Below, piece after piece: positions 1 through 64,000 of a DNA stretch of 64,000 nucleotides (position 1 is its first letter; the number at the start of each line of letters is the position of its first letter). This DNA comes from Frigoribacterium sp. Leaf8 (GTDB lineage Bacteria; Actinomycetota; Actinomycetes; Actinomycetales; Microbacteriaceae): assembly GCF_001421165.1 (NCBI RefSeq), contig NZ_LMKB01000008.1, positions 1,570-65,569 of the forward strand, written 5' to 3'. A program made the position numbers and the translations under genes. The notes under the pieces were generated by a model that worked only from the letters and a program-made list of their open reading frames with translations, was not told where the DNA came from and ran no database searches.

Positions 1-103
1 GAAGCTTCGCTCCGCCCGCACCTTTGGGGTGACAAGTGATTACTTTACGCAGCCCGAGACGGGTATGGCCAAACTTCGTGCATCCCGGGCGTGTCGCCCG
101 CCA

Positions 104-119
104 CGTCCCCACGGGGACG
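104..119 (-). terminator. Short hairpin after the YeiH-like gene
   Basis: A 6-bp stem (CGTCCC/GGGACG) with a four-base loop lies a few bases beyond the stop codon of the YeiH-like gene. It could terminate the leuB-ilvE-FAH-YeiH transcript. There is no clear U-tract. The remaining bases upstream (1-103) hold no gene I can support. Confidence 0.35.
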
Positions 120-125
120 CCGACG

Positions 126-1142
126 CTACCCCAGGGGCAGCACGAGCACGGCGCCCAGGGACACCGAGGCGATGACGATCCACGAGGCCAGGCCCACGAG
201 GAAGGCGCGGCCGCCGGTGCGGACGAGGCGCTCGAGGCGGATGCCCGACCCGAGGCCGACGAGTGCGAGCCCGAGCAGGACCGACTGGACCGTCCCCGCG
301 ATCGCGAGCAGCGCCTCCGGAACCGGGATCACCGTCCGGACGACGACCGCGACGGCGAAGCCGACGACGAACAACGGCACGATCGGCGGCCGGGCGCCGG
401 CGTCGGCACCCCGCCGACGGACCACGGTCGACGTGATCGCCACGATTGGCGCGAGCATCAGGACCCGCGTGAGCTTGACGACGACCGCGATCGCGAGAGC
501 GGCCGCTCCGGCGGTCTGCGCCGTGGCGACCACCTGACCGACGTCGTGCACGCTCGCCCCCACCCAGGCGCCGAACTCGCGGTCGGTCAGGCCGACCCAC
601 CCGCGGATCAGGGGCAGGACGGCGATCGCGAGCGTGCCGAACAACGTGACCAGAGCGACGGGAGTCGCGGCGTCCTTGCCACGATCGCGGGTCACGGCAC
701 TCATCGCGCCGATCGCCGACGCCCCGCAGATCGAGAAGCCGGCCGCGAGCAGGAGGGGTTGGTCACCGGGGAGCCGGGCCCATCGGCCGAGCAGGTAGGT
801 GACCGCGAACGTGAGCCCGAGGATCGCGATCACGACGACCACCGTCGTCCACCCGAGCCCGGCGACGTCGACGAGGCTGAGCTGGAGCCCGAGCAAGACG
901 ACGCCGATGCGCAACAGTCGCTTCGAGGCGAAGGTCAGTCCGGGCTTGGCGCTGCCGTCGATCACCGGGCGGAGGGGCCGGACCTGGGCGGCCGCGATGC
1001 CGAGCAGGACGCACCAGGTCAGGACGGGGACCGCCGGCAACACGAGGTGCAGGCCCCACGCCGCCCCGTAGGCGACCCCGGCCAACAGGAGCCCCCGCAC
1101 CGGATTCGCGCGCGGCGGCGCGTCGACGGCGGCGGGGCTCAC
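126..1142 (-). CDS. YeiH-family putative sulfate exporter (membrane protein)
   Basis: Predicted 338-residue integral membrane protein with about ten hydrophobic segments, spread evenly from residue 17 onward. The conserved stretch with CGASAIGAMSAV about 40% along, and the following GAWVGASVHDVGQVV, are typical of the YeiH/Cons_hypoth698 family, often annotated as putative sulfate exporters. The substrate of the family is not firmly known. It starts with GTG nine bases after the stop of the FAH-family gene on the same strand, so it probably ends the leuB-ilvE-FAH transcript. Length and residue composition are normal for the family. Family assignment is secure, transport role is inference. Confidence 0.85.
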   Translation of the reverse strand: MSPAAVDAPPRANPVRGLLLAGVAYGAAWGLHLVLPAVPVLTWCVLLGIAAAQVRPLRPVIDGSAKPGLTFASKRLLRIGVVLLGLQLSLVDVAGLGWTTVVVVIAILGLTFAVTYLLGRWARLPGDQPLLLAAGFSICGASAIGAMSAVTRDRGKDAATPVALVTLFGTLAIAVLPLIRGWVGLTDREFGAWVGASVHDVGQVVATAQTAGAAALAIAVVVKLTRVLMLAPIVAITSTVVRRRGADAGARPPIVPLFVVGFAVAVVVRTVIPVPEALLAIAGTVQSVLLGLALVGLGSGIRLERLVRTGGRAFLVGLASWIVIASVSLGAVLVLPLG

Positions 1143-1151
1143 CGGGCGGGC

Positions 1152-1922
1152 CTAGACCCGGTTCTTGGCGGGGTTGATCAACGAGCCGAGGCCCGAGATC
1201 GCGACCTCGACGGTCTGGCCCGCCGTGAACGGACCGATGCCGGCGGGCGTGCCGGTCAGGATGACGTCACCCGGCAGCAGGGTGAAGACGTCCGTGACGT
1301 ACTCGATCAGCTCGGGGATCTTGTGGATCATCTGCATCGTCGACTCGCGCTGCATGACCTCGCCGTCCACCCGGGTCTCGATGGTGGCATCCGCCCAGTC
1401 GAATTCGTTCTCGATGTAGGGGCCGAGGGGCAGGAAGGTGTCGTAGCCCTTCGCTCGGGTCCACTGGCCGTCGGCGTTCTGCACGTCGCGGGCCGTGACG
1501 TCGTTGGCGACGGTGTAGCCGAACACCACGTCCTGGTAGTCCTCGGCCTTCACGCGCTTGGCGATCGACCCGATGACGATGGCGAGTTCGCCTTCGAAGT
1601 CGACCCGGCCGACGTCGGGCGGGAGCTGGATCGAGTCGCCGAAACCGATGACCGTCGTGTTGGGCTTGAGGAACAGGATGGGCGCCTCGGGCGCGGACTG
1701 GCCGAGCTCGTCGGCGTGGTCCTGGTAGTTCAGGCCGACTCCGACGACCTTGGACCGCGGGATCACCGGCGCGAGCAACTTGGCCTGACGCAGGGAGACC
1801 CGCTCGCCCGTCGTCTCGTACCCGCTGTACATGGGATCACCGGCGAGGACGATGAGCTCGCGCTCGTCGACGATGCCGTAGCGGGGGTCTTCTCCGGGCG
1901 TGGCGAAACGGGCGATCTTCAC
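1152..1922 (-). CDS. Fumarylacetoacetate hydrolase (FAH) family protein
   Basis: 256-residue FAH-fold enzyme. A short N-terminal cap is followed by the catalytic barrel. The metal-ligand region DFEGELAIVIG, then NDVTARD, and the C-terminal LLPGDVILTGTPAGIG are all present. Family members hydrolyse or isomerise beta-diketo acids such as fumarylpyruvate or HHDD, or decarboxylate oxaloacetate. The substrate here cannot be told from sequence. The GTG start overlaps the TGA stop of ilvE by four bases (GTGA), which indicates translational coupling. Its place behind leuB and ilvE suggests it could deal with a keto-acid by-product of leucine metabolism, but that is inference. Confidence 0.9.
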   Translation of the reverse strand: MKIARFATPGEDPRYGIVDERELIVLAGDPMYSGYETTGERVSLRQAKLLAPVIPRSKVVGVGLNYQDHADELGQSAPEAPILFLKPNTTVIGFGDSIQLPPDVGRVDFEGELAIVIGSIAKRVKAEDYQDVVFGYTVANDVTARDVQNADGQWTRAKGYDTFLPLGPYIENEFDWADATIETRVDGEVMQRESTMQMIHKIPELIEYVTDVFTLLPGDVILTGTPAGIGPFTAGQTVEVAISGLGSLINPAKNRV

Positions 1923-3052
1923 GCGTCGAGCCTAGTCATCCAGCCGTGGACATCGGGACGGCGGCCGTACTGGATGTCGGTCAGCTCTTCGCGCAGGGAC
2001 ATGGTCAGTTCTCCACCGGTCGCGGCGGGCGACCCGATGTGGATGCCCTCGCCCTTGAGTTCGGCGATCGGGACGACGACGGCGGCCGTGCCGCACGCGA
2101 AGACCTCGACGATGTCGCCGGACTCGACGCCGTCACGCCACTCGTCGATCGTCACGCGACGACGCTCGACGCGGTGGCCCCGGGCCTCGGCCAACTCGAG
2201 GATCGAGTCACGGGTGATGCCCTCGAGGATCGAGTCGCTGTCGGGGGTGACGAGGGTGCCGTCCTTCTTGACGAGCACCACGTTCATCCCGCCGAGCTCT
2301 TCGATGTAGTTGCTCTCGGACGAGTCGAGGAACAGCACCTGCTGGCAGCCGTTCTCGTAGGCCTCCTGCTGCGGCAGCAGGGACGACGCGTAGTTGCCGC
2401 CGGTCTTTGCCGCACCCGTGCCGCCCTTGCCTGCTCGGGCGTAGTTCGTGGTCAGCCAGATCGAGACCGGAGAGACGCCGCCGCTGAAGTAGGCCCCGGC
2501 CGGACTCGCGATCACGTGGTACGACACCTCGTGGGCGGCCCGGACCCCCAGGAACGCCTCGGTGGCGATCATGAACGGCCGGAGGTACAGGCTCGTCTCG
2601 GGGGCCGACGGCACCCAGTCGAGATCGGCCCGCACGAGTTGGCGGACCGACTCGACGAAGTCGTCGGTGCTGAGCTCGGGCAGCGCGAGTCGGCGGGCCG
2701 AGCGCTGCAGGCGGCGACCGTTGGCGTCCGGCCGGAACGACCAGACCGAACCGTCGGCGTGCCGGTAGGCCTTCATGCCCTCGAAGATCTCTTGCGCGTA
2801 GTGCAGCACCGACGCCGACGGGTCGAGCTGCAGCGGGCCGTACGGGTGGACGGACGCCGCGTGCCACCCGTCGGCGAGGGTCCACTCGATGGTCACCATG
2901 TGGTCGGTGAAGTGCTTGCCGAAGCCGGGGTCGCTGAGGATCGTCTCGCGTTCGGCGTCGTCGCGTGCCGTCTCGGACGGCGTCAGCTCGAACTGCAGCG
3001 GGAAGTCGGCCGAGTCGTCGGTCGGGGCGGAGACGTTGTCGGTGGTGGTCAT
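1919..3052 (-). CDS. ilvE: Branched-chain amino acid aminotransferase
   Basis: 377-residue class IV (fold-type IV) PLP aminotransferase that interconverts branched-chain 2-oxo acids and Leu, Ile and Val with glutamate. It shows the long actinobacterial IlvE N-terminus, then YAQEIFEGMKAYR, then the PLP-lysine region AAKTGGNYASSL near residue 220. The substrate-loop region EELGGMNVV and GITRDSIL follow. Its ATG lies eight bases after the leuB stop, and an AAGGGC ribosome-binding site sits at the junction, so leuB and ilvE are almost certainly co-transcribed. The stop overlaps the next gene start. Confidence 0.96.
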   Translation of the reverse strand: MTTTDNVSAPTDDSADFPLQFELTPSETARDDAERETILSDPGFGKHFTDHMVTIEWTLADGWHAASVHPYGPLQLDPSASVLHYAQEIFEGMKAYRHADGSVWSFRPDANGRRLQRSARRLALPELSTDDFVESVRQLVRADLDWVPSAPETSLYLRPFMIATEAFLGVRAAHEVSYHVIASPAGAYFSGGVSPVSIWLTTNYARAGKGGTGAAKTGGNYASSLLPQQEAYENGCQQVLFLDSSESNYIEELGGMNVVLVKKDGTLVTPDSDSILEGITRDSILELAEARGHRVERRRVTIDEWRDGVESGDIVEVFACGTAAVVVPIAELKGEGIHIGSPAATGGELTMSLREELTDIQYGRRPDVHGWMTRLDA

Positions 3053-3060
3053 GATGCCCT

Positions 3061-4146
3061 TCAGGCGGAGGCAGACGGGGACAGGGTGCGCACGCGGTCG
3101 GCGATCGCCGTGCCGATCTCGTCCGTGCGGCGGGCGGGGACGGACGCGTCACGCGAGGCGCGGTCGGCGATGTCGGCGTCGACGGCCCGGGTGACGCGGG
3201 CGGCCGCGTCGGGCAGGCCGAGGTGGTCGAGCAGGAGGGCGACGGAGAGGATCGCCGCCGTCGGGTCGGCCTTCTGCTGACCGGCGATGTCGGGGGCCGA
3301 GCCGTGCACGGGCTCGAACATGCTCGGGAAAGCGCCGTCGGGGTTGAGGTTGCCCGATGCCGCGAGCCCGATGCCGCCGCTGATGGCGCCGGCGAGGTCG
3401 GTGAGGATGTCGCCGAAGAGGTTGTCGGTGACGATGACGTCGAACCGGGAGGGGTCGACCACGAGGTGGATGGTGGCCGCGTCGACGTGCTGGTAGTCGA
3501 CGGCGACGTCGGGGTACTCGGCGGCCACGGCGTCGACGGTGCGCTGCCAGAGGCTGCCCGAGAACACGAGCACGTTGGTCTTGTGCACGAGGGTCAGGTG
3601 CCCACGGCGACCGCGGGCCTTCTCGAAGGCGAAACGCACGACGCGCTCGACGCCGTGCGCCGTGTTGACGCTGACCTCGTTCGCGATCTCGTGCGGCGTG
3701 CCCTGCCGCAGCGCGCCTCCGTTGCCGACGTAGGGACCCTCGGTGCCCTCGCGGACGACGACGAAGTCGACCTCGCCGGGCGCCGAGAGCGGCGACGGGA
3801 CGCCGGGATGGACCTTGGTGGGCCGCAGGTTGACGTAGTGGTCGAGGGCGAAGCGCAGCTTCAGCAACAGGCCACGCTCGATGATGCCGCCCGCCAGCCG
3901 CGGGTCGCGGGGGTCGCCGCCCACCGCTCCGAGCAGGATCGCGTCATGCGACGCGACGGCCGTCAGGTCGTCGTCGGTCAGGATGTCGCCCGTCTCGAGG
4001 TAGCGCGCCGCACCCAGCGAGAAGGTCGTGACCTCGAACGTCGCGTCGTCGCCGGCCGCGACCTCGAGCACCTTGAGGGCCTCCGCGACCACCTCGGGGC
4101 CGATGCCGTCTCCGGGGATGGCGGCGAGTCTGACGGTGCGGGGCAT
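3061..4146 (-). CDS. leuB: 3-isopropylmalate dehydrogenase
   Basis: 361-residue NAD-dependent dehydrogenase of leucine biosynthesis, which oxidises and decarboxylates 3-isopropylmalate to 2-ketoisocaproate. Visible features are the N-terminal [11 protein letters not shown], the dehydrogenase signature region [18 protein letters not shown], and the C-terminal [12 protein letters not shown] adenine-binding loop. The reading frame stays open far upstream, but the ATG at 4144-4146 is right. It is preceded by AGGAGAACC and begins the family N-terminus [12 protein letters not shown]. It is the first gene of the leuB-ilvE-FAH-YeiH chain. The upstream gap contains a TAAAGT-like -10 around 4160-4175. 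Confidence 0.96.
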
Positions 4147-4225
4147 GGTTCTCCTGGCGTCTCGGGGGGCTCGCCACACTTTACTAGTGGGCAGGTGGGC
4201 CGCGCGGGCCCCGCGGCCGGCTCGG

Positions 4226-4245
4226 GCCACCCGTGCCGGGGTGGC
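4226..4245 (-). terminator. Hairpin after the MFS exporter gene
   Basis: A GCCACCC / GGGTGGC stem with a six-base loop lies about 17 bases beyond the MFS stop, in the gap before leuB starts. It probably separates the two minus-strand units. Confidence 0.4.
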
Positions 4246-4262
4246 TCGGACGACCCGGGGCC

Positions 4263-5807
4263 TCAGTCGGCCGAGGAGGCGCGGCGGAGGGTCGTGAGGG
4301 CGACCACCACCGCGGCGACCATCACCAGTGCCCCGACCCCGGCCGTGGCGACGAGACCGTGGTCGAAGGCGTCGGTGGCGGCGCGCAGCAGGGGGCCCGC
4401 GAGCGACTCGGGCAGCCCGTCGGAGACCGCCACCGCGCCTCCCAGGGTCTCGCGGGCCGCCTCGCCCGCCTCGGTGGGCACGCCGGCGGGCACGACCAGG
4501 GCACCCCGGTAGATGGCGGTCAACATGCTGCCGAGCACGGCGGTTCCGAGGACGGCACCGACCTCGTAGGCGGTCTCGGACACCGCCGAGGCAGCCCCGG
4601 CCCGGTTCGCGGGCACGGCCGCGATGATCAGGTCGTTCGAGATCGTCTCGGCCGCGCCGACGCCCAGGCCGACGAAGGCGAAGGCCACGACGAACACGAC
4701 CACGGGGGCCCCGGCGCCGGTGGCGAAGACCGCCGCGTAGGCGAGCGCGGCCGAGGCGAGGCCGATCGCGACGATGGTGCGCGGGCGGAGCCACCGGACG
4801 ACCCGCACGACGCCGAGGCCCGCCAGGATCATCACCGCGAGACCGGGCACCAGCGTCAGCGCGGCCTGCAAGGGCCGCAGCCCCACGACGAGTTGCAGGT
4901 GCTGGGTCGTGAAGAACAGGAAGGCCACGAGCGCCACGACGGCGAGCAGGTTGACCAGGACCGATCCGGCGAACACCGGGTTCGTGAAGAGCCGCACGTC
5001 GAGCAGCGGACGCGGGCGGGCGAGCTGACGCCGGACGAACAGCCAGCCCGAGCCCACGCCGACCACCGCCAGGGCGGCGACGGGCCAGACGAAGCCGTCG
5101 GTCGCGAGCAGCTTGATCGCCGCGACGACCGGCGCCATGGCCGCGAGCGACAGCAGCACCGAGAACGGGTCGGCCGGCCCCGGCGCGGGATCGCGGCTCT
5201 CGGTGAGCAGCAGCGGGCCGGCGATCAGCAGGGGGACGAGCACGGGCACCGCGACGAGGAACACCGAGCCCCAGGCGAAGTGCTCGAGGAGCACGCCGCC
5301 GACGATGGGGCCCAGGGCCGATCCGGCGGCGAAGCCCGAGGCCCAGACGGCGATCGCGAGCCGGCGCTGCTCACGGTCGAGGAAGGTGCTGCGCAGCAGC
5401 GAGAGGGTCGCCGGCATGATCATCGCGCCGAAGAAGCCCAGCACGGCTCGTGCCGTGATGAGCTGCTCGGCGCTCGTGGAGAACGCGGCGAGCACCGAGA
5501 CGACGGCGAATCCGCTCGCACCGGTGAGCAGCAGCTTGCGGCGGCCGAACCGGTCGCCCATCGACCCCATGGCCACGAGCAGGCCGGCGAGGACGAGCGA
5601 GTAGACGTCGACGATCCAGAGTTGGCCCGCGGCGCTCGGCTGCAGTGCGGTCGAGATCTCGGGCAGGGCGAAGCTCAGCACCGTGTTGTCGACCGAGACG
5701 AGCAGCACCGGCAGCATGAGCACGACCAACGCGGCCCACTGTCGTCGGCCGGCACGCGGCGGGACGCCGGTCGGGGTCGTGGCGGTGACGGTGGCGGGGC
5801 GGGTCAT
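4263..5807 (-). CDS. MFS drug:H+ antiporter, DHA2 (14-TM) family
   Basis: 514-residue multidrug exporter of the EmrB/QacA type with about 14 membrane segments. MFS motif C-like and motif A features are visible: [17 protein letters not shown] in the first helix, [13 protein letters not shown] between helices 2 and 3, and a Gly/Pro-rich fifth helix ([15 protein letters not shown]). The frame is open upstream, but the ATG at 5805-5807 gives the normal N-terminus and has GAGAG before it. It is divergent from a TetR gene, and paired palindromes between them suggest repression by that TetR protein. The substrate is unknown. The last codons (encoding RRASS) contain one copy of the GGAGGCGCGG motif. 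Confidence 0.93.
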
Positions 5808-5902
5808 GGCGTTCTCTCGCGGTCGGTGGAGTGGTGGGTCGATCGACGGTGCGCGCACCGCCTGGCGGCGGCGGCCCGACGAGGGCAGGAGGCGCGGTGC
5901 CG

Positions 5903-5938
5903 ACCGTCCGGACGGTACAGTTACACCGTCCAGACGGT
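5903..5938. promoter_or_regulatory. Two palindromic operators between MFS and TetR genes
   Basis: ACCGTCCGGACGGT (5903-5916, perfect 14-bp palindrome) is followed 22 bases later by ACCGTCCAGACGGT (5925-5938, same arms). Each is followed by ACAGT. Two helical turns separate them, as expected for cooperative binding of TetR dimers. They lie 12-47 bases upstream of the TetR ATG, in the promoter zone of both divergent genes. Confidence 0.75.
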
Positions 5939-5949
5939 ACAGTAACAGA

Positions 5950-6516
5950 ATGAGCCCTCGACCGTCAGCCCGGGAATCGATGCTCGACACGTTCGAGACG
6001 CTCGTCGTCGACGACGGCGAACGCGCCGCGACCTTCGATGCCGTGGCCGCCGCGGCCGGGGTCTCGAAAGGCGGCCTGCTCTACCACTTCCCCACGCGCG
6101 AGGCGCTGGTCGACGCCCTCGTCGACCGCCTCACCGCGCTGCTCGACGACGACGTCGCGGCGATGACCAGCGCGCCGGAGGGCGTCGTGGACTACTTCGT
6201 CCGCACCTCGTCACCCGCGGCCATCCCGGCCGACGACCCGCTCGACCGCTGCATCACCGCCGTCTCGAACCTCGCGTCGAGCGGACGCCACCCCCGGGCA
6301 CTCGAGGCCCTCACCGCCATGCAGTCCCGCTGGCACCAGGTCGTCCTCGACGCCGTCGGCGACCCCGCGGTCGCCCGGGTGGTGTCGCTCGTCTCCGACG
6401 GGCTCTACTTCACGCCGCGGCCCTTCTCACCGGTGGACTCGGGCGGTGACCCGCGCCATGACACGTCGATCGACGACGTCATCGCCGTGCTGCAGCGTCT
6501 CGTGCCGCGACGCTGA
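5950..6516 (+). CDS. TetR-family repressor of the divergent MFS exporter
   Basis: 188-residue TetR regulator. The N-terminal helix-turn-helix spans about residues 20-50, ending in VSKGGLLYHFPTREALVDALVDR, which is the typical TetR recognition helix plus the start of the linker. The ligand-binding C-terminal domain resembles the TetR_C_33 type. I start it at ATG 5950, because the frame open upstream runs through the operator and into the MFS gene. The paired palindromes immediately upstream suggest that it controls itself and the MFS exporter. The ligand is unknown. Confidence 0.9.
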   Translation: MSPRPSARESMLDTFETLVVDDGERAATFDAVAAAAGVSKGGLLYHFPTREALVDALVDRLTALLDDDVAAMTSAPEGVVDYFVRTSSPAAIPADDPLDRCITAVSNLASSGRHPRALEALTAMQSRWHQVVLDAVGDPAVARVVSLVSDGLYFTPRPFSPVDSGGDPRHDTSIDDVIAVLQRLVPRR

Positions 6517-6537
6517 CCCGTGCCTCCTGCGGTCCGG

Positions 6538-7599
6538 TCAGACGGCGACGATGCAGGCGGGGCTGCCGAGGGTGAACAGGTCGACGGGGGCCCCGGGCAG
6601 ACCGGTGGCCTCGTCGACGGGCAGCACCGAGACGGTGTCGGAACCCTGGTTGGCGCAGTAGAGCAGGCCGTCGGCGATGGTGAAATGCCGCGGCCACTCG
6701 CCGCCGCACGGCACCTGACCGACCAGGCGGAGCCTCGAGGGCTCACCGCCGTCGGACCCGCCCTCGGCGTCGACCGAGGTCTCGAGCACGCTGATCGTGT
6801 CGCGGCCGCGCGTGGCGACGTAGACCCGCGAGTCGTGGACGGCCAGGTGCGACGGGAGGTCTCCCCGCTCGTCCGGCTCGCCCTCGACGACCGCCACCGA
6901 GTACGGGATGACGAGCTCGTCACCCTGCCTCCGGACGACGTACAGACGGGCGTCGAGCTCGCCCACGACGAGCAGGTCGTCGCCGAGGAAGGCGAGGTGC
7001 CGCGGGCCCGAGCCCGCGGGCATCGGGTGCACGCCGACGATCGACGGTTCGAGCGTGACGACGTCGACGGCGACCTCGATCAGCCGGTCGGTGCCGAGGT
7101 CGCTGACCAGGTGGGTGCCCCACGGGGTCGCGACGATCTGGTGGGCGTGCGGCCCGCCCTGGCGGTCGGCGACCGGGCCGGAACCCGACGGGAGCGCGAC
7201 GGTCGCCGTCACGCGTGCCGGGTCGGTGGCCTCGGAGCTGAGCACGCCGAAGGTGCCGCCGACGTAGTTCGCGACGAGCAGGGCGTTCGAGGCCGGGTCG
7301 TGGGCGATGTGACAGGGCGAGGCACCGCCGGACGCCGCGACGCCGGCCTCGACCAGGCGGCCCGCGGCGATCGTGTACGACAGCACGCGGCCCTCGTTCG
7401 TCTCGGCGACCGCGTGCAGGGCCCCCTCGGTGACGACGAGGAACGACGGGTCGTCGGCCTCGACGACCTGCCCAGCCTGCCAGCGACCGTCGGCCCTCGA
7501 CCGCTCGAGGACGGTGATGCCGAGGCCGTGGCCACCGCTGACCGCGGTGTACGAACCGACGTAGAGACGCTGGGGGCCGGACGGGCCGAGGTCGCTCAT
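6538..7599 (-). CDS. Lactonase family (6-phosphogluconolactonase-like) beta-propeller
   Basis: 353-residue protein of the YbhE/Pgl lactonase family, a seven-bladed beta-propeller. Repeating blades each end in short strands such as LYVGSYTA, HAVAETNEG, LLVANYVGG, HLVSDLGTD, VYVATRGRDTISV and LYCANQGSDTVSV. The conserved SPCHIAHDP, GGPHAHQ and GEWPRHF histidine motifs are present. Members hydrolyse 6-phosphogluconolactone or other sugar lactones. The ATG overlaps the stop of the chorismate mutase gene by four bases (ATGA), so the two are translationally coupled. Confidence 0.9.
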   Translation of the reverse strand: MSDLGPSGPQRLYVGSYTAVSGGHGLGITVLERSRADGRWQAGQVVEADDPSFLVVTEGALHAVAETNEGRVLSYTIAAGRLVEAGVAASGGASPCHIAHDPASNALLVANYVGGTFGVLSSEATDPARVTATVALPSGSGPVADRQGGPHAHQIVATPWGTHLVSDLGTDRLIEVAVDVVTLEPSIVGVHPMPAGSGPRHLAFLGDDLLVVGELDARLYVVRRQGDELVIPYSVAVVEGEPDERGDLPSHLAVHDSRVYVATRGRDTISVLETSVDAEGGSDGGEPSRLRLVGQVPCGGEWPRHFTIADGLLYCANQGSDTVSVLPVDEATGLPGAPVDLFTLGSPACIVAV

Positions 7600-7955
7600 G
7601 CGCGGCCGGCGGTGGGGTCGTCGCCGGCGGCGATGCGCTCGTGGTGGTGGATCACCTCGGCGACGATGAAGTTCAGGAAGGACTCGGCGAAGGCCGGGTC
7701 GAGCCGGGCCTCTTCCGCCAGGCGACGCAGGCGCTGGATCTGCACGCGCTCGCGTTCGGGATCGCTCGCCGGCATGCCCGCCGCCGCCTTGAGCAGGCCG
7801 ACGGACTGCGTGTACTTGAACCGTTCGGCGAGCATGTGGACGAGGGCGGCGTCGATGTTGTCGATGCTCTGGCGGATGCCCGCGAGTTCGTCGATCGCGC
7901 CCTGGTCGGCCGAGCTGAGGGGGCTGTCCGCCCCGAGAGGACTGTCGAGTGCCAT
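7596..7955 (-). CDS. Chorismate mutase (AroQ type)
   Basis: 119-residue all-helical AroQ-class protein, predicted to rearrange chorismate to prephenate for Phe/Tyr synthesis. The core is in order: the first helix IRQSIDNIDAALVHMLAERFKYTQSVGLLKAA (catalytic Arg and Lys region), then DPERERVQIQRLRRLAEEARLDPAFAESFLNFIVAEVIHHHERI. The length matches stand-alone actinobacterial enzymes that have no signal peptide, so it should be cytoplasmic. It lies directly upstream of, and overlaps, the lactonase gene. The functional link between the two is not obvious. Confidence 0.92.
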   Translation of the reverse strand: MALDSPLGADSPLSSADQGAIDELAGIRQSIDNIDAALVHMLAERFKYTQSVGLLKAAAGMPASDPERERVQIQRLRRLAEEARLDPAFAESFLNFIVAEVIHHHERIAAGDDPTAGRA

Positions 7956-8009
7956 GCACCGACCCTATCGGCGCGCCCGACGACGGGGCCGCCGACGGAC
8001 CGCCACGGA

Positions 8010-8049
8010 CGAAGGAGGCGCGTCCCGCTCTCGCAGGACGCGCCTCCTT
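8010..8049 (-). terminator. 15-bp perfect hairpin containing the GGAGGCGCG motif
   Basis: GAAGGAGGCGCGTCC and its exact complement flank a ten-base loop. It sits between the Ohr stop and the chorismate mutase start, 25 bases after Ohr, and is likely the Ohr terminator. It is one of three places in the window where the dispersed GGAGGCGCG motif is present as both arms of a palindrome. Confidence 0.75.
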
Positions 8050-8074
8050 CAGGGCCGGGTCGGCCCGGCCGGGA

Positions 8075-8500
8075 TCAGTCGACCAGCGTGAGCGTGACCT
8101 CGACGTTGCCACGCGTGGCGTTCGAGTACGGGCACACGTGGTGGGCCGCGTCGGCCAGCTCTTGACGACGCTCGGGCTCGACGTTCGGCGTGTAGATGTC
8201 GAGCTCGACCGCGAGGCCGAATCCGCCCTCGCCGTTGCCGCCGATGCCGACGCTCGCCGAGACCTCGGCGTCCTTCGTGTCGACGCCGAGCTTCTTGCCG
8301 GCGCCGTGCATGGCGCTGAGGAAGCAGGCCGCGAAGCCCGCCGCGAACAGCTGCTCGGGGTTGGTGCCCTCGCCGGAGCCACCGAGTTCTTTGGGGGGCC
8401 GCGTGTCGAAGTCGAGTCGGTCGTCTTCGCTGCGGACGTGGCCGTCACGACCCCCACCGGTGGCGTGGGCGATGGCGGTGTAGGCGATGTCGAGTGTCAT
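8075..8500 (-). CDS. ohr: Organic hydroperoxide resistance protein (Ohr/OsmC family)
   Basis: 141-residue OsmC-fold thiol peroxidase that reduces organic hydroperoxides. Both conserved cysteines are present: one in FAAGFAACFLSAM near residue 58 and one in HHVCPYSNATRGNVEV near residue 124. The second motif marks the Ohr rather than the OsmC branch. The frame stays open upstream, but ATG at 8500 gives the family N-terminus. No Shine-Dalgarno is visible, and a TATGGT-like -10 lies only about ten bases upstream, so the mRNA may be nearly leaderless. No MarR/OhrR gene is adjacent. Confidence 0.92.
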   Translation of the reverse strand: MTLDIAYTAIAHATGGGRDGHVRSEDDRLDFDTRPPKELGGSGEGTNPEQLFAAGFAACFLSAMHGAGKKLGVDTKDAEVSASVGIGGNGEGGFGLAVELDIYTPNVEPERRQELADAAHHVCPYSNATRGNVEVTLTLVD

Positions 8501-8564
8501 GAGGAGAAGACCATACCTAGATTCTGGGAGTTGGCTCGGTGGCGGGTGAGTGTGGTAGCGCGGC

Positions 8565-9851
8565 TCAGCCGAGCAGGTCGTGCCGCTGCACGATGGCGTC
8601 ACGGCCCGGGCCCACGCCGATCGCCGAGATGCGGGCGCCACTCATCGCCTCGACGGCGAGCACGTAGTCCTGCGCGGCCTTCGGGAAGTCGTCGAAGTCG
8701 CGCGCCCCCGTGATGTCCTCGCTCCACCCCGGGAACTCTTCGTAGATCGGCGTCGCGTGGTGGAAGTCGCTCTGCGAGACGGGGACCTCGTCGTGCCGGA
8801 CGCCGTCGACGTCGTAGGCCACGCAGACCGGGATCGTCTCGAGGCCGGTGAGCACGTCGAGCTTGGTCAGCACGAAGTCGGTCACGCCGTTGATCCGCGC
8901 CGTGTAGCGCGCGATCGGGGCGTCGTACCAGCCGCAGCGGCGAGGACGGCCGGTGGTCGTGCCGAACTCGAAGCCGTTGGCCCGGAGGAACTCGCCCGAG
9001 GCGTCGAAGAGCTCGGTCGGGAACGGCCCGGCGCCGACGCGGGTCGTGTACGCCTTGACGATGCCGATGACGCGCTCGATGCGGCCCGGCCCGATGCCCG
9101 AGCCGGTCGAGGCGCCTCCTGCGGTGGCGGACGACGAGGTGACGAACGGGTAGGTGCCGTGGTCGACGTCGAGCATGGTCGCCTGGCCCGCCTCGAAGAG
9201 GACGGTCTTGTCGGCCTCGAGCGCCTGGTGGATCTCGAGCGCCGTGTCGGCGACCATCGGCTTGAGCCGCTCGGCGAACGACAGCAGCGACTCGACGACC
9301 TCGTCGACCTCGATCGCGCGACGGTTGTAGATCTTGACGAGCAGGTGGTTCTTCTGGTCGAGGGCCGCCTCGACCTTCTGGCGCAGGATGCCCTCGTCGA
9401 AGATGTCCTGCACGCGGATGCCGACGCGGTTGATCTTGTCGGCGTAGGTCGGGCCGATGCCTCGACCGGTGGTGCCGATCTGGCGCTTGCCGAGGAAGCG
9501 CTCCGTCACCTTGTCGAGGGTGCGGTGGTAGTGCGTGATGACGTGCGCGTTGGCGCTGACCCGCAACCGGGAGACGTCGATGCCACGCGCGATCAGCGCG
9601 TCGAGCTCGTCGAAGAGCACCTCGATGTCGACGACGACGCCGTTGCCGATGACGGGCGTCACGCCGGGCGAGAGGATGCCCGAGGGCAGCAGGTGCAACG
9701 CGTACTTCTGGTCGCCGATCACCACGGTGTGGCCGGCGTTGTTGCCGCCGTTGAACTTGACGACGTAGTCGATGCGGCTCGACAACAGGTCGGTGGCCTT
9801 GCCCTTGCCCTCGTCGCCCCACTGGGCTCCGATGATCACCACTGCTGGCAT
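8565..9851 (-). CDS. purA: Adenylosuccinate synthetase
   Basis: 428-residue GTP-dependent enzyme joining IMP and aspartate to give adenylosuccinate, the first committed step to AMP. The N-terminal P-loop GDEGKGK, the IMP-site [11 protein letters not shown] and the internal [16 protein letters not shown] are all canonical, as is the length. The start at ATG 9849-9851 is supported by GAGGAG eight bases before it. The longer open frame upstream is not family sequence. It is transcribed away from xylB with about 165 bases between them, and a TAGACT-like -10 lies in that gap. Confidence 0.97.
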
Positions 9852-9989
9852 GGGTTTCTCCTCACGTCGGGGGAACGCACCGGGTGAGGTGCACTTGAGT
9901 CTACCGACAGGCTCGTCCGGGCCGCCCGGACGGCCCGGGACCCGTCGAGGAGGCGCGGCGCGCGACCCGCGGAACACCGCCGGTGGCCA

Positions 9990-10010
9990 TTTGTGGTCAC
10001 GTACGACAAA
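9990..10010. promoter_or_regulatory. Predicted XylR operator at xylB
   Basis: TTTGT-N11-ACAAA, ending eight bases before the xylB ATG. The same half-sites with the same spacing occur upstream of xylA at 20514-20534, and nowhere else that I noticed. This is a good candidate site for the ROK-family XylR encoded 2.4 kb away. It leaves no room for a Shine-Dalgarno, so the xylB leader is short or absent. Confidence 0.7.
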
Positions 10011-10018
10011 CTGTGCCC

Positions 10019-11497
10019 ATGAGTCTCGTCGCCGGGGTCGACTCATCGACCCAGAGTTGCAAAGTCGTCGTCCGTGATCTCTCGACGGGCGAACTCGTCC
10101 GGCAGGGGTCGGCCGGGCATCCCCAGGGCACCGAGGTGCCCCCGGCGGCCTGGTGGGAGGCGCTGCTCGCGGCGATCGCGGACGCCGGCGGCCTCGACGA
10201 CGTCGCCGCGCTCTCGGTCGCCGGTCAGCAGCACGGCCTCGTCGCCCTCGACGCCGAGGGACGCGTCGTCCGCGACGCCCTGCTCTGGAACGACACCCGC
10301 AGCGCCCCGGCCGCCCGCGACCTGATCGACGAGCTCGGGGCCGAGCAGTGGGCCCGACGCACGGGCTCCGTCCCCGTCGCGTCGTTCACCGCGACCAAGC
10401 TGCGCTGGCTGCGCGACGCCGAGCCCGAGAACGCCGCGCGGGTCGCCGCGGTGGCCCTGCCGCACGACTGGCTCACCTGGCGCCTCCTCGGTTTCGGTCC
10501 CGCCGACGAGAGCCCGCTCGGGCCGGACCTCGACGCCCTCGTCACCGACCGCTCGGACGCCAGCGGCACCTCGTACTGGAGCCCCACCGACGAGGCGTAC
10601 GACCTCGAGCTCTTCGAGCACGCCTTCGGTCGCGGGGCACGCGAGGCCACCGGCTCCCCCGCGGACGACGCCGGGCGCGTCGTGCTGCCGCGGGTGCTGC
10701 AGGCCGACCAGGCGGCCGGGACGACGGTCGCGGACGGCCCGATCCCGGCCGGCATCGTGGTCGGCGCCGGCGCGGGCGACAACGCCGGGGCGGCCCTCGG
10801 CCTCGACGCCACGGTCGGCGACCTCGTCATCAGCATCGGCACGAGCGGGACGGCCTTCGCCGTCACCGACCGGCCCGTGACCGACCCCGGCGGCACGGTG
10901 GCCGGCTTCGCGGACGCCGCGGGTGGCTACCTCCCCCTGGTCGCCACGCTGAACGCGGCCCGGGTGCTGTCGTCGGTCGGCGGACTGCTCGGCGTCGACC
11001 ACGACGAACTGGCCCGTCTGGCCCTCGCGGCCGAGCCCGGCGCCGGCGGGGTCACGCTCGTGCCCTACTTCGAGGGCGAACGCACCCCCGACCTGCCCGA
11101 CGCCACGGCGACGCTCTCGGGCCTGACCCTGGCGAGCTCCACCCGCGAGAACCTGGCCCGCGCCGCCGTCGAGGGCATGCTGTCGGCACTGTCCGACGGT
11201 GCCGCCGCCGTCCGCCGACAGGGCGTCCAGGCCACCCGCGTCCTCCTCATCGGCGGGGCCGCGCTGAACCCGGCCGTCCAGGCCGTCGCCCGCCAGGTGT
11301 TCGACCTGCCCGTCGTCGTGCCCGAGCCGGGCGAGTACGTCGCCGACGGCGCGGCACGACAGGCGGGCTGGGCCCTCTCGGGGACGCGACCGACCTGGAC
11401 CCCGGCGACCAGCGCCTCCTTCGAGGCCGACCTGCGACCCGCCGTCGGCGAGCGCTACCGGGCCGCGCAGGGGCTGGGGTCGTTGCCCCGCCCGTGA
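10019..11497 (+). CDS. xylB: Xylulokinase
   Basis: 492-residue FGGY carbohydrate kinase that phosphorylates D-xylulose to xylulose 5-phosphate. The phosphate-binding [13 protein letters not shown] opens the protein, followed by [13 protein letters not shown] and WNDTRS. The [15 protein letters not shown] region carries the catalytic Asp, and the FGGY C-terminal lobe contains [22 protein letters not shown] chose ATG 10019, which begins directly at the family N-terminus. An in-frame GTG 36 bases upstream would include the predicted operator. It forms the pathway pair with xylA. Confidence 0.94.
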
Positions 11498-11559
11498 CCC
11501 CGGTGCGCCGGGCGCGGACGACAGCAGGAGGCGCGGGTGGCGCCGCCTAGGATCGGACC

Positions 11560-12282
11560 ATGCCCAGCGACCCGGCCAGCACGCGCACCACCATGGCCGA
11601 GGACTACCTCAAGGTCATCTGGAAGGCCGAGGAGTGGGCCGAGGCAGGAGTCGGCGCCGGCATCTCGACCAACGAGATCGCCGCGACGCTCGGCGTGAGC
11701 GCGTCGACCGTGTCGGGCAACCTCCGCAAGCTCGACCGCGACGGCTACCTCGACTACGAGCCCTACCGGCGCATCGCCCTGAGCGACGCGGGCCGTGCGA
11801 TCGCCGTGTCGATGGTCCGGCGCCACCGGCTGATCGAGACGTACCTGGTCGAACGCCTGGGTTACGGCTGGGACGAGGTGCACGACGAGGCCGAGGTGCT
11901 CGAGCACGCCGTCAGCGATCGGCTGCTCGACCGGTTCGACGTCGAGCTCGGACACCCGACGGCCGACCCGCACGGCGACCCGATCCCCGCGGCCGACGGC
12001 ACGGTCGTACGGCCTGCCGCCCATCCGCTGGGCGACTTCGTCGAGGGCGAGTGCGGCTTCGTCGTGCGCGTCTCGGACGACGAACCCGAGCTGCTGCGCT
12101 ACCTCAGCTCGCTCGACCTGCGGGTCGGCGCCCACGTGCGCGTCGGCGAGCGTCGCGACTACGCCGGCTCGCTGCAGGTCGTGCTGACCGACGCGCACGA
12201 CCGGGCGGTCGGCAGCGTCGAACTGGCCGGCGTCGCCGCGGCGTCGGTGTGGGCGAACTCCGAGCCGCACACGCACGCCTGA
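11560..12282 (+). CDS. DtxR-family metal-dependent regulator, MntR-like metal site
   Basis: 240-residue DtxR/MntR-family repressor. A winged helix-turn-helix (about residues 8-75, ISTNEIAATLGVSASTVSGNLRKL) is followed by the metal-binding dimerisation domain and a C-terminal SH3/FeoA-like domain (about 160-235). By alignment with DtxR, the M10 position is Asp15 and the C102 position is Glu112, with His89, Glu115 and His116 retained. Asp and Glu at these positions match manganese-responsive MntR rather than iron-responsive DtxR/IdeR. Manganese control is therefore likely, as inference. It follows xylB by 62 bases on the same strand, but no functional tie is apparent. Confidence 0.9.
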   Translation: MPSDPASTRTTMAEDYLKVIWKAEEWAEAGVGAGISTNEIAATLGVSASTVSGNLRKLDRDGYLDYEPYRRIALSDAGRAIAVSMVRRHRLIETYLVERLGYGWDEVHDEAEVLEHAVSDRLLDRFDVELGHPTADPHGDPIPAADGTVVRPAAHPLGDFVEGECGFVVRVSDDEPELLRYLSSLDLRVGAHVRVGERRDYAGSLQVVLTDAHDRAVGSVELAGVAAASVWANSEPHTHA

Positions 12283-12304
12283 CGCGGGGGCGGGCGGCCC
12301 TGCG

Positions 12305-12348
12305 TGCCCGCCTGCCCGCCTGCCCGCCCGCTTGCCCGCTTGCCCGCC
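12305..12348. repeat. Short tandem repeat of GCCCGCCT/GCCCGCTT units
   Basis: About five imperfect 8-base units (GCCCGCCT, GCCCGCTT variants) follow the MntR-like gene. The last unit runs into the left arm of the inverted repeat next to it. It is non-coding. Confidence 0.6.
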
Positions 12349-12403
12349 ACGAGGTGAGCAACCCGCCACCCGATTGCGTGGCGGGTCGTTCACTTCGTGG
12401 CGG
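12344..12403. terminator. 26-bp imperfect inverted repeat between convergent genes
   Basis: Left arm 12344-12369 and right arm 12378-12403 are complementary at 23 of 26 positions around an eight-base loop. It lies between the convergent mntR-like and xylR genes and would form a strong hairpin on either strand, so a bidirectional terminator is the simplest reading. Confidence 0.6.
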
Positions 12404-12425
12404 GTCGAACGCCGCGAGGACGACG

Positions 12426-13646
12426 TCAGGAGGCGCGGGTCACGGACGCAGGGTCGGCCAAGACGGCGGCGAAGGCCAGTTCGGCCGCTCCGATCGTCAG
12501 CCGGTCCACGCCGAGCGCGGCTCGGGTGATCCGCACGTCGTCGCGGGCGCCGGGCAGGGACTGACCGCGGACCCGCTCGGCCAGGCGGCCGGGGTCGGCC
12601 GCGTGCAGCGATCCGAGGAAGCCGCCGAGCACGATCAGCTCGGGGTTGAACGAGTTCACGACGCCTCGCAGGGCCACGGCCAGGAAGTCGATCTGACGCC
12701 GCACCTCGACGGCCACGGGCGACCCGGGCTCGGCGCCGGCGAGCGCCGCGTCCAGCTGGTCGGCCTGACCACGGTCGAGTCCGGTGACGGTGAGCAACCG
12801 GGCCTGACCGACCTCGGTCTCGAGGCACCCCACGGCGCCGCAGTGGCAGAGCTCGCCGACGGAGTTGACGAGGGTGTGCCCGATCTCGCCGGCAAAACCC
12901 CCCACGCCGGTCACCGGACCGCCACCGATGAGGACTCCCCCGCCGACACCACTCGCACCGCCGTTCAGGAACACGAGGTCGTCGACGCCCCGCCCGGCCC
13001 CGAAGCGGCCCTCGGCGATCGCACCGAGCGACGCGTCGTTGGCCGCGCGGGTCGGCAGGCCGGTCGCGGACGCCACGACGGCCGCGAACGGCTCGTCGAT
13101 CCACCCGAGGTGCGGGGCGAGCCGCACGACTCCCCCGTCGGACCCGACCAGCCCGGGGACCGCGAGACCCACCCCGAGCACCCGCACGTCGGGAGACAGC
13201 GCGCCGGAGCGCAGCCCGGCGATCACCTCAGCGGCGAGCGCCGCGGCCCGGGGCGCGCTGGGCACCCCGTCGGTCTCGCGACGGACTCGATGCTGCACGA
13301 CGCCGTCGAGCCCGACCACGCCGACCGTGACGGCGTCGATCTCGGGGTTGACCGCGATCGCGACGACACGGGGGTCCGGCGCCACGACCGGGCTGGGCCG
13401 CCCGACCCGGTTGGTGCCGACCGGGTCGGTCTCGACGACGAGTCCCCGGTCGACGAGTTCACCCACGAGCGCCGCGATCGTCGACCGGTTGAGCCCGGTC
13501 GCCTGGGTGAGGGCCGACCGCGACGCGGCCCCGTCGGTGTGGACGATGCCGAGCACCGTCGCGAGGTTGTCCCGCCGGACCCGGTCGAACCGCGCACCGA
13601 GGTCGGGAGCCGCTGCGCCCTCACCGTCGCCCTGCTGAGTCGTCAC
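12426..13646 (-). CDS. xylR: ROK-family transcriptional regulator, probable XylR
   Basis: 406-residue ROK repressor. An N-terminal MarR-like helix-turn-helix (about residues 25-75, SRSALTQATGLNRSTIAALVGELVDRGLV) is fused to a ROK sugar-kinase-like domain. That domain has GGGVLIGGGPVTGVGGFAGEIGHT and the zinc motif CHCGAVGCLE near residue 280. Its position inside the xylose locus, and the shared TTTGT-N11-ACAAA sites at xylB and xylA, suggest it is the xylose-responsive XylR. I see no such site at its own promoter. The final codons read through a CGCGCCTCC motif copy (…RAS stop). Confidence 0.88.
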   Translation of the reverse strand: MTTQQGDGEGAAAPDLGARFDRVRRDNLATVLGIVHTDGAASRSALTQATGLNRSTIAALVGELVDRGLVVETDPVGTNRVGRPSPVVAPDPRVVAIAVNPEIDAVTVGVVGLDGVVQHRVRRETDGVPSAPRAAALAAEVIAGLRSGALSPDVRVLGVGLAVPGLVGSDGGVVRLAPHLGWIDEPFAAVVASATGLPTRAANDASLGAIAEGRFGAGRGVDDLVFLNGGASGVGGGVLIGGGPVTGVGGFAGEIGHTLVNSVGELCHCGAVGCLETEVGQARLLTVTGLDRGQADQLDAALAGAEPGSPVAVEVRRQIDFLAVALRGVVNSFNPELIVLGGFLGSLHAADPGRLAERVRGQSLPGARDDVRITRAALGVDRLTIGAAELAFAAVLADPASVTRAS

Positions 13647-13685
13647 GCCCGCGCCCCTTCGTCGGTCGAGGCTACCTCGACCTCG

Positions 13686-13719
13686 CCGGGCGGCGCGTCG
13701 AGGACGCCACGCCGCCCGG
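13686..13719 (-). terminator. Hairpin after the GH31 gene
   Basis: CCGGGCGGC and GCCGCCCGG form a perfect 9-bp stem with a 16-base loop, about 40 bases beyond the GH31 stop and before the xylR start. A GGCCCC hexamer repeat lies between the stop and the hairpin. Confidence 0.5.
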
Positions 13720-13758
13720 TGCCTGAGTCGCCCGCCGGCCCCGGCCCCGGCCCCGGCG

Positions 13759-16041
13759 TCAGACCTCGTCGACCCGCCAGCCGGTGGCGGCGGTGTCGAC
13801 CGACACCGCGCCTCCTGACCGCGTGACGACGAAGTCGGCGGACTCGCCGGTGGGCGTGGTCACCGTGATCGAGCGGGTGCCGTCACCCCCGGGGAACACC
13901 CTCAGCACGAGACCGTCGAGGTAGTCGTGGTCGGGCCGGTCGTCCCGCGCGCCGACCGGGATCACCGCCCCCTCGCGCACGTAGAGCGGCAGGCTCATGA
14001 CGTCGTGTCGCTCGGTGCGCCACGCCCCGGACCCCGCGTCGACGACCTCACCGGTGAACCAGTTCGTCCAGCGCCCGGCCGGCAGGTAGACCTCTACGGT
14101 GCCGTCGGCTGAGAAGACCGGTGCGACCAGCAGGTCGTCTCCGAGCAGGTACTGCGTGTCGACGTGGGCGGCGCCGCGGTCGCCGGGGAAGGCCAGGGCC
14201 ATCGGACGCATGACCGGCAGTCCCGAGCGCGACGACGCGAGCCCGGCGGCGTAGAGGTAGGGCATGAGGGACAGCTTCAGCTTCGTGAAGCGGCGGGTGA
14301 CCTCGACGGCCTCGTCGTCGAAGGCCCACGGCACCCGGTACGACGAGCTGCCGTGGAACCGGCTGTGGCTCGACAACAGGCCGAAGGCCGTCCACCGCTT
14401 GTAGACCTCGGCGTCGGGAGTCCCCTCGAAGCCGCCGATGTCGTGGCTCCAGAACGAGAAGCCGCTCATGGCCAGGGACAGTCCGCCGCGGAGGGTCTCG
14501 GCCATCGACTCGAAGGTGGACGTCGAGTCGCCACCCCAGTGCACGGGAAGCGCCTGACCACCCGTCGTCGCCGAGCGGGCGAAGACGACGGCGTCGCCCT
14601 CGCCGCGCACCTCCTCGAGCACCTCGAAGACCGCCTGGTTGTAGAGCTGCGTGTACCAGTTGTGCATGCGCTCGGGGTCGGAGCCGTCGTGCCAGACGAC
14701 GTCGGTGGGGATGCGCTCGCCGAAGTCGGTCTTGAACGCGTCGACCCCCTGGGCCTGCAGCCGACGCAGGTGCCCCTGGAACCAGGCCGTCGCCTCGGGG
14801 TTCGTGAAGTCGACCAGGCCCATGCCGGCCTGCCAGAGGTCCCACTGCCAGACGCTGCCGTCGGGGTTCCGCACGAGGTAACCGGCCTCGGCCGCCTCGC
14901 GGAACAGCGCCGAGCGCTGACCGATGTACGGGTTGATCCAGACGCAGACGCGCAGGTCGCGCTCGTGCAGCCGGGCGAGCATGCCCTCGGGGTCGGGGAA
15001 CACGCGGGGGTCCCACTCGAAGTCGCACCACTGGAACTCGCGCATCCAGAAGCAGTCGAAGTGGAACACGCTGATCGGCATGTCGCGGCGGGCCATCTCG
15101 TCGACGAAGCCCGTGACCGTCGCCTCGTCGTAGTCGGTCGTGAACGACGTCGACAACCAGAGGCCATACGACCAGGCCGGCACGTGGGCCGGCCGACCGG
15201 TCAGGCGCGTGTACCGGTCGAGCACGTCGGCGGGCGTCGGGCCGGCGATCACCAGGTAGCGCAGGGTCTCGCCCGCCACTGAGAACTGCACCCGCTCGAC
15301 CGACTCGGAGCCGATCTCGTACGAGACGTGACCCGGGTGGTCGACCAGGACGCCGTATCCGCGGTTCGTGACGTAGAACGGGACGTTCTTGTAGGCCTGC
15401 TCGCTCGACGTGCCCCCGTCGGCGTTCCACACGTCGACCGTCTGGCCGTTCTTGACCAGCGGACCGAACCGCTCGCCGAGGCCGTAGACGAGCTCGCCGA
15501 CGCCCAGCGAGAGTTGCTGCGAGACGTAGCTCGGCGCGAGGACGCGTCCGGTGCCGGCCCGGGCGTTGCCGAGCATCGCCCCGTCGACCTGGGCGTCCGC
15601 GGCGACCCGGTGGTAGCCGACCGACTTGTGGCCCGACCGGGTGAGCACGGTGTCGCCGTCGCGGAACGTCAGCTCGAACGGTGCCCCGCGACCGACCGTG
15701 GCCGTGAGGCGTCCCGAGGTCAGGGTCGCGCCTCCTTCGCTCGTCTCGACGACCCCGACCCCGGCGGGGCCGCCCTCGGAGCCCACCAGGTCGAACCCGA
15801 TCTCGTCACGACCACCGGCGAAGTGCGTGACGTCGACGGCGATCACGCCCTCCATCGGCGAACTCAGCGCGATCGTGAGCGTCGGGCGGTTGAGGGTGTC
15901 GCCCCGCGAGCCGATCACCTTGGTGGGTGCGGTGACCTCGATCGAGCGTCCGTCCGCCCGGGGCTCGACGTCGTGGGCCTCCTGGGCGAAGAGGGACTCG
16001 ACCCCCGGGCGGATCTGCCAGAAACCGTCGGTGAACTTCAT
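13759..16041 (-). CDS. yicI: GH31 alpha-xylosidase (YicI-like)
   Basis: 760-residue intracellular glycoside hydrolase with no signal peptide. It is predicted to release alpha-linked xylose from isoprimeverose or related xyloglucan fragments. An N-terminal beta-sandwich is followed by the (beta/alpha)8 barrel and C-terminal beta domains. The nucleophile is Asp439 in KTDFGERIP and the acid/base is Asp505 in HWGGDSTS. Their 66-residue spacing equals that of E. coli YicI (D416/D482). The FHFDCFWM and GFSFWSHDIGGF motifs are also typical of YicI. It starts 26 bases after the permease stop, as last gene of the ABC transporter operon. Confidence 0.95.
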   Translation of the reverse strand: MKFTDGFWQIRPGVESLFAQEAHDVEPRADGRSIEVTAPTKVIGSRGDTLNRPTLTIALSSPMEGVIAVDVTHFAGGRDEIGFDLVGSEGGPAGVGVVETSEGGATLTSGRLTATVGRGAPFELTFRDGDTVLTRSGHKSVGYHRVAADAQVDGAMLGNARAGTGRVLAPSYVSQQLSLGVGELVYGLGERFGPLVKNGQTVDVWNADGGTSSEQAYKNVPFYVTNRGYGVLVDHPGHVSYEIGSESVERVQFSVAGETLRYLVIAGPTPADVLDRYTRLTGRPAHVPAWSYGLWLSTSFTTDYDEATVTGFVDEMARRDMPISVFHFDCFWMREFQWCDFEWDPRVFPDPEGMLARLHERDLRVCVWINPYIGQRSALFREAAEAGYLVRNPDGSVWQWDLWQAGMGLVDFTNPEATAWFQGHLRRLQAQGVDAFKTDFGERIPTDVVWHDGSDPERMHNWYTQLYNQAVFEVLEEVRGEGDAVVFARSATTGGQALPVHWGGDSTSTFESMAETLRGGLSLAMSGFSFWSHDIGGFEGTPDAEVYKRWTAFGLLSSHSRFHGSSSYRVPWAFDDEAVEVTRRFTKLKLSLMPYLYAAGLASSRSGLPVMRPMALAFPGDRGAAHVDTQYLLGDDLLVAPVFSADGTVEVYLPAGRWTNWFTGEVVDAGSGAWRTERHDVMSLPLYVREGAVIPVGARDDRPDHDYLDGLVLRVFPGGDGTRSITVTTPTGESADFVVTRSGGAVSVDTAATGWRVDEV

Positions 16042-16066
16042 GTGGAGCCTTTCGGGGTGGAACGCG

Positions 16067-16981
16067 TCACTTGACCGCGCCGGCCGTGATGCCGCGGGTC
16101 AGGGTGCGCTGGAAGATCAGGAAGAAGACGAGCGTGGGGATCAACCCGAGCAGGGCCGACGCGCTCGTCGTGGTGACGTCCATCAGCCGGTCGCCCTGCA
16201 GGGCGGTGATGGCGACGGGGACCGTCTGGTTGCCGTTGGACACCAGGAAGGTGAGCGGGATGAGGAACTCGTTCCACGTCCAGATGAAGAAGAAGATCGC
16301 GAGCACCGACAGGGTCGGCCGACTGATCGGCACGATGACCCGCCAGAGGATCTGCCACCGACTCGCCCCGTCGAGCGACGCCGCCTCGAGCACCTCTTTC
16401 GGGAACGTGCCGTACACGCTCGAGAGCAGGTAGGTGCCGAAGGCGCTCTGGATCACCGTGAAGATGATGATGACCGCCCAGATGTTGTCGTAGAGGCCCA
16501 CCTGCTTGAACATGAAGTACAGCGGGTAGAGAAGGGCCTCCTGCGGCAGCATGTTCGCGAGCAGGAACAGCACGATGATCCAGGTGCGACCGCGCACCCG
16601 GCCGATGCCGAGCGCGTAGGCGTTGAAGACCGAGATGACCACGGCGAACAGGGCCACCAGCCCGGCGATCACGAAGCTGTTCCAGAGCTTGGCCGGGAAC
16701 TCGACGCGGTTCCAGAAGTCGACGAGGCCGTCGAAGTACAGCGACGTCGGCAGGCTGAGCGGCCCTCCGGTCGTGTAGTCGGCGGGCGACTTGAACGAGT
16801 TGACCAAGATCAACAGGAACGGCAGGGCGATCAGCACGCCGAAGGCGATCGCCGCGGCGAGGATCAGCCAGTCGGTGGCCGTCTTCTTGCGCCCCCGTTG
16901 CCTGGCCTTCGGGAGGCGCGGGCTGGGCACCGCGGGACGGATGCGGTCGTCTTTCACCGGCGGCACGACGGTCGTGGCCAT
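16067..16981 (-). CDS. ABC sugar permease, MalG/CUT1 type
   Basis: 304-residue inner-membrane permease with six predicted helices (first about residues 35-60). The EAA loop near residue 205 reads EVLEAASLDGASRWQILWRVIVPIS, the contact site for an ATPase such as MsmK. No ATPase gene is present here, so a shared MsmK-type ATPase encoded elsewhere is likely. The ATG overlaps the stop of the preceding permease by one base (TGATG). The frame is open upstream, but only from this ATG does family sequence begin. Confidence 0.93.
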   Translation of the reverse strand: MATTVVPPVKDDRIRPAVPSPRLPKARQRGRKKTATDWLILAAAIAFGVLIALPFLLILVNSFKSPADYTTGGPLSLPTSLYFDGLVDFWNRVEFPAKLWNSFVIAGLVALFAVVISVFNAYALGIGRVRGRTWIIVLFLLANMLPQEALLYPLYFMFKQVGLYDNIWAVIIIFTVIQSAFGTYLLSSVYGTFPKEVLEAASLDGASRWQILWRVIVPISRPTLSVLAIFFFIWTWNEFLIPLTFLVSNGNQTVPVAITALQGDRLMDVTTTSASALLGLIPTLVFFLIFQRTLTRGITAGAVK

Positions 16982-17979
16982 CAGCGTTCCCTCTCTGCTC
17001 GTTCGACCCGGTTCTGTGCCCGGATGAAGAAGATGGTGATGACGACGATGACGAGCGTCAGCGCCGTCGCGATGGTCGCGCCGTAGCCGACCTGCTGGCT
17101 CTGGAAGAACTCGCTGTACGCGTAGTAGCTCGGCACGATCGTCGAGTCGCCGGGGCCGCCGCGGGTCAGGGCGTAGATCGGTCCGAACACCTTCAACGCG
17201 GCGATCGTGCAGGTCAGCACGACGACGAAGATCTCGGGGCGGATGATGCTCACCGTGATCGCCCGGAACCGCTGGAACCAGCCGGCGCCGTCGAGTTCGG
17301 CGGCCTCGTACAGCTCCGGGTCGACCCGTTGCAGTGCGGCCATGAAGATGACGACGGGATAGCCGAGCTGCACCCAGACCATCACCACCATGATGCTGAG
17401 CAGCGCGGTGTCGGGGCTGCCGAGCCAGTTGTGCTGCAGGGCGCCCAGCCCCACCGCGTCGAGGACGGTGTTGAGCGCGCCGTTCTCGGGTCGGAGTATC
17501 CAACCGATGACGATCGCGGCGATCGCCACGGGCAGGATCTGCGGCAGGTAGTAGGTCGCCCGCAGGAACGACGCCAGACGGCCGCCGAACTTCCGGCCGA
17601 TCAGGTCGAACAGCATCGCGGCGAGCAGGAGGCCCAGCACGGTGGGGACCACCACCATGGCGATGATGAGGAAGACGCTGTTGAGGAAGGACGTCCAGAA
17701 GCGGTCGTCGCTCATCAGCTCGCGCCAGTTGTCGAGCCCCGCCCAGGTCGGCGGGCGGATGCCCCGGTAGTCGGTGAAGCTGAGGTAGACGTTCCAGATC
17801 AGCGGGACCAGGATCACGACCGCGAACAGGACGAAGCCGGGGATCAGGTACAGCCAGAAGCCCGCGCGGCGGGCTCCGGGCAGGAGGCTCTCCTCCGGCG
17901 GGAGGGCCGACGACGTGCGTCGGCCCTCGCGACGGGGGCGCGCCTCCCTGGCACCGGGGCGGGTGTCGAGGGAGGTCAC
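16981..17979 (-). CDS. ABC sugar permease, MalF/CUT1 type
   Basis: 332-residue permease with six predicted helices beginning around residue 42 (FWLYLIPGFVLFAVVILVPLIWNVYLSF). Its EAA loop is ELYEAAELDGAGWFQRFRAITVS. The N-terminal 35 residues are charged and probably cytoplasmic. I take GTG at 17977-17979 as start, two bases after the stop of the solute-binding protein gene. It pairs with the MalG-type permease just downstream to import the sugar bound by the lipoprotein. Confidence 0.92.
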   Translation of the reverse strand: MTSLDTRPGAREARPRREGRRTSSALPPEESLLPGARRAGFWLYLIPGFVLFAVVILVPLIWNVYLSFTDYRGIRPPTWAGLDNWRELMSDDRFWTSFLNSVFLIIAMVVVPTVLGLLLAAMLFDLIGRKFGGRLASFLRATYYLPQILPVAIAAIVIGWILRPENGALNTVLDAVGLGALQHNWLGSPDTALLSIMVVMVWVQLGYPVVIFMAALQRVDPELYEAAELDGAGWFQRFRAITVSIIRPEIFVVVLTCTIAALKVFGPIYALTRGGPGDSTIVPSYYAYSEFFQSQQVGYGATIATALTLVIVVITIFFIRAQNRVERAERER

Positions 17980-17981
17980 GG

Positions 17982-19277
17982 CTACTTCCCGGTGATGTCG
18001 TCGACGCCGCTCTGGTACTGGTCGCCCAGGGTGGTGAGCATCTCGTCCGGCGTGGCGGTGCCGTTGACGAGCTCCTGGGTGCCGGCGACCAGCTGGTCGT
18101 AGAAGGTCGGCGTGGGCCAGTCCGGGTAGAACGCCAGGCCGTCGCGGTCGAGCAAGGTGTTGAAGTTCGCGATCAACTCCTGGCTCTTCGGGTCGGTGAT
18201 GTCGGCCGGGTCGGCCTTCACCGGCACGCCGCCGTTGTTGCCGATGAGGTTCTGGATCTCGGGGCGCATCGTGATGTCGATGAACTCGTACGCGAGGTCC
18301 TTGTTGGCCGCGTTCTCGGGGACGACCCAGAGGTTGCCGCCCGACCCGGGTGCCATGTCGCTGCCGGGGAACAGGAACGTGCCCCAGTCGAAGGTCGCCT
18401 CGTCGGCGACCCGTCCGGCCCACCAGCTGCCGGAGACCATGATCGGCGCCCCGCCGCTCATGAAGGTCGTGCCCATGTCCTCGGCCTTGATGCCGGTGAC
18501 GTCCTTCGAGATCCAGCCGTTGTCGACGTACTCCTTCAGCTTGTCGGCGGCGTAGGTCAGCTCGGGGCCCTGCCAGTCGACGTCGCCCTCGTAGAGCTGG
18601 TAGTCGTCGACGAACGAACGGTCGGCCTTCGAGAGGGCCAGCTGGTAGAACAACTGCCCGAGCGGGTACTCGCCACCGGCCTCGGCGAGCGGCGTGATGC
18701 CGGCGTCGGCGAAGGTCTGCAGGGCCGTCTCGAACTCGTCGTACGTCGTGGGCACCGCGATGCCCTGCTCGGCGAAGGCGTCCTTGTTGTAGAACACCTC
18801 GACGTACTCGCCGTAGTTCGGGATGCCGTACCAGCTGCCCGAGCCCATGACGCCCTTCTCGTCGTACTTCGAGGTCGTGGCGATCGACGGGGCGAGGTCG
18901 TCGTCCCAGCCGTACTCGTCGACGGCGTCGTCGAGGTTCGCGAGCAGCCCCTGGCTCGCGAGCAGGCCCGCCGTGGCGTTGCCCTTGTTGTACTCGAGGA
19001 TGTCGGGTGCCTCGTTCGAGTTGAGCACCTGGCTCGCGGTCGAGCGGATCTGCTCGAAGCTCTTCTCCTCGAACTCGACCTTCGCACCGGTCTCTTCCTC
19101 GAAGGTGGCGATCGCCTGGTCCCAGGCGATGCCCATGGCGCTGGTCTCGCTCTCGAAGTGCCAGAGCTTCAGCACGTCGGGGTCGGACGACCCCGAGCTG
19201 CCTGCCGAGCATCCGGTCAGCAGCGCCGCGGTGGCCGCGAGGGCCGTCCCGACGGCGACGATGCGTCGTTTCTTCAT
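17982..19277 (-). CDS. ABC transporter sugar-binding lipoprotein
   Basis: 431-residue extracytoplasmic solute-binding protein (SBP_bac_1/cluster B type). It has a lipoprotein signal peptide with lipobox LLTGC, Cys about residue 23. The mature part shows the family pattern: LKLWHFESE, a TGAKVEFEE linker and GSWWAGRVADEA. The frame is open for more than 5 kb upstream, but the true ATG (19275-19277) follows a strong GAGGAGGT ribosome-binding site. A LacI-type palindrome lies 30 bases before it. The neighbouring GH31 alpha-xylosidase suggests xyloglucan-derived xylosides as ligand. Confidence 0.94.
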   Translation of the reverse strand: MKKRRIVAVGTALAATAALLTGCSAGSSGSSDPDVLKLWHFESETSAMGIAWDQAIATFEEETGAKVEFEEKSFEQIRSTASQVLNSNEAPDILEYNKGNATAGLLASQGLLANLDDAVDEYGWDDDLAPSIATTSKYDEKGVMGSGSWYGIPNYGEYVEVFYNKDAFAEQGIAVPTTYDEFETALQTFADAGITPLAEAGGEYPLGQLFYQLALSKADRSFVDDYQLYEGDVDWQGPELTYAADKLKEYVDNGWISKDVTGIKAEDMGTTFMSGGAPIMVSGSWWAGRVADEATFDWGTFLFPGSDMAPGSGGNLWVVPENAANKDLAYEFIDITMRPEIQNLIGNNGGVPVKADPADITDPKSQELIANFNTLLDRDGLAFYPDWPTPTFYDQLVAGTQELVNGTATPDEMLTTLGDQYQSGVDDITGK

Positions 19278-19307
19278 GTGTCTACCTCCTCGTAGAGGCC
19301 CCGTGCC

Positions 19308-19331
19308 GATCGTCGAAGCGTTTCGACGATC
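19308..19331. promoter_or_regulatory. LacI-family operator before the xyloside importer operon
   Basis: A 24-base palindrome with arms GATCGTCGAA and TTCGACGATC around a central GCGT. Only one symmetric position pair is unmatched. The core CGAAGCGTTTCGA is typical for LacI-family regulators. It lies 31 bases upstream of the binding-protein ATG and downstream of lacI. Confidence 0.75.
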
Positions 19332-19402
19332 AGCGTGGAGCGATGTGATCTGGCCGTCGGATGACGGTGGTGCGATGGTGCGGTGGTGCGGTCGGTAGGG
19401 GT

Positions 19403-20419
19403 TCAGGAGGCGCGGGCCGGCCCGGAGACCGAGCCCTTCGCCAGGTAGGTGGGCGCGATCAACTCGACGCCCGTGTCGAGATGACCGTCGATCCGCTCGA
19501 AGGCGGCCCCGACCGCCCGCGAGCACATCTCGTCGATCGGCAGCGGGATGGTGTCGAGGGCCGGCTCGAACTCGTCGGCGGGGTAGCTGGCACAGGCCGC
19601 CAGCACCGAGAGGTCGCGGGGGATCTCGAGTCCGAGGCGGCGGACGCGCTGGAGGACGGCCTCGGCGGTGGGCTCGCTGCAGTGCAGCACGAGCGCGGTC
19701 ATGCCGGGCAGCCTCTCGCGGAGGTCGTCGAACGCCCGGACGGCCGACGCCCGCCCGAGGTCCGCCGCCACGGTCAGCGTCTCGACGCCGCGGCTGTCGG
19801 CCCGGCCCGCGAAGGCGTCGTCGAAACGTCGGATGAAGCCGGTGTCGCGCTCGCCGTACGAGGCCGGGTGACCGATGACGCCGATGGTCCGGTGCCCGGC
19901 GTCGGCCAGACGGTCGACGCTCTCGGCGGCTGCGGCCGCGAAGTCGAGGTCGATGCAGGCGAGGTCGTCGACGCCCTGCGGGATGCCGATGAACCCGGCC
20001 GGCAGGTCGAGTTCGCGCACGAGGTCGACGCGCTCGTCGACGGTCGCGACGCCGATCGCGACGACGCCGTCGACGAGGGAGCTCGAGGCCACGCGCCGGA
20101 TGCCGGACACCTCGTCGTCGGTGGCGAGGAGCAACACGTCGTAGTCCCGACGACGGGCCGCCTCGACGACGGCGGTGACGAACCGCATCTGGGTGGGCTG
20201 GTGGTTGTCGGGCCGGATCGGCGCGCTGAGCGCCAGGATGTTGGTCCGGGCACCGGCGAGCATGCGGGCTCCGGCATGCGGCCGGTAGCCGAGCCGCTCG
20301 ACGGCGTCGGTGACCCGTTGCCGGGTCGACGCCGCGATCGACCGCTTGCCGGACAGGGCGTACGAGACCGTCGAGATCGACACACCGGCGGCCTGGGCCA
20401 CGTCGTGGATCGTCGTCAT
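19403..20419 (-). CDS. LacI-family repressor of the xyloside operon
   Basis: 338-residue LacI-family regulator. The N-terminal helix-turn-helix and hinge helix are clear: [35 protein letters not shown], then [12 protein letters not shown]. The periplasmic-binding-protein-like sensor domain fills residues 65-338. It lies directly upstream of the binding-protein gene on the same strand. A similar palindrome core occurs in front of both genes, so it probably represses itself and the importer/GH31 operon. The inducer is likely a xyloside, by inference. Its stop codon is embedded in a CGCGCCTCCTGA motif copy. Confidence 0.9.
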
Positions 20420-20450
20420 GATGACCTCGCTGTCGGTTGCCGAACGGGTG

Positions 20451-20464
20451 CGGAAGCGCTTCGA
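20451..20464. promoter_or_regulatory. LacI-type operator upstream of lacI
   Basis: CGGAAGCGCTTCGA, with the perfect ten-base core GAAGCGCTTC, 32 bases upstream of the lacI ATG. It resembles the core of the palindrome at 19308-19331 and suggests autoregulation. Confidence 0.6.
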
Positions 20465-20513
20465 CTGCCGCGGGTCGAGACACTACGTCAGCCGCGGCGG
20501 GGCGCGCAAGTCT

Positions 20514-20534
20514 TTTGTGGGAGCCCGCGACAAA
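20514..20534. promoter_or_regulatory. Predicted XylR operator at xylA
   Basis: TTTGT-N11-ACAAA, identical in half-sites and spacing to the site at xylB, 115 bases upstream of the xylA ATG. It lies upstream of a TATGTT -10-like element near 20571, where a repressor could block the promoter. Confidence 0.7.
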
Positions 20535-20571
20535 TGGCCCAGACCTCTTCCGAACCAGCGAAGGACGGGAT

Positions 20572-20590
20572 ATGTTGAGGCTCACAACAT
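20572..20590. promoter_or_regulatory. Inverted repeat ATGTTG-N7-CAACAT in xylA promoter
   Basis: Perfect 6-base arms with a seven-base spacer overlap the probable -10/transcription start of xylA. No second copy was seen at xylB, so this may be a site for a different regulator, or chance. Confidence 0.35.
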
Positions 20591-20648
20591 TCGCGTCGGG
20601 GCGGGATCGCCCCACGCGACCGACCCCTCGACCCTGGAAGGGACACCG

Positions 20649-21842
20649 ATGTCCACCACCCCCACCCGCGAAGACAAGTTCTCGTTCGGCCTCTGGACGA
20701 TCGGCTACAACGGCTCGGACCCCTTCGGCGGCCCGACCCGCCCCCAGCTCGACGTCGTCGAGGCCGTCGAGAACCTCGACCGCCTCGGCGCGTACGGCCT
20801 GACCTTCCACGACGACGACCTGTTCGCCTTCGGCTCGACCGACGCCGAGCGCCAGAAGCAGATCGACCGCCTGAAGGGCGCCCTCGACGCGACCGGGATC
20901 GTCGTGCCGATGGTCACCACGAACCTCTTCAGCGCACCCGTCTTCAAGGACGGCGGCTTCACCTCGAACGACCGTGGCGTGCGACGTTTCGCCCTGCGCA
21001 AGGTGCTCCGCAACATCGACCTCGCCGCCGAGCTCGGCGCGAAGACCTTCGTCATGTGGGGTGGTCGCGAGGGCGCCGAGTACGACAGCGCGAAGGACGT
21101 GCAGGCCGCCCTCTCGCGCTACAAGGAGGGCGTCGACATGCTCTCGCAGTACGTGCTCGACAAGGGCTACGACCTGCGCTTCGCGATCGAGCCCAAGCCC
21201 AACGAGCCCCGCGGCGACATCCTGCTGCCGACCCTCGGTCACGCGATCGCGTTCATCGAGACGCTCGAGCACCCCGAGATGGCCGGCGTGAACCCCGAGG
21301 TCGGTCACGAGCAGATGGCCGGACTGAACTTCACGGCCGGCATCGCCCAGGCGCTCTACCAGGGCAAGCTCTTCCACATCGACCTCAACGGCCAGCGCGG
21401 CATCAAGTACGACCAGGACCTCGTGTTCGGCCACGGCGACCTCCAGAACGCCTTCTCGCTCGTCGACCTGCTGGAGCACGGCTCGCCCCAGGGCGGACCG
21501 ACCTACGACGGCCCGCGTCACTTCGACTACAAGCCCTCGCGCACCGAGACGATCGACGGCGTGTGGGAGTCCGCGGCCGCCAACATGCGGATGTACCTGC
21601 TCCTCAAGGAGCGCGCGCAGGCCTTCCGCGCCGACCCCGAGGTGCAGGAGGCCCTGGCCGCCAGCCAGGTCGCCGAGCTCTCGGTGAACACCCTCGCCGA
21701 CGGTGAAGGCTACGAGCAGTTGCTCGCCGACCGCGCCTCCTACGAGGACTTCGACGCCGACGCCCACTTCGGCGGACACGGGTACGGCTTCGTGCGGTTG
21801 CAGCAGCTCGCCCTCGAGCACCTGATGGGCGCTCGGGGCTAG
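20649..21842 (+). CDS. xylA: Xylose isomerase (class I)
   Basis: 397-residue TIM-barrel isomerase converting D-xylose to D-xylulose. Its length and the short N-terminus mark the class I group found in actinobacteria. Active-site motifs are TFHDDDL (catalytic His and Asp), [21 protein letters not shown] (metal/substrate Lys and Glu) and [14 protein letters not shown]. The downstream [17 protein letters not shown] region is also canonical. A GGAAGGG ribosome-binding site precedes the ATG. It is divergent from lacI, with operators for both regulators in the 229-base gap. A strong hairpin follows. Confidence 0.97.
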
Positions 21843-21847
21843 AGCCC

Positions 21848-21884
21848 GGCGCGTCGGCGTTCGCATCGCGAGCGCCGACGCGCC
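21848..21884 (+). terminator. xylA terminator hairpin
   Basis: A perfect 12-bp stem (GGCGCGTCGGCG / CGCCGACGCGCC) with a 13-base loop starts six bases after the xylA stop. No clear U-tract follows. Confidence 0.7.
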
Positions 21885-21983
21885 CCGTCCGGTCGGGCGG
21901 CCGACCCGGCGGCACCAGCAGGGGGTAGGAATCCGGTATATTACGAGCATTGCTCTGAAGACCGGCCGAACGGATCGACCTCG

Positions 21984-23129
21984 ATGACTGCCCGCCCCTT
22001 GCGCCCCCGCCGCTCGGCGACCGATCGACCGTCGGTCGCCGTCATCGGCACCCGCGGCTACCCCAGCTACTACGGCGGGTTCGAGACCGCGGTGCGCCGG
22101 ATCGCCCCCGCCCTGGTCGACGCCGGCTGGGACGTCACGGTCTACGGTCGCGACGGGTCGACCCGCGACGACGACCCCGCCCGCGACCGTCGGGTCACCT
22201 CCCGCCTGACGAAGGGCGTCGAGAGCAAATCGCTCAGCACCCTGAGCTACGGCCTCACCGCCGTCCTGGACGCCCTCATGCGCCGGCCCGACGCGGCCCT
22301 CGTCATGAACGTGGCCAACGGCTTCTGGCTGCCCTTGCTCAGACTGCGCGGCATCCCCGTCCTGGTCAACGTCGACGGCATCGAGTGGGAGCGTGCCAAG
22401 TGGGGACGCGCGGCGAAGACGGTGTTCCGTCTCGGAGCCAAGGCCAGCGCGCGCTTCGCGAACGGGCTGATCTGCGACGCCCGCGAGATCGTCCGGCGCT
22501 GGCAGGCCGACTTCGGCGTGGACGGCCTGTTCATCCCCTACGGCGGCGACCCGGTCCGCGACCTGCCGGTCGAGCCGGGCCAGCGACACCGCGGGTACGC
22601 CCTGGTCGTCGCGCGCTTCGTCCCCGAGAACACCGTCGTCGAGTTCGTCGAGGCGGCCCGCTCGATCGCCGAGCGGCACGACGTGGTCATCGTCGGCTCG
22701 ACCGGCTACGGCGGCGAACTCGACGAGCTCGTGCGCGGACTGGCCGAGGCGAACGACCGCGTGACCTGGCTCGGCCACGTCAGCGACGACGATCGTCTGC
22801 ACGCCCTCTGGCAGCACGCCGGGGCCTACTTCCACGGCCACAGCGTCGGCGGCACGAACCCGGCGCTGGTGCAGGCCATGTTCGCGGGGGCGCCCGTCGT
22901 CGCGCGCGACACCGTCTACAACCGCGAGGTGCTCGACGGAGCCGGCACCCTCGTGGCGCCCGAGCCCGCCGCCATCGCCGCCGCCGTCACCGCGCTGCTC
23001 GACGATCCGGCCGAGCAGGAACGCCTCAGCGCGGCGGCCCTTTCTCGTGCCGCGGACGCCTACACCTGGCAGTCCGTCTGCGACGCCTACGAGGAGGCGC
23101 TGAGAGCGACCCTGCCCCGCTCGCGCTGA
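21984..23129 (+). CDS. Glycosyltransferase, GT4 with DUF1972 N-domain
   Basis: 381-residue cytoplasmic glycosyltransferase of the DUF1972/GT4 type, often annotated as rhamnosyltransferase-like in exopolysaccharide loci. The N-terminal VAVIGTRGYPSYYGGFETAVRRI is diagnostic. VNVDGIEWERAKW and the C-terminal HGHSVGGTNPALVQAMFAGAPVVARD complete the pattern. The donor and acceptor sugars cannot be read from sequence. A TATATT -10-like element lies about 45 bases upstream in an AT-rich patch. It stands apart from the main polysaccharide locus 5 kb downstream, but may serve the same polymer. Confidence 0.88.
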   Translation: MTARPLRPRRSATDRPSVAVIGTRGYPSYYGGFETAVRRIAPALVDAGWDVTVYGRDGSTRDDDPARDRRVTSRLTKGVESKSLSTLSYGLTAVLDALMRRPDAALVMNVANGFWLPLLRLRGIPVLVNVDGIEWERAKWGRAAKTVFRLGAKASARFANGLICDAREIVRRWQADFGVDGLFIPYGGDPVRDLPVEPGQRHRGYALVVARFVPENTVVEFVEAARSIAERHDVVIVGSTGYGGELDELVRGLAEANDRVTWLGHVSDDDRLHALWQHAGAYFHGHSVGGTNPALVQAMFAGAPVVARDTVYNREVLDGAGTLVAPEPAAIAAAVTALLDDPAEQERLSAAALSRAADAYTWQSVCDAYEEALRATLPRSR

Positions 23130-23152
23130 CCGACGATCCCCCCGCACAATAA

Positions 23153-23183
23153 CTTGCACAAAGGTGTGCAAGATCGTACGATC
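23153..23183. promoter_or_regulatory. TetR operator in front of the YhgE operon
   Basis: CTTGCACA-AAGG-TGTGCAAG is a perfect 20-base inverted repeat (23153-23172). It abuts a second palindrome, GATCGTACGATC (23172-23183), which ends five bases before the TetR ATG. Binding here would block both transcription and translation start of the operon. Confidence 0.7.
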
Positions 23184-23188
23184 GGGTC

Positions 23189-23881
23189 ATGCCTGCCGCC
23201 GATGACCCCGTCCGCGCCACCCGTGCGCCACGCCGCGACGCCACTGCGAACCGCGACGCACTGATCTCCGCCGCGGCACTGCTTCTCAACCGCGACCCGT
23301 CCGTGTCGCTCGAGGCCATCGCCGCCGAGGCTGGCCTGTCCCGACGCTCGGTCTACGGCCACTTCGCCACGCGGGACGACCTCGTGCGCGAGGTCAGCCT
23401 GCGCGGTGCCGCCCGCATCGGCGTCGCCGCGCGACCGGCACCGATCGCGGACCCCGTCGTGCAACTCGCCTCCCTGGCCGCCCGACTCTGGGCCGAGGTC
23501 GAGCACGTGCGCGTCATGGCGCAGCTGACCGTGCGCGGCCCGATGGCCCACGAGGTCGGCGAGGCGCTCGCCCCGTTGCGGAAGACCGTCCGCGACGTCG
23601 TCCGTCGTGGCGTGGAATCCGGACGCATGCGCGACGACATCGCTCCCCACACGCTGGCCCACCTGGTGGAGGGCGCCGCCCTGTCCGTGCTCGACGAGGC
23701 CACGACGCAGCGGCTCAGCCGCTCCGAGGGCCACCGGCTCGTCATGCTGGCGGTGCTCGGCGTCGTCGGCCTCGACTGGCGCACCGCCGGCGACCTCGTC
23801 GCGACCGCCCCCGAACTCGCGCTCCCTCCCGAACCGGCGACCGGCGCCTCCTCGATGCCCCCGACCGGAGAACCCGCATGA
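23189..23881 (+). CDS. TetR-family regulator of the pseudo-ABC/YhgE operon
   Basis: 230-residue TetR regulator. The helix-turn-helix spans about residues 22-65 (ISAAALLLNRDPSVSLEAIAAEAGLSRRSVYGHFATRDDLVREV). The C-terminal ligand domain is of ordinary length, plus a Pro-rich tail of about 20 residues. The start is ATG 23189, directly behind a strong inverted repeat, so self-repression is likely. Its stop overlaps the next start by four bases (ATGA), and the second gene overlaps the third in the same way. The three proteins are therefore probably made together. The inducer is unknown. Confidence 0.9.
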   Translation: MPAADDPVRATRAPRRDATANRDALISAAALLLNRDPSVSLEAIAAEAGLSRRSVYGHFATRDDLVREVSLRGAARIGVAARPAPIADPVVQLASLAARLWAEVEHVRVMAQLTVRGPMAHEVGEALAPLRKTVRDVVRRGVESGRMRDDIAPHTLAHLVEGAALSVLDEATTQRLSRSEGHRLVMLAVLGVVGLDWRTAGDLVATAPELALPPEPATGASSMPPTGEPA

Positions 23882-24597
23882 GACTCGAACTGCACGACGT
23901 CGCGATCGGCGACGGTCCCGGCGCGGCACTCCCCCGGCTGAGCGCGGTCGCCGACCGCTGGGTCCCGGGCTTCGTCGCGGTCGAGACCGAGAACGCGCCC
24001 ACCCTGGCGTCACTCGTCGCGGGGGGCCGCATGCGCCCCGAGACCGGACGGGTGACGATCGACGGTCGGGCGGACGACGCGGCGATCCGCGCCTCCTTCG
24101 CCCTCGTCGACACCCCCACCGTCGCCGAACCGTTCGCGGCCCTCACGGTCGTCCAGGTCGCCCGCGAAGAGCTCGCCCTCGCCGGGCTCCGCGCCGACAA
24201 GGCCTCGGCTCGTCTGCTGCTCGAGGAGATCGGGCTGGACGAGCACGAGCGGACCCGCCTGAGCGCCCTGCCCACCGAGCTGCGCGTCCGCCTGCTCTGC
24301 GAGTTGGCGGTGCTGCGCCCCGAGGTGCGCGGGCTGGTCGTGACCACCCCCGAACGGCACGGAGGCGACGTCGCCGCCTGGCTCTCGGTCGTCCACGACC
24401 TCGTCGGCCGCGACTACACCGTGTTGACCATCACCGGGTTCGCGGCCCTCGCGACGATCGAGTCGCTGCCCACGCCCGAGTTCGCCGCGGCCGGGACCGA
24501 CGCCGTACCCGAGACCGACACCGCGCCTCCTTTCTCCCCTGACGACACCGCGGTCGCCACCACCCCCGACACCTCCGTCGAAAGCGACCAGCCGTGA
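23878..24597 (+). CDS. ABC-ATPase-like protein lacking Walker A, signature and Walker B residues
   Basis: 239 residues with the layout of an ABC ATPase but without its catalytic residues. LELHDVAIGDGPG corresponds to the first strand and A-loop region. MRPETGRVTIDGR (52-64) matches the segment that normally follows Walker A. IGLDEHERTRLSALP corresponds to the helix before the signature. Where Walker A should be (about 36-49) the sequence is ETENAPTLASLVAG, with no GxxGxGK[ST]. The signature position reads SALPTE (129-134), the Walker B position LVVTTPE, and the H-loop position ITGF. Residues 195-239 form an acidic Pro/Thr tail. It probably does not hydrolyse ATP and may be a structural partner of the YhgE protein it overlaps. 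Assignment is by pattern only. Confidence 0.7.
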   Translation: MRLELHDVAIGDGPGAALPRLSAVADRWVPGFVAVETENAPTLASLVAGGRMRPETGRVTIDGRADDAAIRASFALVDTPTVAEPFAALTVVQVAREELALAGLRADKASARLLLEEIGLDEHERTRLSALPTELRVRLLCELAVLRPEVRGLVVTTPERHGGDVAAWLSVVHDLVGRDYTVLTITGFAALATIESLPTPEFAAAGTDAVPETDTAPPFSPDDTAVATTPDTSVESDQP

Positions 24598-26597
24598 AGA
24601 TCTACGCCCTCGTCCGTTCCGAGCTGCAGCGCCTCACCGCCACCCCGCTCGCCCGCCTGGCACTCGTCGCGCTGATGACCGTGCCGCTGCTCTACGGCGG
24701 CCTGTACCTCTGGGCCAACCAGGACCCGTACGCCAAGCTCGACCAGATCCCGGCCGCCCTCGTGAACACCGATGCGGGCACCACGGTCGACGGCGAGACG
24801 GTGAACTACGGCGACGAGGTCACCGACCAGATCACCGACGGCGGCGACTTCGACTGGCACGTCGTCTCGGCCGCCCAGGCCGCGGCGGGCCTGCGCGACC
24901 AGACCTACGACTTCACCTTCACGATCCCGAAGGGCTTCAGCGACGACCTCACCTCGGCGAGCGGCGACGACCCGAAGCGGGCCCAGATCACCCTCGCGAC
25001 GAGCGACGTCAACAGCTACCTCTCGTCCACGATCGCCGAGCAGGCGGCGAAGACCATCCGGGCCTCGGTCACCGAGAAGGTCGGCAAGGAGGCGGCGGGC
25101 CGCCTGTTGGTCGGCCTGGCCGACGTGCGCACGAACCTGGGCAGCGCGGTCGACGGGGCGAACCAGCTCGTCGCCGGCACCGGTTCGGCCGTCGCCGGCG
25201 CGAACCAGCTGGCCGACGGTGCGGCCGACGCGGCGACCGGGGCCCACACCCTCGCCGACGGGACGAGCCAGCTCAGCTCGGGGGCGTCCGCGCTGGACAC
25301 GGGACTGCAGACGCTGAAGACCCAGACGACGGCCCTGCCCGCGCAGACCCAGACCCTGGCGGACGGTGCCGCCCAGGTGGCGGCCGGCAACGATGCCCTG
25401 GCCACCGGCGTGGCCGACGCTGCAACGACGAGCGCGACGGCCGCGGCCGGCCTGCCCGCCGCCCAGCAGCAGGCGCAGCAGCAGATCGCCGAAGCCCTGC
25501 GCCAGCAGGGTTACACCGACGAGCAGATCCAGCAGATCGCCGCGACCTTCGCCCCCGCGACCGAGTCGCTGACCACCGCCCTCCAGGACGCGAACACCCA
25601 GATCCAGGGGCTGAACACCCAGGTGGGGCAGCTCGCCACGGGTGCCGACCAGGTCTCGACCGGCGCCGCGACCCTGGCCGCCGCCACACCGGCCCTGACC
25701 CAGGGCATCTCGTCGGCCGCGACCGGCTCGTCGCAACTGGCCACGGGCGCGGCGAGCGCCGCCACGGGCGCCTCGACCCTCGCGACCGGTCTCGACACCC
25801 TGAGCAGCGGGTCCACCTCGCTGCGCGACGGCGTCGTCAGCCTCGACACCGGCACCACCCAGCTCCGCGACGGGCTGCAGAGCGGACTCGGCGAGATCCC
25901 CGCGAGCACCGACCGGACGCGCGACGACCAGGCGAGCGCCATCAGCGACCCGGTCTCGGTCAAGGACGCCGCCCTCACGAGTGCCGGCACCTACGGCGCG
26001 GGACTGGCACCGTTCTTCATCAGCCTCGCGGCCTGGATCGGCATGTACGCGCTGTTCCTGATCGTGAAGCCGATCTCGAAGCGGGCCATCACCGCCGTCA
26101 AGGCCCCCGTGCGCATCTCGCTGGCCGGCTGGCTGGCCCCGGTGGTGCTCGGCGTCGTGCAGATGGTCGCGCTCTACGTCATCGTCACCCAGGCGCTCGG
26201 CTTCGAGGTCGCCCACCCGCTCGGCATGATCGGACTGATGGCCCTCGCCTCGGCGGCGTTCGCGGCGATCATCATGACGCTCAACGTCTGGCTCGGCAGC
26301 GTCGGGCAGTTCCTCGGCCTGGTGCTCATGGTCGTGCAGCTCGTCACGGCCGGCGGGACCTTCCCGTGGCAGACCCTGCCCGCCCCGCTCGCAGCCCTCC
26401 ACTTCGTGCTGCCGATGAGCTACGCCACCGACGGCCTGCGCCAGGTGATGTACGGCGGCAGCTCGGCCGCGGCCTGGGGCGACGCCGGCGTGCTGGCGGC
26501 CTGGCTGCTCGGCGCGCTCGTGCTGACCTGGGTCGCGACCTCCCGCATGACACGGGCGCGCACGATGCGCGACCTGCGGCCCTCGCTGATCGGCTGA
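24594..26597 (+). CDS. YhgE/Pip family membrane protein
   Basis: 667-residue membrane protein. One N-terminal helix (about residues 19-41) is followed by a large extracytoplasmic region starting DPYAKLDQIPAALVNTDAG, the YhgE/Pip hallmark. About 280 residues of LxxGxxxLxxG-type repeats then follow (ADGAADAATGAHTLADGTS and similar), likely a long helical stalk. Five or six C-terminal helices (about 462-650) resemble ABC-2 permeases. Relatives include phage infection protein Pip and, more distantly, EsaA of type VII secretion. The GTG start overlaps the stop of the pseudo-ABC gene (GTGA). Function is unknown. An export or cell-envelope role is inference. Confidence 0.88.
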   Translation: MKIYALVRSELQRLTATPLARLALVALMTVPLLYGGLYLWANQDPYAKLDQIPAALVNTDAGTTVDGETVNYGDEVTDQITDGGDFDWHVVSAAQAAAGLRDQTYDFTFTIPKGFSDDLTSASGDDPKRAQITLATSDVNSYLSSTIAEQAAKTIRASVTEKVGKEAAGRLLVGLADVRTNLGSAVDGANQLVAGTGSAVAGANQLADGAADAATGAHTLADGTSQLSSGASALDTGLQTLKTQTTALPAQTQTLADGAAQVAAGNDALATGVADAATTSATAAAGLPAAQQQAQQQIAEALRQQGYTDEQIQQIAATFAPATESLTTALQDANTQIQGLNTQVGQLATGADQVSTGAATLAAATPALTQGISSAATGSSQLATGAASAATGASTLATGLDTLSSGSTSLRDGVVSLDTGTTQLRDGLQSGLGEIPASTDRTRDDQASAISDPVSVKDAALTSAGTYGAGLAPFFISLAAWIGMYALFLIVKPISKRAITAVKAPVRISLAGWLAPVVLGVVQMVALYVIVTQALGFEVAHPLGMIGLMALASAAFAAIIMTLNVWLGSVGQFLGLVLMVVQLVTAGGTFPWQTLPAPLAALHFVLPMSYATDGLRQVMYGGSSAAAWGDAGVLAAWLLGALVLTWVATSRMTRARTMRDLRPSLIG

Positions 26598-26613
26598 GAC
26601 CGCCGCTTCCGCC

Positions 26614-26661
26614 GAGGACGCAGGAGGCGCGGGTCGCGTGACCCGCGCCTCCTGCGTCCTC
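26614..26661. terminator. 22-bp perfect palindromic terminator with GGAGGCGCGGGT arms
   Basis: A perfect 22-bp stem with a GCGT loop lies between the convergent YhgE and DUF3151 genes. It is suited to stop transcription from either side. Forty-five of 46 bases (26617-26662) are identical to a palindrome at 63638-63683, which marks it as a copy of a dispersed element. Confidence 0.85.
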
Positions 26662-26675
26662 GCGCGGTCGCGCCG

Positions 26676-27092
26676 CTAGTCGGTGCGGGTCTCGAGGGTG
26701 GGGAGCACGGCGGGGTCGGCGTCGTGCAGGAACGTCGTGAGGCGTTCGACCTCGTCGACCTCGCCGATGGCGGCCGCACCTCGCCGGAGGGCGAAGAGGG
26801 ACCGCAGCACGCCCCGGTTGGGTTCGTGCGACCACGGCACGGGGCCCTGTCCGCGCCACCCCGCCTTGCGCAGCGCGTCGAGACCGCGGTGGTAGCCGAC
26901 GCGGGCATAGGCGTAGGCCTCGAGCTCGGCGCCGCGGGCGTCGGCCTCGTCGCTGAGCAGTGCCCAGGCGAGCGACGACGTGGGGTGGGCGACGACGACC
27001 TCGGCCGTCGTCAGCGTCTCGAGGTCGGCGACGACGTCGGGTTCGGCGGGCAGGCGGGTCTCGGGCACGCCGAGCAGGTTCGTTGCGGTCAT
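26676..27092 (-). CDS. DUF3151 family protein
   Basis: 138-residue actinobacterial conserved protein. The core HPTSSLAWALLSDEA, AYAYARVGYHRGLDALRKAGWRG and GPVPWSHEPNRGVLRSLFALRRGAAAIGE is the DUF3151 signature. No signal peptide or membrane segment is visible, and the function is unknown. I start at ATG 27092 (MTATNLLGVPE), the family N-terminus. The frame is open about 30 codons further upstream with non-family sequence. It converges on the YhgE operon across the strong palindrome. Confidence 0.88.
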   Translation of the reverse strand: MTATNLLGVPETRLPAEPDVVADLETLTTAEVVVAHPTSSLAWALLSDEADARGAELEAYAYARVGYHRGLDALRKAGWRGQGPVPWSHEPNRGVLRSLFALRRGAAAIGEVDEVERLTTFLHDADPAVLPTLETRTD

Positions 27093-27235
27093 CCCCCCAT
27101 CATCCCCGACGTCCGTCCCGGGGACCGTCGCGACCCTGGTATAACTCGTTTCGTCGTGCAATACTGAGATATCACACACGGTCATCGGCCGTGTCGGGCG
27201 CCACGGTGCCCGCGAGCTCTCGACGAAAGACCACC

Positions 27236-28396
27236 GTGCCCACGACCCGACCGCGCCGCGCCGCCCTCGACTCCCCCGCCCTCCTGGCGTACCCGATGCA
27301 CGGCCAGCGCAAGCTGCTCGACGAGGGCTACCGCACCCGGGACGGTCACCTGATCGAATGGCTCGGTCACGACCTCGCGGGCCGTGGCGGGGTCACCGTC
27401 GTCTCGAGGCCGGAGCCCCTCGTGACCTCGATCGCCCGCCGCCGCCCGATCGGGGCACCGGCCGTCGGCACCCGGTCGGTCGACCCGATCACGCTCCGGG
27501 CTCCCGACCCGCGCGACCGACGACGCTGGTGGGTCGCGTCCGCCCGCGCCTACCCCTCGTTGCCCCCGTCGGCGGCATCCGTGCCGGCCCTCGTCTGGAA
27601 TCCCTTCGCCGCCGTCGCCCCGGTCGCGGCCAATCCCTTCGCCGGTCCCCGGCGGGTCGTCCTCGACCTGCTGGACGACTGGAGCCGGCACTACGCCTTC
27701 GAGAGCATCCGCGCCGAGGTCGACGAGGCCTACGCGGCCGCCTTCGCCCTCGCTGACGTCGTGACGGCCAACGGCGCGGGCACCGCCGACCTCGCCCGCC
27801 GACACGGACGCACCGACGTCGTCCTGCTGCCCAACGGCTGCGACCCCCACCGCTTCGACGGCACGAGCCGGGCGACCGGCCCGACCACCGTCGGGTACGT
27901 GGGCAAGATCGGGCGGAGGCTCGACCTCGCCGGCATCCTGGCGACCGTCGCCGCCCTGCCCCACGTGTCGTTCGTGTTCGCCGGCCCGGTGCTGGACGCC
28001 GAGTACGGGGTGCTGGCCGACTCGCCCAACGTCACCCTGCTGGGCGACGTGCACTACGACCGCGTGCCGGCCCTGCTGCAGACCTTCGACGTCGGCTGGG
28101 TGCCCCACCACGTCGGCGAGCGCGAGGTCGGCGGGGACGTCATCAAGACCTACGAGTACCGCGCGGCGGGTCTCCCCGTCCTCAGCACGGCCGTCTGCGG
28201 CATCGAGGCGCGCGGTCTGGACGGCGTGACGGTCGCCGACACCGCCGAGCACGCCTCGGTGCTCGCCGCACTCGCCGCAGGCTCCGACGGGCGGGTGCCC
28301 CGGCTCCCGGGTGCCATCCCTCCCGACGCCACGTGGCGGCAGAAGGTCGACGTCGTCCGCGACGCGCTCCGCCTGCCGGCCCGCCGACCGTCCTAG
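27236..28396 (+). CDS. Glycosyltransferase (TuaH-like, GT4)
   Basis: 386-residue glycosyltransferase with a GT-B fold. The C-terminal domain shows TTVGYVGKIGRRLDL, FVFAGPVLDAEYG, NVTLLGDVHYDRVPALL, GWVPHHVGEREVGGDVIKTYEYRAAGLPVLS. The middle has VVLDLLDDWSRHYAF. The pattern resembles teichuronic/exopolysaccharide enzymes such as TuaH. I choose GTG 27236, preceded by GAAAGA. The upstream AT-rich stretch 27137-27175 (TATAAC, AATACT) is a likely promoter region. It is followed after 51 bases by the Wzz-kinase gene, so it is part of the exopolysaccharide unit. Confidence 0.85.
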   Translation: MPTTRPRRAALDSPALLAYPMHGQRKLLDEGYRTRDGHLIEWLGHDLAGRGGVTVVSRPEPLVTSIARRRPIGAPAVGTRSVDPITLRAPDPRDRRRWWVASARAYPSLPPSAASVPALVWNPFAAVAPVAANPFAGPRRVVLDLLDDWSRHYAFESIRAEVDEAYAAAFALADVVTANGAGTADLARRHGRTDVVLLPNGCDPHRFDGTSRATGPTTVGYVGKIGRRLDLAGILATVAALPHVSFVFAGPVLDAEYGVLADSPNVTLLGDVHYDRVPALLQTFDVGWVPHHVGEREVGGDVIKTYEYRAAGLPVLSTAVCGIEARGLDGVTVADTAEHASVLAALAAGSDGRVPRLPGAIPPDATWRQKVDVVRDALRLPARRPS

Positions 28397-28447
28397 ACCC
28401 GATCAGCCCCCGATCCGACACCACGCCGTTCAGCAGGGAAGAACTCC

Positions 28448-29857
28448 ATGGAACTCAAGACCTTCATCACCGTCGTCCGGACGCGGTGGGTCCTCATCGT
28501 CGTCGTGACCCTGAGCGCCGTGCTGCTCGGGGCGACCGCGTCGCTCGCGACGGCGAAGTCGTACGCGTCGTCGACGCAGCTCTTCGTCTCGGTCTCGTCG
28601 ATCGGCTCGTCGGACGCCGGCGACCTCGTCCAGGGCAGCAGCGCCGCGCAGGCCAAGGTGCGCTCGTACGTCTCCGTCGTCACGTCGGGTCGGGTGCTCG
28701 AACCCGTCATCGCCGATCTCGGGCTCGACACCACCCCCGCGGGGCTCGCCTCGAAGATCTCGGCCTCCAGCCCGGTGAACACGTCGTTGATCGACATCTC
28801 GGTCACCGACGGCGACCCCGCGCAGGCGGCACGACTCGCCGACGCCGTGGCCACGAGCTTCGAGAAGGTGGTCGAAGAGCAACTCGAACAACCCGTGGGC
28901 GGCGGCAGCGGGCTGGTCACCGTCGAGTCCATCGACGCTCCCGTCGTGCCGACGAGCCCGGCCAACCCCAAGCCCGTCCTCTGGATCAGCCTGGCCCTCG
29001 GCCTGGGCATCCTGTCGGGCACGGCCCTGGCCCTCCTCCGCAACACCCTCGACACGCGCATCCGCAGCAAGGCCGACGTCGAGGGGGTGACGAACGCGCC
29101 GCTGCTCGGTGGCATCGGCTTCCACACAGAAGCCTCCTCGGCCCCGCTGGTCGTCAACAACGATCCGCGCAGCCCACTCGCCGAGTCCTACCGCGCCCTC
29201 CGCACCAATCTCCAGTTCGTCTCGTTCGAGGGACGCAGCCGGACCTTCATCGTCACCTCGGCCATGCCCGGCGAGGGCAAGTCGACGACGGCGGCGAACC
29301 TGGCCGTCTGCCTGGCCGAGACCGGTGCCTCGGTGCTGCTCGTCGACGCCGACCTGCGCCGGCCCCGCGTCGCCGAGGTCATGGGCCTCGAGGGCGCCGT
29401 CGGACTGACCGACCTGCTCGTCGGGCGGGCAGAACTCGTCGACGTCGTGCAGCCGTGGGGACGCCTGGGCCTCCACGTGCTGCCCTCGGGCACCGTTCCC
29501 CCGAACCCGAGCGAACTGCTCGGCTCGCTCGCCATGGCGAGCCTCGTCTCGACGGTCGAGGTCGACTACGACTTCGTCATCATCGACACCCCGCCCCTGC
29601 TGCCGGTGACCGACGCCGCCGTCCTCAGCCGCTGCGTGAGCGGCGTGATCGTCGCGACCGCGGCCCAGCGATCGTCGCGCCACCAGCTGAAGCAGGCCCT
29701 CGCCGCCGTCTCCGAGATCGGCAGCCGCACCCTGGGGGTCGTCCTCACGATGGCCCCGACGAAGGGCCTCGGTGCCTACGGGTACGGAGCCTACGGGGGC
29801 TACTACGGTTCGGTGACCGAGAACCCGGTCCCTGCCTCGACGGCGGCGGCCCGATGA
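28448..29857 (+). CDS. Polysaccharide copolymerase / BY-type tyrosine kinase fusion
   Basis: 469-residue membrane protein that controls polysaccharide chain length. A Wzz domain sits between two helices (about 14-34 and 177-197), the second followed by a cytoplasmic kinase domain. Walker A is SAMPGEGKSTT (271-281), Walker A' LLVDADLRRP (297-306) and Walker B FVIIDTPP (376-383). The C-terminal tyrosine cluster AYGYGAYGGYYG (about 442-453) is the autophosphorylation site. As in many actinobacteria, modulator and kinase are one chain. Its stop overlaps the start of a low-molecular-weight phosphatase gene (ATGA), the expected counter-enzyme. Confidence 0.94.
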   Translation: MELKTFITVVRTRWVLIVVVTLSAVLLGATASLATAKSYASSTQLFVSVSSIGSSDAGDLVQGSSAAQAKVRSYVSVVTSGRVLEPVIADLGLDTTPAGLASKISASSPVNTSLIDISVTDGDPAQAARLADAVATSFEKVVEEQLEQPVGGGSGLVTVESIDAPVVPTSPANPKPVLWISLALGLGILSGTALALLRNTLDTRIRSKADVEGVTNAPLLGGIGFHTEASSAPLVVNNDPRSPLAESYRALRTNLQFVSFEGRSRTFIVTSAMPGEGKSTTAANLAVCLAETGASVLLVDADLRRPRVAEVMGLEGAVGLTDLLVGRAELVDVVQPWGRLGLHVLPSGTVPPNPSELLGSLAMASLVSTVEVDYDFVIIDTPPLLPVTDAAVLSRCVSGVIVATAAQRSSRHQLKQALAAVSEIGSRTLGVVLTMAPTKGLGAYGYGAYGGYYGSVTENPVPASTAAAR

Positions 29858-30432
29858 CCATCCCGCCCCTCGTGATGGTGTGCACCGGGAACATCTGCCG
29901 CTCACCGTTGGCCGCCGCACTCGTGCGCAGTGCCACGTCCGCGGCCGTCGAGAGCTTCGGGACGTCGGCCCTGGTGGGTGAACCGCCGCCCCGCCCCACC
30001 CTGAAGGCCGCCGAGTCCCTCGGCCTCGACCTGTCGGACCATCGTGCCCGTCAGCTGACGGCCGACGTGGTGGGTCGCGCTCCCCTCGTCCTGGCCCTCG
30101 CCCGGGAACACCGCCGGGCCGTCGTGTCGTTGGTGCCGAGGGCGAACCGCACGACCTTCACCCTGCGGGAGTTCGCACGCCTGAGCCGTCTCGTCGATCT
30201 CCACGAGACGGCACGCGCGATCGCGTCGAACCCGGACCCCGCCGAGCGTCTGGACCGGGTCGTCGCCCTCGCGGCGGCGCACCGCGGCTCCGGCGTCCTC
30301 GTCACGCCCGATGAGGACGACGTCGTCGACCCCTTCGGGCTCGGAGCCGACGTGTACGCGAAGTCGACCGCCCAGATCGTCGACGCGACGAACGACGTCC
30401 TCGCCTACCTCGGGCGAGCCCTGAGAGCCTGA
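29854..30432 (+). CDS. Low-molecular-weight protein tyrosine phosphatase
   Basis: 192-residue cytoplasmic phosphatase. The P-loop MVCTGNICRSPLAA contains the CX5R motif (Cys10, Arg16), and the general-acid loop VVDPFG lies near residue 157. It is somewhat longer than the usual 150-160 residues, because of an insert around residues 90-140. Coupling to the BY kinase by a four-base overlap fits the known Wzb/Wzc partnership, in which the phosphatase dephosphorylates the tyrosine cluster of the kinase. A hairpin terminator follows, ending this plus-strand unit. Confidence 0.93.
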   Translation: MTIPPLVMVCTGNICRSPLAAALVRSATSAAVESFGTSALVGEPPPRPTLKAAESLGLDLSDHRARQLTADVVGRAPLVLALAREHRRAVVSLVPRANRTTFTLREFARLSRLVDLHETARAIASNPDPAERLDRVVALAAAHRGSGVLVTPDEDDVVDPFGLGADVYAKSTAQIVDATNDVLAYLGRALRA

Positions 30433-30457
30433 CGCCGCCCCGACCGCCTCCGACCAC

Positions 30458-30486
30458 GCGCCCCGACGACCAGGTCGTCGGGGCGC
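30458..30486 (+). terminator. Terminator after the tyrosine phosphatase gene
   Basis: GCGCCCCGACGA pairs with TCGTCGGGGCGC around a five-base loop (12-bp stem), 25 bases after the phosphatase stop. It is followed by TTCGTCGT. It stops the plus-strand polysaccharide unit before the convergent one. Confidence 0.75.
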
Positions 30487-30515
30487 TTCGTCGTGGGCGG
30501 GGACGACCGCGCGGC

Positions 30516-30560
30516 GGGACGGTCCCGCGACGGGGACGGTCCCGCGACGGGGACGGTCCC
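30516..30560. repeat. 17-bp tandem repeat with internal palindromes
   Basis: Two full copies and an 11-base third copy of GGGACGGTCCCGCGACG. Each contains GGGAC-GGTCCC, which is nearly self-complementary. It lies just beyond the stop of the convergent polymerase-like gene and is non-coding. Confidence 0.7.
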
Positions 30561-30566
30561 ACTCGC

Positions 30567-31940
30567 TCAGCGGGCTGCCGTGAGGGTGCCGCCGACGACG
30601 CCGGGCCGGTCCGACGCGTCGCCGAGGACGCGGTCGTCGCGACCCCGGTCGTCGCGACCCCGGTGCGACCCTGACGGGTGCGCCCCGGACGGGTCCAGCG
30701 CGGCTCGGTCGTCGCCGGGACGGTCCTGCAAGGCGCAGAAGGCCCACAAGATCGCGGACGTCGAGAACCAGACGAAGTAGTCGAACGAGAAGAGGGTGAC
30801 GATCATGACGACGAGGACTGCCCGCCCCGTCCGGGAGGCGTGGACGAACCCGACGACGAGCGCCGCCACCAGCGAGACGATCCCGGCGATACCGAACGTG
30901 GCGAGCGTGGTCACGAGCTGGTTGTCCACGACCGTGAAGCCCTCCTGGGGCAGGAGGCCACGGGCGTACAACTCGGCCTCGCTTCCGAAGCCGCTGCCGG
31001 CCAATGCCTCGAGCGCGGGCCGCGCGAGGAGTCCGGGGACCGATCGGACCGCCCCCATCCGGTTCTCGTACGAGCCGGATGCCACGAGCGTCCCGACCGC
31101 GTCGACGATCTCGGACGCCAGGGCGGCGGCACCCGCGACCGCCCCGAGCACCGTCAGCACGATCTTCGCTGCCCGGGACCGCGCCTCGGAGGTCATCAGG
31201 ACGTAGGTCACGGCGAGGAGGACGGCGGCGACGACGCTTCGGCTTCCCGACAGCAGGATGCCCGCCGACAGCACGAGGACGGCGAACGGCGGGAACCAGA
31301 CGGGGAAGGTCCGCCGCGCGACGAGGACGAGGACCAGGCAGACCGCGAGGAACACGGCGTACGGGATGGGGTGGCCGAGGGTGCCCTCGACCCGGACGAG
31401 ACCACCGGGCAGGATCTTGTTGTCGCTGACGAACGAGCGGCCCGTCGCGAGGACCTTGTACCCGAAGGGGATCGGACGATGGGTGACCGTGAGCTCCACG
31501 ACTCCGACCACGACCTGCGCGAGGCCGAGGACGACGAGACCGCGGACGAACACGCGGAGGTCGCGGGGCGACGACGTCGACACGAGCCACGAGACCGCGA
31601 CCCCGATCGCCGCGAGCTCGGCCATGAGGACGATCGTCGACGGGGCGAGCGCCAGCACGCAGACGATCGAGAAGGCGAAGAACGCGGTCGTCGCCAGTGT
31701 GGCCCGCGGGCGGCCGACGGACCACGAGCGGGGCGAGACGAGTGCCGCCACCGAGACTCCGGCCACGGCGGCCACGGCGGCGTGGCGGACGATGTCGGGC
31801 GCGGAACCCGACGTCGTCGAGATCAGGACGGCGAAGGCGACGACGAGCGCCGCGCCTCGTCGCCGGTCGGCCGGCAGGAGGAGCCCGCCGACGAATGCGA
31901 CCAGGGCCGCCGCGGCGGCACCGGCGAGGACGACGATCAT
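30567..31940 (-). CDS. O-antigen ligase/polymerase-like membrane protein
   Basis: 457-residue protein with about 11-12 hydrophobic segments and a long periplasmic loop containing GLVRVEGTLGHPIPYAVF. GILLSGSRSVVAAVL follows, a pattern of the Wzy/WaaL O-antigen ligase family. It probably polymerises or ligates exopolysaccharide repeat units outside the membrane. The C-terminal 45 residues are an Asp/Arg-rich hydrophilic tail. ATG 31938-31940 overlaps the stop of the flippase gene (ATGA). It ends a four-gene chain in which every junction overlaps. Confidence 0.82.
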   Translation of the reverse strand: MIVVLAGAAAAALVAFVGGLLLPADRRRGAALVVAFAVLISTTSGSAPDIVRHAAVAAVAGVSVAALVSPRSWSVGRPRATLATTAFFAFSIVCVLALAPSTIVLMAELAAIGVAVSWLVSTSSPRDLRVFVRGLVVLGLAQVVVGVVELTVTHRPIPFGYKVLATGRSFVSDNKILPGGLVRVEGTLGHPIPYAVFLAVCLVLVLVARRTFPVWFPPFAVLVLSAGILLSGSRSVVAAVLLAVTYVLMTSEARSRAAKIVLTVLGAVAGAAALASEIVDAVGTLVASGSYENRMGAVRSVPGLLARPALEALAGSGFGSEAELYARGLLPQEGFTVVDNQLVTTLATFGIAGIVSLVAALVVGFVHASRTGRAVLVVMIVTLFSFDYFVWFSTSAILWAFCALQDRPGDDRAALDPSGAHPSGSHRGRDDRGRDDRVLGDASDRPGVVGGTLTAAR

Positions 31941-33220
31941 CGGGCGGCCTCCCCTCGAGCGTGCGGATCCGACGGACCGACCGGCGCGGGCTCGGCGGCG
32001 GGCTCGACGGCTGGCACGCACGAGGCGCGGCGCGACCGCGCGAGGACGACGAGCTGGACGACGAGCCCCACGGCCTCGGCCGACACGAGTGCCGACACGG
32101 CGCCCAGCGCGCCGTGGTGGGCGCCGAGCACGAGGACTCCCGGAACGCCGACGACCGCCGACGCGACGGACGCCGTCGTCGTCTGGGCGTGGCGCCCTGC
32201 ACTGACCAGGGCGAGGCCGGCGCCACGAGACGCGCAGATGACGGTGATCAGCACGCCGCCCGCCAGGGCGAGGTCGGGCGACACCGGGACGGTGCCCGTG
32301 AAGAGGACGACGGCGACGGCCGGCATGGACAGCGCGAAACCGACGCCGACGACGAGGCCGAGCCCGGCGTTCAGCCCGAGGGAGACCAGGCTGCGACGGT
32401 GCGCGAGTTCGGCGGAGGGCACGCCCACCCAGGTCTGCAGGCGGTCGGGAATGGCGGACACGACCTGCAGCCCCATGCGCAACGGTCGGTCCACCGCGGC
32501 GAATCCGGCCACGGAACCGGGCGAGACGGTGCCCAGCAGGGCCGCGGGCAGGGATTTGTAGGTCGTCGCCACGCCCCGCCCGACCACGAGGACGAGTTGG
32601 GAGCGCACGACGGCCGGGACCGCGCGGAAGTCGTCCGCCCCGGGCAGACGGGCGCCCCCGAGACGAGGCGCCACGCCGAACGTGACGACGGCAGCGAGGA
32701 CCATGCCGGCGCCGTAGACCTCGAGCGGCGCACCGGCGGCGATCGCGACGGCCGAGACGAGCGAGACCAGCACGCGCGGCGACGTCTCGGCGACGAGGAC
32801 CAACAGCGGGCGCCCGAGGCCGATGAAGTACCAGGTCGGGCTGAGTGCGCCGAGCGCGACCCCTACGGAGACGAGCGCGGCCGCCGGGCGGTGTTCGTCC
32901 ACGACGGCGAGCGTCACGGCCGCCGCGACCGGCAGCAGGACGGCGGTGGCGACGAGCTTGCTGGCCGATGCGGTGGCGAAGAGGTCACCGGGTGGCCGGG
33001 TCGCCCGGGCGACGCGTTGCGGGCCCACGATGCTCCAGCCGAGTTCGGCGACGACCGCCGTGGCGATGCCGACGGACAGGCCGACGGCCACCGCCGCCCA
33101 GCCCGACGCCCCGTGGGTCGAGGTGATCGCGGGGATCACGGCCAGCGGGGCGGCCGCACCGAGGGCCGGCACGAGCAGGTGGAGGGCGAGACGGCCGACC
33201 TGCCGCCCGAATCCCCTCAC
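31937..33220 (-). CDS. Polysaccharide flippase (Wzx/MOP superfamily)
   Basis: 427-residue protein with about 12 hydrophobic helices and few charged loops, the layout of oligosaccharide flippases. The open frame runs much further upstream, but the family-like sequence begins at the GTG 33218-33220 (RGFGRQVGRLALHLLVPALGAAAPLAVIPAIT). That GTG overlaps the stop of the preceding glycosyltransferase. It is predicted to move lipid-linked repeat units to the outer face for the polymerase-like protein encoded next. The C-terminal 35 residues are Pro/Glu-rich. Confidence 0.82.
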   Translation of the reverse strand: MRGFGRQVGRLALHLLVPALGAAAPLAVIPAITSTHGASGWAAVAVGLSVGIATAVVAELGWSIVGPQRVARATRPPGDLFATASASKLVATAVLLPVAAAVTLAVVDEHRPAAALVSVGVALGALSPTWYFIGLGRPLLVLVAETSPRVLVSLVSAVAIAAGAPLEVYGAGMVLAAVVTFGVAPRLGGARLPGADDFRAVPAVVRSQLVLVVGRGVATTYKSLPAALLGTVSPGSVAGFAAVDRPLRMGLQVVSAIPDRLQTWVGVPSAELAHRRSLVSLGLNAGLGLVVGVGFALSMPAVAVVLFTGTVPVSPDLALAGGVLITVICASRGAGLALVSAGRHAQTTTASVASAVVGVPGVLVLGAHHGALGAVSALVSAEAVGLVVQLVVLARSRRASCVPAVEPAAEPAPVGPSDPHARGEAAR

Positions 33221-34347
33221 GAGTCGACCCGCCGAGGGCCGAGGGCCGACAGGTGGTCCGTGAACCGGTCGTACGATCTCTGCACCACCGACTCGAGGCG
33301 CTCGGCGACGTCGTGGGGCGACTCCGCCTGGTGGGCGAGCGGCGCCCCCACCAACGCGTCGGCGATCGAGGAGGCGCTGGCCGGCTCGGTCTGGACGAGC
33401 AGGCCCCCTGCCGCGCACCGGACGTCGTCGAGGGCGCTGGATCGCTGCGTGACGACGGTCCGACCGCACGCCAGCCCCTGCCAGACCTTGTTCGCCACGA
33501 CGCCGCGGGCCTTGGCCGAGGAGCCGAAGACCCCCAGGACGACGTCGGCCCGGACGATGTGGGCGAGGAGTTCGCGCTCGGGCACCGCGTCGACGAAGGT
33601 GCACCGGTCGCCGAGGCCCGCTCGACGGACCCGGGCCTCGACGGCCCGGCGGGCGGGACCGTCGCCGACGAGGACGACCTCGACCCGGCGACGGGCTCCG
33701 ATCAGTGAGAGGGCGTCGACGACGAGATCCACGCCGTGGAGGGGAATGTACCCCCCGTAGTACAACACCCGGAGCGCGTCGTGAGGCGGAGCGGGCGGTT
33801 GCCAGGTGGCCCAGGCCGGGGCACCGACCGCGAGGGGGACGACCGCCGCCGAGGGGCCGTGGCGCCGGACGATCTCGGCGGCCCGTGGCTCGGTGTCGAT
33901 CAGGTAGAGATCCGCGCACCTGACGGCCGCGGCGTCGAGCACACGGAACCGGAGGGCCGCGGGCGATGCCGGGGAGACCCGCCGCCAGTCGTCGACCGCC
34001 GTCTCGTATTGACTGACGAACCCGTCGACGACGAGAGCGGCACCCTGCAGACGGGCGACGAGCCACGCGAGCGGCGCGTGGCTGAGCCGGAACTCGGAGA
34101 GCAGGACGACGTCGGCGCGCCGGGCTCCCCGGACGAGTGAGCGGACGTCCTCGATCGCGCGACGCAGCCGACCCGCGGCACGCGACCGCGGGGCGACGAC
34201 GACCGACGCGCCGAGCCGTCCTTCGAGGTGGGCCCGCACGCGGACGTTGCGGGGGTAGCCCGTGTCGTGCACCCCGTACTGGAGGACCCGGAGGGGACCC
34301 GCCCCAGGGCAAGGCGCTCGGGTCGGGCGACCGGACGGGCCGCTCAT
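33217..34347 (-). CDS. Glycosyltransferase (GT4-like)
   Basis: 376-residue GT-B glycosyltransferase. The C-terminal half has VLYYGGYIPLHGVDLVVDAL, VEVVLVGDGPARRAVEARV, CTFVDAVPERELLAHIVRADVVLGVFG and ANKVWQGLACGRTVVTQ, a standard GT4 donor-binding arrangement. The N-terminal part has VLQYGVHDTGYPRNVRVRAHL. I choose ATG 34345-34347, which overlaps the upstream gene stop (ATGA). The frame is open beyond it without family sequence. It lies in the middle of the minus-strand polysaccharide unit. The sugar is unknown. Confidence 0.85.
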   Translation of the reverse strand: MSGPSGRPTRAPCPGAGPLRVLQYGVHDTGYPRNVRVRAHLEGRLGASVVVAPRSRAAGRLRRAIEDVRSLVRGARRADVVLLSEFRLSHAPLAWLVARLQGAALVVDGFVSQYETAVDDWRRVSPASPAALRFRVLDAAAVRCADLYLIDTEPRAAEIVRRHGPSAAVVPLAVGAPAWATWQPPAPPHDALRVLYYGGYIPLHGVDLVVDALSLIGARRRVEVVLVGDGPARRAVEARVRRAGLGDRCTFVDAVPERELLAHIVRADVVLGVFGSSAKARGVVANKVWQGLACGRTVVTQRSSALDDVRCAAGGLLVQTEPASASSIADALVGAPLAHQAESPHDVAERLESVVQRSYDRFTDHLSALGPRRVDS

Positions 34348-35456
34348 CGGGCGGCCGCCGTGATGCCGAGCCGGGACAGCCGGTCGACCACGGCGTCGAC
34401 CGACGCACCGACGGACAGGAGCGAGGCGTTCGCGGCGACGTGGTCCGAGACCGTCCGGCGCAGCGCGCGGTCGGCGGTCAGGTCGCGGACGGCGGACAGC
34501 CACCGGTCGGGTTCGCCCACGGGCAGGACGAGTCGTCGTCGCAGGTCGGGGTCGGTCACGAGGAGGGGTGCGGCACCGTAGCTGTCACCCAGCAGGACGG
34601 GTACGCCCGCGGCGGCGGCCTCGACGGCGCTGCGGCCGAAGGCCTCTCGTGAGGCCGTCCCGACGAAGAGTCCGGCGTCGTCCCACAGCCTCGCCGGGTC
34701 GACCCACCCGGGCATGGTCACGCCGTCGGGCAAGGAGGCGCGGAGCCGGTCCTCGAGCGGGCCCTGCCCGTGCAGGCGGCCGGGGACGCCCGCCCGTGCC
34801 GCGAGCTCGACGAACGCCGCAGGCCGCTTGTCGACGTCGAACCGGGCCGCCCAGACGAGAGGCGCGGCCGCCTCGCCCCACGAGCTGCGGGCCGAGAGAC
34901 GGATGCCGGCCGGGACGAGGTGGGGACGGCGCGCCCGCGCCACCTCGTCGGCGAGGACCGGCGTCGTCGCCCAGACGTCGTCGGCCCCGCGCAGGGCGCG
35001 ACCCTCGACGAGGCGGAGGGCGACCCGACGGAGGCACGCCTGCTCGCCGGGAGCGGGCCACGGCAGTCCGCGGACCCACGCCACCCAGGGCGTGGACCCG
35101 TGACGCCGCAGCCGGGCGAGGGCGACGTCGCTCTGCGTGACGAGCGTGACGACCACGTCGGCGGCATCGGCCTCGGGGGCGCTCGTCACGAGACCGGCGA
35201 CCTCGTCGACGACCGCGCGACCGTGCGCACGGACCGTCACCTCGCGGACGCCGGGGGTGGTCGCGACCGTGCCGCGAGCCGTCGGGCGCAGCCCCACGAC
35301 GGCTCGCCAGTCGAACCCCCGGCCCCGCGCTTCGGCGACCAGGTCGTGGGTCGAGCGGTAGACCCCGCTGCGGGCCATCAACGGCGCCGCGACGAGCAGG
35401 ACCCGGGGCGCCGAGCGGGAGCCGTCGGCGGCGGGGGACGGGGCGGACGACGGCAC
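34344..35456 (-). CDS. Glycosyltransferase (GT4-like), first gene of the minus-strand polysaccharide unit
   Basis: 370-residue glycosyltransferase. APRVLLVAAPLMARSGVYRSTHDLV opens the N-domain. PLVWAARFDVDKRPAAFVELAARAG, GPLEDRLRASLPDGVTMPGWV and SREAFGRSAVEAAAAGVPVLLGDSYGAAPLLV form the donor site. The start is uncertain. GTG 35456 is preferred, because the codons between it and an in-frame ATG at 35513 often end in A or T, unlike the rest of the locus. A -10 box sits about ten bases before ATG 35513, so a leaderless start there (389 residues) is the alternative. Confidence 0.82.
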   Translation of the reverse strand: MPSSAPSPAADGSRSAPRVLLVAAPLMARSGVYRSTHDLVAEARGRGFDWRAVVGLRPTARGTVATTPGVREVTVRAHGRAVVDEVAGLVTSAPEADAADVVVTLVTQSDVALARLRRHGSTPWVAWVRGLPWPAPGEQACLRRVALRLVEGRALRGADDVWATTPVLADEVARARRPHLVPAGIRLSARSSWGEAAAPLVWAARFDVDKRPAAFVELAARAGVPGRLHGQGPLEDRLRASLPDGVTMPGWVDPARLWDDAGLFVGTASREAFGRSAVEAAAAGVPVLLGDSYGAAPLLVTDPDLRRRLVLPVGEPDRWLSAVRDLTADRALRRTVSDHVAANASLLSVGASVDAVVDRLSRLGITAAAR

Positions 35457-35517
35457 GGAGCACTCTCGCTTCTGTTCGGGAGACAGGAAGTGATCGACCC
35501 TCAGACCGATCATCAAG

Positions 35518-35547
35518 AGTATAGGTGTGAAATATGAGTCAGGTCAA
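35518..35547 (-). promoter_or_regulatory. Promoter of the minus-strand polysaccharide unit
   Basis: On the minus strand, TTGACC (35547-35542) and TATACT (35523-35518) are separated by 18 bases in an unusually AT-rich stretch. This is a near-consensus vegetative promoter. It drives the glycosyltransferase-glycosyltransferase-flippase-polymerase chain. Confidence 0.8.
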
Positions 35548-35567
35548 CGGTCGACCGACACGAGGGG

Positions 35568-36212
35568 TCAGAAGCGGTGACGCACGACCCACGAGTGCAT
35601 CACCACGGCGGCGGCCGCCGCGGCGTTGATGCTGCGCGTCGAGCCGAACTGCGAGATCTCGAGCACGGCCTCGGCCGCCGCGAGCGCCTCGGGCGACAGG
35701 CCAGGCCCCTCCTGCCCGAAGACGAGGACGCAGCGCTCGGGCAGGTCGAACGTCTCGATCGGCACGGACCCCTCGACGTTGTCGACGGCGAGGACGGGGA
35801 GGCGCTGCTCACGGGCCCACGCCAGGAACGTCTCGACGTCGGGGTGGTGCAGCACGTGCTGGTACCGGTCGGTGACCATCGCCCCCCGCTTGTTCCACCG
35901 GCGGCGACCGATGATGTGCACGGTGTCGGCCGCGAAGGCGTTGGCGCTGCGCACGATCGACCCGATGTTCATGTCGTGCTGCCAGTTCTCGACGGCGACG
36001 TGGAAGCCGTGCCGGTGCGCGTCGATGTCGGCCACCACGGCCTCCATCGTCCAGTACCGGTAGCGGTCGACCACGTTGCGTCGGTCACCCTCGCGCAGCA
36101 GCTCGGGGTCGAAGTGGTCCCCCTCGGGCCAGGCCTCCTCGCCGCCGGGCCAGGGGCCCACCCCGTGCGTGAGTTCGTCGCTCGGCGGGGTCGGGGACTC
36201 GTCCTGGGGCAT
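35568..36212 (-). CDS. SpoU/TrmH-family RNA methyltransferase
   Basis: 214-residue SPOUT-class enzyme, S-adenosylmethionine-dependent 2'-O-ribose methyltransferase on tRNA or rRNA. The three SPOUT motifs are present: NIGSIVRSANAF (motif 1, with the catalytic Arg), VLVFGQEGPGLS (motif 2) and ISQFGSTRSINAAAAAAVVMHSW (motif 3, forming the knot). A roughly 50-residue acidic N-terminus precedes the domain. The exact nucleotide target cannot be told. It is the only gene between the polysaccharide promoter and the divergent HAD gene. Confidence 0.92.
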   Translation of the reverse strand: MPQDESPTPPSDELTHGVGPWPGGEEAWPEGDHFDPELLREGDRRNVVDRYRYWTMEAVVADIDAHRHGFHVAVENWQHDMNIGSIVRSANAFAADTVHIIGRRRWNKRGAMVTDRYQHVLHHPDVETFLAWAREQRLPVLAVDNVEGSVPIETFDLPERCVLVFGQEGPGLSPEALAAAEAVLEISQFGSTRSINAAAAAAVVMHSWVVRHRF

Positions 36213-36286
36213 CCGACCAGGGTAGGCGGTGGGCGGAGGCGACCCGCGCCTCCTCGTCGTCAGGGCACCTCGCTAAGGTGAGCGCC

Positions 36287-37099
36287 ATGGGTGCACGCGA
36301 AGACGTCGAATGCTGGCTGACCGACATGGACGGCGTGCTCGTCCACGAGAACCACGCCCTGCCCGGCGCGGCCGACCTGATCCAGCAGTGGCAGGACGAG
36401 GGCACGCCCTACCTGGTGCTGACGAACAACTCGATCTTCACCCCGCGCGACCTGGCGGCCCGTCTGCGCGCCTCGGGGCTGCACGTGCCCGAGGAGCGCA
36501 TCTGGACGAGCGCCCTCGCCACCGCCGACTTCTGCCGGTCACAGATGCCCGGCGGCTCGGCCTTCGTCATCGGCGAGGCCGGCATGACCACCGCCCTGCA
36601 CGAGGCGGGGTTCATCATGACCGAGACCAACCCCGACTACGTCGTCGTGGGCGAGACGCGCAACTACTCGTTCGACTCGATCACCAAGGCCGTGCGGCTC
36701 ATCCTGGGCGGTGCACGCTTCATCGTCACGAACCCCGACGCCACGGGCCCGAGCGCCGACGGCGTGCTGCCCGCGACGGGCGCGATCGCCGCGATGATCT
36801 CGAAGGCCACCAACAAGGAGCCCTACGTGGTCGGCAAGCCCAACCCGATGATGTTCCGTTCGGCGATGAACCGCATCGGCGCGCACAGCGAGAACACGGC
36901 GATGATCGGCGACCGGATGGACACCGACATCATGGCCGGCATCGAGGCCGGGCTGCACACCATCCTCGTGATGACGGGCATCAGCGACCAGGCCGAGATC
37001 GACCGCTACCCGTTCCGGCCGAACGAGATCCTGGCCGGGGTGCACGAACTGGTGCGCAGCGAGCCGATCGAGTCCGACGTGGTGCCGTCCGAGGCCTGA
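36287..37099 (+). CDS. HAD-IIA family phosphatase (NagD-like)
   Basis: 270-residue haloacid-dehalogenase-type hydrolase. Motif I is TDMDGVLVHE (nucleophile and acid/base Asp), motif II LVLTNNS, motif III Lys in VVGKPNPMMF, and motif IV MIGDRMDTDIMAG. The cap between motifs II and III marks subclass IIA, as in NagD and p-nitrophenyl phosphatases. The substrate is unknown, though sugar or nucleotide monophosphates are typical. ATG 36287 with AAGGTGAG in front is preferred over a GTG three codons earlier. Confidence 0.92.
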   Translation: MGAREDVECWLTDMDGVLVHENHALPGAADLIQQWQDEGTPYLVLTNNSIFTPRDLAARLRASGLHVPEERIWTSALATADFCRSQMPGGSAFVIGEAGMTTALHEAGFIMTETNPDYVVVGETRNYSFDSITKAVRLILGGARFIVTNPDATGPSADGVLPATGAIAAMISKATNKEPYVVGKPNPMMFRSAMNRIGAHSENTAMIGDRMDTDIMAGIEAGLHTILVMTGISDQAEIDRYPFRPNEILAGVHELVRSEPIESDVVPSEA

Positions 37100-37130
37100 G
37101 GCCTCCGGAGGCGCGGGCAGCCTCGACGCG

Positions 37131-39481
<2,351 letters not shown>

Positions 39482-39485
<4 letters not shown>

Positions 39486-40033
39486 GGTGTCAACCCGAGG
39501 TCTTCCAGCCCGATCGCGGCGAAGTAGGGGTAGCCGGCTGCCTCGATCACCTCGCGGGCTCCGGTGCTGCGGTCGACGACGACGGCGACGGCGGCGATCT
39601 CGGCCCCGACGGCCTCGAGGGCCTTGGCGGCGGCGAGGGGTGAACCACCGGTCGTCGAGGTGTCCTCGAGCACGATGACCCGCTTGCCCTCGAGGTCGGG
39701 GCCCTCGACCTGCTTGCCACGGCCGTGGTCCTTGGGCTCCTTGCGGACGACGAAGGCGTCGTAGTCCTTGCCGAGCGCCACGCCCTGGTGCAGCACGGCG
39801 GCGGCGATCGGGTCGGCGCCCATCGTCAGGCCACCGACCGCGAACACGTCGGGCACCTCGTCGATCAGGTCGACCATGACCCGGCCGATCAAGGGCGCGA
39901 CGCGGTGGTCGAGGCTGACCTTGCGGAGGTCGATGTAGTACGTCGCCTTCTTGCCGCTGGTCAGCGTGAAGTCGCCGTGGAAGACGGCCTCGGAGCCGAT
40001 GTAGTCGATGAGCTGCGTGCGTGCGTCGGTCAC
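39482..40033 (-). CDS. pyrE: Orotate phosphoribosyltransferase
   Basis: 183-residue enzyme of pyrimidine synthesis, making orotidine 5'-phosphate from orotate and PRPP. Visible features are [17 protein letters not shown] (substrate-binding), the flexible-loop region [18 protein letters not shown], and the PRPP motif [15 protein letters not shown] at 40031-40033 gives the normal N-terminus. It overlaps the Glu-Pro-repeat membrane protein gene by four bases. No PyrR-like leader was recognised. The gap to xthA (about 120 bases) is the promoter region for both divergent genes. Confidence 0.95.
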
Positions 40034-40155
40034 GGTGACCCATGGTAGAGCAGGCGGGCTCCGAACGTCGGGGCGGGCGGACACGGCTCGACGCCCCGTC
40101 GGTGGACGGCGGCGGCCTCGGACCCCGCCGGTGCCGGCCCGGTACCGTGGTCGGC

Positions 40156-40992
40156 ATGCGCGTCGCGACCTACAACGTCAACTCCGTCCGGGCTCGAGTG
40201 GGCAGGGTCGTCGACTGGCTCGTCCGTGAGGACGTCGACGTCGCGGGACTGCAAGAGATCAAGTGCAAGCCCGAGCAGTTCCCCTACGACGCCTTCCGCG
40301 AGGCCGGCTACGAGGTCGAACTGCACGGGCTCAGCCAGTGGAACGGCGTCGCGTTCGTCAGCCGCCTGCCGATGGAGGACGTCGAGATCACCTTCCCGTC
40401 GCAGCCGGGCTTCGCCAAGGGCCAGGAAGGCCCCGACCAGCCCAAGGAGGCGCGGGCGATCGGCGTCACGGTCGAGGGCGTCCGCCTGTGGAGCCTCTAC
40501 GTGCCCAACGGCCGCGAACTGGGCGACCCGCACTACGACTACAAGCTCGACTGGCTCTCGAAGCTCGCCGCCGAGACCGAGGCCTGGCTCGCCGCGCGCC
40601 CCGACCAGCCGTTGGCCCTGATGGGCGACTGGAACGTCGCACCGCTCGACACCGACGTGTGGGACATGTCGGTCTTCGAGGGCCACACGCACGTCAGCCA
40701 ACCCGAGCGCGACGCCTTCTTCCGCTTCGAAGAGGTCGGCCTGACCGACGTCGTCCGCTCGCGCCTGCCCGACGGCTACACCTACTGGGACTACAAGCAG
40801 CTGCGCTTCCCCAAGAACGAGGGCATGCGCATCGACTTCATCCTGGGCTCGAAGGCCTTCGACGGCCTCGTGACGTCCGCGGCCATCCATCGCGACGAGC
40901 GCAAGGGCGACGCCCCGAGCGACCACGTCCCCGTGGTCGTCGACCTCGACCTCGAGACCGAGCTCGACGACGACCGCCCGATGATCTTCTGA
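40156..40992 (+). CDS. xthA: Exodeoxyribonuclease III
   Basis: 278-residue AP endonuclease / 3'-5' exonuclease for base-excision repair, in the exonuclease-endonuclease-phosphatase fold. Catalytic motifs are in order: [18 protein letters not shown] (metal-binding Glu), [22 protein letters not shown] (catalytic Asp and Asn) and the terminal [13 protein letters not shown] (catalytic His). ATG 40156 begins exactly at the family N-terminus, while the frame upstream is not family sequence. It is divergent from pyrE. Confidence 0.95.
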
Positions 40993-41038
40993 ACCCCGGC
41001 CCCGCTCGCCTGCGGCGCTCGACACCAGGAGGCGCGGG

Positions 41039-41959
41039 TCAGGCGAGCAACGCCGCCACCAGCACCAGCACGGGAACCGAGAGGATGGTCGTCGCCAAGA
41101 CCGTGTCTCGGGCGACGACGACCCCGGTCTGGTAGCGCTGGGCGTAGTTGAAGACGTTCTGGGCCGACGGCAGACCGGCCAGCACGACCGCCACGAAGAG
41201 CTCGTCGCGGTCGAAGTCGAAGACGAACGCCCCGAGCAGCCAGGCCGCGACCGGCATGACGACGAGCTTGAGGACGACGGCGACGACGATGTCGGCGCGC
41301 CCTTGCCCTGCCTGGAACGGCTTCGAGCCGTACAACGACATGCCGAACGACAGCAGGACGACCGGCACCGCGGCACCGCCCACCAACTCGAACGGCTCGC
41401 GGACGGCCTGGGGGATCTCGAGGCCGGTGACCGCCACGAGCACACCGAGGGCGGACCCGATCAGCAGGGGGTTCGTGAACGGTCGGGCGATGGTGCGCCC
41501 GAGGCTGCTGCCGCGGTTCGTCACGGTGTCCATGACGGCGAGCACGATCGGCGTGAGCACGAGCAGCTGGTAGAGCAGGACGGGGGCGACGAAGGTGGCA
41601 CTGCCCAGCACGTAGGTCGCCACGGGCAGGCCGATGTTGTTCGCGTTGACGTAGGCGCCACCCATCGTCCCGATGGCCGTCTGCGCCGCACTGCGTCGGA
41701 GGACGAACTTCAGGACGACGACCGAGAGGACGGCGGCCAGGAGCGAGGCGAGCGCCGAGACCACCAACAACCGCGAGAACAGCACGTGGACGTCGGCCTG
41801 CGAGATGGTGGAGAACAGCAGGCAGGGCGTGAGGACGAAGAAGACGAGGCGCGAGAGCACCCGGTGGCCGGATTCTCCGAGCAGGTCGATGCGACCGACG
41901 ACGTAGCCGGTCACGATGATCACGCCGATGATCGCGAACCCGATCAGCACTCCACCCAT
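41039..41959 (-). CDS. AEC (auxin efflux carrier) family transporter
   Basis: 306-residue membrane protein with about ten helices in two five-helix halves. Typical stretches are VLIGFAIIGVIIVTGYVVGR, GGAYVNANNIGLPVATYVLG and VFNYAQRYQTGVVVARDTVLATT. Bacterial members carry malonate, malate or other organic acids; the substrate here is unknown. ATG 41957-41959 is preferred over an ATG six codons earlier, as it begins the first helix. A GGAGGCGCGGGT motif lies immediately after its stop. Confidence 0.88.
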   Translation of the reverse strand: MGGVLIGFAIIGVIIVTGYVVGRIDLLGESGHRVLSRLVFFVLTPCLLFSTISQADVHVLFSRLLVVSALASLLAAVLSVVVLKFVLRRSAAQTAIGTMGGAYVNANNIGLPVATYVLGSATFVAPVLLYQLLVLTPIVLAVMDTVTNRGSSLGRTIARPFTNPLLIGSALGVLVAVTGLEIPQAVREPFELVGGAAVPVVLLSFGMSLYGSKPFQAGQGRADIVVAVVLKLVVMPVAAWLLGAFVFDFDRDELFVAVVLAGLPSAQNVFNYAQRYQTGVVVARDTVLATTILSVPVLVLVAALLA

Positions 41960-42004
41960 GGGTCCATCCTGTCGCACGCCCCGGGGGCCGGCGGGACGAC
42001 CGGG

Positions 42005-42469
42005 TCAGGCCACGGGCACGCCGTCCCCCACCGGGGCGCCGATGCGTTCGAGCAGATGCGCCGCCTCGTCCTCGGCCTGGGCGTCGACGGCCCAGGCGAC
42101 GACACCCGCCTCGCACGCGGCGACGGCGAACGCCTCGCCGGTCGGGAGCCCGCTGGCGCGGGCGAGGTCGTCGGCGAAACGCCTCGCCGCCTGGGCGACC
42201 GGGCGATCCGACGCGACGACGACGAGGGCACCGCGACGCAGGCCGTCCGCGAGGCTGTCGACCGCACGGTCGAGCTGTACCGCCGTCGGGGTGGCGGCGT
42301 CGACGGCCACCACGGCCCAGTCGAAGCCGACGACGTCGTCGATCGGGGTCGCCATCTCGCACGAGAGCACGACGACCTCGGCGTCGAGTGCCGCCGCCCG
42401 ATCGGCGACGGGACGGATCACCGGGTACGGACCGGCGAGGACGAGCTTCGGGGCGTGGGCGAACAGCAT
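42005..42469 (-). CDS. Conserved hypothetical protein
   Basis: I do not recognise this 154-residue protein. It is alpha/beta in pattern, with hydrophobic strands LVLAGPYPVI, AEVVVLSCE, WAVVAVDAA and GALVVVASD alternating with Ala-rich helices. This resembles a small Rossmann or response-regulator-like fold without recognisable catalytic motifs. No signal peptide or membrane helix is evident. ATG 42469 has GAGAGG ten bases before it. The frame open upstream runs through the divergent promoter region and is not protein-like. Confidence 0.65.
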   Translation of the reverse strand: MLFAHAPKLVLAGPYPVIRPVADRAAALDAEVVVLSCEMATPIDDVVGFDWAVVAVDAATPTAVQLDRAVDSLADGLRRGALVVVASDRPVAQAARRFADDLARASGLPTGEAFAVAACEAGVVAWAVDAQAEDEAAHLLERIGAPVGDGVPVA

Positions 42470-42540
42470 GACGGGGCCTCTCGGGGTGGAAGGAGCGCCC
42501 GGCGGGTCCGACCGGGCGGGACATCGAGTCGACGATGCGT

Positions 42541-42558
42541 CACGTACTACTCTACGTG
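42541..42558. promoter_or_regulatory. Inverted repeat CACGTA-N6-TACGTG in a divergent promoter region
   Basis: A perfect 18-base inverted repeat in the AT-richer centre of the 206-base gap between the hypothetical gene and the threonine-aldolase-like gene. TAC and ATTTACAT elements nearby suggest promoters. It is a candidate regulator site of unknown owner. Confidence 0.45.
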
Positions 42559-42675
42559 TGACATTTACATTGCACAAGACGTTGCGGCCGTCACCGTTCG
42601 GAACAGGCCCTGCACTCCCCTGCGCCCCCGCGCCTCCTGACACCCCGGGACCCGGCCGTCGGGCAGAATCGACGG

Positions 42676-43722
42676 GTGACGCGCCTCCACGATCCCTCGG
42701 TCCACACGTTCGCCAGCGACAACTACGCCGGAGCCCACCCCGAGGTGCTGCAGGCGATCGTCGACGCCGCCGGCGGCCACGTCGGCTCGTACGGCGCCGA
42801 CCCGTACACGCAGCGGCTGGCCGAGGTCGTCGTCGAGACGTTCGGCGAGGGGGCGACCATCGACCCCGTGCTGACCGGCACCGGTGCGAACGTCGCGGCC
42901 CTCCAGGCCCTCACCCCGCGCTGGGCGGCCGTGATCTGCGCGACGACCGCGCACGTCTACACCGACGAGGGCGGCGCTCCCGAACGCCTGGGCGGCATCA
43001 AGCTGTTGACCGTGCCGACCCCCGACGGCAAGCTCACGCCCGAGCTGATCGACCGGCAGGCCTACGGCTGGGGCGACCAGCAGCGCCCTCAGCCCCTCGC
43101 GGTCACGATCACGCAGAGCACCGAGCTCGGCACGGTCTACACGCCCGACGAGATCCGGGCCGTGACCGACCACGCGCACACGCTCGGCATGCGGGTGCAC
43201 CTCGACGGCGCGCGCCTGGCGAACGCCGCCGCCTCCCTCGGCGTCCCGCTCCGCGCGATCACGCGCGACGCCGGCGTCGACTCGGTCTCGTTCGGCGGCA
43301 CGAAGAACGGCCTGGTGCTGGGCGAGTCGGTCGTGACCTTCTCCGAGGAAGCACGGGCCGGCTTGGTCTACCTGCGCAAGATGGACGCACAGTTGGCCTC
43401 GAAGATGCGCTTCGTCTCGGCACAGTTCCTGGCCATGCTCGAGGGCGACCTCTGGCTGCGGTCGGCGACGAGGGCCAACGCGATGGCCGCCCGTCTCGCC
43501 GACGGCTTGGCCACCCTGCCGGGCGTCGCTGTCACCCAGGCGGTCGACGCCAACGCCGTCTTCGTCGTCCTGCCGCCCGAGGCCGTGGAGCCCCTCCGCG
43601 CCGCGCACCACTTCTACGACTGGAACCGCGCCACGGGAGAGGTGCGACTCATGTGCTCGTTCGACACCACCGAGGCGCACGTCGACCGGTTCGTCGAGGA
43701 CGCCCGCACGCTCGTCGGCTGA
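42676..43722 (+). CDS. Threonine aldolase / beta-eliminating lyase family protein
   Basis: 348-residue fold-type I PLP enzyme, probably a low-specificity L-threonine aldolase splitting threonine to glycine and acetaldehyde. FASDNYAGAHPEVLQAI opens the protein. VHLDGARLANAAASLG (cofactor Asp) and SVSFGGTKNGLVLGE (PLP Lys) follow. The C-terminal small domain ends with VRLMCSFDTTEAHVDRFVEDAR. It starts with GTG; the start region contains the motif CGCGCCTCC within codons 2-4. Confidence 0.9.
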   Translation: MTRLHDPSVHTFASDNYAGAHPEVLQAIVDAAGGHVGSYGADPYTQRLAEVVVETFGEGATIDPVLTGTGANVAALQALTPRWAAVICATTAHVYTDEGGAPERLGGIKLLTVPTPDGKLTPELIDRQAYGWGDQQRPQPLAVTITQSTELGTVYTPDEIRAVTDHAHTLGMRVHLDGARLANAAASLGVPLRAITRDAGVDSVSFGGTKNGLVLGESVVTFSEEARAGLVYLRKMDAQLASKMRFVSAQFLAMLEGDLWLRSATRANAMAARLADGLATLPGVAVTQAVDANAVFVVLPPEAVEPLRAAHHFYDWNRATGEVRLMCSFDTTEAHVDRFVEDARTLVG

Positions 43723-43795
43723 GGCCGGGTCCGCTCAGGCCAGGTCGGGTCAGGCCAGGTCCGCTCCGGCCGGGTTCGCTCAGGCTCGGGCGGCC
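43721..43795. repeat. 15-bp degenerate tandem repeat across convergent gene ends
   Basis: Five successive 15-base units related to CAGGCCAGGTCCGCT start at the aldolase stop codon and run into the last codons of trpF. Units 1, 3 and 4 differ at a few positions, and unit 5 diverges. Confidence 0.6.
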
Positions 43796-44403
43796 TCGAC
43801 GAACGCACGGATCAGGTCGACGCTCTTCACGCCGCGCGACGACTCGACGCCCGAGCTGACGTCGACCCCGACGGCACCATGGGGTCGGAGTCCGGCCAGC
43901 AGCCCGGCGACGTTGTCCGAGGTGAGCCCGCCGGCCAGCAGCCACTCCCGGGCAGGCGGCGCCGACAGCAGCGGCCCGACGTCGAAGGTGGCGCCGGCAC
44001 CGGGGTCGATCGCGTCGAGGAGCAGGGCGTCCTCTCGGAAGGCGACCCGCGCCTCCTCGGGTTCGGCCGCGTAGACGGCGGCGCTGACGGCACGGATCAC
44101 CCGGAAGCCCGCCGCATGGGCGGCGGCGACGTCCGCCGGGGTCTCGTCGCCGTGCAGCTGGACGGTCGACACCGAGGAGGCGCGGGCCGACTCGAGCACC
44201 GTCTCGATGCCCTGCCCGCGGAACACGCCGACGGTCTCGACGCCCGCCGGCACGCGCGCCGCCAACGCGCGTGCACCCTCGGGATCGATCGTGCGCGGAC
44301 TGCCGGCCGCGAAGACGAACCCCACGGCGTCGGCCCCGGCCTCGACGGCGGCGTCGACCGTCTCGGGCGTGGACAGGCCGCAGATCTTCACCCAGGTGCG
44401 CAT
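43780..44403 (-). CDS. trpF: Phosphoribosylanthranilate isomerase
   Basis: 207-residue TIM-barrel enzyme of tryptophan synthesis. VKICGLSTPETVDAA carries the catalytic Cys, VQLHGDE the second conserved site, and GVDVSSGVESSRGVKS the phosphate-binding C-terminus. The catalytic Asp should be in LLLDAIDPGAG. It stands alone: no other trp gene is in the window, so the Trp genes are dispersed in this organism. It has its own ATG 18 bases after the clpB stop on the same strand, so it could be read through from clpB. Confidence 0.95.
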   Translation of the reverse strand: MRTWVKICGLSTPETVDAAVEAGADAVGFVFAAGSPRTIDPEGARALAARVPAGVETVGVFRGQGIETVLESARASSVSTVQLHGDETPADVAAAHAAGFRVIRAVSAAVYAAEPEEARVAFREDALLLDAIDPGAGATFDVGPLLSAPPAREWLLAGGLTSDNVAGLLAGLRPHGAVGVDVSSGVESSRGVKSVDLIRAFVEAARA

Positions 44404-44421
44404 GGTTCCAGTCTGCCGGGC

Positions 44422-46614
<2,193 letters not shown>

Positions 46615-46633
46615 GGATGTGCCTTTCTCGAAA

Positions 46634-46680
46634 CTTGAGTGGAGCTGGCTCAAGTTTACGCCGACACGCCCGGATCGCAA
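46634..46680 (-). promoter_or_regulatory. clpB promoter with HspR (HAIR) operator
   Basis: On the minus strand, TTGCGA (46680-46675) and TAAACT (46658-46653) are separated by 16 bases. The HAIR element CTTGAGT-N7-GCTCAAG (46634-46654) overlaps the -10 end and the transcription start. This matches the HspR consensus CTTGAGT-N7-ACTCAAG at all but one position and indicates heat-shock control together with dnaK. Confidence 0.88.
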
Positions 46681-46698
46681 GCCCTCGCACCCGTCATG

Positions 46699-46727
46699 TT
46701 GTGCATGCCTTGTTTTGTGTCTAACAT
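46699..46727 (+). promoter_or_regulatory. Probable promoter of the large secreted repeat protein
   Basis: TTGTGC and TAACAT are separated by 17 bases in an AT-rich patch, back to back with the clpB promoter. The predicted leader is roughly 35-57 bases, depending on the start codon used. Confidence 0.55.
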
Positions 46728-46790
46728 TTCACCATCTGTTCGCCTGGCGGCGCATCGCGTTGCCCAGACATGAAAGAACACCTCTCTCAC

Positions 46791-49700
46791 ATGAAGAAAA
46801 CTCTCAAGCGCACCGGCGCGATCGGGCTGGCCGCAGCCACGATCGTCACCGGCCTCAGCTTCGGCCCCGCGGCCGTGGCCGCAGCCCCTTCCCCTACCAG
46901 CTCACCCGTCGACGGATCTCAGGTGCAGTTCGTCGGACAAGGCGCAGACGGGACGATCTACGGTCAGGCATCGCCGACGGCCTGGAACGTCCGCACCTAT
47001 CAGACCCTCGCTGACGCACAGTCCAATTCGATGGTCTTCACGACCACCAGGGTCGGGGACTATTTCTACGCGGAGGCCGTGGACGGCGACGCCAATCGCT
47101 GCCTCTTCAAGAACCAGAGCTCGTCCACGCCCTACGTCGCCCTGGGCGGAAGGTGCGGCTCCGACGCGACTCTGTTCTCGATCGACGGCAACTCCCGAGT
47201 AGTGAACAAAGTCACGGGCACACCGATGAGCGCCCCGGTTCGAATCGGTAGTTACTCGTTCTTCGGCCTGTCGAACTCATCTCCGCTCTCCTTCCAGGGA
47301 ATCGAATCGAAGTCGTATGCCCCGTCGTACAACGAGGCGGACGACACGGTGACGTTGACGATCACCGGAGGCGAGAATGACGCGGACGTGTTCGTCGAGG
47401 ACATGTCCGGCGGCAACGGCACGACGGGTCGAACGAACGACGACGGCGACGCGACGATCACCCTGTCCCCCTTGCTCAGTGCCGGTGAGACGGTACGCCT
47501 GAAGTACGGCGAGTCGGGCACGTGGGAGACCATCTCCACCGGGCGCCTGCCCGCCATCGGCGACCTGCAGGTCGTGCGTGGCGATGACGGCAGGGTCACC
47601 GTCAGTGGCAAGGCATCCGGGATGGCCGGTGCGAACGTCTACGTCGGCCCCGACCGCCTCTCGCCCAACGCGGTCCAGATCGAGAAGGCGGCCGCGGACA
47701 ACACGTTCTCGTTCGTGCTCAATGACGCCGCCGCGGCTCTGAGCACCGGTTACATCTACAGCTACATCCAGGGCGTCCGGACCGAGATCGCCATCAACGG
47801 GTTCTCCGGCAAGGTCGACTCGGTCGACATCCCCAACCGGACGGCCGTCATCTCCGGCACCGCCGTCCCCGGGTCGTTCGTGCTGATCGACACTGCCGTC
47901 CCCGACCAGGTGCAGGCCGGCACCGACGGGCGCTGGTCGCACACGGTGACCGACCTCACGCTGGGCTCGAACCCGATCCCGCTCTCGCAGTACGAGAACG
48001 GCGAGAAGACCGGCGAGACCACCCTCGACGTCGTGCTCGACGTCTCCCCTGTGCGCGGCTCGGTGTCGTTCCCGGCCGACCTCGAGCAGGACGCCGTCCT
48101 GTCCGGCACCGCCCACCCCGGCTCCACCGTCGTGATGCGCGACGTCGACGGCGACGAGATCGCCCGCACCGAGGCCCGCCTCGGCTCGGGTGCCTGGTCG
48201 ACCCCGATCGGCGCCCCCGACGCGGGCGGCGACTACGACGTCCGCATCCACCAAGAGATCGACGGCGAGGCCAACGGTGAGATCGTCGTCACCGTCGCCT
48301 ACGGCGCCGGTGTCGCGATCACCGCTCCGGTCGAGGGCATGGCCCACGACGGCGGCCCGGTCACCCTGCGCGGCACCGGCGAGGTCGGCGCCCAGGTCAC
48401 CGTCCGCGAAGAGGGCCGCAGCACCGTCCTGGGCAGCGCCCAGGTGCTCGCCAACGGCCAGTGGACCATCCGCACCACCGACGTCGACGACCGCAAGCAC
48501 GTCCTCGAGGCCAGCCAGACCGGCAAGGGCAACAACACCACCACCTCGACGGTGACCCTCAACCCCGAGAACGGCGAACAGCCCCCGGTGATCGTCGCCC
48601 CGACTGTCGAGACCCCCGAAGCGGGTTCCACGGTCACGACCAGCCGCCCGGTCTTCTCCGGTCACGGCCAGGACGGCGCCACCGTCACGATCGGCTACGG
48701 GCCCAACAGCATCATCGGGACCGGCACCGTCGTCGACGGCGAGTGGACCATCACGCCGACCCGTGGGCTCAGCCTCGGCACGAGCAACCTCGTCGTCACC
48801 CAGACGGTGGGCGACGACGTGCAGCAGATCACCCACACCATCAACCGCGTGGCCGCAGAACTGCCCCTGAGCGTCACGAGCCACGTGAACGACCAGTTCT
48901 ACGAAGCAGGCGTGACCACGTTCCGCGGTACCGCGCCGATCGGCTCGACCGTGACGGCCAAGAACCAGTGGGGCACCCCCATGGGCGCCGCGAACGCCGC
49001 CGACGGCACCTGGGCCTTCAACCGCAACCTCGGGCCCACCACGGCCGGCTACCTGATCACCTTCACCGCCACCCCGCCGGTGGGCACCCCTCAGGTCGTG
49101 ACGCTGAAGCTGAACTACGAGAACGTGGTCGCGTTCCAGATCACCAGCCCCACGAACAACAGCACCTACACCGAGGGCACGGCCACGTTCCGCGGCACCG
49201 CGGCACCCAACGCCGCGATCGCCGCCACGAACCAGTGGGGCACCCCCATGGGCAGCACGACCGCGAGCCTCCAGGGCGACTGGGCCTTCGACCGCTACCT
49301 CGGCCCCACCTCGGCCGGCTACGACATCACCTTCGTCGCCACCAAGGGCACCGACGTCCAACGTCAGACAATCCACCTCGACTACCGCGAGACCAACGTC
49401 CCCGTGGCCGTCACGAGCATCGCCGACGGTGACACCTACCGCCCCGGCATGAACGTGCTCAAGGGCACCGGCACCCCCGGCGCCACCGTTCGGGCCGTCA
49501 ACGCCACGAACAACTGGAACGTGCCCATGGGCCAGGCCGAGGTCGACTCCGAAGGCAACTGGGCCCTGCCCGAGCGCAACTGGGGCCCGGCGAACGACTA
49601 CGCCATCAAGGTCACCCAGACGAACCCCGACAAGTCGACCACCGAGACCACGGTCAATGTCAAGGCGCCCCGGTTCGCCCCCCTCGTCCTGACCAGCCCC

Positions 49701-49958
49701 GCGGTCGGCGACACCTACGAGAACGGGGTGGCCGCCACCTTCACCGGTACCGCCACGCCGTTCGCCACCGTCACCGTCAGCTCCGCCACGAGCTCCACGG
49801 TCTACCGCGAGGTCCAGGCCGACGCCCAGGGCAACTGGTCCTTCAGCCGTGCCTGGGGCCCCAGCCACAACTACACGCTGAACATCACCCAGAAGGCCCT
49901 CGACGGCCAGACGGGTGACCCGATCAGCGGCTTCGCCTGGCACCCCAGCGGCAACTAG
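46791..49958 (+). CDS. Large secreted Ig-like repeat protein with NQWGTPMG modules
   Basis: 1055-residue exported protein. The signal peptide is [21 protein letters not shown] ending near AAVAAAP. After a unique N-terminal domain (about 40-160, two Cys) come a series of about 80-100-residue beta-rich modules with GTAxPGSxVxV-type strands, as in bacterial Ig-like folds. The last four modules (from about residue 700) share the pattern NQWGTPMG…[15 protein letters not shown], more degenerate in the final two. There is no LPXTG or membrane anchor at the C-terminus, so it is probably released or non-covalently surface-bound. An ATG at 46770 is an alternative start. The same module occurs in the protein at 59401-62121. 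Function is unknown; adhesion or polymer binding is inference. Confidence 0.85.
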
Positions 49959-50003
49959 CACCACACCGCGACACCCGCACCACAGCGACACCGCACCACC
50001 CCG

Positions 50004-50034
50004 CCGGGGAGGCACCGACACGGTGTCTCCCCGG
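50004..50034 (+). terminator. Terminator after the large secreted protein
   Basis: Two 14-base arms (CCGGGGAGGCACCG / CGGTGTCTCCCCGG) pair with one G-T wobble around a three-base loop, followed by a C-rich run. It lies 46 bases after the stop and separates this gene from the DUF3060 lipoproteins. Confidence 0.75.
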
Positions 50035-50111
50035 CCCCCCCAAACCATCCGCCGGCCGCATCCCGAGCCGACGCCCCCGCACCGTCCCCCCACCTCCCGA
50101 AGGGAACCACC

Positions 50112-50534
50112 ATGCGCACCTCCACCCTGCGGACAGCCGCCCTCGGCGTCGCGCTCGTCGCCGTCCTCGCCGGCTGCACCTCGAACGCCGACACGGAGGC
50201 CGAGGCCGGGACGACACCCCTCGCCGAGGTCACCCCCGAACCCGCCGTCACCGAGACCTGCATCGACGGCAACGCCGTCGTCGTCCTCGACGAGGACACG
50301 CCCGAGGTCACCTTCACCGAGCCCTGCGACAGCATCAACGTGGTGGGCAGCGACGGCACCGTCACCCTCGCCGACGTGAGCCACCTCGTGGTCGAGGGCC
50401 AGGGCGTCACCGTCACGGCCGGTGCCGTGGGCACGGTCGACTTCGCCGGCGACGGCAACGCCGTCAGCCACACCGGGGCCGCTCCGACCGTCAACGAGAA
50501 CGGCACCACCGACAACACCGTCACCGCACGCTGA
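50112..50534 (+). CDS. DUF3060 lipoprotein, copy 1
   Basis: 140-residue lipoprotein with signal peptide and lipobox VLAGC (Cys near residue 22). A Thr/Glu-rich linker leads into a DUF3060-like right-handed beta repeat: VVVLDEDTPEVTF, CDSINVVGSDGTVTLADVSHLVVEGQGVTVTAGAVGTVDFAGDGNAV. Two Cys flank the start of the repeat (CIDG and PCDS) and may form a disulfide. It ends NTVTAR, and the TGA overlaps the next ATG by one base. It is the first of three paralogs. Function is unknown. Confidence 0.82.
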   Translation: MRTSTLRTAALGVALVAVLAGCTSNADTEAEAGTTPLAEVTPEPAVTETCIDGNAVVVLDEDTPEVTFTEPCDSINVVGSDGTVTLADVSHLVVEGQGVTVTAGAVGTVDFAGDGNAVSHTGAAPTVNENGTTDNTVTAR

Positions 50535-50989
50535 TGGTCGGCCTCCTCCGCCGGCGCGGGCCGGCCTCCGCCGCCCTGGTCACGACCACGATGATCCTCA
50601 CGCTCGCAGCGTGCTCTTCCGCCGAGACCGACGCGACACCGAGCCCGACCGTGAGCAGCACCGCCTCCTTGGACGCCGCCCCCGTCGGCAGCTGCGACGA
50701 CGGCTTCATGCTGCTCGACCTCGGGGCCACCGACGACGTCGCGCCCTCGCTCGACACGAGCAGCTGCGACCTCGTGTCGATCGTCGGCTCGACCGGGACC
50801 GTCGTGCTCGACGAAGTCAGCACGCTCGTCGTGGAGGGCTCCGACGTGACCGTCTCGGTGCAGGACGTCGACACCGTCCAGCTCGCCGGGGACCGCAACA
50901 CGGTCCACCACGCCGGCGAGGCCCCGGCCGTCGACGACCAGGGCCAGGCCAACACCGTCACCGCTGCGGCCGAACCCGCCGCGGAGTGA
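50534..50989 (+). CDS. DUF3060 lipoprotein, copy 2
   Basis: 151-residue paralog of the gene before it, coupled to it by a TGATG one-base overlap. The signal peptide ends in the lipobox TLAAC. The same two Cys (SCDDG and SCDLV) and the same ladder of short strands follow: VSIVGSTGTVVLDEVSTLVVEGSDVTVSVQDVDTVQLAGDRNTVHHAG. It ends with NTVTAAAEPAAE. Sequence has diverged well beyond a recent duplication, while layout is kept, so the copies are likely maintained by selection. Confidence 0.82.
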   Translation: MVGLLRRRGPASAALVTTTMILTLAACSSAETDATPSPTVSSTASLDAAPVGSCDDGFMLLDLGATDDVAPSLDTSSCDLVSIVGSTGTVVLDEVSTLVVEGSDVTVSVQDVDTVQLAGDRNTVHHAGEAPAVDDQGQANTVTAAAEPAAE

Positions 50990-50995
50990 CCGGGA

Positions 50996-51024
50996 GGCGG
51001 GTCCAGTCCCTGGCTGGACCCGCC
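50996..51024 (+). terminator. Terminator between DUF3060 copies 2 and 3
   Basis: GGCGGGTCCAG / CTGGACCCGCC, an 11-bp perfect stem with a seven-base loop, followed by CTTTCGT. It starts seven bases after the stop of copy 2, so copy 3 probably has its own promoter or relies on read-through. Confidence 0.8.
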
Positions 51025-51086
51025 CTTTCGTGCTCTGACGCCCCCGAACCGCACCACCCACCCTCCACCCCCACCCGGAGCACCCC

Positions 51087-51566
51087 ATGACGACGACCTC
51101 GACCCTGATGATCAGCCTCGTGACAGCTGTCGCCCTCGGCGCGGGCCTCGCCGGCTGCACGAGCGCCTCCTCGACGATCGACCCGGGCCCCTCCGCGACC
51201 ACCACGTCGACCACCACCGCACCGCCAGCGGGCGGCCCCTCCATCGCGGGCAGCGCCTCGACCGCGACCGATCCCGCCGACGACACCTGCGTCGACGGTT
51301 TCGCCTGGATGCAGTTCGGCGACGGCGAACCCCGCACGAAGACCTTGCCCGACGGCTGCGACACCGTCATCGTCAACGGCAGCGACGCCGAGCTGACCCT
51401 CGGTCCGACCCGGGTCGTGGTCGTCATGGGCGACCGCAACTCCGTCGACGTGCCCCGCGTCGACCAGGTCGACGCGATGGGTGACGACAACACCATCCGG
51501 CTCGACGACGACCTGCAACCCCTGCTCAACACCGACGGCACAGGCAACGTCGTCACCACTCGCTGA
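51087..51566 (+). CDS. DUF3060 lipoprotein, copy 3
   Basis: 159-residue third paralog with signal peptide and lipobox GLAGC, then a Thr/Ser/Pro linker of about 40 residues. The DUF3060-like core is shorter and differs in detail: TCVDGFAWMQF, GCDTVIVNGSDAELTLGPTRVVVVMGDRNSVDVPRVDQVDAMGDDNTI. The paired Cys and the terminal NVVTTR are retained. It is separated from copies 1 and 2 by a terminator. Anchored on the outer face of the membrane, its role is unknown. Confidence 0.82.
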   Translation: MTTTSTLMISLVTAVALGAGLAGCTSASSTIDPGPSATTTSTTTAPPAGGPSIAGSASTATDPADDTCVDGFAWMQFGDGEPRTKTLPDGCDTVIVNGSDAELTLGPTRVVVVMGDRNSVDVPRVDQVDAMGDDNTIRLDDDLQPLLNTDGTGNVVTTR

Positions 51567-51607
51567 CGCGGCGGACCGGACAGGCCCTCCGCCGCACGCG
51601 CGCATCC

Positions 51608-51658
<51 letters not shown>

Positions 51659-51728
51659 AATCGGGTGCGAATCTCTGCGGGTCGGCACCCCGGCGCTCCC
51701 TCCCACCTCGACGGTGCATCATGGGCCG

Positions 51729-52271
51729 ATGCTCGACCACGCCCTCGCCCGCCGCCTGCGCGACGCCGGACTGCGCTGGCGGCCCCGTGCCGGCGACCGC
51801 TTCGCCATCGAGACCCCGGGATTCGACGGCGACGTCTTCACGCTCAGCGACATGACCATCGAGGTCCACGAGTACCCCACGGGTACGGAGCTCGGCTTCA
51901 ACGGCACCACCGAGTGGGCCCTGGACTCGGTGGCCGCGGACGACAGCCTGTGGCTGCCCCGCGAGGACCAGCTGCGCGAGCTCCTCGGCCCCGTGTTTCG
52001 CGGGCTGGCGCGACACGTCGACACCGGCTCCCGCCCCGGCAGCGACAGCGACATCACCACGAGCCCAGGCGGCGACCCCGACATCAGCGGTGACCGAGAC
52101 TGTGGCGGAACCGTCTACGAGGTGACCACCCGCCCGACGGGGGGCCACACGGACCTCCGGCACCGCGCCTCCGTCGCCGAGGACGCCTACGCGCACGCCC
52201 TGCTCGCCTACATCGACGCGTCGCTGCGCCTCGACGAGGTCGAGGTCGAGACCGAGGCCGAGGCCCGCTGA
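51729..52271 (+). CDS. Conserved actinobacterial protein of unknown function
   Basis: 180-residue soluble protein. The N-terminal part, LARRLRDAGLRWRPRAGDRFAIETPGFDGDVFTLSDMTIEVHEYPTGTELGFNGTTEWALDSV followed by WLPREDQLRELLG, is a pattern I associate with a common actinobacterial family. That family is sometimes labelled pilus assembly protein CpaE, a label the sequence does not support. There is no P-loop, signal peptide or membrane segment. A Ser/Asp/Gly-rich insert (about 95-130) separates it from a C-terminal helix with RASVAEDAYAHALLAYIDASL. ATG 51729 is chosen; ATG 51714 is possible. Confidence 0.7.
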   Translation: MLDHALARRLRDAGLRWRPRAGDRFAIETPGFDGDVFTLSDMTIEVHEYPTGTELGFNGTTEWALDSVAADDSLWLPREDQLRELLGPVFRGLARHVDTGSRPGSDSDITTSPGGDPDISGDRDCGGTVYEVTTRPTGGHTDLRHRASVAEDAYAHALLAYIDASLRLDEVEVETEAEAR

Positions 52272-52299
52272 CGGGACCCGACCCGGGTCCCGCCCGGGG

Positions 52300-53412
52300 T
52301 CAGCCCCGGCGGACCGACCGCGTCACCGTGAAGCGCCGGTCGCGGGCGACCTGGGTGGTCGGCCCCACGACGCGCTCGAGGACCGGCCGGTGGCCGAGGG
52401 GCGAGTTCCACACGCACCACAGCTCGCCGCCCGGGCGCAGCAGACGGGCGGCCGCCTCGAACAGCTTGTGGGCGATGGCCGCGTGCACCGTCGCCCCGAC
52501 GTGGAACGGCGGGTTCAGCAGCACGACGTCGGCGGAGGCCTCGGGCAACGACGACCCGGCGTCGTCGCGCGACACGACGACCCGATCGGCCACGCCGGTC
52601 GCCGTCATGGTGGCCCGCGCCGACTCGACCGCCGCCCACGACTGGTCGGTGGCGACCACCCGGGCGTGCGGTCGGGCGAGGGCGAAGGAGGCGGCGAGCA
52701 CTCCGGTGCCGCATCCCAGGTCGACGACGTCCCGGGCCTCGGGAGCCGCGCGGTCGAGGACGGCGAGCAGCGCTCGGGTGCCGACGTCGATCGAGGTGCC
52801 CGCGAACGCCGCACCGTGGGCGACGACGACCACGTCGCCGTGACGCGAGATGCGCGGCCAGCCGAGCGCGCCTCCTGGGGTCGGGGTCGTCGCGGTCAGC
52901 ACCCGGGACTTCTGGCGTGACAGGCCGGCGGTCACCTCGCCGAAGTGGCGCGCCAGGACGTCGTTCATCGCGAGGGTCATGTGCTTGACGCGTCCCCCGG
53001 CGAGGACGCGGACGTCGGGGTGCGCGTACCGGGCGATCGACCCCGCGATCTCGTCGAGCGCGTCGAGCCCTCGGGGCAGCTGCACCAGCACCGTCCGCGC
53101 GCCCTCGAGGAGGGCCTCGTCGAGACCGTGGTGCGTCCACGTCGCGGTGACGCCGAGACGGCTGGCGTTGGCGTCGAGCGCGCGTTCGCCCGAGAGGGCG
53201 TCCTGGTGCACGCGGACGGGGGTGCCGGGCGACAGGGCCGCGACCCCGAGGGTCAACGCACCGTAGCGGTCGCCGATCACGGCCACGGCCTGGGGGTGAG
53301 CGGCGATCGCCTCGTCGGCGGAGTCCAGCAGCAGCCGGTCGGTGGCGTCGTGCGCGACGAGTTCGGGGGCCTCGATGTCGGGCCACCGACGGAGCTGCTC
53401 GAAGTCGATCAC
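52300..53412 (-). CDS. Class I methyltransferase, RsmC/RlmG-like
   Basis: 370-residue S-adenosylmethionine-dependent methyltransferase with two Rossmann-like halves. The degenerate N-terminal half is residues 1-180. The active C-terminal half has motif I VVDLGCGTGVLAASFA and the catalytic VVLLNPPFHVG, the NPPF motif of guanine-N2 or adenine-N6 methyltransferases. This two-domain layout is that of RsmC (16S G1207) and RlmG (23S G1835). Which rRNA position is modified cannot be told. It lies next to hspR on the same strand but is separated by 91 bases. Confidence 0.88.
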   Translation of the reverse strand: MIDFEQLRRWPDIEAPELVAHDATDRLLLDSADEAIAAHPQAVAVIGDRYGALTLGVAALSPGTPVRVHQDALSGERALDANASRLGVTATWTHHGLDEALLEGARTVLVQLPRGLDALDEIAGSIARYAHPDVRVLAGGRVKHMTLAMNDVLARHFGEVTAGLSRQKSRVLTATTPTPGGALGWPRISRHGDVVVVAHGAAFAGTSIDVGTRALLAVLDRAAPEARDVVDLGCGTGVLAASFALARPHARVVATDQSWAAVESARATMTATGVADRVVVSRDDAGSSLPEASADVVLLNPPFHVGATVHAAIAHKLFEAAARLLRPGGELWCVWNSPLGHRPVLERVVGPTTQVARDRRFTVTRSVRRG

Positions 53413-53503
53413 CCGCCAACGCTAGTCGGCACGGCCGACGTGTCACGACCTGCCGCCGACCTCTCGGTGCGCGCTGCAGGTCGTGACCTCTCGGGGTCGC
53501 GCG

Positions 53504-53941
53504 TCAGCGCAGCGGCCGCCAGACGACGACCGAGGTCTGCCGCGACGGGCGCGTGCCGTGTCGCAGCGGCACGACGCCGCTCTCGCCTGCGGCGAAGACC
53601 CGGGCACCGGGCCGGTTGACCATCTCGTCGGCCAGGGCCCGCTCGAGCTCGCGCACCCGGGACTGCAACGAGGTGACCTGGTTCTCGAGTTCGAGGATGC
53701 GCTTGATGCCCTCGAGCGAGATGCCCTCGCCCCCGAGTCGGGCGATCTCGCGCAATTGGACGACGTCCCGCATCGAGTAGCGCCTCGACTTGCCCGCGGT
53801 GCGCTGCGGGACGACCAGGCCGAGCCGGTCGTACTGCCGCAGGGTCTGCGCGTGCAGGCCCGAGAGCTCGGCGGCGGTCGCGATCGCGAAGAGGGGCGAG
53901 TGCTCGTCCATCGGCCACTGGGTGGGGTCCGGTCGGTCCAT
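53504..53941 (-). CDS. hspR: Heat-shock repressor HspR (MerR family)
   Basis: 145-residue MerR-type regulator. The winged helix-turn-helix reads FAIATAAELSGLHAQTLRQYDRLGLVVPQRTAGKSRRYSMRDVVQLREIARL, followed by a coiled-coil dimerisation helix (ISLEGIKRILELENQVTSLQSRVRELERAL). The last 40 residues are variable. In actinobacteria HspR binds HAIR elements with DnaK as co-repressor. Three such elements occur in this window, at dnaK (two) and clpB. AGGAGACGAG precedes ATG 53941. It is the last gene of the dnaK operon. Confidence 0.94.
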   Translation of the reverse strand: MDRPDPTQWPMDEHSPLFAIATAAELSGLHAQTLRQYDRLGLVVPQRTAGKSRRYSMRDVVQLREIARLGGEGISLEGIKRILELENQVTSLQSRVRELERALADEMVNRPGARVFAAGESGVVPLRHGTRPSRQTSVVVWRPLR

Positions 53942-54003
53942 CTCGTCTCCTGTCTCGTCGCTCGGGACCTGCCGCCGAGGAGGCGCGGGTCGGGTCGGTC
54001 TCG

Positions 54004-55002
54004 TCAGGCCCGGGCGCGGGCGATGAGGTCGTCGCGCGGGTTCTCGGCCGGCAGCGCGGCGGCCAGGGCCTCGACGGCCTCGCGCGCCTTGTCGTTGAGG
54101 TGTGCCGGCACCGCGACCTGGACGGTGGCGAGCAGGTCGCCGACGCCGTCCTTCGCGTGCACGCCGCGACCCTTGACGCGCAGGACGCGACCCGAGGGCG
54201 TGCCCGGCGCGACGCGCAGGCGCACGGGGTCGCCGCCCAGGGTGGGCACCTCGATGGTCGCGCCGAGCGTCGCCTCGGCGAAGGTGACCGGCACGTCGAG
54301 GCGCAGGTTCTTGCCGTCGAGCTCGAAGACGGGGTGCTTGCGGACGGCGACGGTCAACACCATGTCGCCGGCCTCGCCGCCGTCGGGGCTCTGCTCGCCG
54401 CGACCGCGCAGCTTGATCTTCTGGCCGTCGTGCACGCCGGCCGGGATGCGGACCTTCATCGGCTTGCCGTTCGAGGCCTGCAGCGTGATGGTCTCGCCGA
54501 CGATGGCGGTCTGGAAGTCGAGGGTCGTCGTGGCCGTCATGTCGCGACCCTTCTGCGGGCCGCCGAAGCCGCGGTAGCCGCCACTGGTCTGGCCGAAGCC
54601 ACCACCGCCGAACATGCCGCCGAAGATGTCGTCGAAGCCGCCGCCACCGCCGCCCTGGCGGAACTGCGTGCGCTGTCCGCCCTGGTTGAACATGCCGCCG
54701 AAGACGTCCTCGAAGCCGCCACCCGCGCCTCCGGGGCCACCGCTGCCGGCCGCGAAGCGGGCGCCGCCGCCCATGGCGCGCACCTGGTCGTACTCGCGAC
54801 GCTGCTCGGGATCGGAGAGCACCGAGTGGGCCTCGCTGATCTCTTTGAACTTCGCCTCGCTGGCCGCGTCGCCGGGGTTGGAGTCGGGGTGGTACTTGCG
54901 CGCGAGCTTGCGGTAGACCTTCTTGAGCTCGGCGGGCGTGACGTCTTTGGAGACACCGAGGACGGCGTAGAAGTCCTTGTCGAACCAGTCCTGACTCGCC
55001 AT
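54004..55002 (-). CDS. dnaJ: DnaJ-type co-chaperone without zinc-finger domain
   Basis: 332-residue J protein. The J domain (about residues 8-75) has the HPD motif in KYHPDSNPGD. A long Gly/Phe-rich linker follows (about 80-160, with FEDVFGGMF and FDDIFGGMFGGGG), then the two C-terminal substrate-binding barrels. No CXXCXGXG zinc motifs are present, so it is a class B (CbpA/DnaJ2-like) protein, although it occupies the dnaJ position in the operon. A perfect AAGGAGGTG ribosome-binding site precedes ATG 55002. Confidence 0.93.
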   Translation of the reverse strand: MASQDWFDKDFYAVLGVSKDVTPAELKKVYRKLARKYHPDSNPGDAASEAKFKEISEAHSVLSDPEQRREYDQVRAMGGGARFAAGSGGPGGAGGGFEDVFGGMFNQGGQRTQFRQGGGGGGFDDIFGGMFGGGGFGQTSGGYRGFGGPQKGRDMTATTTLDFQTAIVGETITLQASNGKPMKVRIPAGVHDGQKIKLRGRGEQSPDGGEAGDMVLTVAVRKHPVFELDGKNLRLDVPVTFAEATLGATIEVPTLGGDPVRLRVAPGTPSGRVLRVKGRGVHAKDGVGDLLATVQVAVPAHLNDKAREAVEALAAALPAENPRDDLIARARA

Positions 55003-55120
55003 GCGGCACCTCCTTCCTTGACTGGAGGTCGCTGCCTGGCAGCGACCGGAAGAGAACGGGGGAGGCGGTGGGCACCTCGTCGAGGAGCCCACCGCCGATC
55101 GCGACTCGCGTCGCAGGGGT

Positions 55121-55152
55121 GGTGACGGGCAGCCCGGGGGCCGCCCGTCACC
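55121..55152 (-). terminator. Hairpin between grpE and dnaJ
   Basis: GGTGACGGGC and GCCCGTCACC form a perfect 10-bp stem with a 12-base loop, seven bases after the grpE stop inside the operon. About 120 bases then separate it from dnaJ. It may act as an attenuator or processing site, lowering dnaJ-hspR relative to dnaK-grpE. Confidence 0.65.
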
Positions 55153-55158
55153 TGGGTG

Positions 55159-55818
55159 CTACTGGGGGGTGTGCACCGCGACCTTGGCGGCCCGGATGAC
55201 CCGGTCGCCGATCGTGTAGCCCGGCTCGATCACGTCGGCCACGGTGTTGACCGTGACGTCGGCACTCGGCAGCTGGACGAGGGCGTCGTGCTTGCTGGGA
55301 TCGAAGACGTCGCCCTTCGCGCCGATCTGCGCCAGGCCGAACTTGTCGAGCCCCCCGCGGATCTTCTGCGCGATGACGGTCATCGGGCCCTCGGCCAGGT
55401 CGCCGTGCTGTTCGGCACGGGCCAGGTCGTCGAGCGCCGGCAGCAGGGAACGGACGACCTCGGCCACCACGGCCTCGCGGTTGGCCTCGCGGTCACGCTC
55501 GACGCGCCTCCGGAAGTTCACCAGCTCGGCCTGGGCCCGCAGCATGTCCTGTCGCATGTCGGCCACCAGGTCGGCACTGGCCGCGTCGAGGATGGCCTCG
55601 TCGTCGGCGCTCAGCGTCTCGGTGCCCTCGGGCGCCTCGGCCATCGACTCGGCGGCGGCCTTGGCCCCGGCCGGGGCCTCGGCGTCGGCCGGGGTCTCGA
55701 CGTCGGGAGCCTCGGCGTCGACGAGCTCGTCGGGCTCGACCACGTCGGCCGTGCCACCGTCTTCGGACGGAGTCGCGGCACGCGGCTCGTCGTCGGGCGT
55801 CTTGTTGTCGTCAGTCAT
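55159..55818 (-). CDS. grpE: Nucleotide-exchange factor GrpE
   Basis: 219-residue co-chaperone that exchanges ADP on DnaK. An acidic, low-complexity N-terminus of about 75 residues precedes the long dimer helix (DLVADMRQDMLRAQAELVNFRRRVERDREANREAV). The C-terminal beta domain follows with the GrpE signature region FDPSKHDALVQLPSADVTVNTVADVIEPGYTIGDRVIRAAKVAV. It starts 11 bases after the dnaK stop. No unusual residues were noticed. Confidence 0.95.
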   Translation of the reverse strand: MTDDNKTPDDEPRAATPSEDGGTADVVEPDELVDAEAPDVETPADAEAPAGAKAAAESMAEAPEGTETLSADDEAILDAASADLVADMRQDMLRAQAELVNFRRRVERDREANREAVVAEVVRSLLPALDDLARAEQHGDLAEGPMTVIAQKIRGGLDKFGLAQIGAKGDVFDPSKHDALVQLPSADVTVNTVADVIEPGYTIGDRVIRAAKVAVHTPQ

Positions 55819-55829
55819 GCCGACCGCCT

Positions 55830-57710
<1,881 letters not shown>

Positions 57711-57759
57711 GTGCTTTTCTCCTTCGTGGTGCGATGTTGCGGAAACCTGGGGGGCCGGC

Positions 57760-57842
57760 CTTGAGTCGGCCAGGCTCAACTTTACTCGCCCTGCCGACGA
57801 GGTCAAGCGGTGAACCTGAAAGTTGAGCCAGAAAGACTCAAC
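57760..57842 (-). promoter_or_regulatory. dnaK promoter with two HspR (HAIR) operators
   Basis: On the minus strand, TTGACC (57806-57801) and TAAAGT (57784-57779) are 16 bases apart. HAIR-1, CTTGAGT-N7-GCTCAAC (57760-57780), covers the -10 end and the start site. HAIR-2, which on the minus strand reads GTTGAGT-N7-GCTCAAC (57822-57842), lies upstream of the -35. The arrangement of promoter plus proximal HAIR is the same as at clpB, while the distal HAIR is extra. Confidence 0.88.
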
Positions 57843-57924
57843 TCTCGTGAGAGGGTCGCCGCGCCCACGCCGGACGAGCAGGCGCGACCCCCCTCGGCCA
57901 CGGACGCCCACTAGGTTGACCCCC

Positions 57925-59307
57925 ATGACCGCAGCGCAGACGCTCGCCGACGCCGACCCGATCCCCCGCCGCCGTGTGCTCTCGTGGGCCCTCTGGGACT
58001 GGGGCTCCGCCGCCTTCAACGCCGTGGTCACCTCGTTCGTCTTCAGCACCTACCTGGCGTCCGGCGCCTTCGTCGATCCGGCGATCGTGGCGGCGGCCGA
58101 CGACGACGCGCGCAACCCGGCCCTGGTGCTGGCCAAGGCCGAGAACGCGACGGTCATCTCGACCGCCCTGACCATCGCGGGGGTGCTGATCGCACTGCTC
58201 GCGCCGGTGCTCGGCCAGCGCAGCGACGGCTCCGGCCGCCGCAAGCTCTGGCTGGCCATCAACACCGGTCTCGTGGTGCTGGCCATGGCCGCGATGGTGC
58301 TGGTCGCCCCGGCGCCCGGGTACCTCGTCTTCGGCGCGGCTCTGCTCGCCGTCGGCAACCTCTTCTTCGAGTTCGCGAGCGTCAACTACAACGCCATGCT
58401 CGTGCAGGTCTCGACACCGGGGACGATCGGGAAGGTGTCGGGGTTCGGCTGGGGCCTCGGCTACGTCGGCGGCATCGTCCTGCTGCTGTTGCTGCTCGTC
58501 GCCTTCTTGCAGAGCTTCGGCGTCGAGGGACGCGGCGGCCTGTTCGGCGTCGCCACGGGAACGGAAGGAGGCGCGTGGGACGTCCGCCTGTCGATCGTCG
58601 TCGCCGCGGCGTGGTTCGCGGTCTTCGCGGTGCCGGTCCTGCTGTCGGTGCCCGAGCTGCCCGCCACCGCCGCACGGGCCCGGGTGGGCTTGTGGCGCTC
58701 GTACCGCCTCCTGGGGTCGACGATCGCCAAGCTCTGGCGCACCAACCGCCAGGTGCTGCTGTTCCTGCTGGCCAGCGCCGTGTTCCGTGACGGCCTCGCG
58801 GCCGTCTTCACCTTCGGCGCGATCATCGCCGCCCAGGTCTTCGGCTTCTCGCCGAGCATGGTGATCTACTTCGCCGTCGGCGCCAACCTCGTCGCGGGGA
58901 TAGGCACCTTCGTCGGCGGGTGGCTCGACGACCGCCTGGGCGCCAAGACGATCATCGTCGCTTCGCTGGTGGGGCTCGTGATCGCCGCCTTCGCGGTGCT
59001 CGCCATCGGGACGGCGACGAACCTGTTCTGGGTGTTCGGCCTGGCGCTGGCCCTCTTCGTCGGGCCGATCCAGTCCGCGAGCCGGTCGTTCCTCGCGCGG
59101 GTGACGCCACCCGGGCGCGAGGGAGAGATCTTCGGGTTGTACGCGACGACCGGGCGAGCCGTGAGCTTCCTCGCGCCGGGGCTCTTCACGCTCTTCGTCT
59201 CGGCGACGGGCGACACCCGGTTCGGCATCGTCGGCATCGCGCTCGTGCTGCTGGCCGGACTCGTGTTGATGCTGCCGGTCAAGGGAGTGCAGCGTTCGAT
59301 CGACTGA
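57925..59307 (+). CDS. MFS transporter, UMF1/Atg22-like family
   Basis: 460-residue transporter with about 12 helices. [29 protein letters not shown] in the first helix (the WDWGS motif) and [37 protein letters not shown] mark the UMF1/Atg22-like MFS group. Related eukaryotic Atg22 exports amino acids from vacuoles; bacterial substrates are unknown. The frame is open into the dnaK promoter, but ATG 57925 gives the family N-terminus. It is divergent from dnaK. A 93-base gap separates it from the secreted protein gene that follows. Confidence 0.88.
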
Positions 59308-59400
59308 GCCGGGCCTGAAGTCGCTTCTCGGGCGCGTGGAATGTAGAGTATCGGTTGGCCGTCCCGATCGGTCTTCCCTTTCCCCCATCCGGAAGAAGAC

Positions 59401-62121
59401 ATGAGCACGATCAGATCAGGCCTCACCGCCGTCGGCCTCGCAGCCCTCGCCGTGGGCACCCTCGCCCCCGCCGCAGCCCACGCGGCCCCCGCCATCACCG
59501 ACCAGGCCCCGGCCGAGGCGCCGTCCGCGTCGCCCAAGGCCCCGTCCGCACCCCGCATCACGTTCGTCGAACCGAGCGAGGACGACAAGCTGTCCGTCGC
59601 CGGCATGGCGCCGGGCGCCCGACTCGCGGGGGTCATCGTCGAGGGAGGGGGCAGCTACAGCGCCGCCGTCTGGAACGACCGCTTCGCCACGCTCGTCGAC
59701 GTCGCCGACCGGGGCAAGAAGGCCACACTCGTCTCGTACACCCCACAGGGGAAGGTCGAGGTCGAGTTCGTCCTCGAGACCCAGTACGCCGAGGGCGAGA
59801 ACGAGGCACCCGGCACGCCCGTCATCCACGCCGTCAGCCAGTACGACGACGGCCACTTCGTGATCGAGGGGACCGTGGCGCACCAGCCCGACCTGTTCTC
59901 GAAGACCGAGGTGTGGGCCAACCGTTCCGGCATGTCGTGGGACTTCCCGTCCGAGAACGGATCGTTCTCGCTGACCGTGCCCGCCTCGCGCGCCGGCGAG
60001 GTCATCGAGGTGACGGCCTACTACCGTGGCCACGGGAGCGAGACAGCTCAGGTCGAGCTCGTCCCCACCGAACGCAACACCGCCTCGGACGTCCACCCGC
60101 TCGAGGTCGCATCGCCTACCGCGGGCGACGTGCTGGCGGCCCCCGAGGCGACGTTCGCCGGGTCCGGCATCCCGAACTCGCAGATCGTCGTGACGCGTGA
60201 CGAGAAGACGAACCGCGCCTCCTCGACGCTCTGCGAGACCCGCGTCACGTCGCTGGGCGACTGGAGCTGCACGTCGCCGACGCTGCCGGCCGGCAGCTAC
60301 GACACCGTCGTGACCGAGACGCCCGTCTGGGCCGCGGCACCGAAGCAGACCGCCGGGACGGCGTTCTCCGTCGCCGACACCATGCCCGACCCCGGGTCCG
60401 AGACGCCGGGTCGCCCCTCGACCCCCCTCCTGTCGTCGGTGACCGAGGGCCCCGACGGCCGCCTGACCGTCCGAACGATCATCCACGGGGCCGGCCAGGC
60501 CCGCATCGACGTCGGCGACCACAGCGAGACCCGCCTCCGCGGGCAGCACGGCCGGTTCTCGTTCCTGCTCGACGGGTCGCTGGCCGGGCAGACCGCGACC
60601 ATCACGGGGCTGTCCCACGACGGCGACGGCGACGGCGACTCCCTCGAGATCGACCTGACGCCGCTCGAGGCCCCGGCCGGCTCACCGCTCTCGGCCCCGT
60701 TGATGCACGGCATCTCCGAGGAGTCGAGCACCTTCTACGTCCAGGGCACCACCTCGTACTTCGCCGACGAGTACCTCGTGCCGACGGTGATCGCCCAGAT
60801 CGACGGTGAGTTCGTCGTGGCGACCGAGTCCACCTGGAACGGCGCGTACATCCTGCGCATCCCGACCTCGTTCGCCGGGCAGGACGTCGACCTCTACACC
60901 GTCCGGAACGGCGAGCTGTCCGAGGCCACCACGATCACGGTCGAGGCGACCGAGAAGAACTCGGCTCCCGAGACGTTCCCCCTCGAGGTGACCTCGATCG
61001 CCGAGGGCGAGACCATCTCGACCGACATGACCTCGATCACCGGCGAGGGCATCCCCGGGTCCCGCATCGCGATCGCGACCGACCTGGCGCGTGCCGGCGA
61101 GGCCTGCGCCGCGTTCGTCGGGAGCGACGGGACCTGGACCTGCGAGCTGGAGGCGCCCCTGACGTCCGGCCCGCAGACCATGACGGTCACCGAGACGCCC
61201 TACTGGCGGACCCTCGCGCCGTTGACCTCGACGCGCTCGTTCACCGTGTCCGACGGCTCCGACGGCTCCGACGACTCCGACGACGAAGACCTGACCGACC
61301 TCACCGTGACCAGCCACACCGACGGTGGCCGCTACACCACCGGCATCGCGACCTTCGCCGGCCGCGGCACGCCCGACGCCCGCGTGACCGCCGCCAACCA
61401 GTGGGGCACGCCCATGGGTTCGACCCGCGTGGACGAGGACGGCGACTGGAGCTTCAGCCGCAACCTCGGCCCGACCAGCGCCGGCTACGACATCACCTTC
61501 ACGATGACGCCCACCACCGGTGCGCCCACCCTGGTGACCCTGCACCTCGACTACGAGGCTCCCTCGCGGCCGCTGACCGTCACCAGCCACGTGGACGGCG
61601 ACTCCTACCGCGAGGGCATCGCCCGCTTCACCGGCACGGGCACCGTCGGCGCCCAGCTCGTCTCCACCAACCAGTGGGGCACCCAGATGGGCAAGGCGAC
61701 CATCGGCAGCGACGGCACCTGGGCGTTCTCGCGCAACCTCGGACCGACGAACCCCGGCTACGTCCTGACCTTCGTCGCGACCCACGGAACGGACGAGCAA
61801 CGGGCGACCCTGACGTTGACGCACCAGAAGGACGACCTCGTCGACGTGCAGATCTCGTCCCCGGTCATCCGTGACGGCGGCATCAGCGAGGCCCACCGGA
61901 CCGTGACGTTCCGGGGCACCGCCACGCCCTTCGCCACGGTCGTCGGCAAGAACCAGTGGGGCACGCCGTTCGGCAGCACCACCGCCTCGTCCACCGGCGC
62001 GTTCGCGTTCGACCGCTACGTCGGGCCCGCCAGCACGACCTACCAGCTGACCTTCGAGCAGAAGGCCACCGACGGCACGACGAAGACCACCACAGGGATC
62101 GACTTCGTCACCGGACGCTGA
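59401..62121 (+). CDS. Secreted Ig-like repeat protein with three NQWGTPMG modules
   Basis: 906-residue exported protein with signal peptide MSTIRSGLTAVGLAALAVGT, cleavage likely after AAHAAP near residue 30. The middle has two paralogous blocks of about 200 residues, each with an ETFPLEV/DVHPLEV linker, a Cys pair and TVTETPxW. After a Ser/Asp linker (about 615-630) come three C-terminal modules of about 85 residues. These contain [20 protein letters not shown] or NQWGTPFGST, then [17 protein letters not shown]. These modules are the same family as in the protein at 46791-49958. There is no C-terminal anchor. GGAAGAAG precedes ATG 59401. Function is unknown. Confidence 0.85.
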   Translation: MSTIRSGLTAVGLAALAVGTLAPAAAHAAPAITDQAPAEAPSASPKAPSAPRITFVEPSEDDKLSVAGMAPGARLAGVIVEGGGSYSAAVWNDRFATLVDVADRGKKATLVSYTPQGKVEVEFVLETQYAEGENEAPGTPVIHAVSQYDDGHFVIEGTVAHQPDLFSKTEVWANRSGMSWDFPSENGSFSLTVPASRAGEVIEVTAYYRGHGSETAQVELVPTERNTASDVHPLEVASPTAGDVLAAPEATFAGSGIPNSQIVVTRDEKTNRASSTLCETRVTSLGDWSCTSPTLPAGSYDTVVTETPVWAAAPKQTAGTAFSVADTMPDPGSETPGRPSTPLLSSVTEGPDGRLTVRTIIHGAGQARIDVGDHSETRLRGQHGRFSFLLDGSLAGQTATITGLSHDGDGDGDSLEIDLTPLEAPAGSPLSAPLMHGISEESSTFYVQGTTSYFADEYLVPTVIAQIDGEFVVATESTWNGAYILRIPTSFAGQDVDLYTVRNGELSEATTITVEATEKNSAPETFPLEVTSIAEGETISTDMTSITGEGIPGSRIAIATDLARAGEACAAFVGSDGTWTCELEAPLTSGPQTMTVTETPYWRTLAPLTSTRSFTVSDGSDGSDDSDDEDLTDLTVTSHTDGGRYTTGIATFAGRGTPDARVTAANQWGTPMGSTRVDEDGDWSFSRNLGPTSAGYDITFTMTPTTGAPTLVTLHLDYEAPSRPLTVTSHVDGDSYREGIARFTGTGTVGAQLVSTNQWGTQMGKATIGSDGTWAFSRNLGPTNPGYVLTFVATHGTDEQRATLTLTHQKDDLVDVQISSPVIRDGGISEAHRTVTFRGTATPFATVVGKNQWGTPFGSTTASSTGAFAFDRYVGPASTTYQLTFEQKATDGTTKTTTGIDFVTGR

Positions 62122-62164
62122 CACCACCACCAGTACCGACACCAGCACCAGCACCAGCACCACC

Positions 62165-62196
62165 AGGGCCGGCTCCGCACCCGCGGGGCCGGCCCT
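62165..62196 (+). terminator. Terminator after the second secreted protein
   Basis: AGGGCCGGC / GCCGGCCCT, a 9-bp perfect outer stem with a further CCGC/GCGG pair inside, followed by a C-rich run. It starts 44 bases after the stop, behind a short ACCAGC tandem repeat. Confidence 0.65.
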
Positions 62197-62284
62197 CCCC
62201 CGTCCCCGACGCCGACGCGCCCGGCGGTCGCCGCTCCTCCTCGAGACCGACGACAACGTCGGCCGTCCTCCGTAGGCTGACCGG

Positions 62285-63613
62285 GTGAGCACCCTCGACG
62301 ACGACTACGACCTCCGCACCTTCGCGGCCGCGCTCGACCCCGAGGCGAGTGACGACTCCCCGCGGGCCGACGTGGCGACCGCCGCCTGGGTCGACGCCGA
62401 GTCGATGGGCTTCCACGAACCGGCCGGCGACGACGACTCCCTCGGCCGTGCCGCGCGTCGCCTCGTCGCCGACGGGCGACGTCTCACGGGCGTCTACCGC
62501 CGCGAGGCCACCCCCGGCTCGCTCGACGCCGAGGGTCGCCCCGTCGCCACCTTCGCGTCGTTCGACAAGACCCTGCACGTCGGCGGCGGCCGTCTGATCG
62601 ACGCCGACCTGGTCGCCGGCGTCACCGTGCAACCGACCCACCGCCGCAAGGGCATCCTGCGTCGGATGATGACCGACGACCTCGCCCGCGCCAAGGCGGC
62701 CGGCACCCCGGTCGCCGCACTCACGGCCAGCGAGGCGTCGATCTACCGGCGCTTCGGCTTCGGCGTGGGCGTCCGCGAGCGCACCATCGAGGTCGACGTC
62801 CGTCGCGCGGGCGGCCTGCTCAGCGAGCCCGAGGGCAGCACCGAGCTCGTCACCACGGCCTCGCTCGCCGAGGTCGCCCCCGACGTCTTCGCCCGCTTCC
62901 ACGTCCGCAGTCCCGGTTCCGTCGACCGGCACGAAGGCGCCTGGAACCACGCCCTCGGCCGCGAGCGCGCCGACGGCACGCCCGACCCCGCGGTCCGGGC
63001 CGCGGTGCACCGCGACGCGACCGGCACCGTCGACGGCTACGTCACGTACCGGGTCGAGTCAGCCGGGGGCGGCCCCGGTTCCACCGGCGTGCAGACCCTC
63101 GTCGTCGTCGACCTCGTGGCCGCGACCGACGACGCCTACCTCGGCCTGTGGCAGCTGCTGCTCGCGGTCGACCTGGTCCGGGTCGTCCGGTACTCGAACG
63201 CCCCGCAGCACGACCCCTTGGCGCACGCGATCGTCGACGGTCGCGCCCTGACCATCAGCCACGACGAGGACCACGTGTGGTTCCGCGTCCTCGACCCGGT
63301 CGCGGCCCTGCAGGCTCGCCCGTGGGCGGCCGACGGCGTCGTCACGATCGCCATCGGTGACGCGCTGGGCCACGCGGCCGGCACGTACCGGGTCACGAGC
63401 GAGGCAGGCGAGGCGACGGTGAAGAAGGCGGCCGTCCGCCGGGCCGACCTCGAACTCGACGTCGCGACGCTGGGTTCGCTCTGGCTCGGCGGCTCCGACC
63501 CGGTCACGCTGGCCGCGGCCGGCCTGGTCCGCGAGCGACGCAAGGGCGCCGTCCAGAAGTTCCGCGCGATGCTGCTGCCCGAGCGACCCCTGCACGGCAT
63601 CACCTACTTCTAG
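62285..63613 (+). CDS. Eis-family GNAT N-acetyltransferase
   Basis: 442-residue acetyltransferase of the Eis/enhanced-intracellular-survival family, with two fused GNAT domains and a C-terminal SCP2-like domain. The acetyl-CoA motif is VTVQPTHRRKGILRRMM (about residues 110-126). ASIYRRFGFGVGVRERTIEV follows. The last residue is a Phe (HGITYF); in Eis the C-terminal carboxylate serves in catalysis, so the conserved exact end supports the call. Eis enzymes acetylate aminoglycosides or protein lysines; the substrate here is unknown. It starts with GTG. Confidence 0.92.
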   Translation: MSTLDDDYDLRTFAAALDPEASDDSPRADVATAAWVDAESMGFHEPAGDDDSLGRAARRLVADGRRLTGVYRREATPGSLDAEGRPVATFASFDKTLHVGGGRLIDADLVAGVTVQPTHRRKGILRRMMTDDLARAKAAGTPVAALTASEASIYRRFGFGVGVRERTIEVDVRRAGGLLSEPEGSTELVTTASLAEVAPDVFARFHVRSPGSVDRHEGAWNHALGRERADGTPDPAVRAAVHRDATGTVDGYVTYRVESAGGGPGSTGVQTLVVVDLVAATDDAYLGLWQLLLAVDLVRVVRYSNAPQHDPLAHAIVDGRALTISHDEDHVWFRVLDPVAALQARPWAADGVVTIAIGDALGHAAGTYRVTSEAGEATVKKAAVRRADLELDVATLGSLWLGGSDPVTLAAAGLVRERRKGAVQKFRAMLLPERPLHGITYF

Positions 63614-63637
63614 GCACGGCATCGGCCCCGGGGCCGA

Positions 63638-63679
63638 GACGCAGGAGGCGCGGGTCGGGTGACCCGCGCCTCCTGCGTC
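63638..63679. terminator. 19-bp perfect palindromic terminator, near-identical to the one at 26.6 kb
   Basis: A perfect 19-bp stem with a GGGT loop lies between the convergent Eis and GH1 genes. The 46 bases 63638-63683 differ at only one position from 26617-26662. Both arms carry the dispersed GGAGGCGCGGGTC motif. Confidence 0.85.
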
Positions 63680-63723
63680 CTCGTGCGCCCCGCGCCGTAC
63701 CGGTCCGGCAGGGCCGGAGGGCG

Positions 63724-64000
63724 CTACGCCCGCGCCAGCCCGTTCGCGCGCGCGACCTCGCCGTACCAGCGGGCGCTCGGCTTCGGCGTCCGCTCGAAGG
63801 TGTCGCGGTCCCACCCGATCAGGCCGAAGGTCGGGCGGAACCCGCTGGCCCACTCGTAGTTGTCGAGGGCGCTCCAGTGCTGGTAGCCGAGCACCTCGAT
63901 GCCCTCGTCGATGGTGTCGTGGACGTGCTCGAGCGCGCCCTGCGTGTAGGCGATGCGCCGGGTGTCGTCGGCGGTCGCGATGCCGTTCTCGGTGACCATG
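63724..64000 (-). CDS. GH1 beta-glucosidase, C-terminal part (runs off the window)
   Basis: The last 92 codons of a glycoside hydrolase family 1 gene. The window edge falls just before the VTENG motif, whose Glu is the catalytic nucleophile. AYTQGALEHV, GYQHWSALDNYEWASGF (the aglycone/substrate Trp-Glu region) and the terminal RTPKPSARWYGEVAR are classic GH1. The upstream five-sixths of the gene is outside the window. It probably hydrolyses beta-glucosides in the cytoplasm. It converges on the Eis gene across the palindromic terminator. Confidence 0.93.
   Translation of the reverse strand, partial: MVTENGIATADDTRRIAYTQGALEHVHDTIDEGIEVLGYQHWSALDNYEWASGFRPTFGLIGWDRDTFERTPKPSARWYGEVARANGLARA

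Follow-up and report, generated by a model that had tools for sequence, protein, structure and literature searches.

Most of what is known of YhgE/Pip proteins comes from phage infection, and their cellular job is not understood. The family (TIGR03061/TIGR03062) takes in Lactococcus PIP, Enterococcus PIP_EF and relatives of EsaA. PIP_EF is essential for phage infection, and the part of that account cited here mentions no partner resembling a degenerate nucleotide-binding domain (pseudo-NBD) (PMC4999554). The Phage Infection Protein family, TC 9.B.74, counts putative transport proteins of the ABC-2 superfamily among its homologues; in the portion of that account drawn on here, the example from Streptomyces is shorter, at 357 aa, and an NBD-like partner is not mentioned (PMC3924187). 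A search of the open-licence PMC literature found no paper on the gene pair described below, which is weak evidence of absence.

ABC proteins with degenerate NBDs, such as CFTR, TAP and the heterodimeric exporters, normally keep one composite site active. The locus analysed here lies in a window of 64,000 nucleotides from Frigoribacterium sp. Leaf8 and pairs a YhgE/Pip protein with an NBD-like protein, M. Like the NBDs of those ABC proteins, M has lost catalytic residues; unlike them, the operon's NBD-like gene has lost every catalytic element. It also sets the operon apart from described YhgE/Pip systems, in that its YhgE is accompanied by a pseudo-NBD. The features of the locus are listed below.

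23153..23172, no strand assigned: predicted palindromic TetR operator, CTTGCACA-AAGG-TGTGCAAG, at -36 to -17 relative to the start of TetR
23189-26597, plus strand: three-gene operon TetR / M / YhgE, from open reading frames
23189..23881, plus strand: TetR-family regulator, 230 aa (Pfam TetR_N 6e-9), with a homologue 5' of M in 52/61 family loci
23878..24597, plus strand: M, pseudo-ABC nucleotide-binding domain, 239 aa; residues 1-195 ABC-like, tail variable from about residue 200
23995..24006, plus strand: position of the missing Walker A Lys in M (residues 40-43, with Pro41; profile alignment)
24343..24366, plus strand: TTPERHGG, conserved replacement of the Walker B/D-loop, spanning M residues 156-163, of which P158 and R160 do not vary among 88 sequences
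24594..26597, plus strand: YhgE/Pip, 667 aa, with an N-terminal helix, a long helical stalk of xxxLxxG repeats and a C-terminal ABC-2-like membrane part

The TetR gene and M overlap by the four bases ATGA (23878-23881), and M and YhgE by GTGA (24594-24597), in agreement with the sequence-only reading, which had placed four-base overlaps at both junctions behind a strong 20-base operator. This site, CTTGCACAAAGGTGTGCAAG, is a perfect palindrome with 8-base arms flanking 4 bases. Allowing up to two mismatches, its pattern matches once in the 64 kb window, with no mismatch (shuffled windows gave a mean of 0.11 matches, with a match in 11 of 100 shuffles), and the 3.3 Mb genome likewise holds a single palindromic operator site. 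The adjacent gene encodes a TetR_N domain (PF00440, 36 bits against a cut-off of 24), and the palindrome is found at 51 of the 52 TetR-led loci; in relatives, perfect arms as long as 17 bases occupy the same position. A chance palindrome is ruled out by the uniqueness of the site in window and genome and by its co-occurrence with TetR-led loci. We conclude from this co-occurrence of site and gene that the predicted TetR operator is conserved. The TetR protein would bind the palindrome that precedes its gene, keeping the operon repressed until a ligand releases it. A promoter scan returned no promoter-like sites.

A glycosyltransferase and a Wzz-like gene are among the operon's neighbours in the window. 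The sole neighbour that recurs in many relatives is DUF3151 (24 of 70 loci); a link to exopolysaccharide, considered from the window neighbours, was therefore dropped, and the neighbourhood is not taken as evidence of function.

The operon's YhgE passes both curated family cut-offs (TIGR03061: 4.6e-55, 185.7 bits against 96.15; TIGR03062: 7.2e-61, 205.4 bits against 102.2) and has the xxxLxxG repeats of the family. Its C-terminal part had been read as resembling an ABC-2 permease, and the ABC-2 model PF12698 indeed matches above cut-off (7.9e-16, 58.5 bits against 31.6). The AF2 model of YhgE is weak (mean pLDDT 60.8, pTM 0.33), and comparison with PDB sequences returned one match, a coiled-coil fusion.

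As a single sequence, M matched no Pfam or NCBIfam model and gave nothing useful against PDB sequences. Compared by hhalign as a family of 88 sequences with 29 genuine NBDs from this genome, M scored 97.9% (E 3.2e-13, 187 columns), with six controls at or below 1.4%, and the profile alignment spans the two end to end. A 61-row M profile found four weak matches in the PDB, three to ABC ATPases (N-terminal part) and one to an unrelated repeat protein. The A4 profile, an M alignment, matched 51 further places in the genome, of which several are PF00005 places, and 11 of the 37 A4 members match PF00005 themselves (best 4.5e-13). The AF2 model of M is weak (mean pLDDT 56.8, residues 1-72 below 50); for this low-confidence model, the 50 Foldseek matches listed are ABC components, judging by their titles, and the best VIA-align match has a Z of 9.7 and an rmsd of 4.5 with 183 aligned. 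Taken together, the hhalign comparison, the PF00005 matches and, on the low-confidence model, the two structure searches support the ABC ATPase-like fold previously proposed for M and its homology to ABC NBDs. Like a PF00005 domain, M aligns end to end, keeps the structural glycines and adjoins an ABC-2-like membrane gene. In a tree, the 76 M rows all lie on one side of a single branch (SH-aLRT 99) and 32 genuine NBDs on the other.

Unlike a PF00005 domain, the window M lacks the Walker A Lys, LSGGQ, the Walker B Asp/Glu and the H-loop His, all four of which the sequence-only reading had reported missing, and has a new conserved P-x-R-H-G motif at the place of the Walker B end and D-loop. We assigned the motif positions from the hhalign profile alignment. 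VETENAPT (35-42) aligns with the GxxGxGKT of ABC proteins, so that Pro41 replaces the Lys; LPTEL (131-135) takes the place of LSGGQ, TTP (156-158) that of DEP at the Walker B end, and Gly187-Phe188 occupies the H-loop. None of the 61 aligned family members keeps a catalytic residue: the P-loop Lys is absent from all, and Pro41 is present in 59.

Motifs were then counted in 149 YhgE-linked M, 101 close relatives and 48 distant ones; L253, the single Glu among 49 distant rows, was left out as an ordinary ABC gene near YhgE rather than a partner. The catalytic Glu after Walker B occurs in 0/101 close and 0/48 distant M, and no M of the 149 has an intact signature motif (GG at the aligned place in 0/101, Ser-Gly at 132-133 in 2/101, LSGG in 0/48). 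The Walker A Lys occurs in 0/101 close and 5/48 distant M, and no orthologue among the 149 carries the full set of Walker motifs. No close relative has His at H-loop column 187. In 16/101 a His stands one residue later, and a one-residue shift could make it equivalent to the H-loop His. Since the Glu and the signature are absent from all 149 and the Lys from 101 of 101 close relatives, we conclude, as far as residues can tell, that the loss of the motor is old and that these proteins form an old pseudoenzyme family rather than decayed copies. From the same residues we infer that M would not hydrolyse ATP.

YhgE adjoins M in 61 of 61 family loci and 40 of 40 order loci. The family set comprises 61 of 66 matching genomes (G093, whose match was split in two, and the weakly matching G096, G119, G143 and G147 were left out), and the order set 40 of 55 loci outside the family. 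Among 246 class-level genomes, 68 YhgE rows were strong, and M lies directly upstream in 66 of them; the strong M rows number 64, and every one adjoins YhgE. Strong rows were defined by cut-offs of E 1e-39 for YhgE and E 1.6e-28 for M, chosen after the lists were seen. Dropping these cut-offs leaves M at 67 of 95 YhgE rows and YhgE beside 67 of 75 M rows examined, M rows weaker than E 8.3e-23 being left out of the count. Directly upstream means fewer than 1000 bases between matches; the observed gaps were 23-368. Ten A4 rows came from YhgE loci, nine of them in genomes of the class set, so the link is not independent for those rows; once they are removed it stands at 55/55. The two strong YhgE rows that lack a listed M lie in G929 and G920, and at the G929 locus (L311) M lies 5' of the first YhgE, split over two frames. 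L062, L087 and L170 have short YhgE frames. The proposed linkage of M to YhgE thus recurs in other genomes and is near-absolute in the class. M is absent from 26 of 27 weaker YhgE rows within the class and from 10 of 11 YhgE loci read outside it, so not all YhgE-type proteins need M.

We consider it probable that M is a non-hydrolysing pseudo-NBD and a dedicated partner docked on the ABC-2-like YhgE. On this view M would no longer hydrolyse ATP, its members in the window's clade would have given up the nucleotide site too, and selection would have kept the protein as a dedicated cytosolic partner of YhgE/Pip. Its docking site would most likely be the inner side of a YhgE dimer, at the position of a motor domain, where M would hold or gate that dimer. 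The pair would then be a fixed or ligand-gated envelope structure, be it an anchor, a sensor or a passive conduit, rather than an ATP-driven pump. This supports the non-hydrolytic ABC-like complex put forward in the sequence-only reading, which might serve in envelope export or sensing. Such an arrangement suggests a pump-like machine running without its motor in Actinobacteria.

Alternatively, M could be a regulator or chaperone of YhgE, controlling for example its insertion or turnover, away from the NBD position. The four-base overlap between M and YhgE is kept in 50 of 61 family loci, and such translational coupling fits assembly control, as would the long, variable C-terminal tail of M. 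Eleven M columns are invariant among 61 sequences and six among 88, however, and D78, P80 and E97 (invariant in the 61) fall within the Q-loop/helical-subdomain stretch, which in ABC proteins contacts the membrane subunits. M thus seems to have kept its docking face, and we regard a role away from it as rather unlikely.

It is improbable that YhgE works as a genuine ATP-driven exporter of the ABC-2 type, with M heterodimerising with a working NBD encoded elsewhere, in the manner of ABC proteins with one degenerate site. Degenerate NBDs of known ABC proteins usually face a working one, the 102 PF00005 matches in the genome are a possible source, and an NBD from elsewhere could still drive YhgE. 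Against this, M and YhgE alone make up the constant core, with no co-travelling NBD gene seen among the neighbours annotated (a part of all), and M is devoid of catalytic residues throughout the aligned family.

M might instead be a nucleotide-sensing subunit that binds without hydrolysis. The Walker A is normal in the five distant M that keep the Lys, and Arg holds the Lys position in 36 of the 48; two of the five (L312 and L313) come from genomes that share family and order with the window, so the Lys was not lost order-wide and nucleotide binding may persist in places. The P-loop Lys is gone from the window M and all 61 aligned family members, and we regard a sensor of this kind as distinctly improbable. 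Scarcely tenable is a decayed, functionless ABC gene carried along by its operon position, for which the lost motifs might speak: it is ruled out by the retention of M across the class, its new invariant residues and a dN/dS of 0.15-0.49, which indicate that M is not in decay.

Returning to M as a docked pseudo-NBD, we tentatively extend the proposal to Actinomycetota, where ABC-like membrane complexes working without ATP hydrolysis (in the window's clade, without nucleotide) may be widespread and the M-YhgE pair may be a fossil of YhgE/Pip origin; this wider reading is possible, if short of probable. YhgE/Pip proteins would be former ABC-2 exporters with a disarmed motor, the signature and catalytic Glu having been lost first and the Lys then exchanged for Arg, His or Pro. 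The disarmed motor would have been retained as a structural clamp, and in other lineages lost altogether. The graded motif loss across living lineages makes this disarming directly testable. A near-constant, apparently catalytically dead ABC partner offers a concrete handle on the cellular job of YhgE/Pip proteins, and suggests that an ABC architecture may be retained for ends other than ATP-driven transport.

Three genes run head to tail in the window, in a genome of 3.3 Mb, and both junctions, TetR/M and M/YhgE, overlap by four bases, as the sequence-only reading had claimed.

23153-23172: palindrome with 8-base arms
23189-23881, + strand: TetR gene (protein P0001), first of the three head-to-tail genes
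23878-24597, + strand: M gene, middle of the three
24594-26597, + strand: YhgE gene (protein P0003), last of the three

Judged by model matches, the two outer proteins are ordinary members of their families. P0001 belongs to the TetR family (PF00440 at 36 bits, cut-off 24); P0003 passes both YhgE/Pip models (TIGR03061, 185.7 bits; TIGR03062, 205.4 bits), contains the xxxLxxG repeat and matches ABC2_membrane_3 at 58.5 bits against a cut-off of 31.6. The AF2 model of P0003 is weak (mean pLDDT 60.8, pTM 0.33), with long, mostly confident helices at approximately 142-433 separating the N-terminal helix from the C-terminal helices. PIP family homologues include ABC-2 proteins (PMC3924187), and PIP_EF is essential for phage infection (PMC4999554); an actinobacterial YhgE is mentioned as a recombination hotspot (PMC12584985). 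The cassette neighbours in the window are a glycosyltransferase (21984-23129), a DUF3151 gene on the minus strand (26676-27185) and an exopolysaccharide-type Wzz/AAA_31 gene (28448-29857), among which DUF3151 is the sole one recurring in many relatives (24/70 loci).

On its own, M matched no Pfam or NCBIfam model; its nearest named record is from Frigoribacterium sp. MEB024 (93% identity over M). By profile comparison, however, M descends from ABC domains. An 88-sequence M profile aligned end-to-end with 29 genuine ABC nucleotide-binding domains (NBDs) of the same genome (187 columns, probability 97.9%, E 3.2e-13), while six controls, one from TetR and five from ABC alignments with shuffled columns, reached at most 1.4%. 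With a deeper M profile (A4), the window's genome scored 226 bits at M, and a further 51 places followed from 58 bits downward; several of these are PF00005 places. PF00005 is matched by 11 of 37 A4 members on their own (best 4.5e-13), and many match NCBIfam ABC ATP-binding models; the 25 NCBIfam models listed for A4 members include none specific to the M group. Built from 11 close sequences, the AF2 model of M has low confidence (mean pLDDT 56.8; below 50 at residues 1-72). A Foldseek search with it still gave 192 matches (E 0.001 or lower), and the 50 listed are ABC components by title, a few titles being vague. VIA-align superposed 183 residues on LptB (Z 9.7, rmsd 4.5), and because best Z values of 7 to 8 are common even for models without a clear match, we place the main weight on the profile comparison. 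The ABC-like fold proposed earlier is upheld by that alignment, with which both structural searches agree.

Across the alignments, M has lost its motor residues, and in steps. In the window's family, the Walker A Lys position holds Pro in 59 of 61 aligned members and Lys in none, and none of the 61 has the Walker B Asp or the catalytic Glu, in line with the absence first noticed in the window. Of 40 M sampled outside the family but within the order, 18 carry Arg at the Walker A Lys position, 13 His, 4 Pro and none Lys; the P-loop is still discernible (GEPGHGHT or GEGQDQRT), and 18/40 retain the Walker B Asp and 0/40 the catalytic Glu. The H-loop column (187) contains His in 0/101, with His one column later in two family and 14 other order members. 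More distant YhgE-adjacent M (n = 48, a 49th row, L253, being set aside as an ordinary ABC gene) carry Arg in 36 and a normal Walker A in five (L246, L282, L283, L312 and L313), keep the Walker B Asp in 32, and show neither LSGG nor the catalytic Glu. Judged by the Walker A Lys, the suggested absence from orthologs stands for all 101 close M and fails for 5/48 distant ones; in lineages retaining the P-loop, M could alternatively sense nucleotide. Three true ABC genes caught by the same profile (L317, L320 and L321) have full motifs, and no YhgE neighbour within the stretch read.

In a quick tree, a single branch (SH-aLRT 99) splits all 76 M rows from 32 genuine NBDs, a comparison set drawn mostly from one genome and so narrower than the full ABC superfamily. 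The window falls in a 32-row clade (support 100) together with the family rows, the order rows and four rows from the class level; no member has the Lys. The M of L312 (genome G078) and L313 (G155), distant M-YhgE pairs with a normal Walker A from genomes of the window's family and order, group with class-level rows despite their host genomes, which places the loss of the Lys in the window's clade and not across the order.

Selection acts on M. Among 61 M, eleven columns never vary (G50, R51, G57, D78, P80, E97, R136, R147, P158, R160 and G162) and six are invariant among 88 (R51, G57, D78, E97, P158 and R160), and dN/dS for the window against ten Frigoribacterium relatives is 0.15 to 0.49; both speak against M as a decayed copy. 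P158 and R160 sit where ABC proteins have the end of Walker B and the start of the D-loop, so the site was remade rather than simply lost.

The claimed linkage to YhgE recurs at every level within the class. Of 150 family genomes searched, 66 gave matches and 61 loci were read, including the window (five dropped); YhgE lies directly downstream of M on the same strand in 61/61. On script-chosen start codons, M and YhgE overlap by four bases in 50/61, and a P0001-type TetR gene lies upstream of M in 52/61, with a 4-base overlap in 42. In the order outside the family, YhgE is next downstream at 40/40 loci read, from 55 matching. We then set M rows against YhgE rows in 246 class-level genomes. With cut-offs chosen after the lists were inspected, M is directly upstream of 66/68 strong YhgE rows (E 1e-39 or lower), and 64/64 strong M rows (E 1.6e-28 or lower) adjoin YhgE, or 55/55 excluding nine from genomes whose YhgE-side M went into A4; without cut-offs, M accompanies 67/95 YhgE rows. 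At one of the two strong exceptions (L311, genome G929), an M split over two frames precedes the first YhgE. L297 and L311 each hold two M-YhgE pairs in tandem. M is present at 1/27 weaker YhgE rows (E 1e-38 to 6e-21, e.g. G257:C16 and G160:C1); this second YhgE-like group in the same genomes is possibly a separate subfamily. Outside the class, M is missing from 10/11 YhgE loci read, and at six of these (L249-L254) two YhgE genes lie side by side.

The motif TGCAC-N4-6-GTGCA occurs in the 150 bases preceding the TetR gene at 51/52 TetR-led loci. Where that TetR gene is missing, 1/9 loci has the motif, at -94, and the remaining 565 kb of all these loci contain it one further time. Its consensus core, TAACTTGCACA-N4-TGTGCAAGTTA, has a single occurrence in the window's genome, at this operon. 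A TetR gene often remains nearby in other lineages, though divergent or downstream, and TetR_N was found in 6/10 neighbouring genes tested, as picked by a crude gene caller. At L155, L171, L135, L142, L149 and L093, the TetR gene follows YhgE or precedes M in divergent orientation. TetR, M and YhgE thus make up a module in which the regulator's place varies, and the trio outlasts rearrangement.

Degenerate NBDs are already known. In the literature searched, no title or abstract describes the M-YhgE pair, and a family whose NBD-like operon gene has shed its catalytic parts while staying linked to YhgE throughout a bacterial class seems not to have been described there. ABC-2 membrane proteins bind NBDs via cytosolic coupling helices, between the Q-loop and the helical subdomain. 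The corresponding stretch of M retains invariant D78, P80 and E97 while the nucleotide site is not retained, and we therefore propose that M most likely docks onto a YhgE dimer as a non-hydrolysing clamp. A working NBD could instead act in trans with M-YhgE, or M could play a chaperone-type role. With M as a clamp on YhgE, the complex would serve the envelope as an anchor, a sensor or a passive conduit, and would be controlled by a dedicated TetR repressor.
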